Part shown: in pieces, positions 1 to 64,000 of the stretch | Numbering within the stretch: position 1 is the stretch's first letter | How the letters are laid out: each line of letters begins with the position of its first letter | Assembly: GCA_018402445.1 (NCBI GenBank) | Contig: JAGYIT010000017.1 | Span: 62,001 to 126,000 of the forward strand | Length of the DNA stretch: 64,000 nt | Reading direction: 5' to 3' | Source: Akkermansiaceae bacterium | GTDB taxonomy: Bacteria; Verrucomicrobiota; Verrucomicrobiia; Verrucomicrobiales; Akkermansiaceae | Notes under the pieces: model-generated | What the model saw: the letters and a program-made list of their open reading frames with translations, nothing else | What the model was told of the DNA's origin: nothing | Database searches by the model: none | Made by a program: the position numbers and the translations under genes

Positions 1-1
1 G

Positions 2-988
2 CTTGAGAAAAACCTCGGCGCGGATCTCTGCATCTCCCGCCCCAAGGAACGCCTCACTTGGGGCATCGCCCTGCCCTTCGATGATGATTTCGTCACCTAC
101 GTCTGGTTCGACGCGCTCATCAACTACATCTCCTTCGCGGGCTACACCCCGGATCCGACCCTGCCCGATTTCGCAAGCGTATGGACCGGCCGCCCCGTGC
201 ATGTGATCGGCAAGGACATCCTCGTCCCCGCTCACGGCATCTACTGGCTTGCCATGCTCCGCGCGCTCGGCTTCTCCGACGCGCAGATGCCCCAGATCCT
301 CGTCCACGGCTGGTGGAACCGCTCCGGCGAGAAAATGTCGAAATCCCTCGGTAACATCGTCGATCCCTTCGAACTAGCCGACACCTTCGGCAGCGACGCG
401 CTGCGCTACTACCTCGTCCGCGATATCCACACCGGAAAGGACTCGAACTTCGACGTCGAGCGCCTCGCCATGCTTTTCAACACCGAACTCGCCAACGAAC
501 TCGGCAACCTCTGCAACCGCGCGGTGAACATGAGCGTCCTCTACACCGCAGGCATCATCTCCCCCGGCGGCCCACTCACGGCGGACGACACCGCACTCCA
601 GCAATCCCTCATCGACTCCACCGCCGCCTACCGCAAAGCGATGGACAACCACGAGATTTCCATGGGCCTTGAGGCGCTCAACCGCCACGTCGTCCACTGC
701 AACCAATACATCGACCGGCTGAAACCGTGGGAACTCAACAAGAACCCGGAGAACAAGGCTCGCCTCGCCACCGTCCTGCACCACCTCGCCGAATCCGTTG
801 CCCACTGCGCCGTCCTGCTTTCACCCGTCCTCCCCGCAGCCGCCGTGAAACTCGCCGCCCAGCTCAAGCTCCCCGAGCTTTCCGAACTGAAGCTCGACGA
901 CCTGAAATGGGGGCTCGTCCCCAGCGGCCACACGGTCGAAAAGCCCTCCCCCGTCTTCCCGAGGATCGACGTCAAGGCGGCGGAGTGA
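2..988 (+). CDS. metG: Methionyl-tRNA synthetase, 3' part
   Basis: Charges tRNA-Met with methionine in the cytoplasm. The gene enters from the left edge, so the N-terminal Rossmann half with the HIGH motif is missing. Reading frame 2 from base 2 gives the class I catalytic core stretch VTYVWFDALINYIS (about bases 92-133). The KMSKS signature (GEKMSKSLGN, about bases 327-356) follows, then the helical anticodon-binding domain. The protein ends at FPRIDVKAAE, so it has no C-terminal EMAPII-like tRNA-binding appendix; this is the short bacterial form. The identification rests on the two class I motifs and the MetRS-specific WFDALINY sequence. Confidence 0.95.
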   Translation, partial: LEKNLGADLCISRPKERLTWGIALPFDDDFVTYVWFDALINYISFAGYTPDPTLPDFASVWTGRPVHVIGKDILVPAHGIYWLAMLRALGFSDAQMPQILVHGWWNRSGEKMSKSLGNIVDPFELADTFGSDALRYYLVRDIHTGKDSNFDVERLAMLFNTELANELGNLCNRAVNMSVLYTAGIISPGGPLTADDTALQQSLIDSTAAYRKAMDNHEISMGLEALNRHVVHCNQYIDRLKPWELNKNPENKARLATVLHHLAESVAHCAVLLSPVLPAAAVKLAAQLKLPELSELKLDDLKWGLVPSGHTVEKPSPVFPRIDVKAAE

Positions 989-1072
989 GCCTTGGCGGCG
1001 GAGTGCATCACCCGGTGTGAGCACCGCTTGCGGGCATGAAAAGCCCATGTCAAAACATCCACCCAAAACATC

Positions 1073-1318
1073 TTGTCAGGCATGGATGGGTTTCTAGCAT
1101 GGATCGATCTGATCTGCGAGTCATGGGCAGCCGAACTCCATCTCGCCGGACGGCTTGACCGCGCCACAACGGGTCTTGTCATCCTAACCAACGACAGCAC
1201 GTTTTCGGAATGCCTGACCCGGCCGGGAAACAAAGTCCCGAAAATATATCTCGTCGTGGATCACATCGGCATAATCCCCGATGAGTTCATCTTCGGCCGC
1301 GTGCTCGCCCGCGCGTGA
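1073..1318 (+). pseudogene. RsuA/RluB-family pseudouridine synthase relic
   Basis: An 81-codon open stretch (TTG at 1073) contains GRLDRATTGLVILTND, which matches the catalytic motif GRLDxxTTGLLLLTND of RsuA/RluB-type 16S/23S rRNA pseudouridine synthases, including the catalytic Asp. It continues into a piece like the family's 'xxKxYLV' strand. Family members are usually 230-300 residues with an N-terminal S4 domain; here both the S4 domain and the C-terminal half are absent. I read it as a truncated gene remnant. It could still be expressed as a short peptide, but an active enzyme is unlikely. Confidence 0.7.
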
Positions 1319-1321
1319 TGC

Positions 1322-1807
1322 TCACTCTAGCGCCTTCCACTCCGCCTCGGTGGCGGGCGCTTTCTGGTACTCCATGATGATTTTCCAACCGTCGCCCTTC
1401 TTCAGCAGCAGGGCTTCGAGGTGGACGTATTCGTGCTTCATCTCGCCATCGCCTTGGCGGAAGGAGTAGAGTAAAAGGCCGGTCTCGTGCGCGGTCGTCG
1501 CGTCGCCGAGGCGTTGGGAAAAGCGGAACGCGGCGCTCGATTCGCGCACACCGGATTTCGTGTCATCAAATTCCTTTTTCCAGCGCACCAACGCCTGGGC
1601 CAGCGGGTAGCTTTGCTTTTTCGTCCCGGTGACAAGCACGGCTTCGGGATGGCAGGTCGCGGAGTATCCCGCGAAATCGCCCTCCTTCACGGTGCGCGAA
1701 ACCTCCGCCCAGAAGGCGTCGAGTTCCGCGAGCCTTGCCGCCTCCTGATCGGCGCGAGCGGAGATCGGGAAGGCGAGTGTTGCGATAAGGCAGAGGATCG
1801 TTTTCAT
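1322..1807 (-). CDS. Secreted NTF2-like (SnoaL/DUF4440-type) protein
   Basis: The start is placed at the ATG at 1807 because it begins a clean signal peptide (MKTILCLIATLAFPISARA); the open frame extends upstream to 1978 but only through the neighbouring gene's 3' end. The mature ~140 residues have the pattern of the NTF2-like/DUF4440 fold: an initial helix (LAELDAFWAEVSRTVKEGD), 'HPEAVLVTG', then strands ending in KKGDGWKIIMEYQKAP. Members are small alpha+beta barrels with assorted or unknown ligands. No catalytic residue can be assigned from sequence alone. It lies 85 bases downstream of the next minus-strand gene's stop codon, so the two may be co-transcribed. Confidence 0.65.
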   Translation of the reverse strand: MKTILCLIATLAFPISARADQEAARLAELDAFWAEVSRTVKEGDFAGYSATCHPEAVLVTGTKKQSYPLAQALVRWKKEFDDTKSGVRESSAAFRFSQRLGDATTAHETGLLLYSFRQGDGEMKHEYVHLEALLLKKGDGWKIIMEYQKAPATEAEWKALE

Positions 1808-1892
1808 GGCGTAGGACGCTTGCGGGAAAGTTCTCCCAGAACCGTCCACAAGCTTCAACGCTTTCCGGAAGGCATCAACGAACAAGACACCT

Positions 1893-3260
1893 TCAGTCAC
1901 GCCCACGCCCCCGGCGATCACCGCCCCACATCGGGCGTCCACTGAGGAGACGTTCCTTGACATCATCGTTGATCGCATCGGAGCCGTTGATGAACTGGGT
2001 GGCTCCGTCCTTGTCCTCCTGCATCCAGCGTGCGGCGACGATGCCCGTGGCGCGGCTGCGTTCGCCCTTGTCGGTGATCATGGCGGCCACTTCCGCGAGT
2101 TCGGCGGGCTTGGAGGTGCGGTTGCTCCAGATATAGCTTTCCGCCGCGCGGTCTTTCACTTCCGGGGCGCTCTGGTTCTTGATAAAATCAAGCGCAGCCG
2201 CGCCGTCGGAAGCCGCCCAGATCGGCATCACCTCGCGCATGGAGTCCCTTTTCGCACCATCATCATCGAGGCTGTTGAGCCAATCCATCGAACCGCGAAC
2301 ATCCGCCCTCGCGTAGTTTCGCGCCACTGTGGGCACCGCATCACGCCGGGCGTCCGCATCCGTCATTTTGGAAATTTCCGAGGCGGCGCTCTCCGGATCA
2401 TTCTGCGCGAGACCCTCAATGGCCGCGGACATCGCCGCGCCGCGCTGATCCTCCGGCAGGCCGTTGGCCCATGCAGATGCCTCTGCAAAGCTTTTCGCGC
2501 CCCATTGCCGGGCGATCATCTCGTAAGCCCCGCCCTGTTCCTCTGGATCCATGCCGCCGACCATTTCCGCCGCTTTCGAGGGATCGGTCTTCGCCACCTG
2601 GGTGATCACTGCGGTCATCGCATCCCCTTTGTTATTTTTCAGACCGGAAGCCCAGTCCATCGCGTCGGCGGGATCCTGCTTCGCCCATTCGCCGGCGATG
2701 ATCCCCGCCGCACCCTGACCTCCCATTCCACGGCCGCCGCGCGACCCCATCATGTTCATCATCGCGAACTGCGCGGGATTGTTGGCATAGTATTTCGCGG
2801 CGTTCACCGGATCGGTGCTGGCCCAGCCCTGCAGAACGGTGGGTCTCACGAAAGCCCCCGCGAAGCCCATCGTATCGGTGAAAGCCATCGCGGCTGTGGG
2901 ATCCACCTCCGCCCATTTCCCGAAGAGCAGGACGGATGCGAGAATTCGCTCGTTGAAAGGCAGGGCGTCGAGCTTCTCCGCCTCGGAGGCGAACTGGTCG
3001 GCGCTCAGGTTCGAGTAGAAATCGAGGAGACCCTGGATGCGGTTGCTCTGACCCGGCTTCTGGTAGATCTCCTCCACGCTGCGCGCTTTCTTATCCCGGG
3101 CGGATGGCGTGTTGCCGGATCGCTCGCCCGCGCGCGTCCTGAGATTCGCCTCTGATGCCGCGGACTCCCCGCTTGGTCCCGAGCCTGATTTGCCCACTCC
3201 GAAGCCCACACCCAGCCCGATCGCTAAAGCCACACCCGGGATCAATAAATTCGTGTTCAT
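1893..3260 (-). CDS. Membrane-anchored helical repeat protein (WAxxDPxxA repeats)
   Basis: The start is the ATG at 3260 (MNTNLLIPGVALAIGLGVG), which gives one N-terminal membrane anchor or signal segment; the longer reading frame to 3326 adds no plausible signal. The body consists of about eight alpha-helical repeats of 27-32 residues, each carrying a variant of W-A-x-x-D-P-x-x-A (WASTDPVNAAKYY, WAKQDPADAMDWA, LAQNDPESAASEI, WAASDGAAALDFI, WMQEDKDGATQFI). A glycine-rich loop (GSRGGRGMGGQG) sits near the middle, and the tail is basic (RRGRGRD). Similar repeat proteins are common in Verrucomicrobiota and Planctomycetota, with no defined function that I can name. A role as an extracytoplasmic protein-interaction scaffold is inference. 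Confidence 0.6.
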   Translation of the reverse strand: MNTNLLIPGVALAIGLGVGFGVGKSGSGPSGESAASEANLRTRAGERSGNTPSARDKKARSVEEIYQKPGQSNRIQGLLDFYSNLSADQFASEAEKLDALPFNERILASVLLFGKWAEVDPTAAMAFTDTMGFAGAFVRPTVLQGWASTDPVNAAKYYANNPAQFAMMNMMGSRGGRGMGGQGAAGIIAGEWAKQDPADAMDWASGLKNNKGDAMTAVITQVAKTDPSKAAEMVGGMDPEEQGGAYEMIARQWGAKSFAEASAWANGLPEDQRGAAMSAAIEGLAQNDPESAASEISKMTDADARRDAVPTVARNYARADVRGSMDWLNSLDDDGAKRDSMREVMPIWAASDGAAALDFIKNQSAPEVKDRAAESYIWSNRTSKPAELAEVAAMITDKGERSRATGIVAARWMQEDKDGATQFINGSDAINDDVKERLLSGRPMWGGDRRGRGRD

Positions 3261-3324
3261 GTTTGTATCTCTATAAGTCGGCCATAACCCCGGCGACAGC
3301 AAGAAGTTGCGGAAAAGCGGGCGC

Positions 3325-3354
3325 AAAAAAGCCGCATCGCGGGATGCGGCTTTT
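3325..3354 (-). terminator. Rho-independent terminator of rplM-rpsI
   Basis: A perfect 8-bp stem (GCCGCATC/GATGCGGC, 3331-3350) with a 4-base loop is followed on the minus strand by six T residues (plus-strand A run 3325-3330). It lies 20 bases downstream of the rpsI stop codon, in the right orientation to end the ribosomal protein transcript. Confidence 0.85.
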
Positions 3355-3373
3355 GGGAAGTTGGGAATCCAGC

Positions 3374-3769
3374 TTAGCGCTTGGAGAACTGGAAGCGGGC
3401 GCGGGCACCGGGCTGGCCGGGCTTCTTGCGCTCCTTCATGCGGGGATCTCGGGTGAGGAATCCCTCGGGCTTGATCAGCTTGCGGTTTTCCGGGTCAAAC
3501 TGTGTCAGCGAGCGGGAGATGGCGTGGCGGATTGCGACGGACTGGGCGTGCTTGCCGCCACCCTTGACGATGACCTGCACGTCGAACTTATTGACCATGT
3601 TCACAGCTTGGAAGGGAGCGATGACCGTGTTCTGAAGGTCGATGGTCGGAAAATATTCCTCGAAAGGAAGACTATTGATGATAATTTCACCGGTTCCTTC
3701 GGTGACCCGGGCGTGTGCGACCGCGGTCTTGCGGCGGCCGGTGGAGCTTTTCGTTTCGGTGGCAGGCAT
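3374..3769 (-). CDS. rpsI: 30S ribosomal protein S9
   Basis: Small-subunit protein whose C-terminal tail reaches the P-site tRNA. The 131-residue product has the usual S9 features: TGRRKTAVAHARV near the N-terminus, the central VKGGGKHAQSVAIRHAISR segment, and the conserved basic C-terminus ending in FSKR. It is the second gene of a two-gene operon with rplM, 26 bases upstream, the standard bacterial pairing. A terminator follows directly. Confidence 0.97.
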   Translation of the reverse strand: MPATETKSSTGRRKTAVAHARVTEGTGEIIINSLPFEEYFPTIDLQNTVIAPFQAVNMVNKFDVQVIVKGGGKHAQSVAIRHAISRSLTQFDPENRKLIKPEGFLTRDPRMKERKKPGQPGARARFQFSKR

Positions 3770-3795
3770 GATGATATTTGGAAAAATGTGTCGGC

Positions 3796-4227
3796 TCAGC
3801 GGACTTCGTGAACGGCGGGCTGTTGGGATTCGTGCGGATGTGTCTCGCCTGCGTAAACCTTGAGCTTACCGAACTGGGCACGGCCGAGCCGGGTCTTCGG
3901 GATCATGCCCCACACGGCGCGCTCCACCAAAAGGACGGGGCGGCGCTCGCGGACTTTCTGAGGGGTCTCCACCTTCTTGCCGCCGACGTAGCCAGAGAAA
4001 CGGGTGTAGATCTTGTCGGTCTCCTTGGTGCCGGTAAGCACCACCTGATCGGCGTTGATCACGACAACGAAATCGCCGGTGTCAACATGGGTGGTGAAAG
4101 TGGGCTTCTGTTTGCCGCGCAGCAGACGTGCGGCTTCGACGGCGACTTGGCCGAGAACTTTGCCCTTGGCATCGATCACATACCATTTGCGTTCGATCTC
4201 GTTCGGCTTGGCGGAAAATGTCTTCAT
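3796..4227 (-). CDS. rplM: 50S ribosomal protein L13
   Basis: Early-assembly large-subunit protein that binds 23S rRNA. The start is the ATG at 4227 ([20 protein letters not shown]), which gives the family's usual ~143 residues; the open frame continues upstream but without conserved sequence. L13 signatures are visible: [33 protein letters not shown] and the [12 protein letters not shown] segment. It heads the rplM-rpsI operon. The promoter must lie between 4228 and the divergent metal transporter at 4523. Confidence 0.97.
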
Positions 4228-4467
4228 TTCGTTGATAGGGAACCCCAGCGATGTGGGCGCGAACATGCGGCCACCCGAAGGGGCGCGAAACCTAGGCAGC
4301 CGTTCCGGGGCTGTCAATCGGGAAATCATCGGAAAAAATCACACGACGATCTGACCGGGGTAAACAGATCTGCTCACCTGTGGGCGGATCGTTGGGGACG
4401 GGTGGCGATGCAGGCGAGCGATGCGGGGCGACAGGCCTTTACGAAAGCGAAGAATGAAAAACCGCCA

Positions 4468-4486
4468 TTAAATTAGCCTGAACTAA
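4468..4486. promoter_or_regulatory. Candidate DtxR/MntR/IdeR-type operator
   Basis: The 19-mer TTAAATTAGCCTGAACTAA agrees at 15 of 19 positions with the DtxR/IdeR consensus TTAGGTTAGCCTAACCTAA, and is itself an imperfect dyad. It lies 37-55 bases before the chosen start of the metal-ABC lipoprotein gene, where a metal-dependent repressor would block transcription. The match was made by eye, so its chance probability is unknown, but location and target agree with Mn or Fe control. Confidence 0.6.
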
Positions 4487-4522
4487 AATTATGAGTTGCA
4501 ACAAACAATAGTACGGAGAACG

Positions 4523-5464
4523 ATGAAAAACAAAATGAACCGGAGGTCAGAGAATAGAAATCGGTGGGACGTGATTGGCGCTTTCGCCGCCGCGTTGGCT
4601 CTCTGCGCCTGCTCCGGCGGGGACAAACAGGAAGGCAGCGGAAAAAAACGCGTGGTGACCAGTTTCACGATCATCGCCGACATGGCGCGCGAGGTGGCGG
4701 GCGATGCGGCGGTCGTGGAATCGATCACCAAGCCCGGCGCGGAAGTCCATGGCTACGACCCGTCGCCCAAGGACATCGTGAAAGCGCAGGGGGCGGATCT
4801 CGTGCTGTGGAACGGCATGAACCTGGAGCTGTGGTTTGAGAAATTTTTCCAGAACATGAAAGACGTCCCCTCCGCCGTGCTCAGCGAAGGGATCGAGCCC
4901 ATGGGCATCACCGAAGGCCCCTACACCGGCAAGCCGAACCCGCACGCCTGGATGTCGCCCGCGAACGCCGTGATCTACGTCGAGAACATCCGCAAAGCTC
5001 TGGTGGAAATGGATCCCGCCAACGAGGCCACCTACAACACGAACGCCGCCGCCTACACCCAAAAACTCAAGGCGCTCATCGAACCGGTGCGCGAAAAGCT
5101 CGCCGTGATCCCGGAAGGCAAGCGTTGGCTCGTGACCAGTGAGGGTGCTTTCTCGTATCTCTGCGCCGACTACGGACTGAAGCAGCTTTACCTCTGGCCG
5201 ATCAACGCCGACGCGCAGGGCACGCCGCAGCAGGTCAGGAAAGTGATCGACGCCGTCCGCGAGAACGGCATGCCGGTGGTGTTTTCCGAAAGCACGGTCA
5301 GCGATAAACCGATGCGCCAGGTCGCGAAGGAAACCGGCGCGCGATACGGCGGCGTGCTTTACGTCGACTCCCTCACCGACTCCGACGGCCCGGCACCCAC
5401 TTTCCTGAAACTTCTCGAAACGAACGCCGACACCCTCGTGAAAGGATTTCTCGGAACCGAATGA
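4523..5464 (+). CDS. mntA: Metal ABC transporter substrate-binding lipoprotein (Mn/Fe type)
   Basis: Captures a transition metal ion outside the cytoplasmic membrane for the adjacent ABC importer. The ATG at 4523 is preferred because GGAG lies just upstream (4515-4518); an in-frame TTG exists at 4496. A lipoprotein signal ends at L-C-A-C (Cys30). The cluster A-I ligands fit His76 (VHGYDPSP), His141 (NPHAW), Glu256 (VFSEST) and Asp282 (YVDSL). The His-His-Glu-Asp set, and the absence of a His-rich loop, argue for Mn or Fe over Zn. The stop overlaps the next start by ATGA. Two permease genes downstream match mntABCD/sitABCD/troABCD order; the substrate itself is inferred. Confidence 0.88.
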
Positions 5465-6360
5465 GAACAGATGAGGTCAGTCTCGATGTGGAGGGCGTTA
5501 CCGTCGCCTATCCGAACGGCCACCAGGCACTCAATGACGCTAGCTTCCGCCTCGGAGCGGGGACGATCTGTGCGCTGGTGGGCGTGAACGGCAGCGGGAA
5601 ATCCACCCTTTTCAAAAGCATCATGGGCTTCGTCAACCCCACGGCCGGGCACGTCCGGATCAACGGGATGCCGGCGAAGGAATCACTCAAGAAACACCTC
5701 GTCGCCTATGTCCCGCAGTCGGAGGATGTCGATTGGCAGTTTCCCGTGAGCGTGTGGGATGTGGTGATGATGGGGCGCTACGGCGCGATGAATTTCATGC
5801 GTATCCCCCGCGCGGCGGACAAGCACTTGGTCGAGGAAAGCCTGCGGCGCGTCTCCATGTGGGAGATCCGCGACCGCCAGATCGGCGAGTTGAGCGGCGG
5901 GCAGAAGAAACGCGTGTTCCTCGCCCGCGCCCTCGCGCAGGGTGGGCGCGTGATCCTGTTGGATGAGCCATTCACCGGGGTGGATGTAAAAACGGAGGAG
6001 GCCATCATCGCGCTGTTGCACGAGATGAGGAAATCCGGCGCAATCATCTTGGTATCCACCCACAACCTAGGCAGCGTGCCGGAATTCTGCGATCAGGTCG
6101 TCCTCATCAACCGCACCGTCCTCGCCTACGGACCGACCGCCGAGGTCTTCACCGCGCAGAACCTCGCGGCGGCCTTCGGCGGCGTGTTGCGCGAATTCCA
6201 GTTCGAGAGCTCCACGATCCAGGAGCACGACGGCCGCGCCGTCACCGTGCTCAGCGACGACGAGCGACCGCTGGTCTTCGGCAAGGACGGCCACCTCGAA
6301 TACATGGATCGCGGGAAACACGAGGAGCTGCTGCGGAAACGCCGGGAAGAACATGAATGA
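5461..6360 (+). CDS. mntB: Metal ABC transporter ATP-binding protein
   Basis: ATPase that powers metal uptake. It carries Walker [10 protein letters not shown], the ABC signature LSGGQKKR, Walker B VILLDEP, and a His-switch in STHNL. The 299-residue product is longer than the usual ~240-250 because of a C-terminal extension ([19 protein letters not shown] and on) seen in some Mn/Fe family members. The start overlaps the lipoprotein gene stop (ATGA), implying translational coupling. A hairpin repeat separates it from the first permease. Confidence 0.92.
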
Positions 6361-6372
6361 TGAACAAACACC

Positions 6373-6422
6373 GTGGCTGGGACTTGCAGTCCCAGTCCGT
6401 CGTGGGGACTTGTAGTCCCCAC
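6373..6422. repeat. REP-like double hairpin, family A
   Basis: Two adjoining hairpins with triplet loops: CTGGGACT-TGC-AGTCCCAG (6377-6395) and GTGGGGACT-TGT-AGTCCCCAC (6402-6422). A near-copy occurs in frame inside mfd at 36434-36483; the first 30 bases (GTGGCTGGG to CCGTCG) are identical in both. Here it sits in the short gap between the transporter ATPase and permease genes. It has no T-run and is not a typical terminator. Confidence 0.8.
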
Positions 6423-6433
6423 TCTAACGACCG

Positions 6434-7340
6434 ATGACTGAATTCCTACAATCCCTAGCCGTCCCCTTCCAATACGACTACATGATCCGGGCAATGGGGG
6501 TCAGCGCGCTGGTCGGCGGGGTTTGCGGTTTCCTCTCCCCTTTCGTGACGCTCAAGGGTTGGTCGCTGATGGGCGACGCGCTCTCCCACGCCGTCGTGCC
6601 GGGCGTGGTGATCGCTTACATTTTCGGTTTCCCCTTCGCGCTGGGAGCCTTCATCGCTGGGCTTCTCGCGGCGGGCGCGATGGCCTTCATCCGCGCCCAG
6701 AGCCGCATCCGTGAGGACGCTACCATCGGCATCGTCTTCACCTCCTTTTTCGCGCTCGGACTCGTGCTCATCACACTGTTCCCCTCCGACGTGAATCTGA
6801 AAACGATCCTCTACGGAAACATCCTCGCCATCGCCGACAGCGACATCATCCAGGTCGTCGGGATCAGCGCGGTGGCACTACTTGTGATCGGTTTCAAATG
6901 GCGGGATCTCATGCTTTATTGCTTCGACCCGAACCAGGCGCGCTCGCTCGGGTCTGAAAGCCGGCGTCCTGCACGTCACTTTGCTCACCCTCCTCGCCGC
7001 CGTCTGCGTCGCGGCTCTTCAAGCGGTTGGAGCAATCCTCGTCCTTGCCATGCTCATCACACCCGGCGCGACCGCCTACCTCTTGACCGACCGCTTCGGG
7101 ACGATGCTGTGGCTGTCCGCAGCCCTCGGCGTGGCGACATCGCTCGCCGGAGCCTACGCCAGTTATTACATCAACGGCGCGACCGGCGGCTGCATCGTCA
7201 CCTTGCAAACCCTCGTGTTCCTTACCGCCTTCGTCTTCGAACCTAAGCGCGGAATCCTCGCCTCCCGCCGCGCGATCCGTGCGGGTGCCGATGTGCTTCG
7301 TGAAATCAATCAACCGCGAATGAACGCGAATGAACGCTGA
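6434..7340 (+). pseudogene. mntC: Metal ABC transporter permease 1, single-base frameshift
   Basis: Integral membrane permease of the ABC-3 (ZnuB/MntC) family. The N-terminal two thirds read in frame 2 (start 6434), with the diagnostic LMGDALSHAVVPGVV motif. After CFDPNQARSLG the sequence continues in frame 3 as LKAGVLHVTLLTLLAAVCVAAL and runs to the stop at 7338-7340. One surplus G in the GGG at 6950-6952 explains the shift; removing it restores a ~300-residue protein with the usual hydrophobic segments. The last residues (INQPRMNANER) come from a dispersed 'CGAATGAACG' repeat. The neighbouring permease has the same kind of defect, so sequence error is more likely than loss of the gene. Confidence 0.85.
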
Positions 7341-7416
7341 TTCAAGTAGAGTTATAAAGCCTCAGGTGTTCGTTAAAGTTCCAGGTGACGGATACGGCAG
7401 GGAGCGAAGCGCCCAC

Positions 7417-7540
7417 GGGGAGCACACGCGCCCTCGCGTGTTGTCTTTGGCGCCCTCGCCGAAGATCGGCCGTCCCAGCCATTCCACGCGGTTTCCGGCG
7501 AGGGCGCCGGAAACGACACGCGAGGGCGCGTGTGCTCCCC
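7417..7540. repeat. Long inverted repeat (44-bp arms, 36-bp spacer)
   Basis: The left arm 7417-7460 begins GGGGAGCACACGCGCC; the right arm 7497-7540 ends GGCGCGTGTGCTCCCC. The arms are complementary except at four positions, all of the C/T type that would allow G-U pairing in RNA. It fills most of the gap between the two permease genes. No transposase ORF lies inside. It looks like a MITE- or REP-class element inserted in the operon. Confidence 0.8.
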
Positions 7541-7571
7541 AAGAGAAATTTCTTTCCAGACAACGCACAGC

Positions 7572-8403
7572 ATGAACGCTTTCCTCGAACCGCTACAGCA
7601 CGCCTTCATGGTCGATGCGCTCCTCGTCGGGGCGCTGATCGGGGCGATGTGTGCGGTTCTTTCCTGTTTCCTCGTGCTGAAAGGCTGGGCGCTGATGGGC
7701 GACGCGGTTTCACACGCGGTGCTGCCAGGCATCGTCATTGCCTATATCATCGGGCATTCCGCTGGCGATCGGCGCTTTCATCGCGGGGCTGTTCTGCGCG
7801 ACCGGTGCGGGTTTCCTGAAACGCAACAGCCGCATCAAGGAAGACACCGCGATGGGGGTGGTTTTCACCGGGCTGTTCGCCTTCGGACTCGTCCTTTTCA
7901 GCCGCACGCCCTCGGACATGCACCTCGACCACATCCTCGTCGGCAACATCCTCGGCATCGGTAAGGCTCAGATGTGGCAGACGATCGGCCTCGGCGGAGT
8001 CGTGCTGCTCGTAACCTTGCTGTTGCGGAGGGATCTGCTGCTGATCTGTTTCGATCCCGGCCAGGCGCGGGTCATGGCCTTGCCGGACAAATCCCTCAAC
8101 TACCTCCTGCTCGCCCTGCTCTCACTCGCCATCGTTGTCGCGCTGCAAACGGTCGGCATCATCCTCGTCGTTGCCATGCTGGTGACGCCCGGCTGCGTCG
8201 CCCACCTGTGGACGGATCGCTTTGATAGGATGCTTGTGATTGCCGCCGTTTCCGCCGTCGTCGCGACCGTCATCGGCATCCTCGTCAGCTACCACCTCGA
8301 CGCCTCGACCGGCGGCTGCATCGTCCTCGTCCAGGCCGCGCTGTTTTTCGCATCGCTAGCCTTCGCTCCGAAATACGGGATCATCGCGCGGAAAAGAATA
8401 TGA
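7572..8403 (+). pseudogene. mntD: Metal ABC transporter permease 2, single-base frameshift
   Basis: Second ABC-3 family permease, paralogous to the preceding gene (LKGWALMGDAVSHAVLPGIV matches LKGWSLMGDALSHAVVPGVV). It starts at the ATG at 7572 (MNAFLEPLQHAF). The frame changes after IVIAYIIG: frame 3 gives way to frame 1, which reads IPLAIGAFIAGLFCATGAGF and runs to the stop at 8403. One extra G in ATCGGGCATTCCG (about 7753-7756) accounts for it; corrected, the protein is ~276 residues. A heterodimeric permease pair is typical of Mn/Fe importers. Confidence 0.85.
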
Positions 8404-8448
8404 CCGGACACAGGCACCGCCCTCAACGATTCAAGTTTCACGGCAAGA

Positions 8449-8962
8449 TCAAGGAGCCTCGCCTGGCGCGGCGAATCCAAGGCCAGAGTCAGTGGCATAG
8501 AGGCGTTTCCTATCGGCGGAAAGCATGAGGATGAATCCACCTTCGGCGTTCACAAAGACCTGGAAATTTCCAGTGGATTGCGGATACCAAACGGGGGGAT
8601 TCGATGGCAACGGGTGAAGTTGAGAGCTTCATCGAAAAGGGATTTTTCTCCAGCCATTCCAATAATTGCGATCCCGGACGAACGGCGATGAACCATTGCC
8701 ATTTTCGAACCCCGCCCTCCCCAGACCACTCGCGGCGTTCGGCATTGAGGATCTGGTCGTCGCCTGCTGGGTGACGCCAGAAGGCTCTCCGAAAGACATC
8801 GACGGGATCCGTGTTGGTCGAGAGCTTCATTCCATTGGCCGCAACGATCGTAGGGCGCGGCTTGGCTGCCGTGGAAATTTCCGAGTTGATCCGAAAAAAA
8901 GTGATCGTAGCAGCCGCAAGAACAAGGCTGAAACCGACAATCACAAGAGACCGGCGTTTCAT
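8449..8962 (-). pseudogene. Membrane-anchored hypothetical protein, single-base frameshift
   Basis: The start at 8962 shares one base with the stop of the giant gene (TGATG), so it is the last gene of the five-gene secreted-protein operon. The N-terminus is a membrane anchor (SLVIVGFSLVLAAATITFF). The conserved-looking core is KWQWFIAVRPGSQLLEWLE. After SPVAIESP the sensible frame changes at the six-base C run (plus strand G 8593-8598) and continues PVWYPQSTGNFQVFVNAEGG, then LMLSADRKRLYATDSG, to a stop at 8449-8451. The total would be about 170 residues. No function is recognised. Confidence 0.6.
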
Positions 8963-11900
8963 CAGTTTCCGGAGTTCGAGTAGGTGCGGAAGAATACTTG
9001 GATGTCTTGCACGGTGCGGGCGAACCGGTCGAGGCCGCCTTGCTCGTCATTGAGCAGCGTGTAGGCAGGGATCACAATTTTCCATTGGCTATTCCAGACA
9101 CTGCGCCCGACGAGGCGGGTATTGGTGAATTCCTCGGGCATGGTGCTGTAGAGGAATGACGGATCGCTGATCGCACGGAAGGCTTGGTGCTTGCGGGTGA
9201 TCCATAGTTTCTCGTTGACCGTTCCTTCGGGGGTGAAGAACTGGGTGTCTGAGAAGTCGCTCTGGCCGAGGTTGAAGGGCAGCGGCATGGCTTGATCTTT
9301 CACCGACCACGAGCGCACCAAGGAAGTGTCGCCAAGAGGCGGGGCGAGCATGCTGTCGAGCCCCGCTGGAATCAGATAAACATAGGGCGTAGCGCTCAGC
9401 GCATCCGGGTCAGATGTGGCTGCGGAAGTGGCATTCCCGCTCCCAAACGCGTATGGATCCATGCCGACGTAACCTTTAAATACCACCCCTGTAGAGTAGA
9501 TCTTAGTAGCAAAGTTCGTCGCGGTGTAGGCGTGGTCTCCGGCTGCGAGTGGCTGGCCGAAGAAGTTCAGGCCATGGGCGATGGTGCTGGTAAATGGAAT
9601 CACGATTCCCGGGACGGACGTGCCATCAGGCTTGCGTAGATTGCGTGCATGGAGAGCAACATCCGGATCATTGAGCAGGTTGCTCATGATGTGCTGCTGA
9701 AGGATTTCTTTCCATGCCTTGTCGTCCTCGGTGGTTGAGGCATCGGTGCGGATCCTAAAAAGCTCCTGACGCAGGGAAAACAGCGTGCCGTTTTTATCCG
9801 GATTGTTGATTCCGAGGCGTGGCTTCACCACCGACCAATCACTATTGAGCCGAGCCAAAATGCTGGCGAGGCCACCATCACCCGTGGTGCCAGTAGATGC
9901 GACAGGAATGCCTTCTTGAAATTTTCCAAGCGAGCGGGTGCCGACGATGCCTTCGATCAATTCCTGCCCGGCGCTGGTTCCAAGGAGTCCGGTTTCGTAA
10001 TCATAACTTTGGACGGCGAGATAAGTGTATTGTGCGGCGAGGTCGTAGAGCGCCTGGTATTGAGAGAGTTCCTCGTTCCGGAACGTGCGGTAGGTCATGT
10101 CGCGGGTACGATAGCCTTGTACGACGGCGGCAGCGCGCTGGCGGAAAATTTCGCGCTCGGCGAGGATCCGATCGCCCCGTGCCATTAGGGAAGCAACGCT
10201 TTCGTTAGCCCGTTGCAGCTCGGCCGCGCGGTGTGAGAGCTCGTAGCCGCAAGCGATGACTTCCCGGAGAAGCCGTTCGAATTCGACAACGTGTTGCTTG
10301 TCTTCGTGATCGCGGGCAAGGCCATCTTCCCAGCCGCCGGTCTCATCCATCAGTTCATCCGCCTGACCCTCAAGGCGCGCGACCTCAGCGTCAAGCTGGA
10401 GGGCGGCCTGGCGTTGGGCGTAGGCAGCGGCCACTCCACCGTAGCGGGAGAGGCTGCGCATGACCGAGGTGCCGTCGATCGAGAAGCCGGCGACGGTCGG
10501 GAAGGCTATGGCGGTGACGTCGCCGATTTTCTCTGCATAATCGCCCACTAGACCGAGGAGCTGAGATGCGGTGGCGTACACTTGGGCAGCGTTGCGATAA
10601 TTCTGTGCCTCTTTGGTGAGGGCGGCATCGTTGGCGACGGCATCGTCATAAGTGGAACGGAACTCAGTGAAGAGCTGATATTTCCGCTCAAATTCAGCAG
10701 AAAGGCTATCGAGTTTGTTGGCAGCCTCGCGCGAACCGACTTGTGCCTGATAGACATTGAGCAGGGCATTCTGGATCGCGCCTGGCTCGCGGCGGCTGCC
10801 ACTTCCCGAGTCGGCAAACTGCATGAGTTGGTGCGGGACGATATCCATCTGGCGATTCACATATTGGACGGGGTCAGTAATTTTCTGATAAGTATTATCT
10901 AGCGACCATTCCACGAAGGGATTCATCTCCACCGGTTCGCGGAAATTGACAGTGACGGTTTGTTCGGTGTCGGTGACAACTGAAGGACGATCGATCAGCC
11001 AGTAGTTATAGAGATCCGGCCCTTCATAGCCCTGTGAGTAGAGTTTTCCGGGTCCGATATCACTTGGGTAGGCAGTGCCGAAGAGGGTAATGAGTTCGTA
11101 TTCATAAGCGCGCTCCTGGTCGTCCACTGCGACGTTGTAGTCATCGAGCGAGTTGTTCTGCTGGCGAAGCTGGCCGTTCATCGCACTGGCTTGGTTAAAG
11201 GCGGCCTTGGCATTGAGGTTGGCGCGCAGGGCTCGCTGATAGATTTGCTCGAAGTGGGATGACCCAGCCTTGAGTTCTGAAGGGGAGATGTCAAAAGCGA
11301 TGGCACCCTTCGCGAGGCCGAGCGGATTGATATGCGCGCACTGGGCATCGAGGTTGGATTGAATCTGAATCGCGCTGGAGATGATCTCGGGAATCTCGGG
11401 AACCGTGGTGCGGTCGATGATCTGAATGCCGGTGTGGTTGGGATTGTCATCGATGTCCAGCAGCATCGCGTTGGCACTGACCCAGTGAAGATAGGCTCCC
11501 TGTCCGCCGCGTGCGGCCCACTCGTCGGAGCCCCGCTGACGTCTGATGCCGGTTCTGGTATTTTCCTTGTTATCCCGCATGTGTGCCCAACCGTCGCCGG
11601 GATCGTCGCGGTGGAAGATACGCGCCTTGAGATCAAGGATTCGTGATGCGGTGCGGACAACGCTAGCGGCGGCGGCAGCAAATTTCCGCTCGTCCTGGTA
11701 GTCCACCTGCACGGTTTGACCAAGGACATCCACGCCCTCGCTGCGAGGGATCCAGGTGAAACTGTCAGAGGTGAGTAGTTTATAGTAACCGGTTAGTGCG
11801 GTTAGGTAATGGCCGTAGGCATCGCCGTGGCCCTGAGGAAACATGTGCTGAGCATCATCCGCGTCGATGGTCCCGTTGGCCGTGTCGGCACCGGCCTTTT

Positions 11901-14900
11901 CCTTGATGTTGTAGTTTATAGCATAGATTGACTCGCCGGAATTGATGCCGTTGGTGTAGTTCCAGTAGAGCCGATTGTAGGCCGGCGCGGTGGTGACGCT
12001 GGGACTGAGGAAGTCATCGCGGCCGGCGAGGAGTGAGAGTTCTTCTTCGATGAGCGTTGGAATCTGGCCTTCGAATGAGAATCGCGAGGTTTCCACTAAA
12101 CTGGATTCCGGCGATCCATCGATGGCGATGGTGGGGTTGTCCGCATCGTCCGCAGCTTCGTTGCCAAGAATTACATAGAGGTCTGATAGGTAACCCGCGG
12201 TCAGAAGGAGTGTGTCATTGGTCCCCGCATCGTCGTATCCGGCGTCGATGCTGAGTTTCTTGGCGCGGTTGAGTAATGTCTCATAAATTTCGATGAGCCC
12301 GAAGTCCTCGATGGTGTCGATATTGAGAGCCACATCACCCTCCCAGCGCGCGCCAGCCTGAGTGAGCATGCTCACGTCGGTGCTGACCGGGTTGTTGAAA
12401 AGATCGTCGTTGCGTTGGTTGAAGGGATTGATGCCGTCGAGCGCACGCTTGATCCAGCTCATGACGAGCTTGGGCTCCATCCACTTACTCCATTCCTCAC
12501 CGGCGACGTTTTCGCTGCCGGGCAGAGTGCGGTAGCGCATGGTGAAATAGTTGTCGCTAAATAGTAGCAAGGGGTTACCGAGCGGAGAGTCCGCGCTACC
12601 GCCGACGATCGCTATATTGCTAAGTGTGCCGTTCGGCTTGATCCAGGGCGATGAAGGATAAACGTCGGGATCCACCTTATCGACGGCGGAGGTCAGCTCG
12701 AGCCTGAGATTGGTTTGCAAGGTGGGAGAGGTGCCAGGAGTGGCGGTCGAGTAGAGGGCGACCTCGATCTGATTCTCGGTGTCGGTGAAAACCGAAGATG
12801 GAACGCGGTATTGATAGGTGAGTCCGCTGTCGGATAAGCCGGACAATCCCTCCACTGGGGTCAAGTTTCCGGGGATAGGAACCCCCACGGGCATGCGGGA
12901 CGCTAAAACCGGAACTCGGTTGATATACAGTACGAAGCCGTCGAGCGCACTGAGGTCGGCGCTGAAGATGGCTTCACCTTCATTTCCCGAGCTGTAGTGA
13001 ACGGATTGGGTTGCTCTGGCGACGGTTCCGGGCAGGCCGGAGCCTGCGGTATAGTCTTGGTCATTTACGGTGATCGAGCGAGGGAGCGTGTAGGTATTGG
13101 ATGGATACTCGAAAGCCTCGGGGAGTGAGCTGGATGGGTTCGCTTCCAACTGCCAAGTTGCGGTATTACCAAGCGCTGTGGTCATCTCGGTTTGATAGGT
13201 GATGGGAGCAACACCATCGATGGGGGCCGCGTAGCGCCACTCGTATTCATAGTTTCCTGGACGGGCGGCGAAGTCGCCGCTGTGCCGGAGTGTGGTTTGC
13301 TCGTCGAGTGGATTGGAGGCGACTAGGGTCTTGAGATCGCCGGTGTAGAGTTGCGGAATCACTTTGATGATTTGCATTTCCACAGGATCTCCCTTGGGTG
13401 TGAAAGCCTCGCCATTTCCGAAGAGAAGGGTGACGTAACCCGCTCCCTCGCCATTGGCGGTCAGGGCATAACTATCCACTGCGGTGTCCGAGTTCGTGAC
13501 GATGGCGAGACTCTCGCTGTTGACAGTGTAGCTGAGCGTGGTGTCTGGAATGTAGGTTCCCCGCTTGTTCGGATCTTCTTTAAAGGTTTCCACCAGTGTC
13601 GCGAGTCCGTCGATGGCACGATGCCAATTTGAGGCTTCGCCGTCATCGGGATCCACGAGGTCTTTCATGACCTGCGTATCTTCCGGGCTGAGCGCGTTGA
13701 GGTGGATGTAATCTTCACCCGCGGTTTCATCGACGAACTCACCGATGAGGACGACCGCTCCGATGTCGCCAATGTTGGGATCAAAATAAACTCGCTGCTG
13801 CAAATGGGGAGGGAGCAGTTGGAAATAGGTTTTACCTTTATTTTGGGTAGTGGCGATGGAGACTGGCAGGGTCTTCAAGCCGACTGAGCCGGCGTTGAGC
13901 AGGATCGATTTGGAGCGGGTTGGATCGTGCAGGACGGCGCTCTCGTTGGTGGTGCCGGACTGCGCGATGGATTGCTGATAGAGCACGTTCGCGCTTTTTT
14001 GTCCGCGCACGGCAGGCAGGCCGCGCTTGGGCATGGCGAGGGTTTCGCCCACACTCATGGTGGGCGGACTTATGGGCCAGGCGGGGAAGTAGGCCACGGT
14101 GATGGGCGTCCCTGTCACCGGATCACCCACATACGCGTCATCGATGATGGGGCGAAGGAACGGCAGCGGCGTTCCCTCGGCGGGCTGCGCGCGGTTCGGG
14201 AAGACGAAGCTCGTCTGCATGGGATAGTAGAACTGCATTCCCAGCGATGGAGTGCCTTCCGCATGGGGGCCGCGGTAAACCCAGTCGTAGCCTTTGCGAT
14301 CTTTGAAGGTGAATTTTCCGTAGAGAGAAGGCGCGTCGGCGGCCACAGCTTCTGGAGTCAGATCAAACGGCGAAGCGACTTCGAGGTTTTTGCTGAGCCC
14401 AGTCGTGAGATCGACGGGGAGCGGCAGTAGCGGCATCGGCATCGGCGAATTGAGGATAGTGCCTGCGGTGATGCCGTAGGAGAACTTGTAGAAAGAATCT
14501 TCACGGAGGACTTCATAAACCGAGATCGCGGGGCGCTTGTCGGAGGAGTCGGTGTATTCGATGAGGACTCGTGGCAGAGAGGTGAAACCGGTGCCGGTGA
14601 TGGATCCTTCGCTGTTATCGAGGAGGTTGAGGTCGTCGCGCAGAGCGTAGCCTAGGCCGCCTAGCAGGATGCCGTGCTCCTCATTCGGGTTGTAGCCGAT
14701 CTTGCCGATATCCGGTTGGTTGTAAATTGTCCCGGCGGCGACATCGGTGGCGAGGCTACCGGTGCCTTTGTTCGAGGCCATGACGATCTGCTGCGGAAGC
14801 GGTACCTCGATCGTGAGGTCATCGATACCGAAGGATTCGTCGTTGGCAGCCTGATTCAGGGTGCTGCTGAAGCCGATTTTCAAACTGCTCAGCGGCATAT

Positions 14901-17235
14901 TATCCAAGGCTCCTGCTTGGATTTTTACTCGGAAAGCTTGGTCGTTCCAGCTACCGCCGAAGTAATTTCCGAAGCCTCCCGCGACCGGGGTGATACTCCA
15001 CGAGTAGGCGCGGTTTTCAAAATAGCCGCTCTGCTCGATCACCTGGGTGACCTCAGCTGTCGTGAATGCTTGGTCTATCAATTTTTGACCATTGATGAAT
15101 ACTTGGAAATTTTCGTTAGCATCCCATGAATCGAGACGGTGGAAGGTGAAGTTGATGCTGACTCCGGTGGAGCCGCTGCCGCTAACCGAGAAGGTTTTTT
15201 CCGTTGCTGCTCCCGTAGTCTTGCCGAAGTTACCCAGGAATCGCCCTGATGGTCCCACGGAGGTGAGGTTGTTCGTCCAGCCGGTGACTTCACCCTCGAA
15301 GTCTTCTTGGGCGACTAACAAGGAGCGGCGGTAGTCAATATTGTAGGTGCCGATTTTTGCCGGGGTGTAGAAATCAGTGAAGTCGTTGGACGGCGCGGCG
15401 ACACGTTTGAACCACCAGATTTTCAGGGCGTTTTCGCTTCCGGGCAGGGCGTTGACTGGAATGATGGCGCCCTTTTCTGCCTCGCTGATGCCGGCGATAA
15501 ATGGGTTGATGTAGGCATTTGGTGAGTGAGCGCGACCTGCTGCCACATAGCCGGCGATGCTATACTCCGCAGAGGGACGCTCGATGCGCTCGCCGACATA
15601 AGCTTGGCCTGTAAGTGGTCCTAGTCCGTCGCTTTCGAGGAAGTCAGTGCGGCCCTCCACCTGGGTGAGAAGCGGCACATACCAGACCGAGCCGTTGTTT
15701 CCACTGAATTTGAGCAGTGCGCGGTTGGCTTGGTCGCCCGTTGGGGTGACTAACAGGCGCTGGCTGGTGCTATCGATTAGAGCCTCTACCTGGGTGGGAT
15801 CGTCTTGGAAAATCAGGGTCGGGATGGTGCCGCCCTCGAACTTGAGACCGGTTTCATTGTCGAGCGAGCTGCCACCGCTAGGGATGGTGTAGTGGGCGAA
15901 ATCGGCAAGATCGGTGGGCCAGACCTGGAGGTATTTATGGAGATATTTCGGCCAGTCGATTTCGAGGCCCGGAGCGTCTCCGGACGCGGGTGCGATGGCG
16001 GCATCGCTCTTTTCCAGCCAATAGAAAACCACTCGATCTTCCAGTGCATTTTCCTTTTCCGCATAGTAAGCGAGGCTGCCGTCGGGACGCGTCACGCTGC
16101 CGTAAAATGAGGCGGTTCCAGAAGTATCCGAGTTGACCGGGAGAGCGACCAGCTTGCGATCGTCGGTGGCCGGTCGGATTTCACTGCCAAGGTTTACGGT
16201 AAGAGTGGAGAAGGGGGATGCCTTTGAAATTTCGACCACGTCAGCTCCGAGGAACTCGTGGGTTCCGTCCTCACCGAGTTCACCGAGGTATTCGACGAGA
16301 ATGCGCCCAGTAATATTGTAGCTACGAAGCGAGCCGATACCGTTGGTTTTTTCAAACCACACGCTACGGAGTTCAGAAGCGGGCTGGGCTTCGGGATCGG
16401 CTGGCGCGGAGGATCCTACAGCCACAAACTCTTCTTCCACGGATGCGGGGAAGACATTGCTGAAGACCGGATTGACCGTGACGATACGACCACTGGGGAT
16501 GCTGATAGGTGGGCCGTTGAAGCTTTTCTCCGTCCAGAAGAAATGGCGGACCGGGCGGGAAGTTGAAGAGGAGACGGCAAAAGTTTCCTCCACGAGCACA
16601 TACTCGTTGTTAGCATCTGGAAGCCGCGAGCGCCACCAGATTTGGACTTGGCCCGGTTGGTTGGCGAAGGCTTGTTCGGCATGGGGGCTGTAATAAAAGT
16701 TCTCGTAGATTCCGGTTTCGAGGCTTGGCACCACGATTCCGCCAACGTTGGCGATCAGCGCGCCGGAAGAGTCCTTGAGCGGCTGACCATTGGGGTTGGT
16801 GATCATTTCTCCCGGGCGCACGGGTTCCGCGCGCCAGAAGTTAGTGGTGGCAGTGGTCGTTGTGCCGTCGGGAGCTAGGTAAGCGAGCGGTTGCTCGATG
16901 CGGTCGCCGAGAAAATAGCGAGGGACGCCGGAGGAGAAGGTGTTTCCTAGGCTGGAACGCTTCAGGACGACGCCTGGAGCCGATGGGAAGCGGACCAGTG
17001 GATCTGCCGAGGTTGAGATGGCTCCGCTGGTGGCGCTGGTTTCCAGCACGTTAGAAAACTGAGGAGTGAGCGCGGGATCGCCGCTCGGTGTGCCACCGTT
17101 GCCGCTGGGGATGCCGTCGGCGCGGTAGGTAAGCTTATTTCCCACCTTGCCCTTGATTTCAAATTGGGCAAGAGCCGGGGAGCTCAGCGCGAGTGCTGCG
17201 ATCCCGGCAAGAGCGACGAGGCGTGCTCTTGCCAT
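8962..17235 (-). CDS. Giant secreted protein (~2,757 aa) of unknown function
   Basis: One uninterrupted frame. I prefer the ATG at 17235 (MARARLVALAGIAALALSS, then a cleavable PALAQ site); a TTG at 17268 is possible. Signal-peptide export is clear. A region near residues 640-805 resembles a jelly-roll/LamG-type carbohydrate- or protein-binding fold (DFEGEVTGW, then FHRLDSWDANENFQVFING and GIDDLTIEVP). Residues about 2000-2420 are strongly alpha-helical with coiled-coil character (RALRANLNAKAAFNQASAM; ALQLDAEVARLEGQADELMD; YRTRDMTYRTFRNEELSQ). No catalytic motif was found. It sits 82 bases after the S74 protein gene in a same-strand run of five genes. A structural or surface role is inference. 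Long helical regions next to beta-rich ones recall Tc-toxin A subunits, but no diagnostic motif supports that. Confidence 0.75.
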   Translation of the reverse strand: MARARLVALAGIAALALSSPALAQFEIKGKVGNKLTYRADGIPSGNGGTPSGDPALTPQFSNVLETSATSGAISTSADPLVRFPSAPGVVLKRSSLGNTFSSGVPRYFLGDRIEQPLAYLAPDGTTTTATTNFWRAEPVRPGEMITNPNGQPLKDSSGALIANVGGIVVPSLETGIYENFYYSPHAEQAFANQPGQVQIWWRSRLPDANNEYVLVEETFAVSSSTSRPVRHFFWTEKSFNGPPISIPSGRIVTVNPVFSNVFPASVEEEFVAVGSSAPADPEAQPASELRSVWFEKTNGIGSLRSYNITGRILVEYLGELGEDGTHEFLGADVVEISKASPFSTLTVNLGSEIRPATDDRKLVALPVNSDTSGTASFYGSVTRPDGSLAYYAEKENALEDRVVFYWLEKSDAAIAPASGDAPGLEIDWPKYLHKYLQVWPTDLADFAHYTIPSGGSSLDNETGLKFEGGTIPTLIFQDDPTQVEALIDSTSQRLLVTPTGDQANRALLKFSGNNGSVWYVPLLTQVEGRTDFLESDGLGPLTGQAYVGERIERPSAEYSIAGYVAAGRAHSPNAYINPFIAGISEAEKGAIIPVNALPGSENALKIWWFKRVAAPSNDFTDFYTPAKIGTYNIDYRRSLLVAQEDFEGEVTGWTNNLTSVGPSGRFLGNFGKTTGAATEKTFSVSGSGSTGVSINFTFHRLDSWDANENFQVFINGQKLIDQAFTTAEVTQVIEQSGYFENRAYSWSITPVAGGFGNYFGGSWNDQAFRVKIQAGALDNMPLSSLKIGFSSTLNQAANDESFGIDDLTIEVPLPQQIVMASNKGTGSLATDVAAGTIYNQPDIGKIGYNPNEEHGILLGGLGYALRDDLNLLDNSEGSITGTGFTSLPRVLIEYTDSSDKRPAISVYEVLREDSFYKFSYGITAGTILNSPMPMPLLPLPVDLTTGLSKNLEVASPFDLTPEAVAADAPSLYGKFTFKDRKGYDWVYRGPHAEGTPSLGMQFYYPMQTSFVFPNRAQPAEGTPLPFLRPIIDDAYVGDPVTGTPITVAYFPAWPISPPTMSVGETLAMPKRGLPAVRGQKSANVLYQQSIAQSGTTNESAVLHDPTRSKSILLNAGSVGLKTLPVSIATTQNKGKTYFQLLPPHLQQRVYFDPNIGDIGAVVLIGEFVDETAGEDYIHLNALSPEDTQVMKDLVDPDDGEASNWHRAIDGLATLVETFKEDPNKRGTYIPDTTLSYTVNSESLAIVTNSDTAVDSYALTANGEGAGYVTLLFGNGEAFTPKGDPVEMQIIKVIPQLYTGDLKTLVASNPLDEQTTLRHSGDFAARPGNYEYEWRYAAPIDGVAPITYQTEMTTALGNTATWQLEANPSSSLPEAFEYPSNTYTLPRSITVNDQDYTAGSGLPGTVARATQSVHYSSGNEGEAIFSADLSALDGFVLYINRVPVLASRMPVGVPIPGNLTPVEGLSGLSDSGLTYQYRVPSSVFTDTENQIEVALYSTATPGTSPTLQTNLRLELTSAVDKVDPDVYPSSPWIKPNGTLSNIAIVGGSADSPLGNPLLLFSDNYFTMRYRTLPGSENVAGEEWSKWMEPKLVMSWIKRALDGINPFNQRNDDLFNNPVSTDVSMLTQAGARWEGDVALNIDTIEDFGLIEIYETLLNRAKKLSIDAGYDDAGTNDTLLLTAGYLSDLYVILGNEAADDADNPTIAIDGSPESSLVETSRFSFEGQIPTLIEEELSLLAGRDDFLSPSVTTAPAYNRLYWNYTNGINSGESIYAINYNIKEKAGADTANGTIDADDAQHMFPQGHGDAYGHYLTALTGYYKLLTSDSFTWIPRSEGVDVLGQTVQVDYQDERKFAAAAASVVRTASRILDLKARIFHRDDPGDGWAHMRDNKENTRTGIRRQRGSDEWAARGGQGAYLHWVSANAMLLDIDDNPNHTGIQIIDRTTVPEIPEIISSAIQIQSNLDAQCAHINPLGLAKGAIAFDISPSELKAGSSHFEQIYQRALRANLNAKAAFNQASAMNGQLRQQNNSLDDYNVAVDDQERAYEYELITLFGTAYPSDIGPGKLYSQGYEGPDLYNYWLIDRPSVVTDTEQTVTVNFREPVEMNPFVEWSLDNTYQKITDPVQYVNRQMDIVPHQLMQFADSGSGSRREPGAIQNALLNVYQAQVGSREAANKLDSLSAEFERKYQLFTEFRSTYDDAVANDAALTKEAQNYRNAAQVYATASQLLGLVGDYAEKIGDVTAIAFPTVAGFSIDGTSVMRSLSRYGGVAAAYAQRQAALQLDAEVARLEGQADELMDETGGWEDGLARDHEDKQHVVEFERLLREVIACGYELSHRAAELQRANESVASLMARGDRILAEREIFRQRAAAVVQGYRTRDMTYRTFRNEELSQYQALYDLAAQYTYLAVQSYDYETGLLGTSAGQELIEGIVGTRSLGKFQEGIPVASTGTTGDGGLASILARLNSDWSVVKPRLGINNPDKNGTLFSLRQELFRIRTDASTTEDDKAWKEILQQHIMSNLLNDPDVALHARNLRKPDGTSVPGIVIPFTSTIAHGLNFFGQPLAAGDHAYTATNFATKIYSTGVVFKGYVGMDPYAFGSGNATSAATSDPDALSATPYVYLIPAGLDSMLAPPLGDTSLVRSWSVKDQAMPLPFNLGQSDFSDTQFFTPEGTVNEKLWITRKHQAFRAISDPSFLYSTMPEEFTNTRLVGRSVWNSQWKIVIPAYTLLNDEQGGLDRFARTVQDIQVFFRTYSNSGN

Positions 17236-17317
17236 GGGGAATCGAAAACAGGTAAGATTACGTTTCAAAGCAGTTTACTGGGTTGGAAAGAGAGGAGCGG
17301 GCGAGAGGACTGCAAGG

Positions 17318-19471
17318 TTAGCGATTGCCGCTGATGAGCTTCTCGACAGCTTCAAGACGGCGGCTCAAGCTCTCGATTGTATCCTCTTTCTCTGCGGCCT
17401 CACCCTCCAGTTTAGAAATCTTGCGGTTCAGTTCCTGGGTGGCGGAAACATTGAGCATCGCGAGTGCGTCGTAGTCGACACTTCGGAGATCATCAACTTC
17501 CCTGCCATAGACAAACAACTCCCGGAGTTCAGGTTCGAGATCAAGCAATACGGCACCATCTCGCGTGGCGAGGATCTCCAGAGTGCGGTTGATCTCGTCG
17601 GATGCAATGACACGTAGCCGTTCCCCAATTTGAAATGTGCCGGGGATGGCGACCCATCCTTGCTCGACATTGGCAATTCGATAGATATCGGGGATTACAC
17701 CTCGTTGAATGGTTACCGCTTGAGGGAGAACTGTTTCGATTTGTTGGGCGACAACCTTCTTTTCTTTTCCGGATCCAAAGTAGAGGGCATCGCGATACGC
17801 ATAGTCAGTTACCTCGATTTGCATGAGGGAATTGAGATCAGCCTCTGAATTGGATCGACTAAAGTCTGTCTTGATTCTTTGGTCGGAGGTGATGTCGACC
17901 CGTTGGGTGAAGATACGTCCGGTTGTGTAAATCGAGAGGGGAACATTGTTCTGTTGGCTGTTCCCGCTATGACCGCCGTCCGTGTCCAAATGACCGTATG
18001 TGTAGTAGGACGCAGTCACACTGCCGACGTTCAGGAGGCCCTGCTTCTCTGTGGTTCCAATTCGAATTCGACCGTCGCCATCAATACTCATCCGTTCCGT
18101 TACGATGTCTGCGGTGGTGACCTCTCCGAAGATAAATCCACCGGAACCCTGCCCCTTTTGGTTAAGCAAGTAGGTGGCACCTGTGCCGCTTACTTTATTC
18201 CACTCGAGATGCGCTCCTTGAGTGTGGGTTGTCCGCTTGCTGCTAGCATGTAGAGCGTAGCAGAGAACGTTGCCCGCCACGGTAAGCTTGTCAGACGGGG
18301 TGGTCGTTCCCATGCCCACATTGTTAGCGGCATCGACCGTGATGCCGGCCGCTCCGCTCCCGGTTTGGAGGTGGAGTTTGCCGGTCATTGCGCGCAAAAT
18401 TCCGTCATTGGTGGCTGCGGAGGAAGACCATGAGCCGGTTCCACCAGCAACGGCGAGGTCCAGCTTGCCAGTGCCCCCGTCTTGGAGGATCGACAACGCG
18501 GTGGCTGAGGCGCTGTCTATGGTGGCGCTACCGCCGACGACGTGGAGCTTGGAGGAAGGGGCGGTGGTTCCGATACCCAGATTGCCATTGCCTTTGATGC
18601 GCATCGTTTCGGTGAAAGCGGTGGAAGAGCCGTAGCCGAAGGCGACATCCGCGCTGCTAGAACTGGTATAAAGCTGGAGCAAGTCGCTTTGAGTACCCAA
18701 GCCGTAGTGGGCACCGCTATTCCCATAGAGGGCGATCTTGTTGCCGGTGGTGGAAGCGAAATTGAGTGGAAAGCCCGGGCTGGGCTCGCCGATGCCGACA
18801 TTTCCGCTGGTGCGGTTGATGTTCGTTCCGTTAGGTGTCCAGATGCCGATCGCGGAGGTGTCGAGCTTATCGAGGGTGACGCTGCCGGTAGCGAGCTTGG
18901 CGGTGGTGATGTTAGAGTCGGCGATCTTGGCGGTGGTGACTTGGTTGCCGCCGATTTTCACCGTGGTGATGGCGGAGTCCGCGACCATTGCGGTGGCGAG
19001 TTTTCCATCGGCGAGGCCTTCGGCGATCTGTGCTCGGGTTGCGAAGGCGGCGGAGGCCAGTTGCTGGCGGGGCGAAATTTCCGCGTCCACGGCGGCAGTG
19101 CCGTCATCCACGGTGATGCCGAGATAGAGCGGGCTCAGGGTGATGGATGCGAGGCTACGGATGGGCGAGGCTGGGGCGACACGGCCAGGCAGTCCGCTCA
19201 CGCCTTCGCCATTTCCGAGCAGGACGCTGAAGTCACCGTTAGCAATGGTGACGACCTGGGACTCCGCGTAAACGGGAGTGCCACCGGTGCTGGTGGTGTA
19301 AAACTTGAAGGTGACCGTCCGATTGACGGGTTCCGTCGCGCCGATGGGGGTGCCGGCGGCATTGGTAACGCTGGCTTGGTAGCTGAGCAATTCTGGCACT
19401 TGCGAAGTCTGTGCCAGGGTAGTGGCCGCCGTGCTGGCGAATAGGAGTAGGGCGATGGATGATGCTTTCAT
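17318..19471 (-). CDS. Tail-fibre-like secreted protein with S74 intramolecular chaperone
   Basis: 717 residues with a signal peptide (MKASSIALLLFASTAATTLA). An N-terminal beta-domain (VPELLSYQASVTNAAGTP) is followed by fibre-like repeats: ITTAKIADS/VTTAKIADSNITTAKL at about residues 170-200, then several '(N)VGIG-TT(A)PS-KL-V-G' repeats. The C-terminus is a peptidase S74/endosialidase-type chaperone: catalytic Ser529 and Lys534 in SDQRIK, then VVAQQIETVLPQAV, VDYDALAMLNVSATQEL, and a coiled coil (ISKLEGEAAEKEDTIESLSR). Family knowledge: such domains trimerise, fold the fibre and cut themselves off. The gene ends 82 bases before the giant gene. No phage structural genes are nearby, so I read this as a host surface-fibre component. 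Confidence 0.88.
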   Translation of the reverse strand: MKASSIALLLFASTAATTLAQTSQVPELLSYQASVTNAAGTPIGATEPVNRTVTFKFYTTSTGGTPVYAESQVVTIANGDFSVLLGNGEGVSGLPGRVAPASPIRSLASITLSPLYLGITVDDGTAAVDAEISPRQQLASAAFATRAQIAEGLADGKLATAMVADSAITTVKIGGNQVTTAKIADSNITTAKLATGSVTLDKLDTSAIGIWTPNGTNINRTSGNVGIGEPSPGFPLNFASTTGNKIALYGNSGAHYGLGTQSDLLQLYTSSSSADVAFGYGSSTAFTETMRIKGNGNLGIGTTAPSSKLHVVGGSATIDSASATALSILQDGGTGKLDLAVAGGTGSWSSSAATNDGILRAMTGKLHLQTGSGAAGITVDAANNVGMGTTTPSDKLTVAGNVLCYALHASSKRTTHTQGAHLEWNKVSGTGATYLLNQKGQGSGGFIFGEVTTADIVTERMSIDGDGRIRIGTTEKQGLLNVGSVTASYYTYGHLDTDGGHSGNSQQNNVPLSIYTTGRIFTQRVDITSDQRIKTDFSRSNSEADLNSLMQIEVTDYAYRDALYFGSGKEKKVVAQQIETVLPQAVTIQRGVIPDIYRIANVEQGWVAIPGTFQIGERLRVIASDEINRTLEILATRDGAVLLDLEPELRELFVYGREVDDLRSVDYDALAMLNVSATQELNRKISKLEGEAAEKEDTIESLSRRLEAVEKLISGNR

Positions 19472-19495
19472 AATATTTGGAAATGGGTGGTGGGT

Positions 19496-21157
19496 TCAAT
19501 CGACTGCGATGTCGGCAATTTCTGAGAGGCGGCGGAAAAGGAAGGTGCCGGAGGTGGTGAGATTCTGGGTGGTCTTGTTGAGTCCTTTTATAATTTCCGA
19601 GTAAGAGCCGCCATAGACGGAGGTTCCCCAACCGGTGATGCTGCTGCCATCGGGTGGTTCCTCGGTGAACGCGAAGGAGCACTCGCGGGTGATGTTGTAG
19701 CTTTCCACACCAGCCTCCAGCGGGAGTAGGTTTGCGTCGCGGTTGTCGTGATCCGGGTGGTATTGGTGGACGAAGGGATTGGTCGGATCATCAAATGGCA
19801 GCACCACTTGATAAGCGAGAGTGCTTCCAACGGCGAAGGAACCGCTGCCGCTGAGGACGCGGTCCAGCGGCATCTGGCTGGAGACGAGCCGCATGGATTC
19901 GGCCTTGCGATCGGGATGAAGAAGGGACTCGCGGGTGGTGATGCCGGACAGACCAGAGGCGAGAGGGCCTAGAAAAACCTGTGAGAGCAGACGGGCGGCA
20001 CCGTTTGCATCCACATGCACGATCATACGGAGAGGAAATGGGCGGGTGGTGGTAGAACCGGGGCTACCGGGAACGGTGCTGCCGACGTGCGTGACAGAGA
20101 CTTCGCCAATCCAAAGTCCAGCGCTAGAGGCTACTTGGGCGCTCATGGGCATACGCACGTTACTGAGTCCTGCGGAGTCAGTGATTTTGAGAAACGAGGC
20201 GTAGAGTGCTTCCGATGAATCTGACATGCGGGAGCGATCCACACCGAACTGCAGGTCGAGCCGTCCGTTTGCAGGCACCGAGACGGTGAAACTGCCAGAG
20301 ACGGGAGTTTCCAAATAATTATTCGTCGAGCTATCGAACGTCCGATAAGTGAGTGGCACGGAGCCGGTGATACCAGTTTGCCCGGCGGGTGCAGGCTCGG
20401 AGGTTTCGGTGGCAAGGGTGAGTGTGATCGCACTGGAGGTGCGGTTCATCACTCCCATCGTGACGTAGGTGGCGGTGCGACCAAAGGCGATGCCGTTGGT
20501 GCCTGCGACCTCATACTCCACCGGCGCGGTAAAGTCACTGACAACAGCGGTTTCAAACCAGTAAGCGGTGTTGCGGTCGATGCGCTCGGTCGCAACGGAA
20601 ACTTGCATGGGGTTGTTGGCGGTCAGCTCGCCACCGATGTATTTGAAGACTTTGGCAGGAGATGTCGTGGCTTGCGGAAAACTGGCGAAATAAGAGGTCA
20701 TGATCGGCTTCGTCGCGGTGGCGGCTGGGAAACCTAGGAAGTTTGCGCCGCTGACGAGCCATGTCGCCGCAGGTGGCATAGGGCGCTGCAAGATTTGAAC
20801 AGTGGTGGCGGTAGAACCTTCGCAAAAGATCAGATAGGCCGATTGTCCGATCAGTGAATTGAGCTTTTGCTCTTCGGGATCATCGCGCTTCCAGACGGTC
20901 CACTCGCTGCTCGATTCGGAAGGAACAGCCGGCGATGTAGTGAATTGCACCTGATCCGGATTAGGGTTCCAGCGCCAGACTTGAGAGACGGCCGTGTTTT
21001 CAAAAAGCTTGGCGGGAGTGATATGGGTGGCGTCCCCATGGAGATAGATACCATTCCAGCCCGCGTTCAGAGTGTAGGATTCGGTGATCCACTGACCCAA
21101 GAGCGACTGGCCGGTGAGGAGGGTGACGAGGGCGGCAGTGAGGGAGGGTAGTTTCAT
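19496..21157 (-). CDS. Secreted beta-rich protein of the giant-protein operon
   Basis: 553 residues with a signal peptide (MKLPSLTAALVTLLTGQSLLGQ). It opens with ITESYTLNAGWNGIYLHGD, a pattern of 'sustained Trp-rich' beta sequence seen in secreted Verrucomicrobiota proteins that carry no named domain I can assign. The remainder is Thr/Ser/Val-rich, mostly beta-predicted, with few cysteines. The start overlaps the stop of the upstream gene by four bases (ATGA, 21154-21157), and the next gene begins 24 bases after its stop, so it is embedded in the operon. Function unknown; it probably works with the fibre and the giant protein outside the cytoplasm. Confidence 0.7.
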   Translation of the reverse strand: MKLPSLTAALVTLLTGQSLLGQWITESYTLNAGWNGIYLHGDATHITPAKLFENTAVSQVWRWNPNPDQVQFTTSPAVPSESSSEWTVWKRDDPEEQKLNSLIGQSAYLIFCEGSTATTVQILQRPMPPAATWLVSGANFLGFPAATATKPIMTSYFASFPQATTSPAKVFKYIGGELTANNPMQVSVATERIDRNTAYWFETAVVSDFTAPVEYEVAGTNGIAFGRTATYVTMGVMNRTSSAITLTLATETSEPAPAGQTGITGSVPLTYRTFDSSTNNYLETPVSGSFTVSVPANGRLDLQFGVDRSRMSDSSEALYASFLKITDSAGLSNVRMPMSAQVASSAGLWIGEVSVTHVGSTVPGSPGSTTTRPFPLRMIVHVDANGAARLLSQVFLGPLASGLSGITTRESLLHPDRKAESMRLVSSQMPLDRVLSGSGSFAVGSTLAYQVVLPFDDPTNPFVHQYHPDHDNRDANLLPLEAGVESYNITRECSFAFTEEPPDGSSITGWGTSVYGGSYSEIIKGLNKTTQNLTTSGTFLFRRLSEIADIAVD

Positions 21158-22140
21158 CGGACGTTCAGGCGGTAGAAGGTTTGGCTGCCCTCGCGGATGT
21201 CGCTGAAAATTTCGATGGCTTGGGTGTTTACGGCCTCATATGCAATCTGGGAAACAGGAGGAGCGATTGGTGCAATTTCCTCGGCGGGTTCCTCCTCGGA
21301 GGTTGGTTCATCCTCCGCGGGAGGCTCTGGGTTGCGAGTGTAGTGAGAAACCTGAAACCAATTTTTGAGGTCGGACGAAGCCTCGAGCGCATAAGTTTTA
21401 CCGATGATCGAGTAGAACGAAAGCCGGACGCTACTTTGCTGTTTTTCGATGAGCTTGAGCGAGAGGTAGTCGCTGGCGTCGGTGGCGTAGGTGCCAGCGA
21501 TGTATTCGGCGAAGTTCGAAATGCCGTCGCCGTCGAAGTCTCCGTCGCGGTCCAGCAGGTCGAAACGCCAGCCGTTTTCATCCGGCATGATGCCGGCGGC
21601 GTAAAGTTGGCTGATTTTCCAGGCATCGGGTATGCCGTCTCCGTCAGAGTCTACACCGAGCGTAAGATCGAGGCGCGTGCGCTCGCCGGGATTGCCGACG
21701 GTCGGCGGAGTGGACATCTCGATGGGCTGGTAGAGGATGTCGTTGATGCGGACGGCGAGGGTGAATTGCTCGCCGGGATTCTGAGCAAGATCGTTGTATT
21801 TGATGGTGCCCGGGCGCTGCATGTCCATGCGCAGGCGGATCTGGTAATTTTGATTGAGAAGCGTTCCAGCTTGGATCGGGACTCGTAGAACTTGCTTACC
21901 ATTTTTGGAGAAAACGACGGATGCCCCGTCAAGTCGCAGCGCATTGCCATATTCGTCGCGAACCATGCCGTGGAGCGTCTTGAAAGGGGCCGGTGGGAAT
22001 GCCCAAATTGATGGGGCGGCAAGAATCAGGCTGAGCACCGTGAGACTGAGCGCCACAGCGCCGGATTGACTCCGCCCACCGAAGAATATTCCAAGCCCCA
22101 AAAGACCAGGATACCAGGATTTACAGTTGTCCGCGGTCAT
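21154..22140 (-). CDS. Secreted protein with thrombospondin-3-like calcium repeats
   Basis: First gene of the five-gene operon, 328 residues. A hydrophobic segment at about residues 28-47 (GAVALSLTVLSLILAAPS) serves as a signal or anchor after an N-terminal extension. Two Asp-rich loops, DSDGDGIPDAW and DRDGDFDGDGISNFAEY, match TSP type 3/dockerin-like calcium sites, which commonly precede a C-terminal beta domain in secreted Verrucomicrobiota proteins. Near the C-terminus is an acidic, Pro-rich linker (PEPPAEDEPTSEEEPAEE) and a final beta module (FYRLNVR). A calcium-stabilised cell-surface role is inference. The promoter should lie in 22141-22311. Confidence 0.75.
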   Translation of the reverse strand: MTADNCKSWYPGLLGLGIFFGGRSQSGAVALSLTVLSLILAAPSIWAFPPAPFKTLHGMVRDEYGNALRLDGASVVFSKNGKQVLRVPIQAGTLLNQNYQIRLRMDMQRPGTIKYNDLAQNPGEQFTLAVRINDILYQPIEMSTPPTVGNPGERTRLDLTLGVDSDGDGIPDAWKISQLYAAGIMPDENGWRFDLLDRDGDFDGDGISNFAEYIAGTYATDASDYLSLKLIEKQQSSVRLSFYSIIGKTYALEASSDLKNWFQVSHYTRNPEPPAEDEPTSEEEPAEEIAPIAPPVSQIAYEAVNTQAIEIFSDIREGSQTFYRLNVR

Positions 22141-22311
22141 GTGTGTTTATTTAGGAGATATCATGATACAAAACACTTTAGAAAAATGTTATTCACTTGT
22201 CTTCAGATGTCTAGTAAAATTTTTTACGGATTGAGCTTGAGTATTAACATCTTGAAATCAAGCGGAAACCCCCCATCCTAGGACCCCGTTTCTTGCTCGT
22301 AGCGGAGGGGC

Positions 22312-23745
22312 TCATTTTTCGCCGGGCTTCCCCTTCCCCGTTCCTTTCTTGTTCGAAGGCTCGTAATTTGGATTTGGAGTCATCATCTGGGCGTTCACGG
22401 AAACGCGCCATGTCTTGAGTTTCGCGAGGAGGTCGGCGGCCGTTTCCGGCTTCTCCTTGGCGAGGTTATTGCGCTCGGCGGGATCGGATTTGAGGTCGAA
22501 AAGCTCCAGTTCTCCGTCCTCGAAAAACTCAATGAGTTTCCAATTCCCATCCCGTATTGCACCGTAGGGTTTGGTGCGGTGGTAATGCGGGTAGTGCCAG
22601 AACAGCGTGTCGCGCTCCGGCGCTTTCCCCTCACCGGTCAGCAGGGGCGCGATGCTGATGCCGTCCTTGTGCTCCTCCGGCAGCGGCTTCAGACCAGCTA
22701 ACTCCAGGAAAGTCGGATAGAAATCCATGCCGATCACCATCTCATCGCGGGTGGCGCCTTTCGCGATCTTGCCCGGCCATTTCGCGATCAGCGGCTCGCG
22801 CACCCCTCCTTCGTGCGACCAGCCCTTGAAATCCCGGAGTCCGCCGCTCGTTTCCTGATAATCGCCGCCGTTGTCGCCGGTGAGGACGATGATCGTATTT
22901 TCCGCGACGCCCATTTCCTCCAGCTTCGCCACCAGCCGCCCGACGCTGTTGTCTAGGCACTCCACCATCCCCGCCCTGACCGGGTTGAGCAGCTCGTTCT
23001 TGGTGTTCTCGAAACCCTTCGCCTTCTTCTCATACTTTTCCACCAGGTTTTTCGGAGCCATCAGCGGGCTGTGCAGCGTGTAATACGAGAAGTATAGTAG
23101 AAAGGGCTTCTTACCCGCGTTCTGCCCTATGAAATCCACCGCCGCGTCGGTGAGCTTGTCGGTGAGGTAATCGCCGGGTTTCCCGTCATCCAGCCCCGGC
23201 ATCCCGAAGGGCGAAAAGTATTTCCCCGGCCCCTTGGGCTGCCCCCACTCGCGTCCGCCGACGTTGATGTCGAACCCGTGATCCGTGGGGTAATGCTGCT
23301 GCATGTCCGGCTGGCCGATGGGCAGCAGGTGCCATTTCCCGAAGAAACCGGTAGCGTAGCCCGCTTCCTTCAACGCCTCGGGAAGCAGCACTCGCTCGTG
23401 GTCGAGCTTCATTTTCCAATCCGGTATCTTGAGTCTCGCCTTGGGCTTGTTGTGCCCCGCGATCCAATCCGTCAGGTGCAGCCGCGCCGGGTAGCGCCCG
23501 GAAAGGATGGCCGCGCGGCTCGGCGAGCAGACCGTGCAAGCGGCGTAGGCGTTGGTGAAACGCATGCCCTCGGCGGCGAGCTTGTCGATGTGCGGCGTTT
23601 CGTTGAACTCGGCGCCGTAGCAGCCGAAGTCTCCCCACCCGAGGTCATCGACAAGGAGGAAAACGATGTTGGGTTTTCCCTCCGCCCCACAAAGCAAGCG
23701 GGTGGCGGCGAGGAACAGGAGCAGTCCGACTTTTTGGATCATCAT
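22312..23745 (-). CDS. Secreted sulfatase (arylsulfatase A family)
   Basis: Hydrolyses sulfate esters, most plausibly on polysaccharides. It starts at ATGATG (23745), giving a signal peptide (MMIQKVGLLLFLAATRLLCG). The metal-site opening PNIVFLLVDDLGWGDFGCYG is present. The formylglycine signature C-S-P-S-R lies in CTVCSPSRAAILSGRYP with the modifiable Cys. The second metal site is TGDNGG, and the family motif GKWHL is seen. The C-terminal KKGTGKGKPGEK tail is basic. The 478-residue length is normal. An anaerobic or FGE-type maturase is needed and is not in this window. A second, decayed sulfatase lies at 34 kb. Confidence 0.93.
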   Translation of the reverse strand: MMIQKVGLLLFLAATRLLCGAEGKPNIVFLLVDDLGWGDFGCYGAEFNETPHIDKLAAEGMRFTNAYAACTVCSPSRAAILSGRYPARLHLTDWIAGHNKPKARLKIPDWKMKLDHERVLLPEALKEAGYATGFFGKWHLLPIGQPDMQQHYPTDHGFDINVGGREWGQPKGPGKYFSPFGMPGLDDGKPGDYLTDKLTDAAVDFIGQNAGKKPFLLYFSYYTLHSPLMAPKNLVEKYEKKAKGFENTKNELLNPVRAGMVECLDNSVGRLVAKLEEMGVAENTIIVLTGDNGGDYQETSGGLRDFKGWSHEGGVREPLIAKWPGKIAKGATRDEMVIGMDFYPTFLELAGLKPLPEEHKDGISIAPLLTGEGKAPERDTLFWHYPHYHRTKPYGAIRDGNWKLIEFFEDGELELFDLKSDPAERNNLAKEKPETAADLLAKLKTWRVSVNAQMMTPNPNYEPSNKKGTGKGKPGEK

Positions 23746-24050
23746 GCGGGGATATTCGGAATCCGCCCGCCGTTTGGCAAGACAGGGGTGATGTTTCTGT
23801 TGGAATCTGAAAATGCGAGCCCCGCGATTTCCACCCCGTTGAAATTTCACCCTACTATCGATTACCCGTCAGGGCGAAATACAGAGAAATATCAAACCGA
23901 AATAACTGATCCCAATATGCTGAACCCAATATGCACATAACGCCATCTTTCCAGTCTCAGTTCACAAGGCAATTATATCCTCTGAATTTTGTCTATTAAT
24001 TTTAATAAAAATAAATATTAAAAATTATTGACTTTTTTAATTTAGCCAGC
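23746..24050. other. AT-rich intergenic stretch
   Basis: About 300 bases without a supported gene. It turns sharply AT-rich after about 23,870, unlike the surrounding GC-rich sequence, and includes ATTAATTTTAATAAAAATAA-like runs. I see no hairpin terminator or promoter that I would defend. It leads into the ice-binding-domain relic and may be the leader of that former gene or acquired DNA. Confidence 0.5.
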
Positions 24051-24230
24051 TTACCGGGATTAATATCCATTGCCTTGGCGAATCCGGAGGTGATTAATCT
24101 AGGCAGCGCCTCGAGTTTTGCTGTTTTGGCGGGTTCGGCGATCACGATCGCAGGCGCATCTTCTTCTACAACGATCACGGGAAATATTGGAGTTCATCCG
24201 ACCCCGGACAGTATTGCGGGGATGGACAAG
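24051..24230 (+). pseudogene. DUF3494 ice-binding-type protein, N-terminal relic
   Basis: Frame 3 reads LPGLISIALA, resembling the end of a signal peptide, then NPEVINLGSASSFAVLAGSA and ITGNIGVHP. This is the characteristic start of DUF3494 (ice-binding/adhesin beta-solenoid) proteins: 'LGSAxxFAVLAGSxVT...GDLGxxPG'. The match stops abruptly after about 50 residues (TPDSIAG), where a normal domain needs ~180. No ATG opens the signal region. I interpret it as a truncated gene fragment; the downstream 24230-24500 holds no recognisable coding sequence. Confidence 0.7.
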
Positions 24231-24502
24231 GATCAGGGGTCTCATCCTCCACAATCTCACCCGCCGCCTGTCGCTGCGATCCTTGCGGACGAATGGCGAC
24301 CGGAGATCGCCGCCACGGGTTGCCTGTGCGCATTTCATTGTCTATAGGTGGGCGTTGGCAGCAGGATGCAGCCCCTCCTTGCGCGGCCGTGCATACCAAG
24401 TGATCTCCCCGCAGCGGATCGCAAGGAAGCCATTACCTCGATCCTTAGCGAGATCCCGATACCCGACTATTACGCTGGCTCGCTCAAGTGGCTCGAAAGC
24501 CT

Positions 24503-24547
24503 GATCCCTGATCCTGATCCCTGATCCCTGATCCCTGATCCCTGATC
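24503..24547. repeat. Heptamer tandem repeat (CCTGATC)n
   Basis: A run of about six CCTGATC units, one with a base missing, directly abutting the 3' end of dnaB (stop codon 24550-24552). The unit length is not a multiple of three and it lies outside any gene. No function is assigned. Confidence 0.8.
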
Positions 24548-24549
24548 CA

Positions 24550-25983
24550 TCACTCTGGTTCCTCGGCGGGCGGGCCGGTCTCGAAGCGCATGAGATCCTC
24601 GATGAAGGTGAGCGGGATGCCGCCGGTTTCGCCGTTGCGGTTCTTGGCGAGCACCAGCTCCGCCTTACCTTCCAGCGCGGCGCGTTCCTCGTCGTTTTCC
24701 GCATAGTATTTGCTACGGTAGAGGAGCCCCACGAGGTCGGCGTCCTGCTCGATAGCGCCGGACTCGCGGAGGTCGGACATGCGGGGGATGCCGAGGCTTT
24801 TCCCTGTCCGACCTTCCGGACCACGGTTGAGCTGGGCGAGGATGAGAATGGGGATATTGAGTTCTTTGGCGAGAGCCTTGATGCCGCCAGAAATCTCCGC
24901 GATCTCGCGTTCACGGGAGTTTTCCGCCTGTTTCGTGCGGGATTTCATGAGCTGGAGATAATCGATGGCGATGAACTGGATGTCCTCGTCGCGCTTCTTG
25001 CGGCGTGCCTTGGCGCGCAGCTCGTTGATCGAGATACCGGCGGTATCGTCGATGAAAAGCTTCGAGTTCATGATCTGCACCGAGGCGTTGCGCACACGCT
25101 CGAGTTCCTGCTTTTTCGGTGTGTAGCCGCGTGAGAGCTGGGAGGCCACGAATTTCGCGCGGGCGAAGAGCAGGCGCTGCACGAGCTGGGCGGAACTCAT
25201 TTCGCAGGAAAACACCATGCACGGCTTTCCTTGGTCGAGGCAGATGTTCTCCACGATATTCATCATGAACGAGGTCTTGCCCATCGATGGCCGCGCGGCG
25301 ACGACGAACATCTCCCCCGCCTTGAGGCCGCCGGATTTCTGGTCGAGCACCTCGAAACCGGTGCTAATACCCAGCGATACCTTTTCCTTGGAAAGCAGCA
25401 TCTGGAAATTCCGCATGACCTCCTCGACGGTCTGCTTGAGGGTCGCAGCCTGGGTCGTTTCCGCGCTCTCGCGGATGGCAAGGATGGATTGCTCCACGGA
25501 GTCCAGCAGCTCCGGCACCTCGTCGGGAGCCTCGTAGGCCATCGCCACCGCCTCGTTCGAGCTGCGGATGATCGCCCGCAGAGTGAACTTGTCCTTGACG
25601 TGCTGGAGGTGGTGCCGGAAATGCCCGGGGCTCGGCGCATAGGTGTAAAGCTCCGTCAGATATCCCGGCCCGCCGCATTTCTCCAACAACCCGCGATCCA
25701 GCAACCTCTGCACCAGCGAGACCAGCTCAACCTGATGCCCGGCCTCGAAAAGCTCGATCAGGAAGCCGAACAGCGTCGAGTGGTTGGGAAGGTAGAAATG
25801 CGCCGCCGTAAGCCGCTCCTCGATCGCCAGTCCGATGTATTCCTGCGGATCCTGCAACATGGTGGAGAGCAGTGATTTCTCCGGCCCGACCGCGTGCGGC
25901 AGGGCGCGTGTGACATCATCCACCACCTCCTCACGCTTTTGGGAAAAGAGATTGATCGGAGCGGATTTCGCGGGTTCGGCCAT
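24550..25983 (-). CDS. dnaB: Replicative DNA helicase DnaB
   Basis: Hexameric 5'-3' helicase that unwinds the replication fork. 477 residues, normal for the family. The N-terminal domain (PHAVGPEKSLLSTMLQDPQEY; LPNHSTLFGFLIELFE) is followed by a linker and the RecA-like motor: Walker A ARPSMGKTSF, FSCEMSS, Walker B FIAIDYLQLM, AQLNRG, and the C-terminal LRESGAIEQDADLVGLLYR with ELVLAKNRNGETG. No intein or frameshift is present. It starts at the ATG at 25983. The heptamer repeat lies immediately downstream. Confidence 0.96.
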   Translation of the reverse strand: MAEPAKSAPINLFSQKREEVVDDVTRALPHAVGPEKSLLSTMLQDPQEYIGLAIEERLTAAHFYLPNHSTLFGFLIELFEAGHQVELVSLVQRLLDRGLLEKCGGPGYLTELYTYAPSPGHFRHHLQHVKDKFTLRAIIRSSNEAVAMAYEAPDEVPELLDSVEQSILAIRESAETTQAATLKQTVEEVMRNFQMLLSKEKVSLGISTGFEVLDQKSGGLKAGEMFVVAARPSMGKTSFMMNIVENICLDQGKPCMVFSCEMSSAQLVQRLLFARAKFVASQLSRGYTPKKQELERVRNASVQIMNSKLFIDDTAGISINELRAKARRKKRDEDIQFIAIDYLQLMKSRTKQAENSREREIAEISGGIKALAKELNIPILILAQLNRGPEGRTGKSLGIPRMSDLRESGAIEQDADLVGLLYRSKYYAENDEERAALEGKAELVLAKNRNGETGGIPLTFIEDLMRFETGPPAEEPE

Positions 25984-26173
25984 AGGTGGGGGTGAGATTG
26001 GACGGAGTCCGGGCGCTTGGCGATTTCTAACCGGAAGCCGGCGGAAAATCGTATGGAATAACTGTGAACAACCGCCATTTTTCCGCCATACGCGTATTAT
26101 TGCAAAGGATCTCGGAGGCTTCGGTGATCATCGGCGGGAAAAAGGTTTCCGAGATCGGCGCGAGATTGACATC

Positions 26174-27303
26174 TCATCCCCTGGCCGCCGCGGCCTTGCC
26201 CGCGCGGGTTCCGGTGGCGAAGGCGGCTTGCAGGAGGTAGCCGCCGGTGGGCGCGTCCCAATCGATCATCTCTCCGCAGACGAAGACGCCGGGGAGCTTG
26301 CGGAGCATCAGGTTCTCGTCGAGCTCGTCCCAGCGTATGCCTCCCGCTGATGAAATCGCTTCCGCGAGGGGACGCGGACGTAGCAGCGGGATGCGGAATG
26401 ACTTCGCGGCTCCTGCGAGTTGCGTTGGATCTTCGATCCGTGACGCGGTGAGAATCGCAGCGGCAGGTTTACCCAGCTTCCATGATCTGATCGGCTTGAC
26501 GGCGAGTTGCGCGGCGGAAAAGGTCGGTTTGAAATCGATCTCGATGAGCGGTTCTGGCATTTTCCTAAGCTCGCCGCCGAGGGCGTAGATCGCGCCGCCT
26601 TCGAGACCGTAGCGAGTCAACAACAGCTCGCCCGCCACGCTTTTCGCGCCCGCGCGGACATGGATATTCTTGATCGGCAAGCCTTCGGCGGCGACGAGGA
26701 CTTCGGGCTGCCAATCGCATTCCCAGCCGCAGTTCGAGGAAACGAGAGGCTCGCAGCCGATGCCGAGTTCGCGGAATTTCCCCACCCACCCGCCGTCCGA
26801 GCCAGTCTTCGGCCACGAGCCGCCGCCGAGCGCGAAAACGATAGCCTGCGCGCGGACTTCCACGCCATTTTCGAACCGCAAAACATTTCCCGGCAGCAGA
26901 TCCTGCCAGAGATGCTTCGGGCGGATCTCTGCATCCATTTCCCGCAGCCTCGCCAGCCAGGCGCGCAGCACGGGTGCGCCTTTCAGCGCCTTCGGATATA
27001 CCCTGCCCGAACTCGCTTCAAACGTCTCCAGCCCGAGTCCGTGGCACCAATCTCTCAGATCCTGGTTGGAAAAATCCCGCAGCAAACCCTCCCAATCCCC
27101 TCCCCATGGTAGTTCGAAACGAAGCGTTCCAACGACCCGCCGTGCGTCAGGTTCAGCCCGCCCTTACCCGCCACTAGAAACTTCCTGCCCACCGAGGGCT
27201 TGCCGTCGAACACCGTCACCTTCCGCCCCATGCCCGCCGCGACCTCCGCCGCGCGGAGTCCCGCCGGCCCACCCCCGATCACGGCGATATCGACCGTTTC
27301 CAT
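26174..27303 (-). pseudogene. NAD(P)/FAD-dependent oxidoreductase (TIGR03862-like), frameshift
   Basis: Flavoprotein of the HI0933/BaiN-like group. The N-terminal dinucleotide fold [15 protein letters not shown] and [16 protein letters not shown] read from the ATG at 27303. The frame is lost after SNYHGEG, and the rest ([19 protein letters not shown] to CGEMIDWDAPTGGYLLQAAF) continues in another frame to the stop at 26174. Restoring one G within the GGGGAGGGG tract (about 27100-27110 on the plus strand) gives ...[14 protein letters not shown] and a ~377-residue protein of normal length. A homopolymer deletion error is therefore likely. The ATG directly follows the kdsD stop (TGAATG), so the two are co-transcribed. 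Confidence 0.85.
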
Positions 27304-28275
27304 TCAAACCAGCTTGAGCCGCGCTAGATCCTGCGCGTCGATGAGGCCCACCGGCCGGCCTTCTGAATCGATCACCACGATGTCGTCGATACGTTTCTCC
27401 CCGACTTGTTTCACCGCCTCCACGGCCAGCGAATTCTCGGTGAGAGAGATCGGGTTGCGCGTCATCTGATCGGCCACGGGGAGCGCTCCCAGCGAGGGAT
27501 CTTTCTCGTAGCCGCGCGCGAAATCACCGTGAGTGAAAATCCCGGCAAGTTTACCGTTTTCATCGAGGATCAGGCAGGCACCGGCGCGGCTACGGTTCAT
27601 TTCCGCGACGGCGTCGATCACGCGGGCGCTGACCGACACCATGGGGATGGCGTTTTCGCGGCGCATTACGTCGCCGACTTTCAGCAACAACGCACGCCCC
27701 AGCGAACCGCCGGGATGGTAGCGGGCAAAGTCGCTTTCGGTGAAACCGCGCGCTTGCAGCAGCACCATCGCGAGCGCGTCGCCCATGACCATCATCGCGG
27801 TGGAGGAGGAGGTCGGCGCGAGATTCAACGGGCAGGCCTCGCGGGTGACGGAGGTGTCGAGCGTGACATCGGCGGCGCGGGAAAGTGAGGAAGCGGTCTT
27901 GCCGCAGAGTGCGATCACTTTCACATCGAAGCTGCGCAGAAAAGGCAGCAGGCCGAGCAGTTCCTCGGTCTCTCCGGAGTAAGAAAGCGCAAGCACGACA
28001 TCTCCATCGCAAAGCAAACCGAGGTCTCCGTGTAGCGCATCCTGGGCGTTTAGCACCACGGCGGTCGCGCCCGTGGAGTTCAGCGTGGCCGCGATTTTCT
28101 GTCCGACGTTTCCCGACTTGCCGACACCGACGATCACCACTTTGCCCTTAGCTTCCAACGAGGCGCGCAGCAGTTTCACGGCCTCGCCGAAACCCGGGTC
28201 GATGCGCGACGCCATTTCCCGGAGGCTCTCTGCCTCCATCCTGATCACCGCCCGCGCCCGCTCTTCGCAATCCAT
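27304..28275 (-). CDS. kdsD: Arabinose-5-phosphate isomerase (KdsD/KpsF)
   Basis: Converts ribulose-5-phosphate to arabinose-5-phosphate, the first step to KDO for lipopolysaccharide. The start is set at the ATG at 28275 (MDCEERARAVIRMEAES), typical for the family; the open frame reaches 28311. The SIS domain carries VVIVGVGKSGNVGQKIAATL, ALSYSGETEELL, and the isomerase-specific HGDLGLL and FARYHPGGSLGRALL motifs. Two CBS domains follow (VGDVMRRENAIP; ADQMTRNPISLTENS). About 323 residues, normal. An outer membrane with KDO-containing LPS is implied. Confidence 0.93.
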   Translation of the reverse strand: MDCEERARAVIRMEAESLREMASRIDPGFGEAVKLLRASLEAKGKVVIVGVGKSGNVGQKIAATLNSTGATAVVLNAQDALHGDLGLLCDGDVVLALSYSGETEELLGLLPFLRSFDVKVIALCGKTASSLSRAADVTLDTSVTREACPLNLAPTSSSTAMMVMGDALAMVLLQARGFTESDFARYHPGGSLGRALLLKVGDVMRRENAIPMVSVSARVIDAVAEMNRSRAGACLILDENGKLAGIFTHGDFARGYEKDPSLGALPVADQMTRNPISLTENSLAVEAVKQVGEKRIDDIVVIDSEGRPVGLIDAQDLARLKLV

Positions 28276-28315
28276 GGCCGCCAGTTCAACCCGCGCCGGA
28301 CTATATTTCAACCCT

Positions 28316-28343
28316 GGAGTGCTACCGCCTATTGTAGCACTCC
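28316..28343. repeat. Perfect hairpin between GH13 gene and kdsD
   Basis: GGAGTGCTAC and GTAGCACTCC form a perfect 10-bp stem around an 8-base loop. There is no T-run on either strand, so it is not a classic terminator. It resembles the small palindromes elsewhere in the window (6373, 36434) in size and placement, and is probably a REP-type repeat. Confidence 0.65.
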
Positions 28344-28348
28344 AAGGC

Positions 28349-30118
28349 CTACGGCGATAGCTCGTAATACCGGATTCCCAAAGGCTCCAAATCCCCCGCT
28401 GCGAGGCCGATGACGGCGAGTTCGTGGGCGTTGGCAGTGAGCTTGTTGCGGCAACCTAATTTCCCCTCAAAGGAAATCCCCACCCCTTTCCCCAGCCAAC
28501 CCAAAACATCTTCCGGGATAACGACACGCACCTCGGCGAGAGTCTCCGTCGGATGAAAGTTCGCGAGGCAAAGGAAAGCCTGCCCTGACTCCGCATCGTG
28601 ACGGAGGTAGGCGTAGAGCCAATGCCCGGACCAGGTCTCGCCGCCGATGCGCCCAAAGGCGGGGTTCTGCTTGTTCGCGTGGTTCAGGCCGTAGAAATCA
28701 CCGCATGTGAACGCCGGTTCGCGCAGGATCACGAGCAGGTCGCCATACCATTTCCTCAGCGATTTCTGCTCCGGGGAAAGCTTCGCCCCATCGCATTTCC
28801 CGCCGTTATACCATTTCTGGAACTCCGGCATCGCCGTGTAATCGAAGATCGAGGTGCGCCCGTCATCGCCGCTGAAACCCTCCGCGCCGATGGCCGGCTC
28901 ACCGATTTCCTGACCCGAATAAAGCATGATCGCGGCGCGACTCATTCCGAACATCACCGCCGCCGCCGGCTTCCCCGCGTCCATTCCACTCCCCCCCCAA
29001 TGTTGCGGATTCGCAACGCGCACCTCATCGTGGTTCTCGATGTAGCGCACGCAGTGATGGAAACACTCGCCGCCGAAAGTCTCACCGTCGATGTCGTTCG
29101 CCCATTTCCCGGATTCGTAAATGCCTTGCAGGATCTTGTAGGTGGGATGTTCGTAGGCTCCGTCGAATCCGGCGTTCAAGAGCTCATCCAACACATCCGC
29201 ATCAGTCATTTTCGCAGGATCCCCATCATAGGCCTCGGCGATGAAAAGCACGCCCGCGTCCCTCGCCCGCGCACGTTTCACTATCCAGCTCCAGAACTCC
29301 ATCGGCACCATGTGCGCCATGTCCGCGCGGAAACCGTCCACGCCCATTTCCTGCCAGTAGGCGATGATCGCGTCCATCGTCCGCCAGGTGCGCGGCACTT
29401 CATCCGTTTTGGAAAGGTGGGATGTTTTGCGCCCTGTGGTGAAATCGTGGCCGTAGTTCAGCTTCACCGTTTCATACCATTCGTTGATCGTGGGCGACCA
29501 CGTCACCGAGTTGTTTCCCGTCACCCGTGCGAACTCCGTCTCTGGGGAAAACAGGCCGCCCGGCAGCTTCAGCGGCGGTCCGCCTCCGGGATGGGATTCG
29601 TTGAGGTAGTAGAAGTGGTTGTCGCGGTCGAAAAAGACATCGCGCCGGTCACCCTCGCCGAAGGAAAGCTCCGGCCGCACATCCGACGCGTAGCTGCGCG
29701 CCACATGGTTCGGCACGAAATCGATGATCGTCCGCAAACCGTGCCTACGGCACCGTTCTAACAGCTCGCGGAACTCCGCGATGCGGTTCCCCGGTTCCTC
29801 CGCGTAATCCGGACAGACATCGAAGTAATCCCGGATCGCGTAAGGGCTGCCTGCCACGCCTTTCAGGATTTCCGGAGGATCCGCCGGCCTGCCCGGATAA
29901 GCCGTCCCGCTCGCCTGCTCCAAAACACCGGTGAGCCAGATGTGGTTAAAACCCATCCCGCAGATCGCAGCGAGCGCCGCGTCGTTGATGTCACGGAATT
30001 TCCCGCAATCGTTTTCCGCCAGCGTGCCGCCGGGCTTGCGCTCGGATTTCATATTCCCGAACGTCCGCACCAGCAACTGGTAGATCACCGGCCTGGCGTT
30101 CGCATGCGGCTCAATCAT
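28349..30118 (-). CDS. GH13 alpha-amylase-family glycoside hydrolase
   Basis: Acts on alpha-glucans; cytoplasmic, since no signal peptide is seen. All four GH13 regions are present: I DFVPNH, II GFRADMAH with the nucleophile Asp, III FIAEAYDG with the acid/base Glu, IV YIENHDE with the transition-state Asp. 589 residues: a long (beta/alpha)8 barrel and a C-terminal beta domain ending in IRYYELSP. Exact specificity (amylase, maltogenic enzyme or branching-related) cannot be told by eye. Its start overlaps the stop of a small membrane-protein gene by eight bases. Confidence 0.9.
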   Translation of the reverse strand: MIEPHANARPVIYQLLVRTFGNMKSERKPGGTLAENDCGKFRDINDAALAAICGMGFNHIWLTGVLEQASGTAYPGRPADPPEILKGVAGSPYAIRDYFDVCPDYAEEPGNRIAEFRELLERCRRHGLRTIIDFVPNHVARSYASDVRPELSFGEGDRRDVFFDRDNHFYYLNESHPGGGPPLKLPGGLFSPETEFARVTGNNSVTWSPTINEWYETVKLNYGHDFTTGRKTSHLSKTDEVPRTWRTMDAIIAYWQEMGVDGFRADMAHMVPMEFWSWIVKRARARDAGVLFIAEAYDGDPAKMTDADVLDELLNAGFDGAYEHPTYKILQGIYESGKWANDIDGETFGGECFHHCVRYIENHDEVRVANPQHWGGSGMDAGKPAAAVMFGMSRAAIMLYSGQEIGEPAIGAEGFSGDDGRTSIFDYTAMPEFQKWYNGGKCDGAKLSPEQKSLRKWYGDLLVILREPAFTCGDFYGLNHANKQNPAFGRIGGETWSGHWLYAYLRHDAESGQAFLCLANFHPTETLAEVRVVIPEDVLGWLGKGVGISFEGKLGCRNKLTANAHELAVIGLAAGDLEPLGIRYYELSP

Positions 30119-30434
30119 CGCCGGGTTTTTTGTGTTTCGCCAAAATCTCGGTAAATCTCTCTTCGCTCTTTTCGCGCTCTTCCCGCATCACGGCCAGCAC
30201 ATCGTAGAATGCGAAAAGCACCAGACTGGCGGCCAGGACGAAACAAAATCCCCACCAGAGCAAGAACATCAGGGCGTTCTTGGAAAGCAATCCGTCCACC
30301 ACCCAAAGCCCCACCGCCATCCACACCACCGTCAGCAACAGCCACCGCCCCAGCCATTTCCTCCGCTGGCTGCGGTCATGTAAGATCGCCTTCGCCAACG
30401 CCTTGCTGAGTTCCCAATCTCCCGCGTTTCCCAT
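30111..30434 (-). CDS. Small two-TM membrane protein
   Basis: The ATG at 30434 is chosen because GGAGG lies 8 bases upstream; two earlier in-frame starts have weaker sites. The ~107-residue product has two hydrophobic segments (WLLLTVVWMAVGLWVVDGLL; FLLWWGFCFVLAASLVLFAF) and a charged C-terminal tail (EEREKSEERFTEILAKHKK). It overlaps the GH13 start by eight bases, so the two are probably translated from one message. Function not recognised. Confidence 0.65.
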   Translation of the reverse strand: MGNAGDWELSKALAKAILHDRSQRRKWLGRWLLLTVVWMAVGLWVVDGLLSKNALMFLLWWGFCFVLAASLVLFAFYDVLAVMREEREKSEERFTEILAKHKKPGDD

Positions 30435-30665
30435 GCGGCAATCCTCCCCCATTCCCGCCCCTTTCTCCAAGCGGGAAATCCCTCTCCAGCGAAGTTTCGG
30501 CTCCCTGACTTTGCCTCCCTGCGAAATACTTGGCTGTATGCACGACTATCGTAGAAGTATCCGCACCGCCCCATGAAACTCTCCTCCCTTCCGATGCGAA
30601 GGAATGGTGCGTTTCCTCTTCCTTGAAGGTTGAGAGTTGAATTTTTAATTTTAGAAAAAGGGGGT

Positions 30666-31055
30666 GCCGCCTCCCTGTAAGCCGGATTCTGTCCACCCCG
30701 GTTTTACCCGGAGCTGGACGGTCATTTCTCTCAACCCGGCTTGCGCCGGGCGCCCCGCTTGCGCGGGGTGCGACTAGTACCCGGGAGTTGGCGGGCGGGC
30801 AGCCCTTTCCCTGTTATGTCTTGCACCACGCGAGGTTTGCCGTGCCGTCCGGTTGCCCGGATTCGCGGTGGGCTCTTACCCCACCATTTCACCCTTGCCT
30901 GTGCCTTGCGGCCATCGGCGGTATCTTTCTGCTGCACTGTCTGTCCGGGTTCCTCTCGTCGCCCGTCCCCCACTTTCATGGGGCGCGTTGCCCTCCGGTG
31001 TCCGGACTTTCCTCAACGCGAGCTTGCGCCGCGTTGCGACCGTCCGGGAGACGGC
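30666..31055 (-). ncRNA. rnpB: RNase P RNA
   Basis: Catalytic RNA that matures tRNA 5' ends. On the minus strand the sequence contains the universal GAGGAAAGTCCGGACACC (about 31020-31000), AGACAGTGCAGCAGAAAGATA in the P-loop region, and the 3' ACAGAATCCGGCTTACAG (about 30695-30676). The ends pair as P1: GCCGTCTCCC (31055-31046) with GGGAGGCGGC (30675-30666), with one G-U. About 390 nt, typical of the bacterial type A form. A short T run follows the 3' end. Overlapping short ORFs are not genes. Confidence 0.96.
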
Positions 31056-31157
31056 TTGCGAGTAAGCGCTGAAAAGCCGAGAAGCGGAAAGCAGAAAAAA
31101 CTCACCCGATCAGGCAGGGTTCCTACATGTGGGAGAAAACCGATCCAAATGAAGGGG

Positions 31158-31308
31158 AGAACCACGGATCAACGCGGATGAGCACGGATAAGATCGGGTT
31201 GCGGATCATTTTGGGAAATATCTCGCGCGATGATGTGAGCGCCCAACCTGGTTAGGATGCTCAATCCTGTTTCTTCATCCGTGTTAATCCGTGTCCATCC
31301 GTGGTTCG
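31158..31308. repeat. Dispersed 'ATCCGTG' inverted repeat
   Basis: Left part (about 31158-31190) reads GAACCACGGATCAACGCGGA and on; right part (about 31276-31308) ends TCCATCCGTGGTTCG. The arms are nearly complementary and each contains CGGAT/ATCCG steps every 8-9 bases. Repeats of this wording occur between genes in many environmental bacteria; their nature is unsettled. No gene lies in 31056-31335. Confidence 0.65.
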
Positions 31309-31335
31309 AATTCTTCCCGTCTCGGTGGAGATAGC

Positions 31336-31842
31336 CTAGCTAATCCAAAACACATCGGCAAAGAACCACGCGATCATCAGCACGCCCACCACGATCTTGA
31401 AAACCATCCCCGCCAGGACTCCGATCACGCTGCCCACTCCGGACACGGTGGATTCCCGGTTGTCCTTTTTCGCAAAGGCCTTCTCGAAACCGAACGCACC
31501 GACCAGCGGCCCAACCAGCAGGCCGAAGGGCAGGAAAAACAGCCCCGCGATCCCGCCCACCAAGGCCCCGATCGCCCCCCACTTGCTGCCGCCGAACCAT
31601 TTCGCGCCCAGCGAGCCGCTGATAATCTCGAAAGCCTGCGCCATGGCCATTAGCAGCACGAGGATCGCGAAACCCCACCAAGCGATCCCCGCGCCCGGCC
31701 CGACCATCAGCCGGTAGCCGATCGCTCCGGCCAGGATGAAAAGATGCCCCGGCAGCACCGGGATCACGCAGCCCGCCAGCCCGGCCGCGAACAGCAGCCC
31801 CGTGACCACCCAAACACCGCTGTCTCCCAGAAAATCAAGCAT
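31336..31842 (-). CDS. DUF456 family membrane protein
   Basis: The start is the ATG at 31842 (MLDFLGDSGVWVVTGLLFAAG); the longer open frame to 32142 is antisense to the D,D-carboxypeptidase gene. The 168 residues hold four to five membrane segments with the Gly-rich DUF456 core: GLAGCVIPVLPGHLFILAGA, GSLGAKWFGGSKWGAIGALVG and PFGLLVGPLVGAF. The family has no established function. It is divergent from the carboxypeptidase gene at 31940, so a bidirectional promoter may sit in the ~97-base gap. Confidence 0.85.
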   Translation of the reverse strand: MLDFLGDSGVWVVTGLLFAAGLAGCVIPVLPGHLFILAGAIGYRLMVGPGAGIAWWGFAILVLLMAMAQAFEIISGSLGAKWFGGSKWGAIGALVGGIAGLFFLPFGLLVGPLVGAFGFEKAFAKKDNRESTVSGVGSVIGVLAGMVFKIVVGVLMIAWFFADVFWIS

Positions 31843-31939
31843 GCGGCGAGTGTAGCCGATTCCCGCCATCCGCCCACAGAAATTCCGAAAGCCAAGCCCC
31901 GCGCTTGAAACCCGCGCATCCTTCCCTAAGCTCCGCCCT

Positions 31940-32884
31940 ATGCGCAAGCTCCTCTCCGTTTTTCTCGCCCTCTTCGCTGGCCTGCACGCCCAAGAGGCGC
32001 ACATGGTCGTGGAGGCGTATTCCGGGAAAGTCCTTTCCGCCTCGAACTCCACAGTGAAGCGCCCGGTCGCCTCCCTCACCAAGATGGCCACCGCCATCGT
32101 CGCGGTCGATTGGGCCACCGCCACTGAGACCGACCTCGCCACCCACCTGATCCGCGTGCCGGAGATCGTCCTTCAGCTGCCCACTCCCAGCCCCCTGAAA
32201 CTCGCGCCCGGCGACACCCTCACACTGCGCGACGCGCTCTACGCTGCCTTGCTTGCCTCCGACAACATCGCCGCGCTCACCATCGCGCATCACGTTGGCA
32301 CTCAGATCCTCGCGCGCCGCGGGCGGGGCGGCGATCCGGTCGTCGCTTTCGTCGCGGAAATGAACAAGCTATCGAAAGCGATTTTTGCGAACAACACCCG
32401 TTTCGTGAACACCCACGGCCTGGAGAACTCACCGAAGCCCGGCTACTCCACCGCCGCCGACATGGCGCGTTTTTCCATCCACGCGATGCGCCGCAACGCA
32501 ATCACCTTCATCACCCGCCAGAAAACCCGCAGCGTCTCCGTGAACGGCCCCTCCGGAAAGCGCGCCTACACGCTGTCCAACACCAACCAACTCGTCGGAG
32601 AACCCGGCATCCTCGGCGTAAAGACCGGCCAGACCAACGCCGCCGGCCCCTGCCTCGCCACCTGCATGGACCGCGATCCCATCGTCCGCACCAAGGCCGA
32701 CGGCACCAAGGGTGCCACCCCGCGCCGCCTCATCGTCGTCGTCCTCAATAGCCCCGACCGCTTCAACCGCACCCGCCAGCTCATCCGGGCCGGCTGGGCG
32801 TTCTACGACCCCTGGCTCGCCGCCGGCGCCCCTGTGAAAGACGCCAAACGCGAAATCCTATCCACCCCGCCGCCTGTGAAGTGA
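31940..32884 (+). CDS. D-alanyl-D-alanine carboxypeptidase (peptidase S11)
   Basis: Trims the terminal D-Ala of peptidoglycan stem peptides in the periplasm. A signal peptide (MRKLLSVFLALFAGLHAQ) precedes the serine active site. The three penicillin-binding motifs are in order: SLTK (SxxK, about residue 45), SDN (SxN), and KTG in GILGVKTGQTNAAG. 314 residues is short: the usual C-terminal beta domain and amphipathic anchor of DacA/DacC are missing, so this may be a soluble S11 enzyme. The C-terminus is PILSTPPPVK-like and unremarkable. Confidence 0.9.
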   Translation: MRKLLSVFLALFAGLHAQEAHMVVEAYSGKVLSASNSTVKRPVASLTKMATAIVAVDWATATETDLATHLIRVPEIVLQLPTPSPLKLAPGDTLTLRDALYAALLASDNIAALTIAHHVGTQILARRGRGGDPVVAFVAEMNKLSKAIFANNTRFVNTHGLENSPKPGYSTAADMARFSIHAMRRNAITFITRQKTRSVSVNGPSGKRAYTLSNTNQLVGEPGILGVKTGQTNAAGPCLATCMDRDPIVRTKADGTKGATPRRLIVVVLNSPDRFNRTRQLIRAGWAFYDPWLAAGAPVKDAKREILSTPPPVK

Positions 32885-32926
32885 GTCTTCTCTTCATTGA
32901 AATTTGAACATTGAAATTTGAAACTT

Positions 32927-34000
32927 ATGCGAATCGGTATCCTCAACAGCGGCGGCGATTGCCCCGGACTCAACGCGGTGATCCATGGTGTCGTCGGCGC
33001 GGCTCATCAGCTCGGCTGGGAGGTCATCGGTTTCCGCGACGGCTTCGAAGGCCTGCTGCCGCCCGGTGATTTCCGCATCCTCACCCCCACCGACACCATC
33101 GGCATCCTCAAGCTCGGCGGCACCATCCTCGGCTGCACGAACAAAGGCCACTTCGCCGCCAAGGTCGGCTCGGGCGATGTCGCGGAGGTGCCCAAGGAAA
33201 TCATCGACCGCGCGAAAGCCACCTTGGATCGGCTGGAAATCGGCGCGCTCGTCGTGGTCGGCGGCGACGGATCGCTCACCACCGCGCTCCAGCTTTACCG
33301 CGCCGGATGGCCCGTCGTCGGCGTCCCGAAAACGATCGACAACGACCTCTGCGCCACCGCCATGACCTTCGGTTTCGACAGCGCCGTCACCACCGTCGTG
33401 GACGGCCTCGACCGCCTCAACACCACCGCCGAATCCCACAAGCGCGTGATGGTTCTGGAAGTCATGGGCCGCCACGCCGGATGGATCGCGCTGTGGGGCG
33501 GCATCGCCGGCGGCGCGAGCGTGATCCTCATCCCGGAAATCCCCTTCGATCTCGAAAAAGTCGCCGCCTTCATCCGCCAACGCGACGCGCAAGGCCACCA
33601 CGCCTCGCTCGTCGTCGTCGCCGAGGGCGCGAAAATGCCGGACGAAGGCATCGTCACCCTGGCCGGAAATTGCGGCGGCGAAGTCCGCCTCGGCGGCATC
33701 GGCGAGCGCGTCGCCAAGCGTCTCCAGGAACTCACCGGAAAGGAAACCCGCGCCACCACCCTCGGCCACCTCCAGCGCGGCGGATCGCCCACCTCCTTCG
33801 ACCGCATCCTCGGAATGCGTTTCGGTGTGATGGCCGTGAAACTCTGCGAGGAAAAACAGTTCGGCCGCATGGTCTCCTACCAGGCTTACCACGTCGATTC
33901 CGTCCTCATCGAGGAAGCCGTCAACCAGCTCCGCCTCGTCGAGCCGGACAGTGAACTCGTCCTCGCCGCCAAGGCCGTCGGCATCTGCATGGGCGATTGA
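32927..34000 (+). CDS. 6-phosphofructokinase (ATP-type, group III-like)
   Basis: Phosphorylates fructose-6-phosphate in glycolysis. The ATG at 32927 (MRIGILNSGGDCPGLN) is preferred to an in-frame TTG at 32918. Motifs: GGDCPGLNAVI, GGDGSLTTA, PKTIDNDL, MGRHAGWIAL, RATTLGHLQRGGSP. The Gly in GGDGS favours ATP over PPi, while Lys in PKTIDND is the PPi-type residue; this combination is known from group III ATP-dependent enzymes in Actinobacteria. 357 residues. A short 'TTGAAATTTGAA' direct repeat precedes the start. The substrate is inferred from these two residues. Confidence 0.9.
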   Translation: MRIGILNSGGDCPGLNAVIHGVVGAAHQLGWEVIGFRDGFEGLLPPGDFRILTPTDTIGILKLGGTILGCTNKGHFAAKVGSGDVAEVPKEIIDRAKATLDRLEIGALVVVGGDGSLTTALQLYRAGWPVVGVPKTIDNDLCATAMTFGFDSAVTTVVDGLDRLNTTAESHKRVMVLEVMGRHAGWIALWGGIAGGASVILIPEIPFDLEKVAAFIRQRDAQGHHASLVVVAEGAKMPDEGIVTLAGNCGGEVRLGGIGERVAKRLQELTGKETRATTLGHLQRGGSPTSFDRILGMRFGVMAVKLCEEKQFGRMVSYQAYHVDSVLIEEAVNQLRLVEPDSELVLAAKAVGICMGD

Positions 34001-34015
34001 AATCCTTGCCCGGCC

Positions 34016-34603
34016 TCCCGCCCGCGCCTAGCCTGCGGCGACATTTCCGCCTACGGCTACGCCACCTTCAAGACCCCGCACATCGACAAACTCGCCGCCC
34101 AAGGGCAGCGTTTCACCAGCGGCTATTGCTCCGCCTCGACCTACACACCCACCCGCTACTCGCTGCCCACCGGCATCAGCCGCATCGGATTCTACACGGG
34201 AGGCCACACCGCCCGCTTCCGCGACGAAGATCTCGCCGACAAATGGGTCGAGAAATCCCGCGAGTTCATCGCCGCCAACAAGGACAAACCCTTCTTCCTT
34301 TTCTTCGCCTCTCACGACAACCATGTGCCCCGCATCCCCCACGAGCGCTTCCAGGGGAAAAGCGGCACCGGCCTGCGCGGTGATTCCGTGATACAACTCG
34401 ACTGGTGCGTTGGCCAAATCATGGCCGCCCTCGAGGAGCACGGCCTGACCGAAAATACCCTCGTCGGCTTCCGCTCCGGCGATTGGAAACTCATCCGTCG
34501 CACCAACAAATATCAGCAGCCCGCCAGGATTTCCAAACGCCCCATCCCCGAGCTAAAAGCCCTGCACACCCTCTATTTCCTGATGTGTTTGTTGTTAGGT
34601 TGA
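34016..34603 (+). pseudogene. Sulfatase relic, catalytic Cys lost
   Basis: Frame 2 reads ISAYGYATFKTPHIDKLAAQ, then RFTSGYCSASTYTPTRYS, FLFFASHDNHVPRIPHERF, and GFRSGDWKLIRR, the order of a sulfatase, but with no start codon and with large internal gaps. At the formylglycine signature (C-T-P-S-R in relatives) the sequence is Y-T-P-T-R, so the modified Cys is replaced by Tyr. The middle of the catalytic domain, including the HGG/metal-site residues, is missing. It is a decayed gene, next to another remnant and 20 bases after pfk. Confidence 0.8.
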
Positions 34604-34606
34604 TAT

Positions 34607-34862
34607 TCAAAGCGTCGGATAATCCGTGTAGCCCACCGACCCGGAGCCATAGAAAGTCTCGGGACGTTGCTCGTTGAGCGCCGCTCCGGTGCGGAATCGC
34701 TCCACGAGATCCGGATTCGCGATGGCCGTAATACTCCGCCATCAACTCATTCGGAACCCGCCCCGCCGAGCAGCGGCAGCGTGTCAGCGGAGCCATCACG
34801 ATCCGGTTCGGGATGGTGAGCGCCCCGATTTGCAGCGGTTCGAAAAGGATGTCATTCGGCAT
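34607..34862 (-). pseudogene. Old yellow enzyme (OYE/alkene reductase) relic
   Basis: The minus strand starts at the ATG at 34862 with MPNDILFEPLQIGALTIPNR, IVMAPLTRCR and [15 protein letters not shown], the N-terminus of NemA-type flavin oxidoreductases. After ~50 residues it switches frame to [17 protein letters not shown] and [11 protein letters not shown], the family C-terminus, with a stop at 34607. About 270 residues of the barrel are missing, so this is an internal-deletion pseudogene. It faces the sulfatase relic tail to tail. Confidence 0.85.
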
Positions 34863-34953
34863 GGCGAAGAGGGACACCCTTACGCGCATCCGGTCAACGG
34901 GGAAATCTCCCGCATTGCGCAAACACGCTTCCCACCTATGATGGTCGCACAGA

Positions 34954-35613
34954 ATGACCTCCATCCTCATCACCTGCACGAATGCCACCTGCGCCATCCC
35001 CGAGGCGCATCGTGAGCTATTCAAGGGATCCGAGGATCTCGTCACCTCCACAGACGGCTGGGAACCCGGCGCGCTGAACCTCGCCCAAGGCCTCGCCATG
35101 AAATTCAGCACCCCGCTGATCCACGGCGATGTCACCCGGCTGCTCATCAACCTCGAACAGGACGGCGAAAAACGATGGAGCAAGATTTCCGCAAAACTCC
35201 CCGAAGCCACACGCGACAAGCTCGTTGCACGGCTTGAAAATAAATTCCGCAATGTAATCGAGACCCGCCTCACCGAGGATTTCAAACGCCACGACGCCGT
35301 CATCCATCTCCTCATCCACACCGCCCCGCTCGCGGATGGGAAAATCCTCTTCGAATACATCGGATCGCCCCGCTCGGCGGAAATCGCGAAAGCTGCCGCC
35401 ACCCTCCTGCCCGGCGAGGTGGATGCCTCAGCCGTTCCGCTCATGGATAAAACCCCTTTTGTCCGCTGGCTCACCGGGAGCTTCCCTTCGGTAAAATACG
35501 GCATCATCCGTCTCACCGTTTCCCAATCCTTCTTCCTCCGCTCCGTTCCGATGCGCTGGGAGACGATGAAAAAATCCCTGATCCAGGCACTCGTGAACGC
35601 CGCCAAGGGATAG
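34954..35613 (+). CDS. N-formylglutamate amidohydrolase-like protein
   Basis: 219 residues, starting at the ATG at 34954 (MTSILITCTNATCAIPEAH). The layout matches the FGase family: 'LITCxxxxxxIP', GWEPGALNLAQGLAMKF, then PLIHGDVTRLLINLEQD. Family members are metal-dependent amidohydrolases with two His and acidic ligands; here the first EHASN-like motif reads CTNATCAIPE, so key residues may differ and activity is uncertain. It ends 16 bases before mfd. Confidence 0.65.
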   Translation: MTSILITCTNATCAIPEAHRELFKGSEDLVTSTDGWEPGALNLAQGLAMKFSTPLIHGDVTRLLINLEQDGEKRWSKISAKLPEATRDKLVARLENKFRNVIETRLTEDFKRHDAVIHLLIHTAPLADGKILFEYIGSPRSAEIAKAAATLLPGEVDASAVPLMDKTPFVRWLTGSFPSVKYGIIRLTVSQSFFLRSVPMRWETMKKSLIQALVNAAKG

Positions 35614-36433
35614 CAATCCTCCTGTAATTTTGAGATCGGAAACAACGTGGCTCCGCCGGGCCATCACATCGCCTGAATTCGCCGAGCGCCTGGCACCTTT
35701 CGCCAAAGGCGGCGGCACCATCACGCTCGATCACGCCGCCGAGGCCTCGCATTCTTTCCTGACAGCCCTCGCCTGCACCGCCGCCGCCGACCACGGAAAA
35801 AAGCGCGCCTGGATCGTCCACGAATCCCCGCGCCAACGCGAACGCCTCGCCGCCGAACTCGAACTCTGGGGCGTCACCGCCCTCGTCCTGCCGGACGTGG
35901 GGGCGATCTTCGGTCGCCCTCCAGAGACGGACAGCGAGCTTCAGCTCGCCCCGGAAGCCCCGCCCTTGGAAGTCCAAGACCCCGAAACCGCCGCCGAGTG
36001 GTTCGCAATCCTGGAAACCCTCGCCGTCTCGGATTCCTTCGCCGTCCTCCTCGGCTCCGAGCAATTCCAGCAATACGCCCCCTCGCCCAACGCCCTCCTC
36101 TCCAACCGCACCCACCTCAAACCCGGCCTCATCCTCGATCCCACCGCCTTCGCGGAAACCCTCACCACCCACGGCTACGAGCGTTTCCCCACCGTCACCG
36201 CCCGCGGCCATTTCGCCATCCGCGGCGGCATCCTCGACCTCTTCCCCTTCCAATCCCCCCGCCCACTCCGCCTCGAATTCTTCGATACCGAACTCGAATC
36301 CATCCGCGAGTTCGACCTCAACTCCCAAGCCTCCACCCGCAAGGTCGCTCAGATCGATCTCCTCCTAACAGAACCTCCCGCCGTCGCCACCATCGCCGAT
36401 TACCTGAAACCGGATGACGCAGTCATCCGCATC

Positions 36434-36483
36434 GTGGCTGGGACTTGCAGTCCCAGTCCGTCGGAGGGACTTGCAGTCCCTCC
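36434..36483. repeat. REP-like double hairpin inside mfd, family A
   Basis: CTGGGACT-TGC-AGTCCCAG (36438-36456) then GGAGGGACT-TGC-AGTCCCTCC (36463-36483). The first 30 bases equal those of the intergenic copy at 6373. Read in mfd's frame it gives VAGTCSPSPSEGLAVPPS without a stop. The flanking Mfd sequence (DDAVIRI and FLITENTAENE) joins plausibly once it is removed. Confidence 0.85.
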
Positions 36484-38504
36484 CTCTTTCCTCATCACCG
36501 AAAACACCGCCGAAAACGAAATCGAAGAAGACTTCACCCTCGCCACCTACGCCTCCCCCCTCGGCACCTTCGACGCCGGCGACTTCGTCCTCGACGAGCT
36601 CCGCCGCGAATCCTTTTTCAAACAGCTCAACGAATGGCAGCGCGAGCAATGGGACATCGGCATCGTCTTCTCCACGAAAGGCGAACTCGAACGCTTCACC
36701 GAACTCTCCGGCAAAGACCTCGAGCGCGACCTCGGCCTCACACCCGTCATCGGCGAGCTGATATCGTCGTTCACACTACCGGTCACGAAACTCGCCGTCC
36801 TATCCTCCTCGGAACTCTTCGGCCGCTACCGCACTCCCGGGGCCGCCCGCCGCTCCTCGGTGGAAAAAGCCCGCGTCATCCGCGCCCGCGCCACCCTCGA
36901 CGACATCGAGCCCGGCGACCTCGTCGTTCACTACGAATACGGCATCGGGAAATTCAAGGGCATCGCCCAGGAAGAGGAAGGCGAGGAACTCCAGATCGAA
37001 TACAAGGACGGCTCCATCCTCTCCGTGCCGCTCGAGCAGGCTCACCTGTTAGGGAAATACGTCGGAGTCGGCGGCAAGACCCCGGACCTCAACAAACTCG
37101 GCAACGCCACCTGGCAGAAAAACCGCAAGTCCGCCGAGAAATCCATCCTCGATTACGCCGCCCGCCTGCTCCGCATCCAGGCCGAGCGCGAACACGACCA
37201 AGGCCATGCCCACCCGCCCGACACCCGCTGGATGTTCGAGTTCGAGCAGAGTTTCCATTTCACCGAAACCCCCGACCAGAAACAGGCGATCCTCGACACC
37301 AAGCACGACCTCGAAGCCCCCCGCCCCATGGATCGGCTCATCTGCGGCGATGTCGGTTTCGGAAAAACGGAAGTCGCCATCCGCGCCGCGTTCAAGGCGA
37401 TCACCGGCGGCAAACAGGCCGCCCTGCTCTGCCCCACCACCGTCCTCGCAGAGCAGCACTGGCGCACCTTCCGCGAACGCTTTTCCGACTACCCGATCCG
37501 CGTCGATCTCCTCAACCGTTTCCGCACCGCCAGCCGAAGTGAAAGCCACCATCCAAGGCCTCGCCGATGGCTCCGTCGATATGGTCATCGGCACCCACCG
37601 CCTCATCTCCGGCGATGTCGCCTACAAGGATCTCGGCCTCGCCATCGTCGATGAGGAACAGCGCTTCGGAGTCGCCCACAAGGAGAAATTCAAAGACCTC
37701 TTCCGCCAGATCGACGTCCTCACCCTCTCCGCCACGCCCATCCCGCGCACGCTCTACATGGCGCTCATGGGCGCGCGCGACATGTCCACCATCGACACCC
37801 CGCCGCCCAACCGCCTCCCCGTTTCCACCACCGTCACCGCCTACGACGAGCGCATCATCCGCGATGCCATCCGCCGCGAGATGAAACGCGGCGGCCAGGT
37901 CTTCTTCCTCCATAACCGCGTGAAAACCATCGAGATGGTTCATAAAAAACTCAAGGAACTCGTCCCCGAAGCCCGCGTCCTCGTCGGCCACGGCCAGATG
38001 GAAAAGCACGACCTCGAGAACGTCATGCACGCCTTCGTCAACCACGAGGCGGATGTCCTGCTCGCCACCACCATCATCGAAACCGGCATCGACATCCCCA
38101 ACGCCAACACCATCCTCATCGACCGCGCCGACCGCTTCGGCCTCGCCGATCTCTACCAGCTCCGCGGCCGCGTCGGTCGTGCCGGGGAAAAAGCCTACGC
38201 CATCCTCCTTCTCCCCCGGGAAATGATCACCCAAGGCGATGCGAGAAAACGCATCCACGCCATCAAGCAATACACCGCCCTAGGCTCCGGCTTCAAAATC
38301 GCCATGCGCGACCTCGAAATCCGCGGCGCAGGAAACCTCCTAGGCACCAAACAATCCGGCCACATCGCCCAAATCGGCTTCGACCTCTACTGCCAGCTCC
38401 TCCGCCAATCCATCGACCGCCTGAAAGGCAAGAAAGATCCCACGCTCCAGGAAACCACCTTCAAGGCTGATTTCATCGTTCCCACGGAAACGCAGTGGGT
38501 TTCT

Positions 38505-38600
38505 TCGAGACACAAGACACAAGACGACAAGACGCAAGAGCAGAGCTCTTCGAAATCAACAATCATCAATCAACAATCATCAATCGGAAATCAATCTTCC
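38505..38600. repeat. Low-complexity intergenic-type repeat inserted in mfd
   Basis: Consists of AGACACAAGACACAAGACGA-type repeats followed by AATCAACAATCATCAATC repeats, wording typical of intergenic DNA in related genomes. It lies in the D7-proximal linker of mfd and is translated as SSRHKTQDDKTQEQSSSKST and on. It contains no stop in the mfd frame. Confidence 0.7.
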
Positions 38601-38957
38601 GCCCCCCTCCCCGCCTTCATCCCCACCTCCTACCTCTCAGACGCCAAGCTCCGCATCCACGCCTACCGCGAACTCGCCGAAGCCAACACCCCCAAATCCA
38701 TCACCGCCCTCGAGAAAAACTGGATCGACCGCCACGGCCGCCTCCCCGAACCCGTTAAAAGCCTCCTCACCATCGCAAGAATCAAAGCCGAAGCAGCATC
38801 GAACAAAATCTCATCGGTGGAGATTTCAGGACAGAGGCTGATGCTGCAAAGAAACGGCAGCCCGATTCTCATGGATGGTTCCAGGTATCCGAGACTGATG
38901 AAATCGAAGCCCGAGGAGAAACTAAGCGAGGCGCTGGATCTGCTGAGGAATTTCTAA

Positions 38958-39145
38958 GGAGCAGGCGCGTCACCGCGTGGAGTAGGCGCGTCTCCGCGCC
39001 TTGAGTTCTAACCGGCGTCTCCGCCGGTCTCTCAAGAATATTCCTCACTGCGGGTGGAGACACCCGCAAGAACCCAAGGGGCGGTGACGCCCCTACTCCG
39101 GGCGGTGACGCCCCTGCTCCGCGCGCTTACGCCCCTGCTCCTTTA
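38958..39145. repeat. REP-like hairpin array, left of RAYT
   Basis: A series of hairpins between mfd and the RAYT gene: GGCGCG-TCTC-CGCGCC (38983-39000), ACCGGCG-TCTC-CGCCGGT (39011-39028), GCGGGTG-GAGA-CACCCGC (39050-39067), GGGGCG-GTGA-CGCCCC (39078-39093) and further CGCCCCT(A/G)CTCC units. GGAG(T/C)AGG on the left is the inverse of CC(T/C)(A/G)CTCC on the right, so the whole array is an imperfect palindrome. The mfd stop TAA abuts it. Confidence 0.85.
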
Positions 39146-39183
39146 CACTTGTCGCATCTGCACCTGACATTATTTTCAAACCC

Positions 39184-39798
39184 ATGTCCGATTTCCTCGA
39201 TCCCTCCGAAGAAATCAAGAAACACGGCTCCAAACTTCCTCATTGGCAGCAGGACGGCGTGATGCAGTTCGTCACCTTCCGCCTCGGTGATTCCCTCCCC
39301 CAAACCAAACTCACGGAGTGGATGGAAAGTCGCAAAACTTTTCTGGAACAGAACCCAAAGCCATGGACGGAGAAAACGGAATTCGAGTTCCACCGCCGCT
39401 TCACCCAGCGGTTCGAAGAATGGCTCGATGAAGGCGCGGGTTCCTGCCTCTTCCGCCAACCCGAAGCCCGCAAACTGATGGAGAGCATCCTCATGAAATT
39501 CCAAGGCGAGCGCTACATCCACGAGTCATGGGTCATCATGCCAAACCACCTCCATCTCCTTTTCAAACCGCTGGTGCCCATGGAAAAGCTCATTCAGGCA
39601 TGGAAAAGCACATTTTCCCATCGTTTCGGCCAAGGCTCCGTCTGGCAGGAAAGATACCGCGACACCCTCATCCGCGATCCGAAACACTTCGCCAACTGCG
39701 TCCGCTACATCCGCCGCAATCCGCGCCAACTTCCAAAGGAAACTTTCACCCTCTGGGAAAGTGACCGAGCAAAAAAGATCAGCGCATACAAGGAGTAG
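39184..39798 (+). CDS. REP-associated tyrosine transposase (RAYT)
   Basis: Single-strand DNA transposase of the IS200/IS605 Y1-like group that mobilises or maintains REP palindromes. 204 residues from the ATG at 39184. The HUH motif is seen in MPNHLHLLFK (about residues 119-128), and the catalytic Tyr is probably that in CVRYIRRNP (about residue 179). Upstream WQQDGVMQFVTFRLGDSLP is the typical N-terminal strand. It is flanked by two near-identical hairpin arrays in direct orientation. Its stop codon TAG is part of the first GGAGTAGG unit of the right array. Confidence 0.92.
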   Translation: MSDFLDPSEEIKKHGSKLPHWQQDGVMQFVTFRLGDSLPQTKLTEWMESRKTFLEQNPKPWTEKTEFEFHRRFTQRFEEWLDEGAGSCLFRQPEARKLMESILMKFQGERYIHESWVIMPNHLHLLFKPLVPMEKLIQAWKSTFSHRFGQGSVWQERYRDTLIRDPKHFANCVRYIRRNPRQLPKETFTLWESDRAKKISAYKE

Positions 39799-39980
39799 GC
39801 GCGTCTCCGCACGGAGTAGGCGCGTCTCCGCGCCTTGAGTTTCAGGGTGGCGTCTCCGCCACACTGAAAATATCTTCCTGACTACGGGTGGAGACACCCG
39901 TATGAACCCAAGGGGCGGTGACGCCCCTACTCCGGGCGGTGACGCCCCTACTCCGGGCGGCGACGCCCCTACTCCAGCGG
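39792..39980. repeat. REP-like hairpin array, right of RAYT
   Basis: Same order of units as the left array: GGAGTAGGCGCGTCTCCGC twice, GGGTGGCGTCTCCGCCAC, ACGGGTG-GAGA-CACCCGT, GGGGCG-GTGA-CGCCCC, and GGGCGGTGACGCCCCTACTC repeats. Stem bases differ between arrays in compensating pairs (for example GCGGGTG/CACCCGC versus ACGGGTG/CACCCGT), which indicates that the hairpin, not the sequence, is conserved. Confidence 0.85.
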
Positions 39981-39989
39981 CACGTCATC

Positions 39990-40468
39990 CGATCCAAAAC
40001 GAGTCCTCGCCGCTTGATCGGAATGCTCGCAGCCGAATATCCCGGGACTGAACACATTCTGCTTCTCGGCATGGCGAAGCTTGATGCAAACTCTCGTGCA
40101 CATGGCACTCCCTCTCTATCATCGAATCCATCGGCAGGAAACGATTCGGATCGGAAGCCATCCACCTTTTGCTCAGGAACCTTTTGGACAGATTCACCGT
40201 CCCCTCCGCCGGAACCGACGAAGCCAAACAAGCTTTCAATTACCTCGCCGGGGATTTCGAAGACGCCCTCCAAATCTCCGCAGCCGTTGCCAGCCAGGCA
40301 GATCACATTCTCACCAATGATGCCAGCGGTTTCACCAAATCCCCCATCTCAGTCCTCTCTCCCAAAGAGTTCCTTTTCATGTTAGCTAGCGGGGACCCGA
40401 ATGGATGGAAAGCACCCGAAATGACAGGCGCGGGGCATACGCGCGCACTCCATGGTTTTTCTCAGTAA
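39990..40468 (+). pseudogene. PIN-domain (VapC-like) protein relic
   Basis: The clear part is frame 2 from about 40157: AIHLLLRNLLDRFTVPSAGT, then GDFEDALQISAAVASQADHI, LTNDASGFTKSPISVLSPKE. This is the C-terminal half of a PIN-domain endoribonuclease (DFEDALQ; 'T-N-D/ADxF'). The N-terminal half with the first catalytic Asp is scrambled over several frames (YPGTEHIL... in 40020-40150). I read it as a decayed toxin gene; it starts just after the right hairpin array. Confidence 0.6.
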
Positions 40469-40692
40469 TCCGAACGAATCGGGCGAAGGGAAAACGGCAC
40501 GGAATCGTCACCAAATAGGTTTTCCCGTATAGTATTTTATTCTTTCAAAAGAAATACACCGCACGTATCCGTCGTCCGTGAAACATCACGATCCGCAGAG
40601 GGATGGCTCCTTTCCGGCGCGTCTTGCGGAGCGCAGGTATCCGGCTGCCGCCCCTGACCGTCACCTTCCCGTAACCATCATCTTTCCGACAC

Positions 40693-41928
40693 ATGAGACA
40701 GCCCCCCCCAACCGGCTCCGACCAGACCGGACCGCGGCTGGCGTTCCAGAGCGCCGGTCTCGGCAGAGTCGGAGTGCGGCTCGTCGATTGGTCGCAGGGA
40801 TACAGCAACCGGATCTTCCGGGGGATTGCCGATTTTGCGCGTTCCGGGCATCCGATGATGTTGGTTTCCGAGCAGCCCAGTGGTGGCGAGCTGCCGAAAC
40901 TCCATCTGGGCAAGGATTGGGAGGGAGGGGGCATCATCGTCTTCCGCCCGACGGCCGAGGAACTGGTGGCCTGGAGGAAACGGGGTATTGCCGTGGTGAA
41001 TCTGAGCAGCGAGCACCCGCCCGGAGCGCACCCCGTGCCGCAGGTAACCATGGACAACCACGCCTGCGGGCGGCTTGCGGCGGACCATCTTCGCGCGCTC
41101 GGTTTGCGGCATTTCGCATTCTGGCATGATCCTCACCGCGTTTACTCGCGGGAGCGGCTGGCGGGGTTTCAGGAGGCCTTACACGCCGCCGGGCACGCGC
41201 CGCCGCGCATCCTGTCGCTTCCCGTGTCCACCTTCCCGAAAGCCAGGCTTGCCGAGCGGATCGGCCTGATGGCGAAGAAGGCGCTGGCCGGGTTGGAACT
41301 GCCATGCGGGTTGTTCGCAAAGGATGACATCTCGGCGGTGCAAGCCGTCCAGGCACTCGCCAAGCTGGGCTTGCGCGTGCCGGAGGACGTGGCGGTGCTC
41401 GGTGTTGCCGACGATCTAGTGTTTTGCCATGGCGCGTCGCCGCCACTCAGCAGCATCCGTTTTCCAGGGCGGAAAATCGGCCATGCCGCGGCGCAATTGC
41501 TGTTCCGCATGATGAACGGCAAAATCAGCGCCACGGAACCGCTGCGCATCATGATCCCCCCCGGCGGCGTGGTGCCGCGCGAGTCCACCGGCAGGATCGA
41601 ACTGCCGGACTCGGTTTGCACGCGGGCACTCGATGTGATCCGCGCACTTGCCCCGAAGGGCAGCCTGAGCACCGGCGAAATCTGCCGGCGGTCAGGCGCC
41701 TCGCGCGAATCACTGCGGCTGCGATTTCACGTAACGTTCGGCCGCACGGTCAAGGAGATGGTCGATCAGACGAGGGTTGATGCGATCTGCGAGTTGCTGC
41801 GCCATACCGACTGGACGCTGGAACGGATATCCGAACACGCCGGATTCGGCGGTGGCGAGGAGTTATCACGTTTTTTCAAGCGGATGAAAGGGATGAGTCC
41901 CGGCCGCTGGCGGCAGGGATTGGAGTGA
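40693..41928 (+). CDS. XylR-type transcription regulator (LacI-like sensor + AraC HTH)
   Basis: Cytoplasmic sugar-responsive regulator. 411 residues from the ATG at 40693. Residues ~20-290 are a periplasmic-binding-protein-like sensor of the LacI class (GIADFARSGHPMMLVSEQP; TMDNHACGRLAADHLRALGL; PCGLFAKDDISAVQAVQAL; LGVADDLVFCHGASPPLSSI). The C-terminal ~100 residues are an AraC-type double HTH (SLSTGEICRRSGASRESLRL; TLERISEHAGFGGGEELSRF FKRMKGMSPGRWR). Verrucomicrobiota use such XylR-like proteins for carbohydrate genes. Its nearest partners are the LamG proteins at 42-48 kb; control of those is inference. Confidence 0.9.
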   Translation: MRQPPPTGSDQTGPRLAFQSAGLGRVGVRLVDWSQGYSNRIFRGIADFARSGHPMMLVSEQPSGGELPKLHLGKDWEGGGIIVFRPTAEELVAWRKRGIAVVNLSSEHPPGAHPVPQVTMDNHACGRLAADHLRALGLRHFAFWHDPHRVYSRERLAGFQEALHAAGHAPPRILSLPVSTFPKARLAERIGLMAKKALAGLELPCGLFAKDDISAVQAVQALAKLGLRVPEDVAVLGVADDLVFCHGASPPLSSIRFPGRKIGHAAAQLLFRMMNGKISATEPLRIMIPPGGVVPRESTGRIELPDSVCTRALDVIRALAPKGSLSTGEICRRSGASRESLRLRFHVTFGRTVKEMVDQTRVDAICELLRHTDWTLERISEHAGFGGGEELSRFFKRMKGMSPGRWRQGLE

Positions 41929-41951
41929 GAAATCCGCGGGACGCCCGCGGC

Positions 41952-42788
41952 TCAACGTCGCCTTCTCAACAAGCCGAGCGAGCCGAGCAGCGCGAGAACG
42001 GCGGAGCCGGGCTCCGGGATCATGAATTGGTTGGCAGTTCGGCCCGCACCGCCATTCCACAGGTTCGATACCTCTTGTGCCGTGAGTTGTCCGGAGAAAA
42101 ACGCGACATCATCGATCTGGGTGGTGTTGGCCGAGTAGGTGCCGTTACCGCTGCCGCCGATCAGCGTATCCAATCCGACACCGAATGTGCCGGAACCGAA
42201 ATCGTCGCCCGCCGCATTCAACAAGGCCCCGTTGAGATGCCAGAGTCCCAAATTGTCGGTGTTGTTCACGACCAGGGTGATGAGGTTCCAGTTGCCGTCC
42301 TTCCAAGCGATTGCCTCGTTCTGGCGCGTGCCGGTGTCGGTCTTCAGCTTGCCCTCGCGTCCGCCTCCGATCGACGAGAAGACCCAACCGGTGTTGTTGC
42401 CGCTGGCCCAGTTGCTGTTGCCTAGGATCGCCTTGTCCACGCTGGCGTTGGCAGTGCCGGTCCAGCGTGCCCAGAATGAGACCGAGAAATCGCCCGTGTA
42501 GAGCGCGTCCTGATTGCCGAGCGAAACCGCCCAGTCGTTGGGCGTGGTGGTGTTGCCATTGGTGTTGGCGAATGCGGTGGCCTGGCCGAATTTCCCGGCC
42601 ACGTAGGTCGGAGTCGCCGCATTGGTTCCGATGGCTGTGCCGTTAACCGTGGTCACGCCGCCCGCGTCGAGATCGCCATCGAGCGGAAGATAGATCTCCA
42701 GCGAAGCGGCCATGGCAACGCCCGATGAAAACAGTGTCATGGCGGTAGATAGCCCTGCGAAAACAGTGAGATGAGTCGTTAATTTCAT
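41952..42788 (-). CDS. LamG-domain PEP-CTERM secreted protein
   Basis: 278 residues from the ATG at 42788 (MKLTTHLTVFAGLSTAMTLF, signal peptide). A single LamG/concanavalin-like jelly-roll of ~215 residues opens with YLPLDGD and holds TPNDWAVSLGNQDALYTGDF, GNSNWASGNNTGW and TLIGGSGNGTYSANTTQIDD. The C-terminus IPEPGSAVLALLGSLGLL RRRR is a PEP-CTERM-like sorting signal, cleaved and surface-linked in relatives with an exosortase. The LamG domain recurs almost unchanged in the next two genes. It is convergent with the XylR regulator. Confidence 0.88.
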   Translation of the reverse strand: MKLTTHLTVFAGLSTAMTLFSSGVAMAASLEIYLPLDGDLDAGGVTTVNGTAIGTNAATPTYVAGKFGQATAFANTNGNTTTPNDWAVSLGNQDALYTGDFSVSFWARWTGTANASVDKAILGNSNWASGNNTGWVFSSIGGGREGKLKTDTGTRQNEAIAWKDGNWNLITLVVNNTDNLGLWHLNGALLNAAGDDFGSGTFGVGLDTLIGGSGNGTYSANTTQIDDVAFFSGQLTAQEVSNLWNGGAGRTANQFMIPEPGSAVLALLGSLGLLRRRR

Positions 42789-42910
42789 TATTTTATTGGT
42801 TTGGGATTGTGTGGGATGTAGCGTCATCAAATGTGCCGTGATCAGCTCTGTATCGCCATGGCATTTCCACCATCAATCATGGAGAATCCGCCGCGATTTC
42901 GCCAATCGGT

Positions 42911-45301
42911 TCATGGGTTTGAGGAAACCTCGAGGCGGAAGAATCTAGTCGCACCGTTCCGCGGCGCCTCGAGCACGACGCGGTGCCAGCCGCCCTCGCC
43001 AAATGATTCCGCATCGCGCTGGACGACGGCGTCGGTGGTTTCCAGCCACGGCCCTTCGGGGGACCCGGCGGCGAGCAGGCGGTAGGCGAGGCCGTCGGCG
43101 TGATAGGCGGAGTCGAGCCCGTGCACGCCGCCGCCGCCGCTGCGCTGGGGAAACATCACCCGCAAGCCACCCGCGTCATTGCGGAAAACCTCCAAGCCGG
43201 GCGGGTGCGGAGCGGCCCGGAAAGGATGCCCGCCAAAAGCGAACTCCAGCAGATTCGGGAAGCCGTTGCCGTCGGGATCGGCCAGCGGCAACAAGTCGTC
43301 GCCTGAAAAAGACGGGTCCGCCGCGGCAAGGCCATCCATCCACTCATGGAAAATCGACAACCCCTCGCCGGGTGGCGGCGCGTCGGCGAATTGGTCGGCC
43401 GTGCGTCCGGCTCCCCCATGGTAAAGGTAGCCGACCACGTGCGGAGCTATCACCCCGCTGAAGATCGCCACATCATCGATCTCGGTGAAATTGGCCGAGT
43501 AGGTGCCGTTGCCGCTGCCGCCGATCAACGTCGGCAGCCCGGCGGCCATGGTCGCCGCGCCGATCTGCGTGCCGTTCGGGTTGAGCACGTTGCCGTTCAG
43601 ATACCAATGGGCGATGTGGGTTTCCCGATCCACCGTCAGCACGATGTGGTTCCAGTTGCCGTCGTTCCAGGCGATCTGCTGGTTGTAGCGGCTGCCGGTG
43701 CTGGTCTTGAGTTTCCCCTCACGGCCGCCGCCAAATGAACTGACCAGCCAGCCGGTGTTGTTGCCGCTGGCCCAGTTGCTGTTGCCGACGATCGCCTTGT
43801 CCACGCTGGCGAGCGGTGTTCCGGTCCAGCGCACCCACAGCGAGAGCGAAAAGCTCTGGTCGTAAAGCGGATCCAGATTACCCAGGGAAACCGCCCAATC
43901 GTTCGGCGTCGTGGTGTTTGCGTTGGTGTTGGCAAAAGCTGTGGCTTGCCCGAATTTCCCGGCGACAAAGGTAGGCGATGCCGCGTTGGTGCCGATCGCG
44001 GTGCCATCCACCGTGGTGCCCGCCGCGCCGCCAAGTCCGCCATCCAAAGGCAGATAAACCTCAAGTTCCAGCGGCGGCGGCGGTGGTGCCACATAGCCGG
44101 GCATTTTCGCCGTGACCGTGAGCGACGCCTCCATGCTGCCCAAGGGCACCAATTGATACCCCACGCTCGGATTCTGGGGATCCCCCGGCGATTCGTCCGT
44201 CCAGCGATCCACCTCCGGGCCCAGCGTGGCCGCCACCACGCCGTCGCGCCGGATTTCATACCCCGTCAATCCCGCAAAGCCACCCGGTGGCGGGGTCCAC
44301 GACAGAAAGACCGAACGCGCGCCACTGTCCGCCCGAAGGCGCGGAGCAAGCTCGAAAGCATCGTCCTCCCAGCCCCACGCCGCGTTAATCGGAATCCCCA
44401 GATGCCGGAACACGGTCGGCGGAACCGTCACCAATCCGGTCCGCTCGTGGTTCTCCACACCCTTGGGAACAGCCCCGCCGGTCACGATAAACGGAATGGT
44501 CCGCTCCTCGGGAGTATGGCCGCCATGGCCGGTGCCGATTCCGCCGTGATCGGACATCACGATATACAGCCAATCCTCGTCCGCATACCCGGGTCGCGCC
44601 CGAACAGCCTCTAGCACTAGGCCGATCCGCTCGTCAGCCACCTCGATCGACGCCATGTATTGCGGCGAATCCAAGGCAAACCGATGCGCATGCCCGGCAC
44701 CGTCCGGAGCAGCCTGGTAATGGAAAATCACATCCGGGTTTCCTTCCTCCAACAATTCAATCGTCTTCACCGTGAGCTCGCCATCGCGCAGATCATACGA
44801 TCCGCTCGTGAAATTGTAGATGTCGCAGATTGCCTCACCGCCCGAGCGCACCACAATGAAGTTGTTGATCTCCGGCCAACTGACCAGCGAGCTGAGATCG
44901 GCATCCGGCGCTGCCTCCCTGATGCGCTTGAAGAAATGCGGATAGTCATCGAAGTTACTGCCGGAAAAGTTGTTACTGCGCACGCGGTGCTTGTTCGCCC
45001 ACACACCGGTGAGCGTGCTCGACCATCCGGGGCCGCTGAAGGTGGGCTCGCGGGTGGGGTCCGCGGGGTCCGGCGTCCAACCGCCCGCCACCGCCGACCA
45101 ATTCACCGCGCCGTCCGCAATCAACTGCGCCATGTGCGGCGCACGCCCTGATTCAACCAGCACTTTCAATGCGTCCGAACGCACTCCGTCCAAACCGAAA
45201 AGAATCACACGCCTGCCCTCAAAGGGCCCCGGCAACGATTCGGCGAACACCCCGCCGACGGTCATCGCCGCCAGCACCGGAAGAAGAATCATACTTCGCA
45301 T
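42911..45301 (-). CDS. Secreted alkaline-phosphatase-superfamily enzyme with LamG domain
   Basis: The ATG at 45301 (MRSMILLPVLAAMTVGGVFA) is preferred; the longer frame to 45463 overlaps the divergent gene. The N-terminal ~380 residues are a type I phosphodiesterase/nucleotide pyrophosphatase-like catalytic domain: VILFGLDGVRSDAL (metal), GWSSTLTGVWANKHRV with the nucleophile Thr/Ser region, IFHYQAAPDGAGH, MSDHGGIGTGHGG. A fibronectin-like stretch (SVFLSWTPPPGGFAGLTGYE) leads to the shared LamG domain (~residues 415-640) and a C-terminal beta module beginning FHEWMDGL. Substrate unknown; phosphodiester or sulfate esters are possible for this superfamily. Confidence 0.85.
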   Translation of the reverse strand: MRSMILLPVLAAMTVGGVFAESLPGPFEGRRVILFGLDGVRSDALKVLVESGRAPHMAQLIADGAVNWSAVAGGWTPDPADPTREPTFSGPGWSSTLTGVWANKHRVRSNNFSGSNFDDYPHFFKRIREAAPDADLSSLVSWPEINNFIVVRSGGEAICDIYNFTSGSYDLRDGELTVKTIELLEEGNPDVIFHYQAAPDGAGHAHRFALDSPQYMASIEVADERIGLVLEAVRARPGYADEDWLYIVMSDHGGIGTGHGGHTPEERTIPFIVTGGAVPKGVENHERTGLVTVPPTVFRHLGIPINAAWGWEDDAFELAPRLRADSGARSVFLSWTPPPGGFAGLTGYEIRRDGVVAATLGPEVDRWTDESPGDPQNPSVGYQLVPLGSMEASLTVTAKMPGYVAPPPPPLELEVYLPLDGGLGGAAGTTVDGTAIGTNAASPTFVAGKFGQATAFANTNANTTTPNDWAVSLGNLDPLYDQSFSLSLWVRWTGTPLASVDKAIVGNSNWASGNNTGWLVSSFGGGREGKLKTSTGSRYNQQIAWNDGNWNHIVLTVDRETHIAHWYLNGNVLNPNGTQIGAATMAAGLPTLIGGSGNGTYSANFTEIDDVAIFSGVIAPHVVGYLYHGGAGRTADQFADAPPPGEGLSIFHEWMDGLAAADPSFSGDDLLPLADPDGNGFPNLLEFAFGGHPFRAAPHPPGLEVFRNDAGGLRVMFPQRSGGGGVHGLDSAYHADGLAYRLLAAGSPEGPWLETTDAVVQRDAESFGEGGWHRVVLEAPRNGATRFFRLEVSSNP

Positions 45302-45449
45302 CTTTAGAGCATGCATCCGATTCCATGATCCGGGCAGGGTGGATCCACCATGTTTTATAGCATTTCTACCATGAATGATGGGGGAATTGCCATGCCGCGA
45401 TGCCGTCGTCTCGGTCATGATGCACATTTTCCTTCCAAATAAATCATCG

Positions 45450-48416
45450 ATGAAAGCATCCATCCTTCTGCTGTTGTTTCCGCTGGCTACTCTGACGGAG
45501 GCTCAGGTTTCCCTCATCGCCTACCTGCCACTCGATGACAATACCACGGCCGGCCCCGGCACCACACTCGACGGCGCAGCCATCGGCACCAATGCCGCCA
45601 CACCAACCTATGTCGCCGGGAAATTCGGCCAGGCCGCCGCCTTTGCCAACACCAACGCGAACACCACCACGCCGAACGACTGGGCCGTTTCCCTGGGAAA
45701 TCTGGACAGTGTCTATGAAGGAGACTTTTCCATCTCGCTTTGGGTGCGCTGGACCGACACACCCAACGCCAGTTTGGACAAGGCCATCATGGGCAACAGC
45801 AACTGGGCCAGTGGCAACAACACCGGCTGGGTAATCTCGTCGATCGGAGGCGCCCCCCGCGAGGGCAAACTAAAAACCAACACCGGCCCGCGCCAGAACC
45901 AGGGCATCGCCTGGAAAAACGGCGACTGGAACCTCATCAACCTGGTCGTGGACAACACCGCCAACCTCGGATTCTGGTATCTCAACGGAACCCTGCTCAA
46001 CCCCGCGGGCGCCAACTTCGGCGAAGGCACATTCGGTGCCGGATTGGACACGCTCATCGGCGGCAGCGGCAATGGCACCTACTCGGCCAATTTCACCCAA
46101 ATCGACGACGTCGCGGTTTTCTCGGGCCAGTTGACGCCACAGCACATCGCCGATATCTGGAATGACGGCGATGGCGAAACGATTGACAACGTCGACTTCT
46201 CCATCTTTTCCAAGACGATCATCTGGACTGGCGCGCTGAGCGGCGAGTGGACCACCGAACCACTCGACACACCAAACAACTGGGTCCTGCAATCCGATCC
46301 GCTGACATCCGCAGGCTTCCTCGATGGCGACGGCGTGCTCTTCACCGCAGACGCGCAAGAGTTCGCCATCGCGGTCGATCCCGAGGGTGTTTCACCCGCC
46401 GCCATGCAATTCGACGACGACGGGGTTTCCTATTCGCTCTCCGGCGGCCCCGTTGGTGGCACTGGCGGATTGGAGAAAACCGGCGACGGCACGCTCACAC
46501 TCGCGCTCGAGGGGACCTTCAGCGGGCAAACCTCGATTCAGGCCGGCACCCTGGTGGTCGGCGATCCACAGGCGCTTTCCGGATCGGTGGTTTCCGGCAA
46601 TGGTGAAGATTCGTCGATCTTGTTCAACCAGGCCATCACCAGCGCCACCTTCGGTGGCCTGGCGGGCGACGGCAGCCTCTCGCTCACCAATGCCGACAGC
46701 GATCCGGTCGCGCTCACCGTGGGTTCCAACGGCAGCAATAGCGGCTACGCAGGCTCGCTGTCCGGCGCGGGCAGCCTCGTGAAAGCGGGGCCCGGCACGC
46801 TCGCCCTGCTGGCGCCTTCGACCTTTTCCGGCGGCACCACTCTCGGCGGCGGAACCGTCCGCCTCGACAATCCCGGCGCTCTGGGTTCCGGAGCCGTCGC
46901 GCACGACGGCGGCGGGCTCCGATTCAGCTTCGGAAATGGCAGTTCCGAAACCTTCACCAACGATGTCGTGCTGCGCGAAACCGGCCATCAAACCTTCATC
47001 ATCCGAGGCCTCAATGACGCCGCGCCAAGCGCTGCCACCACCGTCACCCTCACCGGAAAAATCAGCGGCGGCGCGGCCGGGCAAAGCTATCGGCTGGTGG
47101 ACAGCGGAACCGCAGTCAACCATTTCAACATCCTCGAACTGCGCAACCCCGACAACGATTTTCAAGGGACCATCGAAATGTGGCGCGGCACCCTCGGCAT
47201 TACCGGCGACAACGTCCTCGGAGCCCCCGACAACGATATCATCCATTTTACTGAAAACATCAACGGCTCGATCCGCTTCGACGCCCCGGACATCACACTC
47301 AACCCGCTGCGGCAAATCAGCTTTCCGGGTGCCGCAAACATCCGCCCCCTCAATACGCAGGCCTTCGACGCCCGCATCGAGGGGCCGCTCACAGGCAGCG
47401 CCACCTTGGTGAAACTCGGCAGCGGGAAACTCACCCTTGCCGGCAACACCACCTTCACCGGCACCGCCCGCATCGATCAGGGCACGCTCGCCCTTGATGG
47501 CGACGCTCGCCTCGACCTTGTCTCCACTATTCAACTTGCCGAGGGAGCCACCTTCGACATCTCCGCCGTGCAGGACGGCTACTTCCTTGGCAGTTCACAA
47601 ACCATCAGTGGCAGTGGCACCGTTATCGGCGATATTGAGATCGTTGGCACGTTCTCACCCGGTGGCCCCATTGGCATCGGCGTCATCAGCCATGAGGGGA
47701 CCGTCCTTCTCGACCAGGGAACGGTCTCGCTGCGCTTCGATTCCCGCACCGGCCAGTGCGCCCGCCTCGTCATCGATGGCGATTTGAATGTAGAGGGTTT
47801 CGCGGAAATTCAGATCACCGACCTTGCCACCGCAGCCAACGAAGAAACCCTGCTGCCCAACGCCACCAAGCTGATACTCGTCGAATACACCGGCTCGTTC
47901 GGAGCTGACTTCCTCGACATCAACAGCGAACTGGATGTGCCCGAAGGAACCACCGTCACCATCGGCATCAACGATTTCATTCTTTCATACGACGACCCCG
48001 CCCTGGCCGACAACGGCACAAGATACATCACCCTCACCGTGCCCGGCGAACCGGAACCCGGCTACGCCGCCTGGGCCGCCATCCACGCCGGCGGGCAGGC
48101 ACCCGACCTCGACTTCGACGGTGATGGCATACCCAACGGCGTCGAATACTTCATGGGCGAAACCGGCCAGTCGTTCACCCCGAATCCCCAAATCGTCACA
48201 GTCGGTACCACCCGCACCATCACTTGGCCGCGCGACCCGACAGCCAGTGCCTCATTCGCAGTCGAAACCTCCACCACCCTCGCCGTCGGCGAATGGACAA
48301 CCATCACGGCACCCGACCCTGCCATCGACCTGAGCGATCCAGCGCAAGTTGTCTTCACCCTTCCCGCCATCGCCCCGCGTCTGTTTGTGAGGTTGGCCGT
48401 AACTATTGACCCTTAG
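45450..48416 (+). CDS. LamG protein with autotransporter-associated beta-strand repeats
   Basis: 988 residues from the ATG at 45450 (MKASILLLLFPLATLTEAQ, signal peptide). The shared LamG domain (~residues 20-235) is followed by PATR-type beta-helix repeats: LEKTGDGTLTLALEGTFSG, LVKAGPGTLALLAPSTFSGG, LVKLGSGKLTLAGNTTFTG, each with GTL.LxG. The C-terminus has the Verrucomicrobiota end module YAAWAAIHAGGQAPDLDFD GDGIPNGVEYFMG and a terminal beta domain. It is probably a surface adhesin or polysaccharide-binding protein. It is divergent from the phosphodiesterase gene, with a 148-base gap for both promoters. Confidence 0.88.
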   Translation: MKASILLLLFPLATLTEAQVSLIAYLPLDDNTTAGPGTTLDGAAIGTNAATPTYVAGKFGQAAAFANTNANTTTPNDWAVSLGNLDSVYEGDFSISLWVRWTDTPNASLDKAIMGNSNWASGNNTGWVISSIGGAPREGKLKTNTGPRQNQGIAWKNGDWNLINLVVDNTANLGFWYLNGTLLNPAGANFGEGTFGAGLDTLIGGSGNGTYSANFTQIDDVAVFSGQLTPQHIADIWNDGDGETIDNVDFSIFSKTIIWTGALSGEWTTEPLDTPNNWVLQSDPLTSAGFLDGDGVLFTADAQEFAIAVDPEGVSPAAMQFDDDGVSYSLSGGPVGGTGGLEKTGDGTLTLALEGTFSGQTSIQAGTLVVGDPQALSGSVVSGNGEDSSILFNQAITSATFGGLAGDGSLSLTNADSDPVALTVGSNGSNSGYAGSLSGAGSLVKAGPGTLALLAPSTFSGGTTLGGGTVRLDNPGALGSGAVAHDGGGLRFSFGNGSSETFTNDVVLRETGHQTFIIRGLNDAAPSAATTVTLTGKISGGAAGQSYRLVDSGTAVNHFNILELRNPDNDFQGTIEMWRGTLGITGDNVLGAPDNDIIHFTENINGSIRFDAPDITLNPLRQISFPGAANIRPLNTQAFDARIEGPLTGSATLVKLGSGKLTLAGNTTFTGTARIDQGTLALDGDARLDLVSTIQLAEGATFDISAVQDGYFLGSSQTISGSGTVIGDIEIVGTFSPGGPIGIGVISHEGTVLLDQGTVSLRFDSRTGQCARLVIDGDLNVEGFAEIQITDLATAANEETLLPNATKLILVEYTGSFGADFLDINSELDVPEGTTVTIGINDFILSYDDPALADNGTRYITLTVPGEPEPGYAAWAAIHAGGQAPDLDFDGDGIPNGVEYFMGETGQSFTPNPQIVTVGTTRTITWPRDPTASASFAVETSTTLAVGEWTTITAPDPAIDLSDPAQVVFTLPAIAPRLFVRLAVTIDP

Positions 48417-48548
48417 CCGGACAAACGACGAACGTTCCGGGCCATTGTCCTCGCAATTACATTGCTGTTTGCTCCAGAGAATGTGGAGCCTAGTGCATCG
48501 TTCTGTAAATAACTGTGCGTTTGGTACAAGGTGTGCTATGATTCTTTC

Positions 48549-48717
48549 ATGGCCCGGATCGCACAACCTCTTTTGCTTCAACCAGATGAAGTTCTTCAGC
48601 TGGAATCGTTGCTACGTCGCAACACCTTGGAAGTCCGTATCGCAAGAAGATGCAGAGCCTTGCTGCTAGCGGCACAAGGCATGAGTAATGTTGAAATTGC
48701 TGAGAAACTCGACAACT
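48549..48717 (+). mobile_element. IS630-family transposase, N-terminal fragment
   Basis: From the ATG at 48549, ~56 residues read MARIAQPLLLQPDEVLQLES and CRALLLAAQGMSNVEIAEKL, the helix-turn-helix start of IS630-type transposases. The frame stops at once (GACAAC TGA) where it meets a LamG-gene fragment. The catalytic DDE domain is absent. It is a remnant of an insertion that recombined with a LamG paralogue. 48417-48548 between the preceding gene and this fragment shows nothing else. Confidence 0.7.
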
Positions 48718-48795
48718 GAAAACCAACACCGGCCCGCGCAGGGACCAGGGCATCGCCTGGAAGGACGGCAATTGGAATCTCATCAACCCCCTTTT
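48713..48795 (+). pseudogene. LamG-gene fragment
   Basis: Bases 48718-48792 encode KTNTGPRRDQGIAWKDGNWN LINP, equal to the internal segment KTNTGPRQNQGIAWKNGDWNLI of the gene at 45450. It is fused to the IS630 fragment and followed by unrelated sequence. It marks a fourth LamG paralogue that has been deleted. Confidence 0.75.
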
Positions 48796-48831
48796 CCCCG
48801 CTCTCCGGTCTGGCCACCGGCACATTCAACG

Positions 48832-48861
48832 GCCTTCACCCCAAAAGCAAATTCCTGCAGC
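48832..48861. repeat. 30-bp direct repeat, copy 1
   Basis: GCCTTCACCCCAAAAGCAAA followed by TTCCTGCAGC; identical to 52182-52211. Both copies lie at the edge of insertion-sequence or regulator remnants. Confidence 0.8.
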
Positions 48862-48865
48862 AATC

Positions 48866-49657
48866 TCAACCAGCTAGGCTTCCACGGAACTCGGCTTTGA
48901 TCAGTTTTTGTTGTATGACATGATGATTACCACGACCAACTTCTTTCAGCCATGCGGCGGCACACCGAACTACGGTATCAGGATCCCAATAAAAATGGGG
49001 CACTGGGGGCTCATACCAAGAGAAACTCGGATGGTAGTCCATAGAGATACAGCAAACCTTACGTCGCTCCGCACCACGCTCTTGAAGTAAATAATTTTGG
49101 ACTGCGTTGTAGATCATCCAGTCATCCACGAAAATCGCCGTTGGCGGTGTCACTTGAAACAGCTTGTCTAGACATTGCCTAAGTCCATGCGGGGTGTTGT
49201 CCCACCCGGCTAGGTTATAAGAACCATGCGGGATGTTGTTCTCTTCCAATGCATCGATGAAAGTCTGTTCAAAATTTGAGTTCGCTCATGGATCGAGGGG
49301 CAAAAACCAATGTATGTCCCGCTGCATCCAAATGATGCTGTAAGCTAAGGATGTAGTCGTCCGTTTGATCCCCCGGGTCATAGAGCAGGACACAGACCGA
49401 GATGGCCGTGTTGCGACGAGCAGCCGACTGAGCAATAAGCCTCGGCTTGCCCTGCCCCGATTTTTGACCAGCCCTTCCTTTTCCAACTGTTGTAGCGCCC
49501 GCTCGACGGTGCTGCCATGGACTCCCAATTCCAGCGCCAACTTGTCGCGCCCAGGCATCTGTCCCACCCAGCGTTTGCGTTTTAGCTCCGCGCGTAGATA
49601 GGAAGCTGCTTGCTCGGAGACGCTCTGTTTTTCCAGCATAGTGTAACATGTTCTCAA
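48866..49657 (-). pseudogene. GntR-type HTH / LacI-like sensor regulator, decayed
   Basis: On the minus strand from about 49657: SVSEQAASYLRAELKRKRW, then LALELGVHGSTVERALQQLE, a winged helix of GntR type. The sensor domain continues in other frames: TAISVCVLLYDPGDQTDDYI (about 49430-49330) and, from 49260 down, ALEENNIPHGSYNLAGWDNT, TPPTAIFVDDWMIYNAVQNY and ISMDYHPSFSWYEPP. There are at least two frame changes, and the middle ~90 residues of the sensor are missing (after SMSELKF). It is a pseudogene of a sugar-type regulator, once probably linked to the LamG cluster. Confidence 0.7.
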
Positions 49658-49769
49658 GCGTACGTGCTTTCAAGTTGAATTTCGCTGGAGCAATCCGAGT
49701 GGACATCGGAGAGATGTTCGTATTCTGAAACGCCTGTCCGGTTTCACCATATCAAACGATCCAACAACT

Positions 49770-50354
49770 ATGAAACTTCACACCAACCTTATACTCGCCT
49801 TGCTAGCGTCGGGGGGCACACAGTTTATCCTCGCGCTACCGGCTCATTCCGCCGTGATCGCCAACTGGAAAATGCTGAGTGGAACCGCCACGAATTCGGG
49901 GATGGACACCAACAGCCCGACCATCGGCAACGGCACGACGAATAATGCCGACAACGTCTGGCTGGCGGCGCGCCTTGGAACCGTCGCCACTCCCGCGTCC
50001 GTCACCCTCGCGGTCGGAGAAACATTGACCGTGTCCGGCACCGTCGTGTTGACCGGTGGTGATGATCTTCGGCGGGAAGGCTTCCGCATCGGCGTGTTCG
50101 ATGCCGTCACCGAATTCGAAAACGGGACAACCACCTTCGCGAATGGCGGCTGGTTAATGGTACCGTCAAGCAATGGGATCTTCAAAGCCAGAATTCCTTT
50201 CGTATTCGCCGGCATCGGGGTTCCACGTGGTGACGAGACCGTCTGTTTCGAGACATTCCGCTTTCAACCTAAATACCGCAGTTGGGTATCAATTTTTCAC
50301 CGCAGAGTCGCAGAGGTCGCAAAGGAACGCAGAGCCTTGCATGTGGGAAGATAG
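49770..50354 (+). pseudogene. Truncated secreted (PEP-CTERM-type) protein
   Basis: A signal peptide (MKLHTNLILALLASGGTQF) is followed by VIANWKMLSGTATNSGMDTN and NADNVWLAARLGTVATPASV, the usual N-terminus of Verrucomicrobiota PEP-CTERM proteins that open a jelly-roll domain. After about 150 residues the sequence becomes unlike the family, and the last ~40 codons run through a 'CGCAGAG' dispersed repeat (HRRVAEVAKERRALHVGR). There is no PEP-CTERM signal. It is most likely a broken gene, truncated near 50,200. Confidence 0.65.
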
Positions 50355-50500
50355 AAAATTTGGAAAAACGATGGAACTGCATGGTTCACCCAATGGGTGA
50401 AATGGAATTGCCGTGAAAAATGCCCTGCACTATCCCGAAACACAAACTCTTCTCAGCGTTCCCTCTGCGACCTCTGCGCCTTTGCGGTGAAAATCTTCGT
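50284..50500. repeat. Dispersed 'CGCAGAGG' inverted repeat
   Basis: Left arm near 50298-50338 (CACCGCAGAGTCGCAGAGGT CGCAAAGG), right arm near 50455-50493 (CCTCTGCGACCTCTGCGCCT TTGCGGTGA). The arms are mostly complementary, 115 bases apart. This wording recurs in intergenic DNA of many environmental bacteria. 50355-50673 contains no supported gene. Confidence 0.65.
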
Positions 50501-50673
50501 TTGAACTGCGGATTTTAGGTTCAAACGCCATAAACATGTTCTCAAGTGTACAAACCGCCAGGCTTCTTTTTGCTGGAGACCGGAGTATGGGTGCTTAAAG
50601 TGTTGATAACTGATGCTACGCGTTCGGAAAATAACATCCAAACCAAACCATGCCTCAACTCCCCAATCCATAG

Positions 50674-51294
50674 ATGAAACCAAAAACCACAGTCTTCTCG
50701 ATCATTCTAACCTCGCTACTCGTTGCGACCGCTCCAGCCGCGACGACCTCATTTGATATCCAATCCGGAGCCAATACCCAGTCGGGCTTCACGGCGGTCA
50801 CTTCTTTCCCTGCGTCCGATGGCACGGTGACCATGACCGTTGATGTCAGCCCAAGTGGTTTTCGCGACCGAGGAGTTACGACACCCATCACAGGGCATGC
50901 TGACGCAGCCGTATTGCGTGATCTCGCTTTCTGGAGCACAACGGATCCAATCACGTTCACGTTTTCCGGACTGCAATTAAACACGGAATACACCGTTCTG
51001 GGCTGGGTTTTCGATTCTGAGTCGGGTAATTCTGGTAAGAATATTGATTTTACAACCAATGGTGGAACGGTATCCATCACTACAAGCAATACGTCTAACA
51101 ACAACGCCGCATTTTCCATCTCCAATCTGACTTCCGATGGCACGGGTGCCGCTACGATCGTGATGGATCACACCGGTGGAGCAGGTGGTGCGGTTTCCTT
51201 CGTGAACGGCTTCCAGCTTACTGCCATCCCCGAGCCTTCCGCCGCGCTCCTAGGCGGCCTTGGCCTCCTCGCCCTGCTTCGCCGCAGACGCTAG
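50674..51294 (+). CDS. PEP-CTERM secreted protein
   Basis: 206 residues from the ATG at 50674 (MKPKTTVFSIILTSLLVATA, signal peptide). The body is a Thr/Ser/Gly-rich beta domain (DPITFTFSGLQLNTEYTVLG; VMDHTGGAGGAVSFVNGFQL) ending in IPEPSAALLGGLGLLALL RRRR, a textbook PEP-CTERM signal for exosortase processing. Function unknown beyond export. A strong terminator follows 56 bases after the stop. Confidence 0.85.
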   Translation: MKPKTTVFSIILTSLLVATAPAATTSFDIQSGANTQSGFTAVTSFPASDGTVTMTVDVSPSGFRDRGVTTPITGHADAAVLRDLAFWSTTDPITFTFSGLQLNTEYTVLGWVFDSESGNSGKNIDFTTNGGTVSITTSNTSNNNAAFSISNLTSDGTGAATIVMDHTGGAGGAVSFVNGFQLTAIPEPSAALLGGLGLLALLRRRR

Positions 51295-51349
51295 TCCCAC
51301 CACCCATAGACAATGAGCTCCCTCCTCCGGAATGGAGTTTATCGCATTG

Positions 51350-51378
51350 AAAATCCCAGCCTGCTGGCTGGGATTTTT
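51350..51378 (+). terminator. Rho-independent terminator
   Basis: A 10-bp stem AATCCCAGCC/GGCTGGGATT (51352-51375) with a TGCT loop and five T residues at the end. It closes the PEP-CTERM gene at 51294. Confidence 0.9.
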
Positions 51379-51595
51379 GTGGTTCTCCGTCAGGTTTGCT
51401 TGGGTATTTCAAAAGACGGGATCAGTGATCGTATCTTCGTGAAAATCCCTTGGAATGACACCGATTCTCCATCCATCTTGAATCTCCCAGAATCCTTGCT
51501 GTGTCATGGTTGCAGTCCATGAGAAGCATCTCATGATCCGGAAATCTATCGGGGAACTCGAAATGGGAGATCTAAGAATTTCAGATAGAATAAGG

Positions 51596-52215
51596 GTAAG
51601 CGTCCTAAATTCCTCCCCCTGGCGTTGCTCCGGTGAAGCGTTAGGTGGGGCCGGGCGGTCAGGCGACTTGCTCGGCTTCCGCGCCGGCCACCTCTTCGGC
51701 CTTGGCTTTGCGCTCAGCGGCGATTCGGGCGGGCGGCAGTCCGGCGGCTTGCCCGGGGTGGCATTGTGCGGTAGCCGCTTGAGGACTTCGACCAGGTAAT
51801 CCTCAGGATCGAGTCCCTGGGCGCGGCAGTTGGCCAGCAGGGTGTAGATGAGGGCGTTGTACTTCCCGGCTTCGAGGCTGCCGAAGAACATCCAGTTTTT
51901 CATGCCCAGCTTGGTAGGGCGGATCATGTTTTCGACGAGGTTGGTGTCGAGTTCAAGCGCTTCGTCCCCGAAGCAGACGAGGATTTTGTGCCACTGGTTG
52001 AGGGTGTATTTGATGGCTTGGACTACATCGGGGATGATTTCCTTTTCGATGAGGATCATAAGGTTTTTGGGGAAACGCTCAGCCTTGGTGCGGCGGTTTT
52101 TTTACGAAGATTATTCCGGGCGCTCATACCAAGGACGAACATCGAAGTAGAGGAGCTTGATGCGGTTGCGGCGATTCCAAAGCCTTCACCCCAAAAGCAA
52201 ATTCCTGCAGCCAGC
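51596..52215 (-). mobile_element. IS66-family element remnant (TnpC C-terminus, TnpB piece, one end)
   Basis: The minus strand from 52059 reads NQWHKILVCFGDEALELDTN, LVENMIRPTKLGMKNWMFFG and LLANCRAQGLDPEDYLVEVL, the C-terminal DDE/E part of an IS66 transposase. Upstream (52100-52180) NRRNRIKLLYFDVRPWYERP is a TnpB (IS66 Orf2) piece. At 51596 the plus strand reads GTAAGCGTCC, like the canonical IS66 terminal GTAAGCG. The N-terminal ~350 residues of TnpC and most of TnpB are missing. The open frame extends to 51409 past the end, without meaning. 30-bp repeat copy 2 lies at 52182-52211. Confidence 0.8.
52182..52211. repeat. 30-bp direct repeat, copy 2
   Basis: Identical to 48832-48861 over 30 bases; the sequence on both sides differs. 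The two copies lie 3,350 bp apart and bracket the regulator, PEP-CTERM and IS66 remnants, so they may be the endpoints of a rearrangement. Confidence 0.8.
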
Positions 52216-52254
52216 CGGGGTTGTTGGGGCCGGGAAGGAGCGACTGCCTGTTTC

Positions 52255-53548
52255 CTAACGCCCCAACGCCTCACGCACTGTCCTTACCAGCACATCCGCC
52301 TTGTCGCCGTCGATCCAGGTCGCGATTTTCTGTGCGCGTGCACCGACGATGAGTTCCACGCGTTTCATGGGGGTGGATCCGGAGTTTCCGCTGAGGTGGG
52401 CGCGGATGTCGGTGACATCGCTGCGGGGAAAGGATTTGTCCTTGAGGATGAGGCCGCGGCGGTAGGTGCGAATGGAAATCTCGGTGGCGTTGCCCTCGAT
52501 GCGGCGCTCCTTGCCGCGGTCGAGCAGGGATGCCCCTGCCATCCCCAGCCCTATGAGCGCGAAGAACGAGGAAAATAGCGCCCAGATCCCCCGGAAGCCG
52601 ATCCAGCTTTCCTGTTGCATGACCGTGAAGGCGAGCGCTGCGAAACCGCCGCCGACCAGCGCGAAAACCAGCCCCACCCAGAATCCCTGGCTACCCATAC
52701 CGGGGATCACTGCGGAAAACGGCTCCGTCCGCATCACTCCGCCCACCTTCATCGGGGCGAGCACACCGCCGATCACACCGCCGACGCCAACGTTTCGTTT
52801 CGGCTCCGGCTTGGGCAACGCCGCCTCCCGCAGATCCGCCACCAGCCAAGCCTTCTCTACCTCCTCAAGCGTGGTGCCGAAACGGATTTTCCCCTCCGCC
52901 CCCTTGATCTCGATGCCATAGACCGGCTGGTAGTTCTGCTGGTAAAACTCCCGCTGCGCAAGCGTGGTGATCCCAGCGCAGGCCAGTGATTTCTCCGACA
53001 CGCGACCCAGCATCACCCTCCGCCACGTGAGCCGCCCACCTTCCACCGTGACGGTGTGCCGCGCGAGCATGTTGCGCAGGCCGACGTAAAGCGTGCCCAG
53101 CCCCACCGCCCAAAAGATCCCGAAGAACGGGATCATCGCCCATTCCGGCATGTTTCCCTCGATCTTACCGCCGGAAAGGAATGTGATGAGAAACATGCCG
53201 CTCAGCAGCGCCGTGATCGCCAGCCAGAAGAGTGAGAAGAGCATGAAAAACCCAAACTTCCCGCTCGCGGGGATCTCCCAGACCTTGCCGCCGCGCCCCC
53301 ACCGAAACGCGAATTTTTGTGCCCGCCGGAGGCTCCCCCGCCCTGCCCGGCGCCGCGCCCTGCCCAGAAGCCGCGGCCCACTCGCCCAGCGAGGCACGCG
53401 TTCCACAACTCCCGCAAACCATTAGTTCCTCCCAGCTACTCGGCAGCTTCCCGCCCTTTTCCCCGCAGTCGGGACAGGACAACCCGCGGCCCTTCAGCCG
53501 CGCCCGCACCGAAGCCTTCGCCAACGTCTCATTCAGCTTGCCGAACAC
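52255..53548 (-). pseudogene. Zinc-ribbon membrane protein, single-base frameshift
   Basis: The N-terminus from the ATG at 53548 (MFGKLNETLAKASVRARLKG) contains a zinc ribbon, CPDCG...CGSCG. After PPAGTK the sensible frame becomes FAFRWGRGGKVWEIPASGK and continues through a membrane segment pair (FFMLFSLFWLAITALLSGMF; MIPFFGIFWAVGLGTLYVGL), a beta-rich region, a second pair (FWVGLVFALVGGGFAALAF; ALFSSFFALIGLGMAGASLL) and a cytoplasmic end ending REALGR. One surplus A in the five-A run (plus strand T 53314-53318) explains the shift; corrected length ~430. Function unknown. Confidence 0.7.
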
Positions 53549-53609
53549 GCCGGAAGTTTGTGCCGCATGGCGCGGCGGAAATCAATGCGATCTTGCAGCC
53601 TTCGCACGA

Positions 53610-54023
53610 TCAGCATTGCCCCAGGAACTCCCGCGCCGCGTCGGCTATCCTCTCCGCCTCACCCTGCGGGTAGCTCATTTTTCCATCGAAACCCCAGACC
53701 ACCTGGGGCCACGCCGGATCATCTTGGAAACGCCCGACCACGTGGATGTGCATCTGCCGGACGATGTTGCCGATGCAGGCGACGTTGAGTTTCTCTGGGC
53801 GGAAATGGGCTTCCACAAAACGCGAGACCTTCCTCACCGCGCGCATCACCTCCGCGAAAGTCTCCTCATCAAGCTGGTGCAGATCCTCGGTCCCGGGCGG
53901 CACCTCCGGGACGACGATGAACCACGGAAAATGTTCCTCATCTTTTAGCAGAACGCGGCAGCCGTGGATGCGCGCCACCTCAAGGCCAACGGCCGCCAGC
54001 CTTTCGTTCAGGGCAAATTCCAT
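53610..54023 (-). CDS. HIT-family hydrolase
   Basis: Cytoplasmic nucleotide hydrolase or transferase of the histidine-triad superfamily. 137 residues from the ATG at 54023. The triad HxHxx is in QMHIHVVGR (about residues 89-97), preceded by the family's LNVACIGNIVRQ. HIT members hydrolyse nucleotide conjugates such as Ap4A; the exact substrate cannot be read here. It is 3 bases from pqiC and may be co-transcribed with the pqi genes. Confidence 0.88.
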   Translation of the reverse strand: MEFALNERLAAVGLEVARIHGCRVLLKDEEHFPWFIVVPEVPPGTEDLHQLDEETFAEVMRAVRKVSRFVEAHFRPEKLNVACIGNIVRQMHIHVVGRFQDDPAWPQVVWGFDGKMSYPQGEAERIADAAREFLGQC

Positions 54024-54026
54024 GAT

Positions 54027-54590
54027 TCACCTGCCCCGGATGCCCGCCGCGATGTCGGCAGAAAGTTTCCCCAGCAACCTCGACTGCGCGGCCACGACCG
54101 ATTCGTAATCCTCCTCCGCAACCGGCTCTTTCCCGATGAAAGTCCGCGTCCGCACCAGCCTCGATCCCGGCAGCGAATACACCCGCCAGGTCGCCTCGAT
54201 GCGGGCGTGGCCATCGTCCCCGGCGATGAACTCGCGGACGTCCACCGCAACCTGATAGTCGATCTCGCTGTCGCGCTGCCACGGATAGGTGCGCACATTT
54301 CCCGTGCCCAGGCGGCGGCCGAGGTTCGTCGCGAGCACGCGGGCGACGCCGTTGTCGAGATCCCCCGCCCACAGATGGCTTTGCGCGACCTCGATCCGGT
54401 TCGGGCTGGTCTGGATCACTAGGTTGCGGCGGTTCACATGCCCGGCCAGCGCGACGGGGCCGACCCCGATGGATGTCCCGCCGCCGGACGGCAGCCCGCC
54501 CTCCGCGCTGAGCGTGTAGAAGGTGGGCGTCGGGTTTCCGCAACCGGCGAGGAGCGCGGCGGCGAGGAGAATGGCGGGAAATTTCATCAT
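54027..54590 (-). CDS. pqiC: PqiC-like ABC transport auxiliary lipoprotein
   Basis: 187 residues. A lipoprotein signal (MMKFPAILLAAALLAGCG, LAGC lipobox) leads to a PqiC/LptE-like domain: TFYTLSAEGG, IGVGPVALAGHVNRRNLVIQ and WAGDLDNGVARVLATNLGRR, the typical 'YxL' and 'Wa.pL...i...L...L' pattern. In E. coli PqiC is an outer-membrane lipoprotein partnering the PqiB MCE needle for lipid transfer. It follows pqiB by 14 bases. Confidence 0.88.
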   Translation of the reverse strand: MMKFPAILLAAALLAGCGNPTPTFYTLSAEGGLPSGGGTSIGVGPVALAGHVNRRNLVIQTSPNRIEVAQSHLWAGDLDNGVARVLATNLGRRLGTGNVRTYPWQRDSEIDYQVAVDVREFIAGDDGHARIEATWRVYSLPGSRLVRTRTFIGKEPVAEEDYESVVAAQSRLLGKLSADIAAGIRGR

Positions 54591-54604
54591 GATGCGGAAG
54601 GTTC

Positions 54605-56269
54605 TCAGCGTTTTCCGGCTGCCTTGGGCCTCGGGTTGCCGGAGTCGTCTTTCCCGAACAGCAGCGAGTTCGGCTTTTCCTTGATCGAGTCCGCCAACCC
54701 GTCGATGGAGCGCAGAGCGCCACGAAGCTCGTCGAGCGTCCGCAAAAGATCGCCCTGCACGTTCCCGTCCGGCCCCACGCTGGCTAAGGATTTCTCCAGC
54801 TCCGCGAGCGTGCGGCGGAGATCGCCGGGCAGATTTTTGAAATCCTCGTCCTCCAAGGTTACCTTCGCGGCGGAGGCCACCTTCTCGATCTCCTCCAGTG
54901 CCTTCCTCGCCTCGGCCACGGTCGTCGCGGTCTCCTTGGCGGCGGCCGTGATCTCTATGACCGCGTTGTCGAGCGGCAGGGAGTCGATCTTGTCGAGCAC
55001 CGAGGCCAGCTTTACCTCAAGCTGTGCGAATCCGGACGGCACGGTCGGCACCACCGGGAAATCCCCTTTGTAGCCCAGTTCCTCCGCTTCATCCGCCGGA
55101 TAGTAGTCGAAATCCACAAACATCGCGCCGGTCAGCAGGCTGCCGGTTTTCAGCGCGGCGCGCAGGCCTTTCCTGACCGCATCACCCAGCAGCAGGATCT
55201 CATCCTCCGGCGAGGTCACCGTGCCGATCGCCCGCAGCAGGCGCGGATCGACCTCGACGAGCACCGGCACCTTCTGGTTCTCGGGATCCGGGACGTATTC
55301 GAAGGAAATGTTCGTCACCCGCCCGATCACGATCCCCCGGTATTCCACGGGAGCCGTTTTCGAAAGACCCCGCACGCTCTGGTCGAAGAGCAGCAGAAGC
55401 TGCAAGGTCGGCTCGAAGGTGGAGGACGCGGCGGCGTCGATATCTTCGTGCAGTTCGAAGCTCGTCCCGTCCTGCGCCAGCTCGCCGGGTTGCGCTCCTT
55501 CCTGGAGTGCGAAGGAAACCCCGCCCGTGACCATCGCCTGGAACGAGGGTGTCCTGACCTTAAAACCGTCCACCCCCGCCGAAACATCGATCCCGCTGGT
55601 GTTCCAGAACTTCGTATTTTCTCTCACCAGCGTGCGGTATTCGTCCTGGATGAAGGCCTCGTAGATGATGCGGCGTCCGTCCGCATCGAGCCTACGGCTC
55701 TCAATCCTGCCGACCTCAAAGCCCCGGTAATAGAGCGGCGAGCCAACCGAAAGCGAACCGGCCTCATCGGAAAGGAGCGTGAGTCGCAGCCCGGGGACGC
55801 TGCGGCTGGTGGCGGGCGGCGTCTCGCGGCCCTTCCATTTCGTTGGCCCCTTCGGCCCGGTGCCCGGCTCCATCTCGATATAGACGCCGGTCAGCAGTGT
55901 CCCGAGGCCGGAAATGTCTGCCGCTGAAACCCGCGGCCGCACCACCCAGAACCGCGAGCCTTTGCGCAGCAGATCTGCGTAGGTGCTGTCCAGCGTGCAA
56001 TAAACGAAAACCGACTGCAGATCCTCCGTCAGCTCTACCCGGGAAACGCTGCCGACGACCACCGAGCGGCAGCGCAGCTCTGTTTTTCCCGCAAAAATGC
56101 CATCCGCCGTCTCGAAGCGGATCCGCACCTCCGGCCCTTTCGAGCTAACGTTGCGATAAAGCATCCATCCGCCAATTAGTAGCGCAATAATAGGTACGAC
56201 CCACACGACGTTCCAGCGCTGGGCGGCGCGGAGTTCGGGAGTGGCGGCGGTTGGCGGTTCTTCACTCAC
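54605..56269 (-). CDS. pqiB: PqiB-like MCE protein
   Basis: Periplasm-spanning lipid-transfer protein with one N-terminal TM (WNVVWVVPIIALLIGGWMLY) and three MCE domains (GPEVRIRFETADGIFAGKTE; LTLLSDEAGSLSVGSPLYYR; LLLFDQSVRGLSKTAPVEYR), then a C-terminal helical region (LPLDNAVIEITAAAKETATT onward) that forms the needle in E. coli PqiB. GTG at 56269 (MSEEPPTAATPEL) overlaps the pqiA2 stop by 8 bases and is preferred over GTG 56311. Family length ~550, matched here. It suggests an outer membrane with phospholipid traffic. Confidence 0.9.
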   Translation of the reverse strand: MSEEPPTAATPELRAAQRWNVVWVVPIIALLIGGWMLYRNVSSKGPEVRIRFETADGIFAGKTELRCRSVVVGSVSRVELTEDLQSVFVYCTLDSTYADLLRKGSRFWVVRPRVSAADISGLGTLLTGVYIEMEPGTGPKGPTKWKGRETPPATSRSVPGLRLTLLSDEAGSLSVGSPLYYRGFEVGRIESRRLDADGRRIIYEAFIQDEYRTLVRENTKFWNTSGIDVSAGVDGFKVRTPSFQAMVTGGVSFALQEGAQPGELAQDGTSFELHEDIDAAASSTFEPTLQLLLLFDQSVRGLSKTAPVEYRGIVIGRVTNISFEYVPDPENQKVPVLVEVDPRLLRAIGTVTSPEDEILLLGDAVRKGLRAALKTGSLLTGAMFVDFDYYPADEAEELGYKGDFPVVPTVPSGFAQLEVKLASVLDKIDSLPLDNAVIEITAAAKETATTVAEARKALEEIEKVASAAKVTLEDEDFKNLPGDLRRTLAELEKSLASVGPDGNVQGDLLRTLDELRGALRSIDGLADSIKEKPNSLLFGKDDSGNPRPKAAGKR

Positions 56270-56930
56270 TTTTAGAAGGGGGTTGGGAGGTGGGCGTTTC
56301 GATTTCCTCACTCAGAAGTTGATCCCAAAGCAGCTTCGGGTCAAAGCTCATCGCTGCGAACATCGTCAGCATCACCACCCCTGCAAAAGCTAGCGCGCCC
56401 GGCCCTGGGGTAATGCTCATGTAGTTTCCTAATTGTACCATCGTCACGAGAACCGCGACCACAAAAATATCCACCATCGACCACCGACCAAGCAATTCCG
56501 TAACCCAATACACCCGACCCAGCAGCTTCGCGGAGTGGGAAAGTATCCCTTTTGCCGCCGCGCACAGCCACAGCAGTGCCACGATCTTAAGTAGCGGGAT
56601 CAGGATGGACGCGGTGAAAATCACGATCGCGATCGGGTAGGAACCCGCGTTCCAGAACTGCACCAGCCCGGCCACGATCGTGCTCTCCGTGGAGATGCCG
56701 AGTTCCCGCGTGGTCAGGATCGGCAGCAGGTTTGCGGGCACATACATCACCGCCGCCGCCGCCACCAGCGCCATCGTCCGCGCAATGCTGTCCCGCTTCC
56801 TAAGGTGCAGATGGCTGCCGCAGCGGGGGCAGTTCACAGCGCTGATCGGCGCCACTTTCTCGCAGACATGGCAGCCCGCCAGCCCCGTTTCCAGGCCCCT
56901 CACGACCTCCTTTCCGTTGAACTGGCTCAT
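56262..56930 (-). CDS. pqiA: PqiA-like inner-membrane protein, second half-gene
   Basis: 222 residues from the ATG at 56930 (MSQFNGKEVVRGLETGLAGC), overlapping the first half's stop as ATGA. A zinc ribbon CHVC...CPRCG is followed by four TM segments (ALVAAAAVMYVPANLLPILT; YPIAIVIFTASILIPLLKIV; RWSMVDIFVVAVLVTMVQLG; GALAFAGVVMLTMFAAMSF). In E. coli PqiA both halves form one ~417-residue protein. The order pqiA1-pqiA2-pqiB-pqiC implies one operon. Confidence 0.88.
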   Translation of the reverse strand: MSQFNGKEVVRGLETGLAGCHVCEKVAPISAVNCPRCGSHLHLRKRDSIARTMALVAAAAVMYVPANLLPILTTRELGISTESTIVAGLVQFWNAGSYPIAIVIFTASILIPLLKIVALLWLCAAAKGILSHSAKLLGRVYWVTELLGRWSMVDIFVVAVLVTMVQLGNYMSITPGPGALAFAGVVMLTMFAAMSFDPKLLWDQLLSEEIETPTSQPPSKSE

Positions 56931-57580
56931 CCCCCCCGCGCCACCTCCAGGCGATCCCAGAGTTCCCTCTTGTCGATGGCCGCCACCGCGCCGGCCATGC
57001 AGAACATCAGCCCCGCGAACGCCCAGAAGCCGATCCCGAAATGCAGCTCCGCCACCTTGCCCAGTTTCAGCAGGCTCACCAGCACGCCGAGCAGGAACAC
57101 CTCGATCATGTTCCAAGGCTCCGAGCGGCTCATCCAGCGCGTCACGAACATCGCCCCCGGAGCCAACCGGCCTAACATCAGCGGCCCGCACACATACACC
57201 AGCCCCCCCGCCAGAATCAGCGGCGTGACGATGGTGAAAAGTGCCACGCCGAATCCGACCAGCGGCGTGCCGTCGTCGATCAGCGCTTTCGCTGCGCCGG
57301 GCAGTGTTAACTCCGTCCACATCCCGCCCGCATCCATGCTTACAAAGGGAGCGGTATGCACCACCAACATCAGCAGCAACGCGGTCAGGGAAAAGGAAGT
57401 CACCCGCGCCAGCGAAGCCGGGCGGTTCTGGAAAAGCGTCGCGCCGCAGAGGATGCAGTTCGCCCGCGAACCCTCCGGGATCGGCTCTGCCACATGTACT
57501 GTATCGCAGTAGTGGCAGATCGCATGGTGCGGCCCGCCCTTCGGCTTCGGCCACGTGAGGATGGATAGTCGGGTTCTCAA
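56927..57580 (-). CDS. pqiA: PqiA-like inner-membrane protein, first half-gene
   Basis: 217 residues. The start is TTG at 57580 (MRTRLSILTWPKPKGG), no better one being visible. A zinc ribbon CHYC...CILCG is followed by four TM segments (VTSFSLTALLLMLVVHTAPF; LVGFGVALFTIVTPLILAGG; WNMIEVFLLGVLVSLLKLGK; GIGFWAFAGLMFCMAGAVAA). It is homologous to the following gene: PqiA is built from two such modules. It ends by ATGA overlap with the second module gene. Confidence 0.85.
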   Translation of the reverse strand: MRTRLSILTWPKPKGGPHHAICHYCDTVHVAEPIPEGSRANCILCGATLFQNRPASLARVTSFSLTALLLMLVVHTAPFVSMDAGGMWTELTLPGAAKALIDDGTPLVGFGVALFTIVTPLILAGGLVYVCGPLMLGRLAPGAMFVTRWMSRSEPWNMIEVFLLGVLVSLLKLGKVAELHFGIGFWAFAGLMFCMAGAVAAIDKRELWDRLEVARGG

Positions 57581-57595
57581 GGTTGTGCTATCTTC

Positions 57596-58450
57596 CTATC
57601 TCGCAGCCACGACCCTCTGTGTCAACTCCCCCAGCCCCTCCACCCCGCATTCCACCAGATCCCCCGCCTGTAGGTAGCGCGGCGGGTCCATCCCCATCGC
57701 CACCCCGCTTGGCGTCCCCGTCGCGATCACATCACCGGGCAGCAGCGTCATGAAACGGCTGATGTAGCTCACCACGTCCCGCACCCCGAACAGCATGTCC
57801 TTCGTCCAGCTGTTCTGCCGGATCTCGCCATTCACCTTCGTCCACAGCCGCAGACCCTGCGGATCGGGAACCTCGTCCGCCGTCACCAGCCACGGCCCCA
57901 TCGGCGCGAAGGTGTCCGCGCTCTTCCCCTTCGTCCACTGCCCGCCGTGCTCCTTCTGGAAAGCCCGCTCCGAGTAATCGCAGAACACCGCGTAGCCCGC
58001 CACGCATTCCATCGCCTCCGCCTCGGAAACGTTACTCGCCGTCCTCCCGATCACCACCGCCAGCTCCACCTCGTAGTCCAGCTTCCTCGCCCCCTTCGGC
58101 ATCACCACATCATCATGCGGGCCGCTCCACGCCGAGCTCGCCTTCATGAAAAGCACTGGCTCCGTGGGAATCTCACCGCCCATCTCCCGCGCGTGCTCTA
58201 GGTAGTTCTGCCCCACACACACGATCTTCGAGGGCCGCGCCACCGGCGGCCCCAGCCGCATCCCCGCATCGATCTCGAACCCGCCCGGACAACCCTGCCC
58301 CACCCACTCCGCCAGACTTTCCAATCCCCCCATCGCGAAAAACCCCTCATCGTAATCGAAGAACTCCCCGCTCGCATCGATCATGCGCCCATCCTCCAGC
58401 AACACGCCGGGTTCCTCCCTGCCCTCTTCCCCGAATCGGATCAGCTTCAT
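57596..58450 (-). CDS. Fumarylacetoacetate hydrolase-family protein
   Basis: Cytoplasmic, divalent-metal enzyme. 284 residues from the ATG at 58450 (MKLIRFGEEGREEPGVLLED); the longer frame to 58534 has no conserved sequence. FAH-fold motifs: KIVCVGQNYLEHAREMGGE, PVLFMKASSAWSGPHDDVV, KLDYEVELAVVIG (metal Glu pair), YAVFCDYSERAFQKE, and TGTPSGVAMGMDPPRYLQAGD. Relatives include 2,4-diketo-3-deoxy-fuconate hydrolases and ureidoglycolate lyases; the substrate is unassigned. A link with the fucosidase cassettes beside it would be suggestive but is unproven. Confidence 0.9.
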   Translation of the reverse strand: MKLIRFGEEGREEPGVLLEDGRMIDASGEFFDYDEGFFAMGGLESLAEWVGQGCPGGFEIDAGMRLGPPVARPSKIVCVGQNYLEHAREMGGEIPTEPVLFMKASSAWSGPHDDVVMPKGARKLDYEVELAVVIGRTASNVSEAEAMECVAGYAVFCDYSERAFQKEHGGQWTKGKSADTFAPMGPWLVTADEVPDPQGLRLWTKVNGEIRQNSWTKDMLFGVRDVVSYISRFMTLLPGDVIATGTPSGVAMGMDPPRYLQAGDLVECGVEGLGELTQRVVAAR

Positions 58451-58675
58451 GATGCCCGCTATGCTACCGGGTTGGACGGGGAGTTCCAGCGCTTTAAAGC
58501 GGGGCGTATGCGGTATTCGCCCCGCACCGTCCATGCGCTGGCTTATGTCGGAACGTCAAAGAGCACGCAACCCTATCAACGGGTGTGAGCGTAGATCAGG
58601 GGGTTGAGGAGCCCAAAGATCTTTATCTACAGGCTTCACTAATTTTACTCTTTGTGCTTTGCTCATGATTATTTT

Positions 58676-58762
58676 GCCCAACGTTAGAGCGATGGCGCGG
58701 CGGCTTGTTGCCCGACTTTATCAGACGGCTTCCTCGCCGTCGCCATCCGTGCCTTGTTAGGG
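58676..58762 (-). repeat. attC-like site of the PIN cassette, copy 1
   Basis: On the minus strand: CCCTAAC (R'') ... GGATGGCG (L'') ... CGCCATCGCTC (L') ... GTTGGGC (R', fits GTTRRRY). The site is 87 bp; L''/L' pair as an imperfect palindrome. The stop codon and last ~24 residues of the antitoxin gene lie inside it. The copy at 61937-62023 is identical. Confidence 0.75.
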
Positions 58763-58902
58763 TCTTGATTTTTACTTGAGCCTTGCTGCCTTGCTGCGTG
58801 TTCGGCCTTCGCCCATGCGAATATCTTGCGATGATCATACCCGTGTTCAGCGGCAAGTGCTGCGCGGGCATCTCTGACTTCCTGGATAATGTGATTAGTC
58901 AT
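58684..58902 (-). CDS. Putative antitoxin with PIN toxin, copy 1
   Basis: 72 residues from the ATG at 58902 (MTNHIIQEVRDARAALAAEH), overlapping the PIN toxin stop by 8 bases. The N-terminal ~45 residues resemble small charged helical antitoxins paired with PIN proteins. The C-terminal residues from about NKARMATARK to AAAPSL are read from the attC-like palindrome, so this tail is cassette-site-encoded. No DNA-binding motif is visible. Assignment rests on position and size. Confidence 0.6.
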   Translation of the reverse strand: MTNHIIQEVRDARAALAAEHGYDHRKIFAWAKAEHAARQQGSSKNQDPNKARMATARKPSDKVGQQAAAPSL

Positions 58903-59374
58903 GATTAAGTTCAATAAGGGTTCGAGGCGTGCAAATGATGGGGACATGAAGGCCGTAGTAGGAACAGTAATCCAAAAGCTCCTTCTGAAGAACCGCGTTG
59001 GCCAAATGGGTGCAATTCCACGTTAGAAGATAGTCCATTCGATGCAGGATCGCCAACCCCAAATGGGATGCGTCAGTGACGGCCTTTGGAGGCAAATGGA
59101 ACAGCCGGATCAAATCTTCTTCCAAATCTGGAAGTGTATCTACGAGTTCCAGCTCCGGGATACCCTTCAACTTTGAAAGCCGTTTAGCTGCCAAATCAGG
59201 ATTACCTCTGCTGCACTCGTCGATAGTGTAGAACGAGGTGAAAACCCGGAAATGAAATCTCTGCTCCTCCCACCAATCCCGTGTCGCTTCCTGATCAGCA
59301 GCCAATGTAGCCTGCTTGCTCTTGCGAGAAGTAAGGTAGCTCGGGATCGTGGTCTCGATGTAAACGGATTGCAT
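58895..59374 (-). CDS. PIN-domain toxin (VapC-like), copy 1
   Basis: 159 residues (MQSVYIETTIPSYLTSRKSK). Acidic catalytic residues fit a PIN endoribonuclease: Glu in YIETTIPSY, Glu in TIDECSRG, Asp in TDASHLGLAI, plus LLTWNCTHLAN. Same-type PIN proteins act as toxins cleaving RNA. The next start overlaps its stop. It is the first gene of a ~750-bp cassette with its attC at 58676-58762. Identical copy at 62156-62635. Confidence 0.8.
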   Translation of the reverse strand: MQSVYIETTIPSYLTSRKSKQATLAADQEATRDWWEEQRFHFRVFTSFYTIDECSRGNPDLAAKRLSKLKGIPELELVDTLPDLEEDLIRLFHLPPKAVTDASHLGLAILHRMDYLLTWNCTHLANAVLQKELLDYCSYYGLHVPIICTPRTLIELNHD

Positions 59375-59427
59375 CGCGGGAAAGCATCACACCAATTTGC
59401 GCCTCTGTAAAGAAGAGCAATTTCTTC

Positions 59428-59514
59428 CCCTAACGAAAGAGGAATGGCGTGCTGGGATGGACTCCGATTTGATCAGACGGCTTACACGGCGTCGCCATAT
59501 CCGACTTGTTATCC
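59428..59514 (-). repeat. attC-like site of the HicAB cassette, copy 1
   Basis: Minus strand: GGATAAC (R'') ... GGATATGGCG (L'') ... CACGCCATTCC (L') ... GTTAGGG (R'). 87 bp, same arrangement and length as the PIN cassette site. The HicB stop codon lies in R''. R' differs from the GTTRRRY consensus only in its last base. Confidence 0.65.
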
Positions 59515-59841
59515 TCTTTGGTTTGTTAGTGTTGCCAGTTTCGATTCGACCCAACGATTGAGGCTCGAACCCTCTTCCTGACTGAGAGCTGCTAGCTTCC
59601 GGTGAAGTTGTGGATCAATGCGAAGAACAAAATTCCCTGAGTATGGGCGATCCGGCTCTTCGCCACGCTCGGCACAAAATTCTAAATAGTCGTCAATCGA
59701 TTCGTGAAAGGCGGCCTTGAGTTCATCCACGCTCCTCCCTTGGAACGTAACAACATCCCTGAGATCCGTGACCTCTCCGTGAAAAGTCTCTGCGTCTTCG
59801 TCGAAAGTGACGGTGCCGTGGTATCCTTTGTAAGTCATCAT
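59509..59841 (-). CDS. HicB-family antitoxin, copy 1
   Basis: 110 residues from the ATG at 59841. The N-terminal HicB fold (YKGYHGTVTFDEDAETFHGE; VVTFQGRSVDELKAAFHES) is followed by a C-terminal ribbon-helix-helix-like part (GNFVLRIDPQLHRKLAALSQ; SLNRWVESKLATL). It overlaps the HicA stop as ATGA. HicB proteins neutralise HicA and bind the operon promoter. Identical copy at 62770-63102. Confidence 0.88.
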   Translation of the reverse strand: MMTYKGYHGTVTFDEDAETFHGEVTDLRDVVTFQGRSVDELKAAFHESIDDYLEFCAERGEEPDRPYSGNFVLRIDPQLHRKLAALSQEEGSSLNRWVESKLATLTNQRG

Positions 59842-60092
59842 GGTTGTATTCCTGCTTCGGTTAAAAATCGCCTCATCGACTTCACTGCGCCTCGATCAGT
59901 CTTCGGATCGGGATGGGGACGATGAAACACAGCGCGAATACCGTTGAGAGCGAGACGAACTCGCGAACCACTCCCTTCGGTGATCTCACATCCCAACGCG
60001 TTCAGCAGGGACTCAATGTCCTTCCAAACGATATTCGCTGAGACGGGATCCTTGAAGATCGATTCAAGTGTCTTGCGTTGACGGCTATTCAC
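59838..60092 (-). CDS. HicA-family mRNA interferase toxin, copy 1
   Basis: 84 residues from the ATG at 60092. HicA dsRBD-like fold: KTLESIFKDPVSANIVWKDI, GCEITEGSGSRVRLALNGI, with the catalytic His in RAVFHRPHPDPKTDRGAVKS. Toxin gene first, antitoxin second, as in E. coli hicAB. It overlaps HicB by four bases. The cassette boundary lies at 60146. Identical copy at 63099-63353. Confidence 0.88.
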   Translation of the reverse strand: MNSRQRKTLESIFKDPVSANIVWKDIESLLNALGCEITEGSGSRVRLALNGIRAVFHRPHPDPKTDRGAVKSMRRFLTEAGIQP

Positions 60093-60141
60093 GCAGATAT
60101 AGTATCACCAAACGATACCGCGTCAAGATCTGATTTTTCTT

Positions 60142-60256
60142 GGATAACGTCCGCGATCACCGATGGCTGCCCGTGGCGTGACTCCTGCCGGGTGAGGAAC
60201 GAACCCAAGCAGGAGGCATGACGCGGGTAGCCATTCGGTGGATCGCATTGTTCGAC
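60142..60256 (-). repeat. attC-like site of the BrnTA cassette
   Basis: Minus strand: GTCGAAC (R'') ... CCGAATGGCT (L'') ... AGCCATCGG (L') ... GACGTTATCC (R'). 115 bp with an internal imperfect palindrome. The AACGTC at 60146-60151 recurs at 60798-60803, 652 bp away. Absent, with the cassette, from the second array copy. Confidence 0.7.
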
Positions 60257-60257
60257 T

Positions 60258-60488
60258 TTATTTTTTTGCAGTGGCTAATCGCTCCGCAATCCAGACCTTA
60301 ATTAAAGATTGTCGCGGAACGCCAAGACGATCCGCTTCAAAATCCAAACGGGAAATCATCCAAGAAGGAAAATCTACATTGACCCGCTTGGCTTGGTGAC
60401 CAGGTCGAACGGCCTTGGCTAGATCCAAGTAAGGCAGAATATCTTCTTCCCCTTTGTCAAAAATCTCGTCCAGTTGTTCAGCTGTCAT
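60258..60488 (-). CDS. brnA: BrnA-family antitoxin
   Basis: 76 residues (MTAEQLDEIFDKGEEDILPY). The C-terminal half is a ribbon-helix-helix domain (KRVNVDFPSWMISRLDFEAD; RLGVPRQSLIKVWIAERLA), typical of BrnA. It overlaps brnT by 11 bases, toxin first. Single copy in this window: the second array copy lacks this cassette. Confidence 0.87.
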   Translation of the reverse strand: MTAEQLDEIFDKGEEDILPYLDLAKAVRPGHQAKRVNVDFPSWMISRLDFEADRLGVPRQSLIKVWIAERLATAKK

Positions 60489-60741
60489 AATATGTCTTTT
60501 CTTCGTTCTCTCGGGCTCGCCTCACGGAAATGATCCGGATTGCAGGTTCACGCATCGTGTAAAAGGCAACCCATATCTTCTCATTGTTTTTCGCAATCAG
60601 TGCATGGCGCTCTTCGGTGTCGCTCCGAGCTGGAAACTCGACCCGATCCTCGTCCAGCCAGAGGACTTGAGCTTCGTCAAAATCGATGCCGTGCTTCTCC
60701 TTGTTGGTCTGGCTCTTGATTGGATCATACTCGAAGTCCAT
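60478..60741 (-). CDS. brnT: BrnT-family ribonuclease toxin
   Basis: 87 residues (MDFEYDPIKSQTNKEKHGID). BrnT signature: F-x-x-D-P-x-K-x-x-x-N-x-x-K-H-G-I-x-F, then ERHALIAKNNEKIWVAFYTM and IRIISVRRARENEE. RelE-like fold ribonuclease. The ATG is at 60741. Cassette spans about 60147-60799. Confidence 0.9.
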   Translation of the reverse strand: MDFEYDPIKSQTNKEKHGIDFDEAQVLWLDEDRVEFPARSDTEERHALIAKNNEKIWVAFYTMREPAIRIISVRRARENEEKTYYDS

Positions 60742-60793
60742 GCGATATGGAAAATATACCGGAACGTTCGTTTACCGCAAGAGATAATTTTCT

Positions 60794-60852
60794 GTCGAAC
60801 GTCGCGGATCAGGCGCGGCTATTTGCCGTCGACTGCATCCGGCTTGTTCGGC
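60794..60852 (-). repeat. Short attC-like site of the fucosidase cassette, copy 1
   Basis: Minus strand: GCCGAAC (R'') AAGCCGGATGCAG (L'') TCGACGGCAAATAGCCGC CTGATCCGC (L') GACGTTCGAC (R'). 59 bp, the shortest site in the array. The fucosidase stop codon is in the loop. The second copy has R' GTTATCC instead of GTTCGAC. Confidence 0.7.
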
Positions 60853-61853
60853 TGTTTTTGGGTTCTACAAGATTCAATCTGGCGGTCATCTTGTTGAACA
60901 ATGGCTCGGAACTGCTCCATCTGTTCCTTCGCAATGGCACCAATAGGCCCCAGTTTGGGATCCATGTTAGGCCCTATATCCAGTGTCACAGCACCACCGT
61001 TGGCCACAACTGTCTGGAACCATGACCGCCACTGTTCGGTAGGGTGCCGGACATCACGCTTCCCCCAGCCTGAGCCAAGAAACGTGAGCGCGTGCCACTG
61101 CGAACCCTTGACCCAGCGCGAAGTGGGCACAATGCCAAACGGGTTGACCACTTCGCCTGCGGTGTAGTCCTCGGCCTGCGTGTAGCGGCTGGGTGGGACG
61201 CCGCGATTGAAGGTGACGATTGCATTCGTATTCCCTCGCTTGACCGCATCGGCATAGACGGTGGCAATCTCTTCGTTGAAGTGGATGCGCTGATAGCCCC
61301 CATCGAACCACCAACCGGAAACCTTGTCGCCATATCGCGCAGACCATTCGTGGATAACCTCGGCCCACTGTTTGGCGAAGGCGAGGTCAATGGGCTGGTC
61401 CCTTGGGCCTTCTGGCAGCCCGAAGGCTTTCTGCGCGCGGATGTCGCGGTACGGTGTTTGGCATGGCAAGTAGAGCATCAAGCGGATACCTTTTGGGTGA
61501 AGCGCGCGATAAAGATCAAGTGGTAGATCGCGAGTCGCGCAACGCTCGCCGGGTTGGTAGCCGGTGATGCGATCATAGGTGGCGTTGGGCGCGTTATAGA
61601 AGCCACAGTTCTGGCCTAGGGTTAGCACGAAATATTTGGCACCCATACTCTCGAGTTGCTTTGCCAATGCCTCGACATCAAAGTCGTTGACTTTGGCAAA
61701 CTGCTCAGCGTTGCGCGGCAAGTAGTGCATGAACGCGCCGATGCGCGCATCTTTGAGCCAATCGGTTTGAGGTGATTTGTCTGCGGCCGACGAATATTGC
61801 GACATAACGCCTCCTATGATGAACGCTAAGTAGAGTGATCTTGTTTTATTCAT
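60819..61853 (-). CDS. Secreted GH29-like alpha-L-fucosidase, cassette copy 1
   Basis: 344 residues from the ATG at 61853 (MNKTRSLYLAFIIGGVMSQY, signal peptide); the long upstream frame to 62132 runs through an attC site and is not coding. Motifs of the GH29 barrel: IGAFMHYLPRNAEQFA, AKYFVLTLGQNCGFYNAPNA, KVSGWWFDGGY with the nucleophile Asp in WFDG, and FLGSGWGKRD. It releases fucose from glycans in relatives; the substrate is inferred. It is an unusual cargo for a gene cassette, with attC-like sites on both sides. Confidence 0.82.
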   Translation of the reverse strand: MNKTRSLYLAFIIGGVMSQYSSAADKSPQTDWLKDARIGAFMHYLPRNAEQFAKVNDFDVEALAKQLESMGAKYFVLTLGQNCGFYNAPNATYDRITGYQPGERCATRDLPLDLYRALHPKGIRLMLYLPCQTPYRDIRAQKAFGLPEGPRDQPIDLAFAKQWAEVIHEWSARYGDKVSGWWFDGGYQRIHFNEEIATVYADAVKRGNTNAIVTFNRGVPPSRYTQAEDYTAGEVVNPFGIVPTSRWVKGSQWHALTFLGSGWGKRDVRHPTEQWRSWFQTVVANGGAVTLDIGPNMDPKLGPIGAIAKEQMEQFRAIVQQDDRQIESCRTQKQPNKPDAVDGK

Positions 61854-61936
61854 TGTTTTATTAATCTCGTGAATTCTTTCATACGTGTTTCGGAGCAAAG
61901 TAATTTTACTCTTTGTGCTTTGCTCATGATTATTTT

Positions 61937-62023
61937 GCCCAACGTTAGAGCGATGGCGCGGCGGCTTGTTGCCCGACTTTATCAGACGGCTTCCTCGCCG
62001 TCGCCATCCGTGCCTTGTTAGGG
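61937..62023 (-). repeat. attC-like site of the PIN cassette, copy 2
   Basis: Identical to 58676-58762 at an offset of 3,261. The fucosidase gene of copy 1 lies directly after it on the minus strand. Confidence 0.75.
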
Positions 62024-62163
62024 TCTTGATTTTTACTTGAGCCTTGCTGCCTTGCTGCGTGTTCGGCCTTCGCCCATGCGAATATCTTGCGATGATCATA
62101 CCCGTGTTCAGCGGCAAGTGCTGCGCGGGCATCTCTGACTTCCTGGATAATGTGATTAGTCAT
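61945..62163 (-). CDS. Putative antitoxin with PIN toxin, copy 2
   Basis: Identical in sequence to 58684-58902: ATG overlaps the PIN stop by 8 bases, and the C-terminal tail is read from the attC site. Second copy of the PIN cassette. Confidence 0.6.
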   Translation of the reverse strand: MTNHIIQEVRDARAALAAEHGYDHRKIFAWAKAEHAARQQGSSKNQDPNKARMATARKPSDKVGQQAAAPSL

Positions 62164-62635
62164 GATTAAGTTCAATAAGGGTTCGAGGCGTGCAAATGAT
62201 GGGGACATGAAGGCCGTAGTAGGAACAGTAATCCAAAAGCTCCTTCTGAAGAACCGCGTTGGCCAAATGGGTGCAATTCCACGTTAGAAGATAGTCCATT
62301 CGATGCAGGATCGCCAACCCCAAATGGGATGCGTCAGTGACGGCCTTTGGAGGCAAATGGAACAGCCGGATCAAATCTTCTTCCAAATCTGGAAGTGTAT
62401 CTACGAGTTCCAGCTCCGGGATACCCTTCAACTTTGAAAGCCGTTTAGCTGCCAAATCAGGATTACCTCTGCTGCACTCGTCGATAGTGTAGAACGAGGT
62501 GAAAACCCGGAAATGAAATCTCTGCTCCTCCCACCAATCCCGTGTCGCTTCCTGATCAGCAGCCAATGTAGCCTGCTTGCTCTTGCGAGAAGTAAGGTAG
62601 CTCGGGATCGTGGTCTCGATGTAAACGGATTGCAT
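62156..62635 (-). CDS. PIN-domain toxin (VapC-like), copy 2
   Basis: Identical to 58895-59374 with an offset of 3,261 bases, including the acidic PIN residues. Two active copies would be unusual; they may reflect a recent block duplication. Confidence 0.8.
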   Translation of the reverse strand: MQSVYIETTIPSYLTSRKSKQATLAADQEATRDWWEEQRFHFRVFTSFYTIDECSRGNPDLAAKRLSKLKGIPELELVDTLPDLEEDLIRLFHLPPKAVTDASHLGLAILHRMDYLLTWNCTHLANAVLQKELLDYCSYYGLHVPIICTPRTLIELNHD

Positions 62636-62688
62636 CGCGGGAAAGCATCACACCAATTTGCGCCTCTGTAAAGAAGAGCAATTTCTTC

Positions 62689-62775
62689 CCCTAACGAAAG
62701 AGGAATGGCGTGCTGGGATGGACTCCGATTTGATCAGACGGCTTACACGGCGTCGCCATATCCGACTTGTTATCC
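62689..62775 (-). repeat. attC-like site of the HicAB cassette, copy 2
   Basis: Identical to 59428-59514 at an offset of 3,261. Confidence 0.65.
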
Positions 62776-63102
62776 TCTTTGGTTTGTTAGTGTTGCCAGT
62801 TTCGATTCGACCCAACGATTGAGGCTCGAACCCTCTTCCTGACTGAGAGCTGCTAGCTTCCGGTGAAGTTGTGGATCAATGCGAAGAACAAAATTCCCTG
62901 AGTATGGGCGATCCGGCTCTTCGCCACGCTCGGCACAAAATTCTAAATAGTCGTCAATCGATTCGTGAAAGGCGGCCTTGAGTTCATCCACGCTCCTCCC
63001 TTGGAACGTAACAACATCCCTGAGATCCGTGACCTCTCCGTGAAAAGTCTCTGCGTCTTCGTCGAAAGTGACGGTGCCGTGGTATCCTTTGTAAGTCATC
63101 AT
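62770..63102 (-). CDS. HicB-family antitoxin, copy 2
   Basis: Identical to 59509-59841, including the ATGA overlap with HicA and the stop codon inside the attC-like site. Confidence 0.88.
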   Translation of the reverse strand: MMTYKGYHGTVTFDEDAETFHGEVTDLRDVVTFQGRSVDELKAAFHESIDDYLEFCAERGEEPDRPYSGNFVLRIDPQLHRKLAALSQEEGSSLNRWVESKLATLTNQRG

Positions 63103-63353
63103 GGTTGTATTCCTGCTTCGGTTAAAAATCGCCTCATCGACTTCACTGCGCCTCGATCAGTCTTCGGATCGGGATGGGGACGATGAAACACAGCGCGAAT
63201 ACCGTTGAGAGCGAGACGAACTCGCGAACCACTCCCTTCGGTGATCTCACATCCCAACGCGTTCAGCAGGGACTCAATGTCCTTCCAAACGATATTCGCT
63301 GAGACGGGATCCTTGAAGATCGATTCAAGTGTCTTGCGTTGACGGCTATTCAC
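63099..63353 (-). CDS. HicA-family mRNA interferase toxin, copy 2
   Basis: Identical to 59838-60092. Here the cassette directly follows the fucosidase cassette, the BrnTA cassette being absent. Confidence 0.88.
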   Translation of the reverse strand: MNSRQRKTLESIFKDPVSANIVWKDIESLLNALGCEITEGSGSRVRLALNGIRAVFHRPHPDPKTDRGAVKSMRRFLTEAGIQP

Positions 63354-63402
63354 GCAGATATAGTATCACCAAACGATACCGCGTCAAGATCTGATTTTTC
63401 TT

Positions 63403-63461
63403 GGATAACGTCGCGGATCAGGCGCGGCTATTTGCCGTCGACTGCATCCGGCTTGTTCGGC
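63403..63461 (-). repeat. Short attC-like site of the fucosidase cassette, copy 2
   Basis: As 60794-60852 except R', which reads GTTATCC (plus GGATAAC, 63403-63409). This is the junction left when the 652-bp BrnTA cassette is absent: the sequence switches after GACG, within the GTT core. Confidence 0.75.
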
Positions 63462-64000
63462 TGTTTTTGGGTTCTACAAGATTCAATCTGGCGGTCATCT
63501 TGTTGAACAATGGCTCGGAACTGCTCCATCTGTTCCTTCGCAATGGCACCAATAGGCCCCAGTTTGGGATCCATGTTAGGCCCTATATCCAGTGTCACAG
63601 CACCACCGTTGGCCACAACTGTCTGGAACCATGACCGCCACTGTTCGGTAGGGTGCCGGACATCACGCTTCCCCCAGCCTGAGCCAAGAAACGTGAGCGC
63701 GTGCCACTGCGAACCCTTGACCCAGCGCGAAGTGGGCACAATGCCAAACGGGTTGACCACTTCGCCTGCGGTGTAGTCCTCGGCCTGCGTGTAGCGGCTG
63801 GGTGGGACGCCGCGATTGAAGGTGACGATTGCATTCGTATTCCCTCGCTTGACCGCATCGGCATAGACGGTGGCAATCTCTTCGTTGAAGTGGATGCGCT
63901 GATAGCCCCCATCGAACCACCAACCGGAAACCTTGTCGCCATATCGCGCAGACCATTCGTGGATAACCTCGGCCCACTGTTTGGCGAAGGCGAGGTCAAT
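63428..64000 (-). CDS. Secreted GH29-like alpha-L-fucosidase, cassette copy 2 (partial)
   Basis: The C-terminal ~190 residues of a second copy, base-for-base like 60819-61391 at an offset of 2,609; the 5' part lies beyond the right edge. WWFDGGY and the stop codon within the attC-like site are present. The frame has no ATG inside the window, which is expected. Confidence 0.85.
   Translation of the reverse strand: MDLAFAKQWAEVIHEWSARYGDKVSGWWFDGGYQRIHFNEEIATVYADAVKRGNTNAIVTFNRGVPPSRYTQAEDYTAGEVVNPFGIVPTSRWVKGSQWHALTFLGSGWGKRDVRHPTEQWRSWFQTVVANGGAVTLDIGPNMDPKLGPIGAIAKEQMEQFRAIVQQDDRQIESCRTQKQPNKPDAVDGK

Follow-up and report, generated by a model that had tools for sequence, protein, structure and literature searches.

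A REPIN-type palindrome in a metal transporter operon of an Akkermansiaceae bacterium and its candidate RAYT, carried in frame within alaS

A palindrome between two permease genes

The stretch of DNA analysed here (64,000 nucleotides, hereafter the window) contains an operon of the manganese/iron ABC transporter type, whose ATPase scores 380.5 bits, below the cut-off of 393 of the nearest named family. A palindrome lies between the two permease coding regions, and the features of the locus are as follows.

5461-6360, plus strand: manganese/iron ABC transporter ATPase of the element-bearing operon (NCBIfam NF011630)
6434-7340, plus strand: first permease, its frame split by a frameshift near 6952; stop 76 bp upstream of the element
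7417-7540, no strand: REPIN-like element of 124 bp, two inverted two-hairpin arms plus a 24-bp spacer, from repeat search, fold and genome copies
7417-7466, plus strand: left arm, with head GGGGAGC, outer hairpin 7424-7441 (ACACGCG/CCCT/CGCGTGT) and inner hairpin 7443-7466; from arm alignment and pair counts, 76.3 bits with the covariance model described below
7467-7490, no strand: spacer separating the arms, from the arm limits
7491-7540, minus strand: right arm, inverted, with outer hairpin 7516-7533 and inner hairpin 7491-7514; from pair counts, and at 80.2 bits the top-scoring covariance-model match of the whole genome
7572-8403, plus strand: second permease, with a frameshift near 7754; ATG 31 bp downstream of the element

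The original prediction of a near-perfect 124-bp palindrome at 7417-7540 was exact in its coordinates when checked by repeat search, and its placement between two permease coding regions is borne out by the upstream stop at 7340 and the downstream ATG at 7572. The search delimits arms of 52 nt each (7417-7468 and 7489-7540) that are 87% complementary around a 20-nt loop, and exactly four differences were found across the first 44 nt of the arms, as had been claimed. All four were said to preserve G-U pairing. This holds for three (7442T/7515G, 7447T/7510G and 7448T/7509G), whereas 7445C stands opposite 7512A as a C-A mismatch, so that 43 pairs and a single mismatch make up the RNA helix in place of the 44 pairs claimed. 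The minimum free energy of 7400-7560 is -115.7 kcal/mol as compared with -64.9 ± 4.1 for shuffled sequences (z = -12.3; 0 of 200 shuffles as low). With DNA parameters, the 124-nt strand can fold either into a four-hairpin 'clover' (-37.8 kcal/mol) or into the long hairpin (-61.1 kcal/mol), both of which are discussed for REPINs in the sections of PMC3116915 used here. With up to three mismatches allowed, the window has two occurrences of the 24-nt arm end, as compared with none in 100 shuffles. Comparison of the palindrome with Rfam returned nothing above threshold, the matches being of the chance kind (MIR918 at 57 bits, where the gathering score is 268).

The frameshifts in both permeases are missing from the relative G005. 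Together with the apparent loss of frame near the 3' end of this genome's alaS, seen when translations were inspected by eye, they are probably assembly indels. Other repeats are present in the window. A second, unrelated palindromic repeat lies in the same operon at 6377-6422 (CTGGGACTTGCAGTCCCAG and GTGGGGACTTGTAGTCCCCAC), half of another repeat (CCGCGAATGAACGCGAATG) lies at 7312-7345, with an inverted pair of such repeats at the same intergenic spot in G005, and two other places, 31159-31307 and 50294-50493, hold inverted repeats of the CCACGGATCAACG and CACCGCAGAGTCGCAGAGG types.

A dispersed family of two-hairpin arms

The original prediction offered two roles for the palindrome, a MITE-like element or an operon hairpin, and held that unique arms, together with uniform transcript coverage, would count against both. 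When searched against the genome (3.53 Mb in 17 contigs, Verrucomicrobiota), the arms were not unique: 82 local matches were found, including four further near-complete copies of 91-94% identity. The pattern GGAGCACACGCGNNNTCGCGTGT, describing the GGAG-hairpin, occurs with up to three mismatches at 35 places as compared with 0 for a reversed control. A covariance model of the arm recovered 40 arm-sized units at E ≤ 0.1 (39 for this genome, G000, under the stricter Infernal filters of the genus comparison). The model was built from 35 of the 40 collected arms; five in which the inner hairpin is lost or rearranged were omitted from the alignment (A1).

Each arm consists of the head GGGGAGC, an outer hairpin of 7 pairs with loop CCCT, and an inner hairpin of 10 pairs. 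Among 31 distinct arms, 96% of the stem cells are paired, and this falls to 31-56% when partners are slid by 1-3 columns. Two-sided changes occur at 8 of the 10 pairs of the inner stem; 73 such changes were counted as compared with 17.5 in shuffles, and the covariation score was reached by 0 of 500 shuffles. Fourteen copies in the genome have two arms, one of them being the transposase unit described below. Pairing of the inner parts between arms reaches 18-22 of 24 only in the 123-124-nt class and in that unit, as compared with 9-14 of 24 in copies of 137-167 nt. Within arms, 9-10 of the 10 inner pairs form wherever the hairpin is intact and in register (in the left arm of C12:71986 only 4 of 10 are counted, since a loop shorter by one base puts it out of step with the fixed columns). 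Since pairing within arms is kept across classes and pairing between them is not, it is the pair of hairpins in each arm that is conserved, and the long helix is a by-product of the symmetry. A conserved 44-bp helix was thus ruled out.

Two inverted, hairpin-capable REP-like units around a short spacer, a dispersed family of 40 arm matches and 14 two-arm copies, and a RAYT flanked by the same REP (C17:18764-19398, below) are hallmarks of REPINs, and all of them are found here. The arms lack the 5' GT[AG]G at the hairpin foot that marks the GTAG superfamily, their head being GGAG plus C, and they lack the TIRYT terminal repeat GGGGWSAS, reading GGGGAGCA. The palindrome can be placed in a non-GTAG class of REPIN-type elements. 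The description 'MITE-like' was right in kind, given about 40 occurrences of the arms and several relatives whose corresponding operon lacks the element; a more precise term is REPIN-like, there being a cognate RAYT.

The transporter site was compared among related genomes. G008, the closest relative by AlaS, has the element after the first permease, where its contig breaks. In G009, G004 and G018 the permeases are separated by a short spacer that lacks it, and G005 carries another palindromic repeat at the same spot and no REPIN. The observation that bears on REPIN movement is this presence or absence of the element between species. Because the element is missing there in several relatives, it is young at this position and not needed for the operon.

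These observations bear on the second of the two proposed roles, in which the transcript between the permease genes would form a long helix that is maintained because it attenuates or protects the mRNA. The very stable fold 31 bp upstream of the second permease start fits such a role, and REPs have generally been proposed to act in mRNA stability (PMC3733652, in the portion consulted). However, the element is absent at this place from G009, G004, G018 and G005, its family occupies many unrelated places, and the paired inner stems that are preserved lie within arms and not between them. A regulatory role conserved with the operon is ruled out by the relatives that lack the element, and we consider a functional operon hairpin improbable as an explanation of the palindrome, although the element may locally influence the mntD mRNA of this strain. 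We propose instead that a mobile REPIN-type element landed in the transporter operon at a site where its presence is neutral or tolerated.

A RAYT in frame within alaS

The genome contains 32 Y1_Tnp matches, only one of which is enclosed by these arms. The unit is composed as follows.

C17:18764-19398: whole arm-RAYT-arm unit, 635 bp
C17:18764, plus strand: first arm
C17:18955-19254: Y1_Tnp
C17:19374, minus strand: second arm

The enclosed protein is identified as a RAYT by NCBIfam NF047646 (REP_Tyr_transpos), which scores 93.3 bits for the core and 87.1 for the fusion at a cut-off of 80. It has the HUH/tyrosine motifs: HxH (H58, H60) is invariant in alignment A2 and Y134 is present in 14 of 15 rows, with serine replacing the tyrosine of the Y-I-x-x-N-P motif in G026. 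In a sequence comparison the RAYT family profile matches 4er8 (E 1.8e-7), and this RAYT bound to a REP hairpin is also the top PDB fold match of a model (pLDDT 87.8) of the RAYT domain of the close relative L178 (E 2.4e-8, TM 0.66, 20% identity), giving it the TnpAREP fold. According to the excerpted parts of PMC8266576, RAYT-type enzymes cut single-stranded REP hairpins at CT and a 5' tetranucleotide is the proposed guide; the tetranucleotide of the arms here is GGAG. The RAYT core is under purifying selection, with dN/dS of 0.06-0.13 in eight pairs as compared with 0.04-0.20 and 0.14-0.28 for the flanking alaS parts.

A MITE whose terminal inverted repeats are used by a DDE transposase would likewise be short, palindromic, dispersed and noncoding. 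The same arms, however, flank a Y1/HUH RAYT, no DDE gene was noticed beside them, and covariation is confined within each arm, as for recognition of hairpins in single-stranded DNA, which makes movement by a DDE enzyme very unlikely. Mobility of the REPIN kind, served by the arm-flanked RAYT, is the reading that we retain.

Other Y1 proteins were noted in the course of the search. Many near-identical proteins of about 377 codons, not flanked by these arms, are present on C16, C10 and C5 (L039-L048), and the window holds a free-standing RAYT-like frame of 229 codons (39109-39795) between inverted-repeat clusters of yet another family at 38956-39143 and 39792-39975.

The arm-RAYT-arm unit lies in frame within alaS, following ...LKRFEEAV and preceding FSGENAFELYDTFGFP, and the frame runs for 1150 codons free of stops. 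A fused AlaS query matches the genome once, so no second alaS is seen. Seven other genomes, first found through their arms alone, carry the same unit at the same place in alaS (635 bp, 662 in one). Of the 92 genomes that gave a match, 50, mostly those first listed, had the site inspected; 3 of 49 rows have no readable insert (G009, G016 and G058), and no site was found in G025. Of the 46 sites read, 15 contain a RAYT, 11 with these arms and four with a related RAYT and other arms. The remaining 31 do not, with in-frame REP-like remnants kept in G019, G077 and G023 among them. In G023 (L152), a 31-bp palindrome, GGGGACGACACGCGGGACGCGTGTGGTCCCC, apparently represents outer hairpins fused after loss of everything between the arms. 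The sister pair G031 (occupied) and G007 (empty) have alaS genes that are mostly 90-98% identical on both sides, with 81-88% in one stretch of the 3' half. The two agree as far as GAAGAAGCGATGGG and once more from CTCTCCGGAGAC onwards, and G007 has a linker of 19 nt where G031 has the element.

A single origin of the alaS insertion is unsupported. An N-domain tree, made by a quick method and with many open forks, needs six changes for the main RAYT type, of which the starred branches force at least two, and thus points to recurrent gain and loss or to recombination of alleles. An AlphaFold model of the whole AlaS-RAYT fusion was weak (pLDDT 69.1, pTM 0.37, 18 sequences); in it, the RAYT part (about 452-598) mostly reaches pLDDT 70-91 and the linkers on either side (418-451 and 602-624) are of low confidence, and the model was not used as proof.

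The presence of the alaS RAYT tracks REP copy number in the genus. The nine carriers among 37 genomes have 5-39 arms, whereas 24 of the 28 non-carriers have 0-4, the exceptions having 5, 6, 15 and 44 (Mann-Whitney p 1.6e-5, a statistic that ignores relatedness). Two of these exceptions, G035 (44 arms) and G018 (15 arms), have numerous arms and no RAYT match at E ≤ 1e-12; the alaS of G035 was recovered only in part.

RAYTs in other essential genes

When named genome contigs were scanned with the RAYT profile, 79 loci were returned in Verrucomicrobiota-type bacteria by title, one entry being titled just 'bacterium'. Host genes were assigned by flank clustering and by NCBIfam on eight representatives as alaS (41), recG (22), metH (9), thrS (4), carB (1) and priA (1, N side only), with one standalone locus. 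Both host sides are in frame at 69 of the 79 (alaS, recG, metH, thrS or carB), seven have one side in frame and a contig end on the other, L228 and L236 are one-sided, and L238 is the standalone locus. Among loci L178-L256, alaS and metH each contain at least two different RAYT sites. In a sample of 387 genomes drawn evenly across the phylum, eight hold this RAYT clade, all eight in open frames of 730-1316 codons. Of a further 82 weaker RAYT matches, 54 are in frames of at least 400 codons and the other 28 in shorter frames, which shows that outside this clade RAYTs often stand free as well.

The genome under study itself contains two more RAYT fusions with other arms, in metH (C5:808.8 kb) and ispG (C4:289.6 kb). 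The one in metH (L032, C5:807302-810526), the third in-frame RAYT, has its own inverted repeat on its flanks. The peptides flanking the one in ispG (L037) are coded by sequence of the type found at 6377-6422 in the window, and RAYTs of the ispG type also lie in long open frames in G008, G076, G081, G005, G031 and others.

The genomes compared are mostly metagenome assemblies, and palindromes break assemblies, yet a RAYT placed in alaS by assembly or annotation error is hardly credible given the same site and frame in 15 of 46 alaS sites from independently deposited records, stop-free arms and purifying selection, the clean G031/G007 pair, and the 69 loci in frame on both sides.

Taken together, a repeat family, covarying arm hairpins, arms around exactly one RAYT, conserved in-frame nesting, purifying selection, and presence or absence at the transporter site lead us to consider it highly probable that the palindrome is a REPIN-type mobile element that is non-autonomous and is acted on in trans by the one arm-flanked RAYT that lies in frame in the single alaS. 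The element would consist of two inverted REP-like units, each a GGGGAGC head followed by two short hairpins, around a spacer; the Y1/HUH enzyme would recognise it in trans as single-stranded DNA and, by analogy with characterised RAYTs and IS200/IS605, would cut, strand-transfer and copy it. The alaS-borne RAYT is most likely the enzyme that copies the palindrome. Against this reading stand the head GGAG in place of the canonical GT[AG]G, two hairpins per arm instead of one, and evidence that is wholly comparative.

The REPIN-type palindrome itself belongs to a known kind; the in-frame nesting of its RAYT in essential genes across the phylum appears to be new. A search of the PubMed Central literature on RAYTs, in-frame transposases and alaS, with subscription journals outside its range, found no report of RAYTs inside housekeeping genes. 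In a published model, REPIN insertion into a gene destroys it (PMC8049555, in the portion consulted); here, in contrast, a whole transposase unit lies in frame in essential genes, open and under purifying selection, and its loss and decay are therefore tied to those of the host gene. We suggest, with opinion evenly balanced for and against, that RAYTs of this Verrucomicrobiota clade are in-frame passenger domains of essential genes (alaS, recG, metH, thrS, carB and probably priA), in which REP arms would encode flexible linkers, the host gene would give expression and protection from loss, the tethered transposase would still copy REPINs in trans, and occupied and empty alleles would be exchanged at the same linker site in the manner of inteins without splicing. 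A passenger-domain life, if true, would account for the puzzling persistence of RAYTs as single-copy transposases that are passed on vertically.

Inteins are selfish coding elements kept in frame inside essential genes, and in this the RAYT fusions resemble them. Among the families called on this genome's three fused proteins there was no splicing domain, only host-type and Y1/IS200/RAYT families. The REPINs of Pseudomonas fluorescens SBW25, as presented in the excerpts of PMC3116915, are alike in having two inverted REP units around a spacer, a predicted hairpin, dispersal, and a tie to one RAYT; the elements here differ in the GGAG head, two hairpins per arm, about 40 arm units, and a RAYT inside a housekeeping gene. 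TIRtrons, or TIRYTs, likewise have a RAYT between long inverted repeats starting GGGG, and repeat families derived from them, the motif GGGGWSAS being two letters off GGGGAGCA (PMC3733652, excerpts). E. coli TnpAREP (4ER8) shares the fold, the HUH/Tyr motifs and cognate hairpin arms, but is only 20% identical in the fold match, requires GTAG (PMC8266576, excerpts) and is not known from within another gene. Long fused proteins were discarded in a study that found REPs inside tnpA genes (PMC6006769, in part). REPs, and not RAYTs, are described inside ORFs, many of them in Opitutus terrae (Verrucomicrobia), in the excerpts of PMC3733652. These intragenic REPs and the Rickettsia palindromic elements are also palindromic repeats in frame in conserved genes, to which they add peptides; there the repeat alone is reported inside ORFs, whereas here a whole transposase unit lies in frame.

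Follow-up and report, generated by a model that had tools for sequence, protein, structure and literature searches.

REPtrons have been described from E. coli, Stenotrophomonas and Marinomonas (PMC6006769, PMC8266576; structure 4er8), and consist of an HUH/Y1 transposase, the RAYT or TnpA_REP, beside GTAG-tagged hairpins in inverted pairs, with a REP sequence that is specific to its RAYT. Subclasses of TnpA_REP are known from several phyla, and the same source describes REPtrons as elements that do not transpose as one unit (PMC6006769). Characterised RAYTs cut single-stranded DNA at a CT beside the REP (PMC8266576). REPs with a GTAG foot are known from the verrucomicrobium Opitutus terrae as well as from other species; they are positioned behind genes, were noted to supply stop codons with their ends and have been reported in frame inside ORFs (PMC3733652). 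In REPINs, inverted REP pairs form one long hairpin beside the cognate RAYT (PMC3116915, PMC8049555). The transposases of the IS200/IS605 group (ISDra2 and IS608 TnpA) have the Y1 fold and recognise hairpins as single-stranded DNA.

The locus analysed here, found in a 64,000 bp stretch of a contig from an Akkermansiaceae bacterium (the window), resembles each of these systems and departs from each. It is very probably a REPtron, made up of a RAYT flanked by two cognate composite REP arrays and inserted lineage-specifically at the stop codon of mfd (Table 1). As in the known REPtrons, the RAYT has on both sides hairpins whose foot follows GT[AG]G, a sequence defining for this group; in the arrays the foot is GTAG in seven of the ten outer units and GCAG in the other three. 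The best match to the RAYT in both sequence and fold is 4er8. The locus differs in having a full composite palindromic array on each side, in units that are hardly dispersed in the genome, in array ends that hold the stop codon of the preceding gene and in an additional helical region at the N-terminus of the protein. With the GTAG REPs it shares the foot, the stop codon at the REP end and the position behind genes, but here the RAYT lies between two copies. Unlike the IS200/IS605 elements, it is represented by several divergent single copies rather than an identical multicopy IS and its hairpins are GTAG-tagged, and no tnpB-like ORF was found beside the RAYT.

Table 1. Features of the RAYT locus and related in-frame loci (window positions unless a contig is given)
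Feature	Position	Strand	Evidence or remarks
mfd 3' part (transcription-repair coupling factor, TRCF domain)	37206..38957	+	Pfam TRCF E 2.4e-19, Helicase_C
Array 1 with ends TAAGGAG / CTCCTTTA	38955..39145	.	fold, repeats, unit pattern
Array 1 outer units	starts 38958, 38979 (+); 39099, 39120, 39141 (- strand starts)		
Array 1 inner hairpins	39011-39028 and 39049-39068		
RAYT / TnpA_REP gene, 204 aa	39184..39798	+	H122-L-H124, Y175 catalytic residues
Array 2	39789..39979	.	fold, repeats, unit pattern
Array 2 outer units	starts 39792, 39813 (+); 39933, 39954, 39975 (- strand starts)		
Array 2 inner hairpins	39840-39869 and 39883-39902		
Unit sequence of the window arrays			GGAGTAGGCGCGTCTCCGCGCC
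C-terminal remnant of PIN-domain gene, neighbour outside the element	40169..40468	+	Pfam PIN_3 E 1.8e-4, profile 80-113 of 115
In-frame RAYT in metH, own genome	L113, G000:C5:805490-812041		
In-frame RAYT in ispG, own genome	L140, G000:C4		
More distant Y1 protein in alaS, own genome	L159, G000:C17:15000-23000 (C17:18955)		
In-frame RAYT loci across relatives	L100-L140		

The two arrays enclosing the RAYT gene are each 184 bp long (38958–39141 and 39792–39975) and are direct copies, with 85% identity over the whole length. The repeat falls into two blocks, 38956–39007 with 39790–39841 (92% identity) and 39038–39141 with 39872–39975 (89%), both spaced by 834 bp. Each array is itself palindromic (inverted repeats I2, I3, I5 and I6) and is built from two outer units, GGAG[TC]AGG plus a hairpin, on one strand and three on the opposite strand, with two inner hairpins (loops TCTC and GAGA) between them, giving 10 outer units and 4 inner hairpins in the two arrays together. 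The unit pattern was matched nine times in the window where 0.62 matches were expected, and none of 100 shuffled sequences contained as many. The PIN-domain gene remnant lies directly beyond array 2.

When folded as single-stranded DNA, arrays 1 and 2 reached -74.3 and -75.1 kcal/mol, respectively, where shuffled sequences averaged -36.7 and -36.0 (z -11.8 and -12.8), and none of 200 shuffles equalled the native energy. The folded shape is a single long nested hairpin topped by the two inner hairpins. In an alignment of the two arrays 96% of the cells pair and four base pairs are altered on both sides; sliding the structure by 1–3 columns left no double-sided changes, while 29 of 500 shuffles reached four. 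As two sequences are compared, these compensating changes support kept pairing but are not decisive. An earlier note, made from the letters of the window, had described a RAYT between two direct array copies, loops TCTC, GAGA and GTGA, compensating stem changes, the palindromic build of each array and a RAYT stop codon inside the first unit, and had proposed folding both arrays; each of these observations was reproduced, and the folding is far better than that of shuffles. The start of array 1 directly after the mfd TAA was absent from that note.

The RAYT protein matched the NCBIfam model REP_Tyr_transpos (REP-associated tyrosine transposase, NF047646) with an E value of 1.7e-15 and 57.2 bits, where the curated cut-off is 80, and the Pfam model Y1_Tnp (PF01797) with 19.2 bits, where it is 23. 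These scores mark a divergent member of the family, a cut-off being a threshold for naming rather than a defining biological feature. A profile built from 16 relatives found E. coli TnpA_REP (4er8) as its first match (E 8.9e-9) and ISDra2 with an E value of 1.8e-4, which places the window RAYT, as judged from sequence, nearer to TnpA_REP than to the IS200 transposases. The best PDB match of the AlphaFold model (pLDDT 88) was again 4er8 (E 4.5e-6), with modest TM-scores of 0.40–0.49 for the structure matches, and the model places two extra helices (residues 40–56 and 63–83) ahead of the HUH core. The HUH motif is kept in 63 of 64 homologues, as is the catalytic tyrosine, and the family is under purifying selection (omega 0.07–0.28, NG86). 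By analogy with its characterised relatives, the window RAYT would be expected to cleave single-stranded DNA. Cleavage at a constant CT ahead of the array, as in the characterised RAYTs (PMC8266576), was considered and rejected, as it fits at mfd (TTTCT/AAGGAG, with the slash at the putative cut) but fails in several sister copies (AT/AAGGAG).

Array 1 abuts the TAA of mfd (38955–38957) in the sequence AATTTC TAA GGAG. The RAYT gene ends AAG GAG TAG (39790–39798) within GGAGTAGG, its TAG being that of the GTAG in the first unit of array 2, and a solo unit at C5:871406 starts on the TAA of a 503-codon ORF, so that all three array starts in the genome are at gene ends. In five sister genomes, 27 outermost REPs were compared with the other GGAG sites of the same loci, and proximity to a stop codon was far above this background. 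The stop codon of an ORF of at least 100 codons lay within 12 nt of 13 of the 27 REPs, compared with 23 of 674 other sites, and directly adjoined nine of the 27, compared with 11 of 674. The three bases preceding GGAG were TAA in 13 of the 27. Array ends that carry a stop codon offer a simple reason for REPs collecting behind genes. The mfd gene in the window is frameshifted at 37500–37545 (ORFs 35630–37654 and 37206–38957) where relatives have one frame of about 1060–1170 codons, reflecting either an assembly error or a recent loss, and at 38495–38600 its linker holds an in-frame low-complexity insert with tandem AATCAACAATCATC, a stretch that is missing in several relatives.

The mfd gene was present in 38 of the 39 genomes searched, including the genome under study, and is 84–96% identical in relatives. 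Thirty mfd loci could be compared, namely the window, one ended by a contig end and 28 others, and neither a RAYT nor a composite array followed the mfd stop codon in any of the 28 relatives. With the site empty in about 28 relatives the insertion is lineage-specific. In the closest relatives (G004, G005, G008, G015, G017 and G022) mfd ends AA(T/C)TT(T/C) TAG, compared with TAAGGAG in the window. One of these, G015, has a solo REP-like hairpin, TAGGAGCGGCCGTGTCTTCACGGC, on the same mfd stop codon (locus L164; fold -7.5, z -3.2), as if the site had been used twice. Because the gene downstream of mfd differs in every relative, and none keeps the one found here, neither the right-hand boundary of the insertion nor a target duplication can be read.

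The nearest RAYT homologues (51–64% identity) were found at other loci, next to an Lrp-like gene, an acs-like gene, uvrA, polA and ffh/miaA, as read from the translated flanks, and have a palindromic array on either side. In the phylogeny the window RAYT grouped with other intergenic copies in a clade of 17 (SH-aLRT 97). Between the genome under study and G005 the RAYTs are 64% identical and mfd 91%, indicating that RAYT inheritance has not simply followed that of the genomes. The pattern at the mfd site would fit gain by transposition or by transfer; a history of loss among the relatives would require many such events and is less likely. Since about 28 relatives lack the RAYT and both arrays at this site and similar units occur at other stop codons, natural empty sites are available for testing transposition as a unit.

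The genome under study (G000; 3.53 Mb in 17 contigs, 87.8% complete) was searched for dispersed units with two patterns and with blastn, which returned only the solo unit outside the two arrays. The earlier note had called the locus a compact REPIN-like cluster outside the Gammaproteobacteria. Inverted REP pairs are present, but the many dispersed copies of a REPIN population are not, and the cluster is not REPIN-like in that sense. The position outside the Gammaproteobacteria holds true but is not new, given the GTAG REPs of Opitutus terrae (PMC3733652) and the several phyla already sampled (PMC6006769). That note had also named two outcomes that would speak against it: the absence of units elsewhere, which the single solo unit comes close to, and a lack of folding gain, which is clearly contradicted by z scores of about -12. 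As the units are undispersed in this genome, the activity of the RAYT may be past or weak.

A second intergenic RAYT (L002, C10:113267) is 41% identical to the first and follows the same pattern, bordered on each side by an array type of its own that hardly occurs elsewhere. A near-identical second copy, which would be expected of an IS, was not found, with none exceeding 41% identity in the genome. With the nearest paralogue this distant and associated with different REPs, there is one full-length RAYT per REP type in this 87.8%-complete genome. About 20 further loci (L013–L040) contain many more Y1_Tnp genes of about 340–440 codons that probably belong to another TnpA_Y1 subclass; several have similar scores and may be copies. 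A search of genome_contigs for related RAYTs yielded one only, L099. In contrast to the genome under study, which had none, homologous units of the form GGAGNNNNGACATTCYTGTC numbered 166 in G006, 30 in G027, 28 in G002, 20 each in G012 and G015, 10 in G017 and six in G005, and the reversed control pattern gave zero in every genome. At one locus in G006 (L142, G006:C238) seven near-identical 38 bp tandem REP units precede the RAYT, and together with the 166 units this shows that a REP family has expanded in that sister genome.

In the most likely mechanism under the REPtron reading, each GTAG-plus-hairpin unit would fold when the DNA is single-stranded, on the lagging-strand template or in a transcription bubble, and the RAYT would bind the GTAG foot and the hairpin. 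Y175 may then cut beside the foot or hairpin, the unit being rejoined elsewhere. Array ends of the form TAAGGAG...CTCC(T)TTA contain a stop codon, so that a copy landing on the 3' end of a gene would leave a working stop. The two flanking arrays are very probably copies of one array in which pairing was kept by compensating changes. The position of the cut and a joint movement of RAYT and arrays are likewise what we infer from this arrangement.

The direct copies would say nothing about a transposition unit if the array had been doubled by ordinary recombination, with a tandem RAYT–array block losing one RAYT. The two copies are in register with a single spacing of 834 bp, as such an event would leave them, but the array–RAYT–array build recurs in nearly every clade RAYT of other genomes and in L002, each with its own array sequence. 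A build inherent to the element explains this recurrence more readily than repeated independent duplications, and an origin by recombination is quite unlikely. It is very improbable that the arrays serve simply as intrinsic terminators, or form a structured RNA, with no relation to the transposase. Their strong folding and their position right behind stop codons suit such a role, but an Rfam search found no family at the gathering score, only chance matches of the long hairpins to miRNA models far below it, and the arrays are composite palindromes with GTAG feet, each RAYT having its own array type on either side.

A domesticated, immobile RAYT, retained with its arrays for a host role such as a terminator or topology element at the end of mfd and autoregulated through array 2, is somewhat unlikely. 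The near absence of units elsewhere in the genome and the strong purifying selection on the family (omega as above) speak for it, and arrays at gene 3' ends could serve as terminators. However, a RAYT gene that is still mobile should be under selection too, the mfd site is empty in relatives while sister copies occupy different sites, and REPs are dispersed in sister genomes, with a solo copy in this one.

The sister clades of the REPtron RAYT are of higher interest than the window locus. About 40 of roughly 110 RAYT matches in relatives lie inside open frames that are 500 to 1622 codons long. As determined by reading the frames and scanning for domains, the hosts are leuS, carB, metH, ispG/gcpE, an Eco57I-type methylase, a DUF5107-TPR protein and glycosyltransferases; two frames (L121 and L127) are ended by contig ends and are probably leuS and ispG. 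The host domain is split around Y1_Tnp, the catalytic residues of the RAYT are intact and the RAYT part is under purifying selection (omega 0.07–0.28, NG86). Where the GTAG REPs in ORFs reported earlier are REPs only (PMC3733652), the sister clades carry a whole RAYT with its REPs. 'Unexpectedly long proteins' were previously set aside as fusions or annotation errors (PMC6006769). The open-access literature, whose coverage is incomplete, yielded no account of entire RAYTs lying in frame within genes, and the in-frame copies are presented as apparently undescribed rather than as new. They point to essential enzymes in which a catalytic domain accommodates an entire transposase, which for a bacterial transposase family would be a novel lifestyle.

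On balance we favour the view that the window REPtron represents the intergenic branch of a RAYT lineage, other branches of which live on within the reading frames of essential or central genes such as metH, ispG, leuS and carB, embedded in conserved domains, translated and catalytically intact. This niche would resemble that of inteins, though with no protein splicing. Array ends that either hold or lack a stop codon would then be an adaptation to stop codons or to reading frames, and at the metH site RAYTs seem to have passed between species more quickly than the host gene itself, in the manner of homing. Eight relatives have an empty form of metH, ADWV..D(H/Y/F)IGGFVVGIHG, with 29–30 residues where carriers have 252–256. 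The clades of the RAYT tree track the host gene, with carB in one clade and two changes each for metH and ispG. In one pair of metH loci, L112 from G008 and L113 from the genome under study, dS is 0.07 in the RAYT compared with 0.48 and 0.62 in the metH flanks, and this single pair hints that the RAYT has been exchanged between metH alleles of different species.
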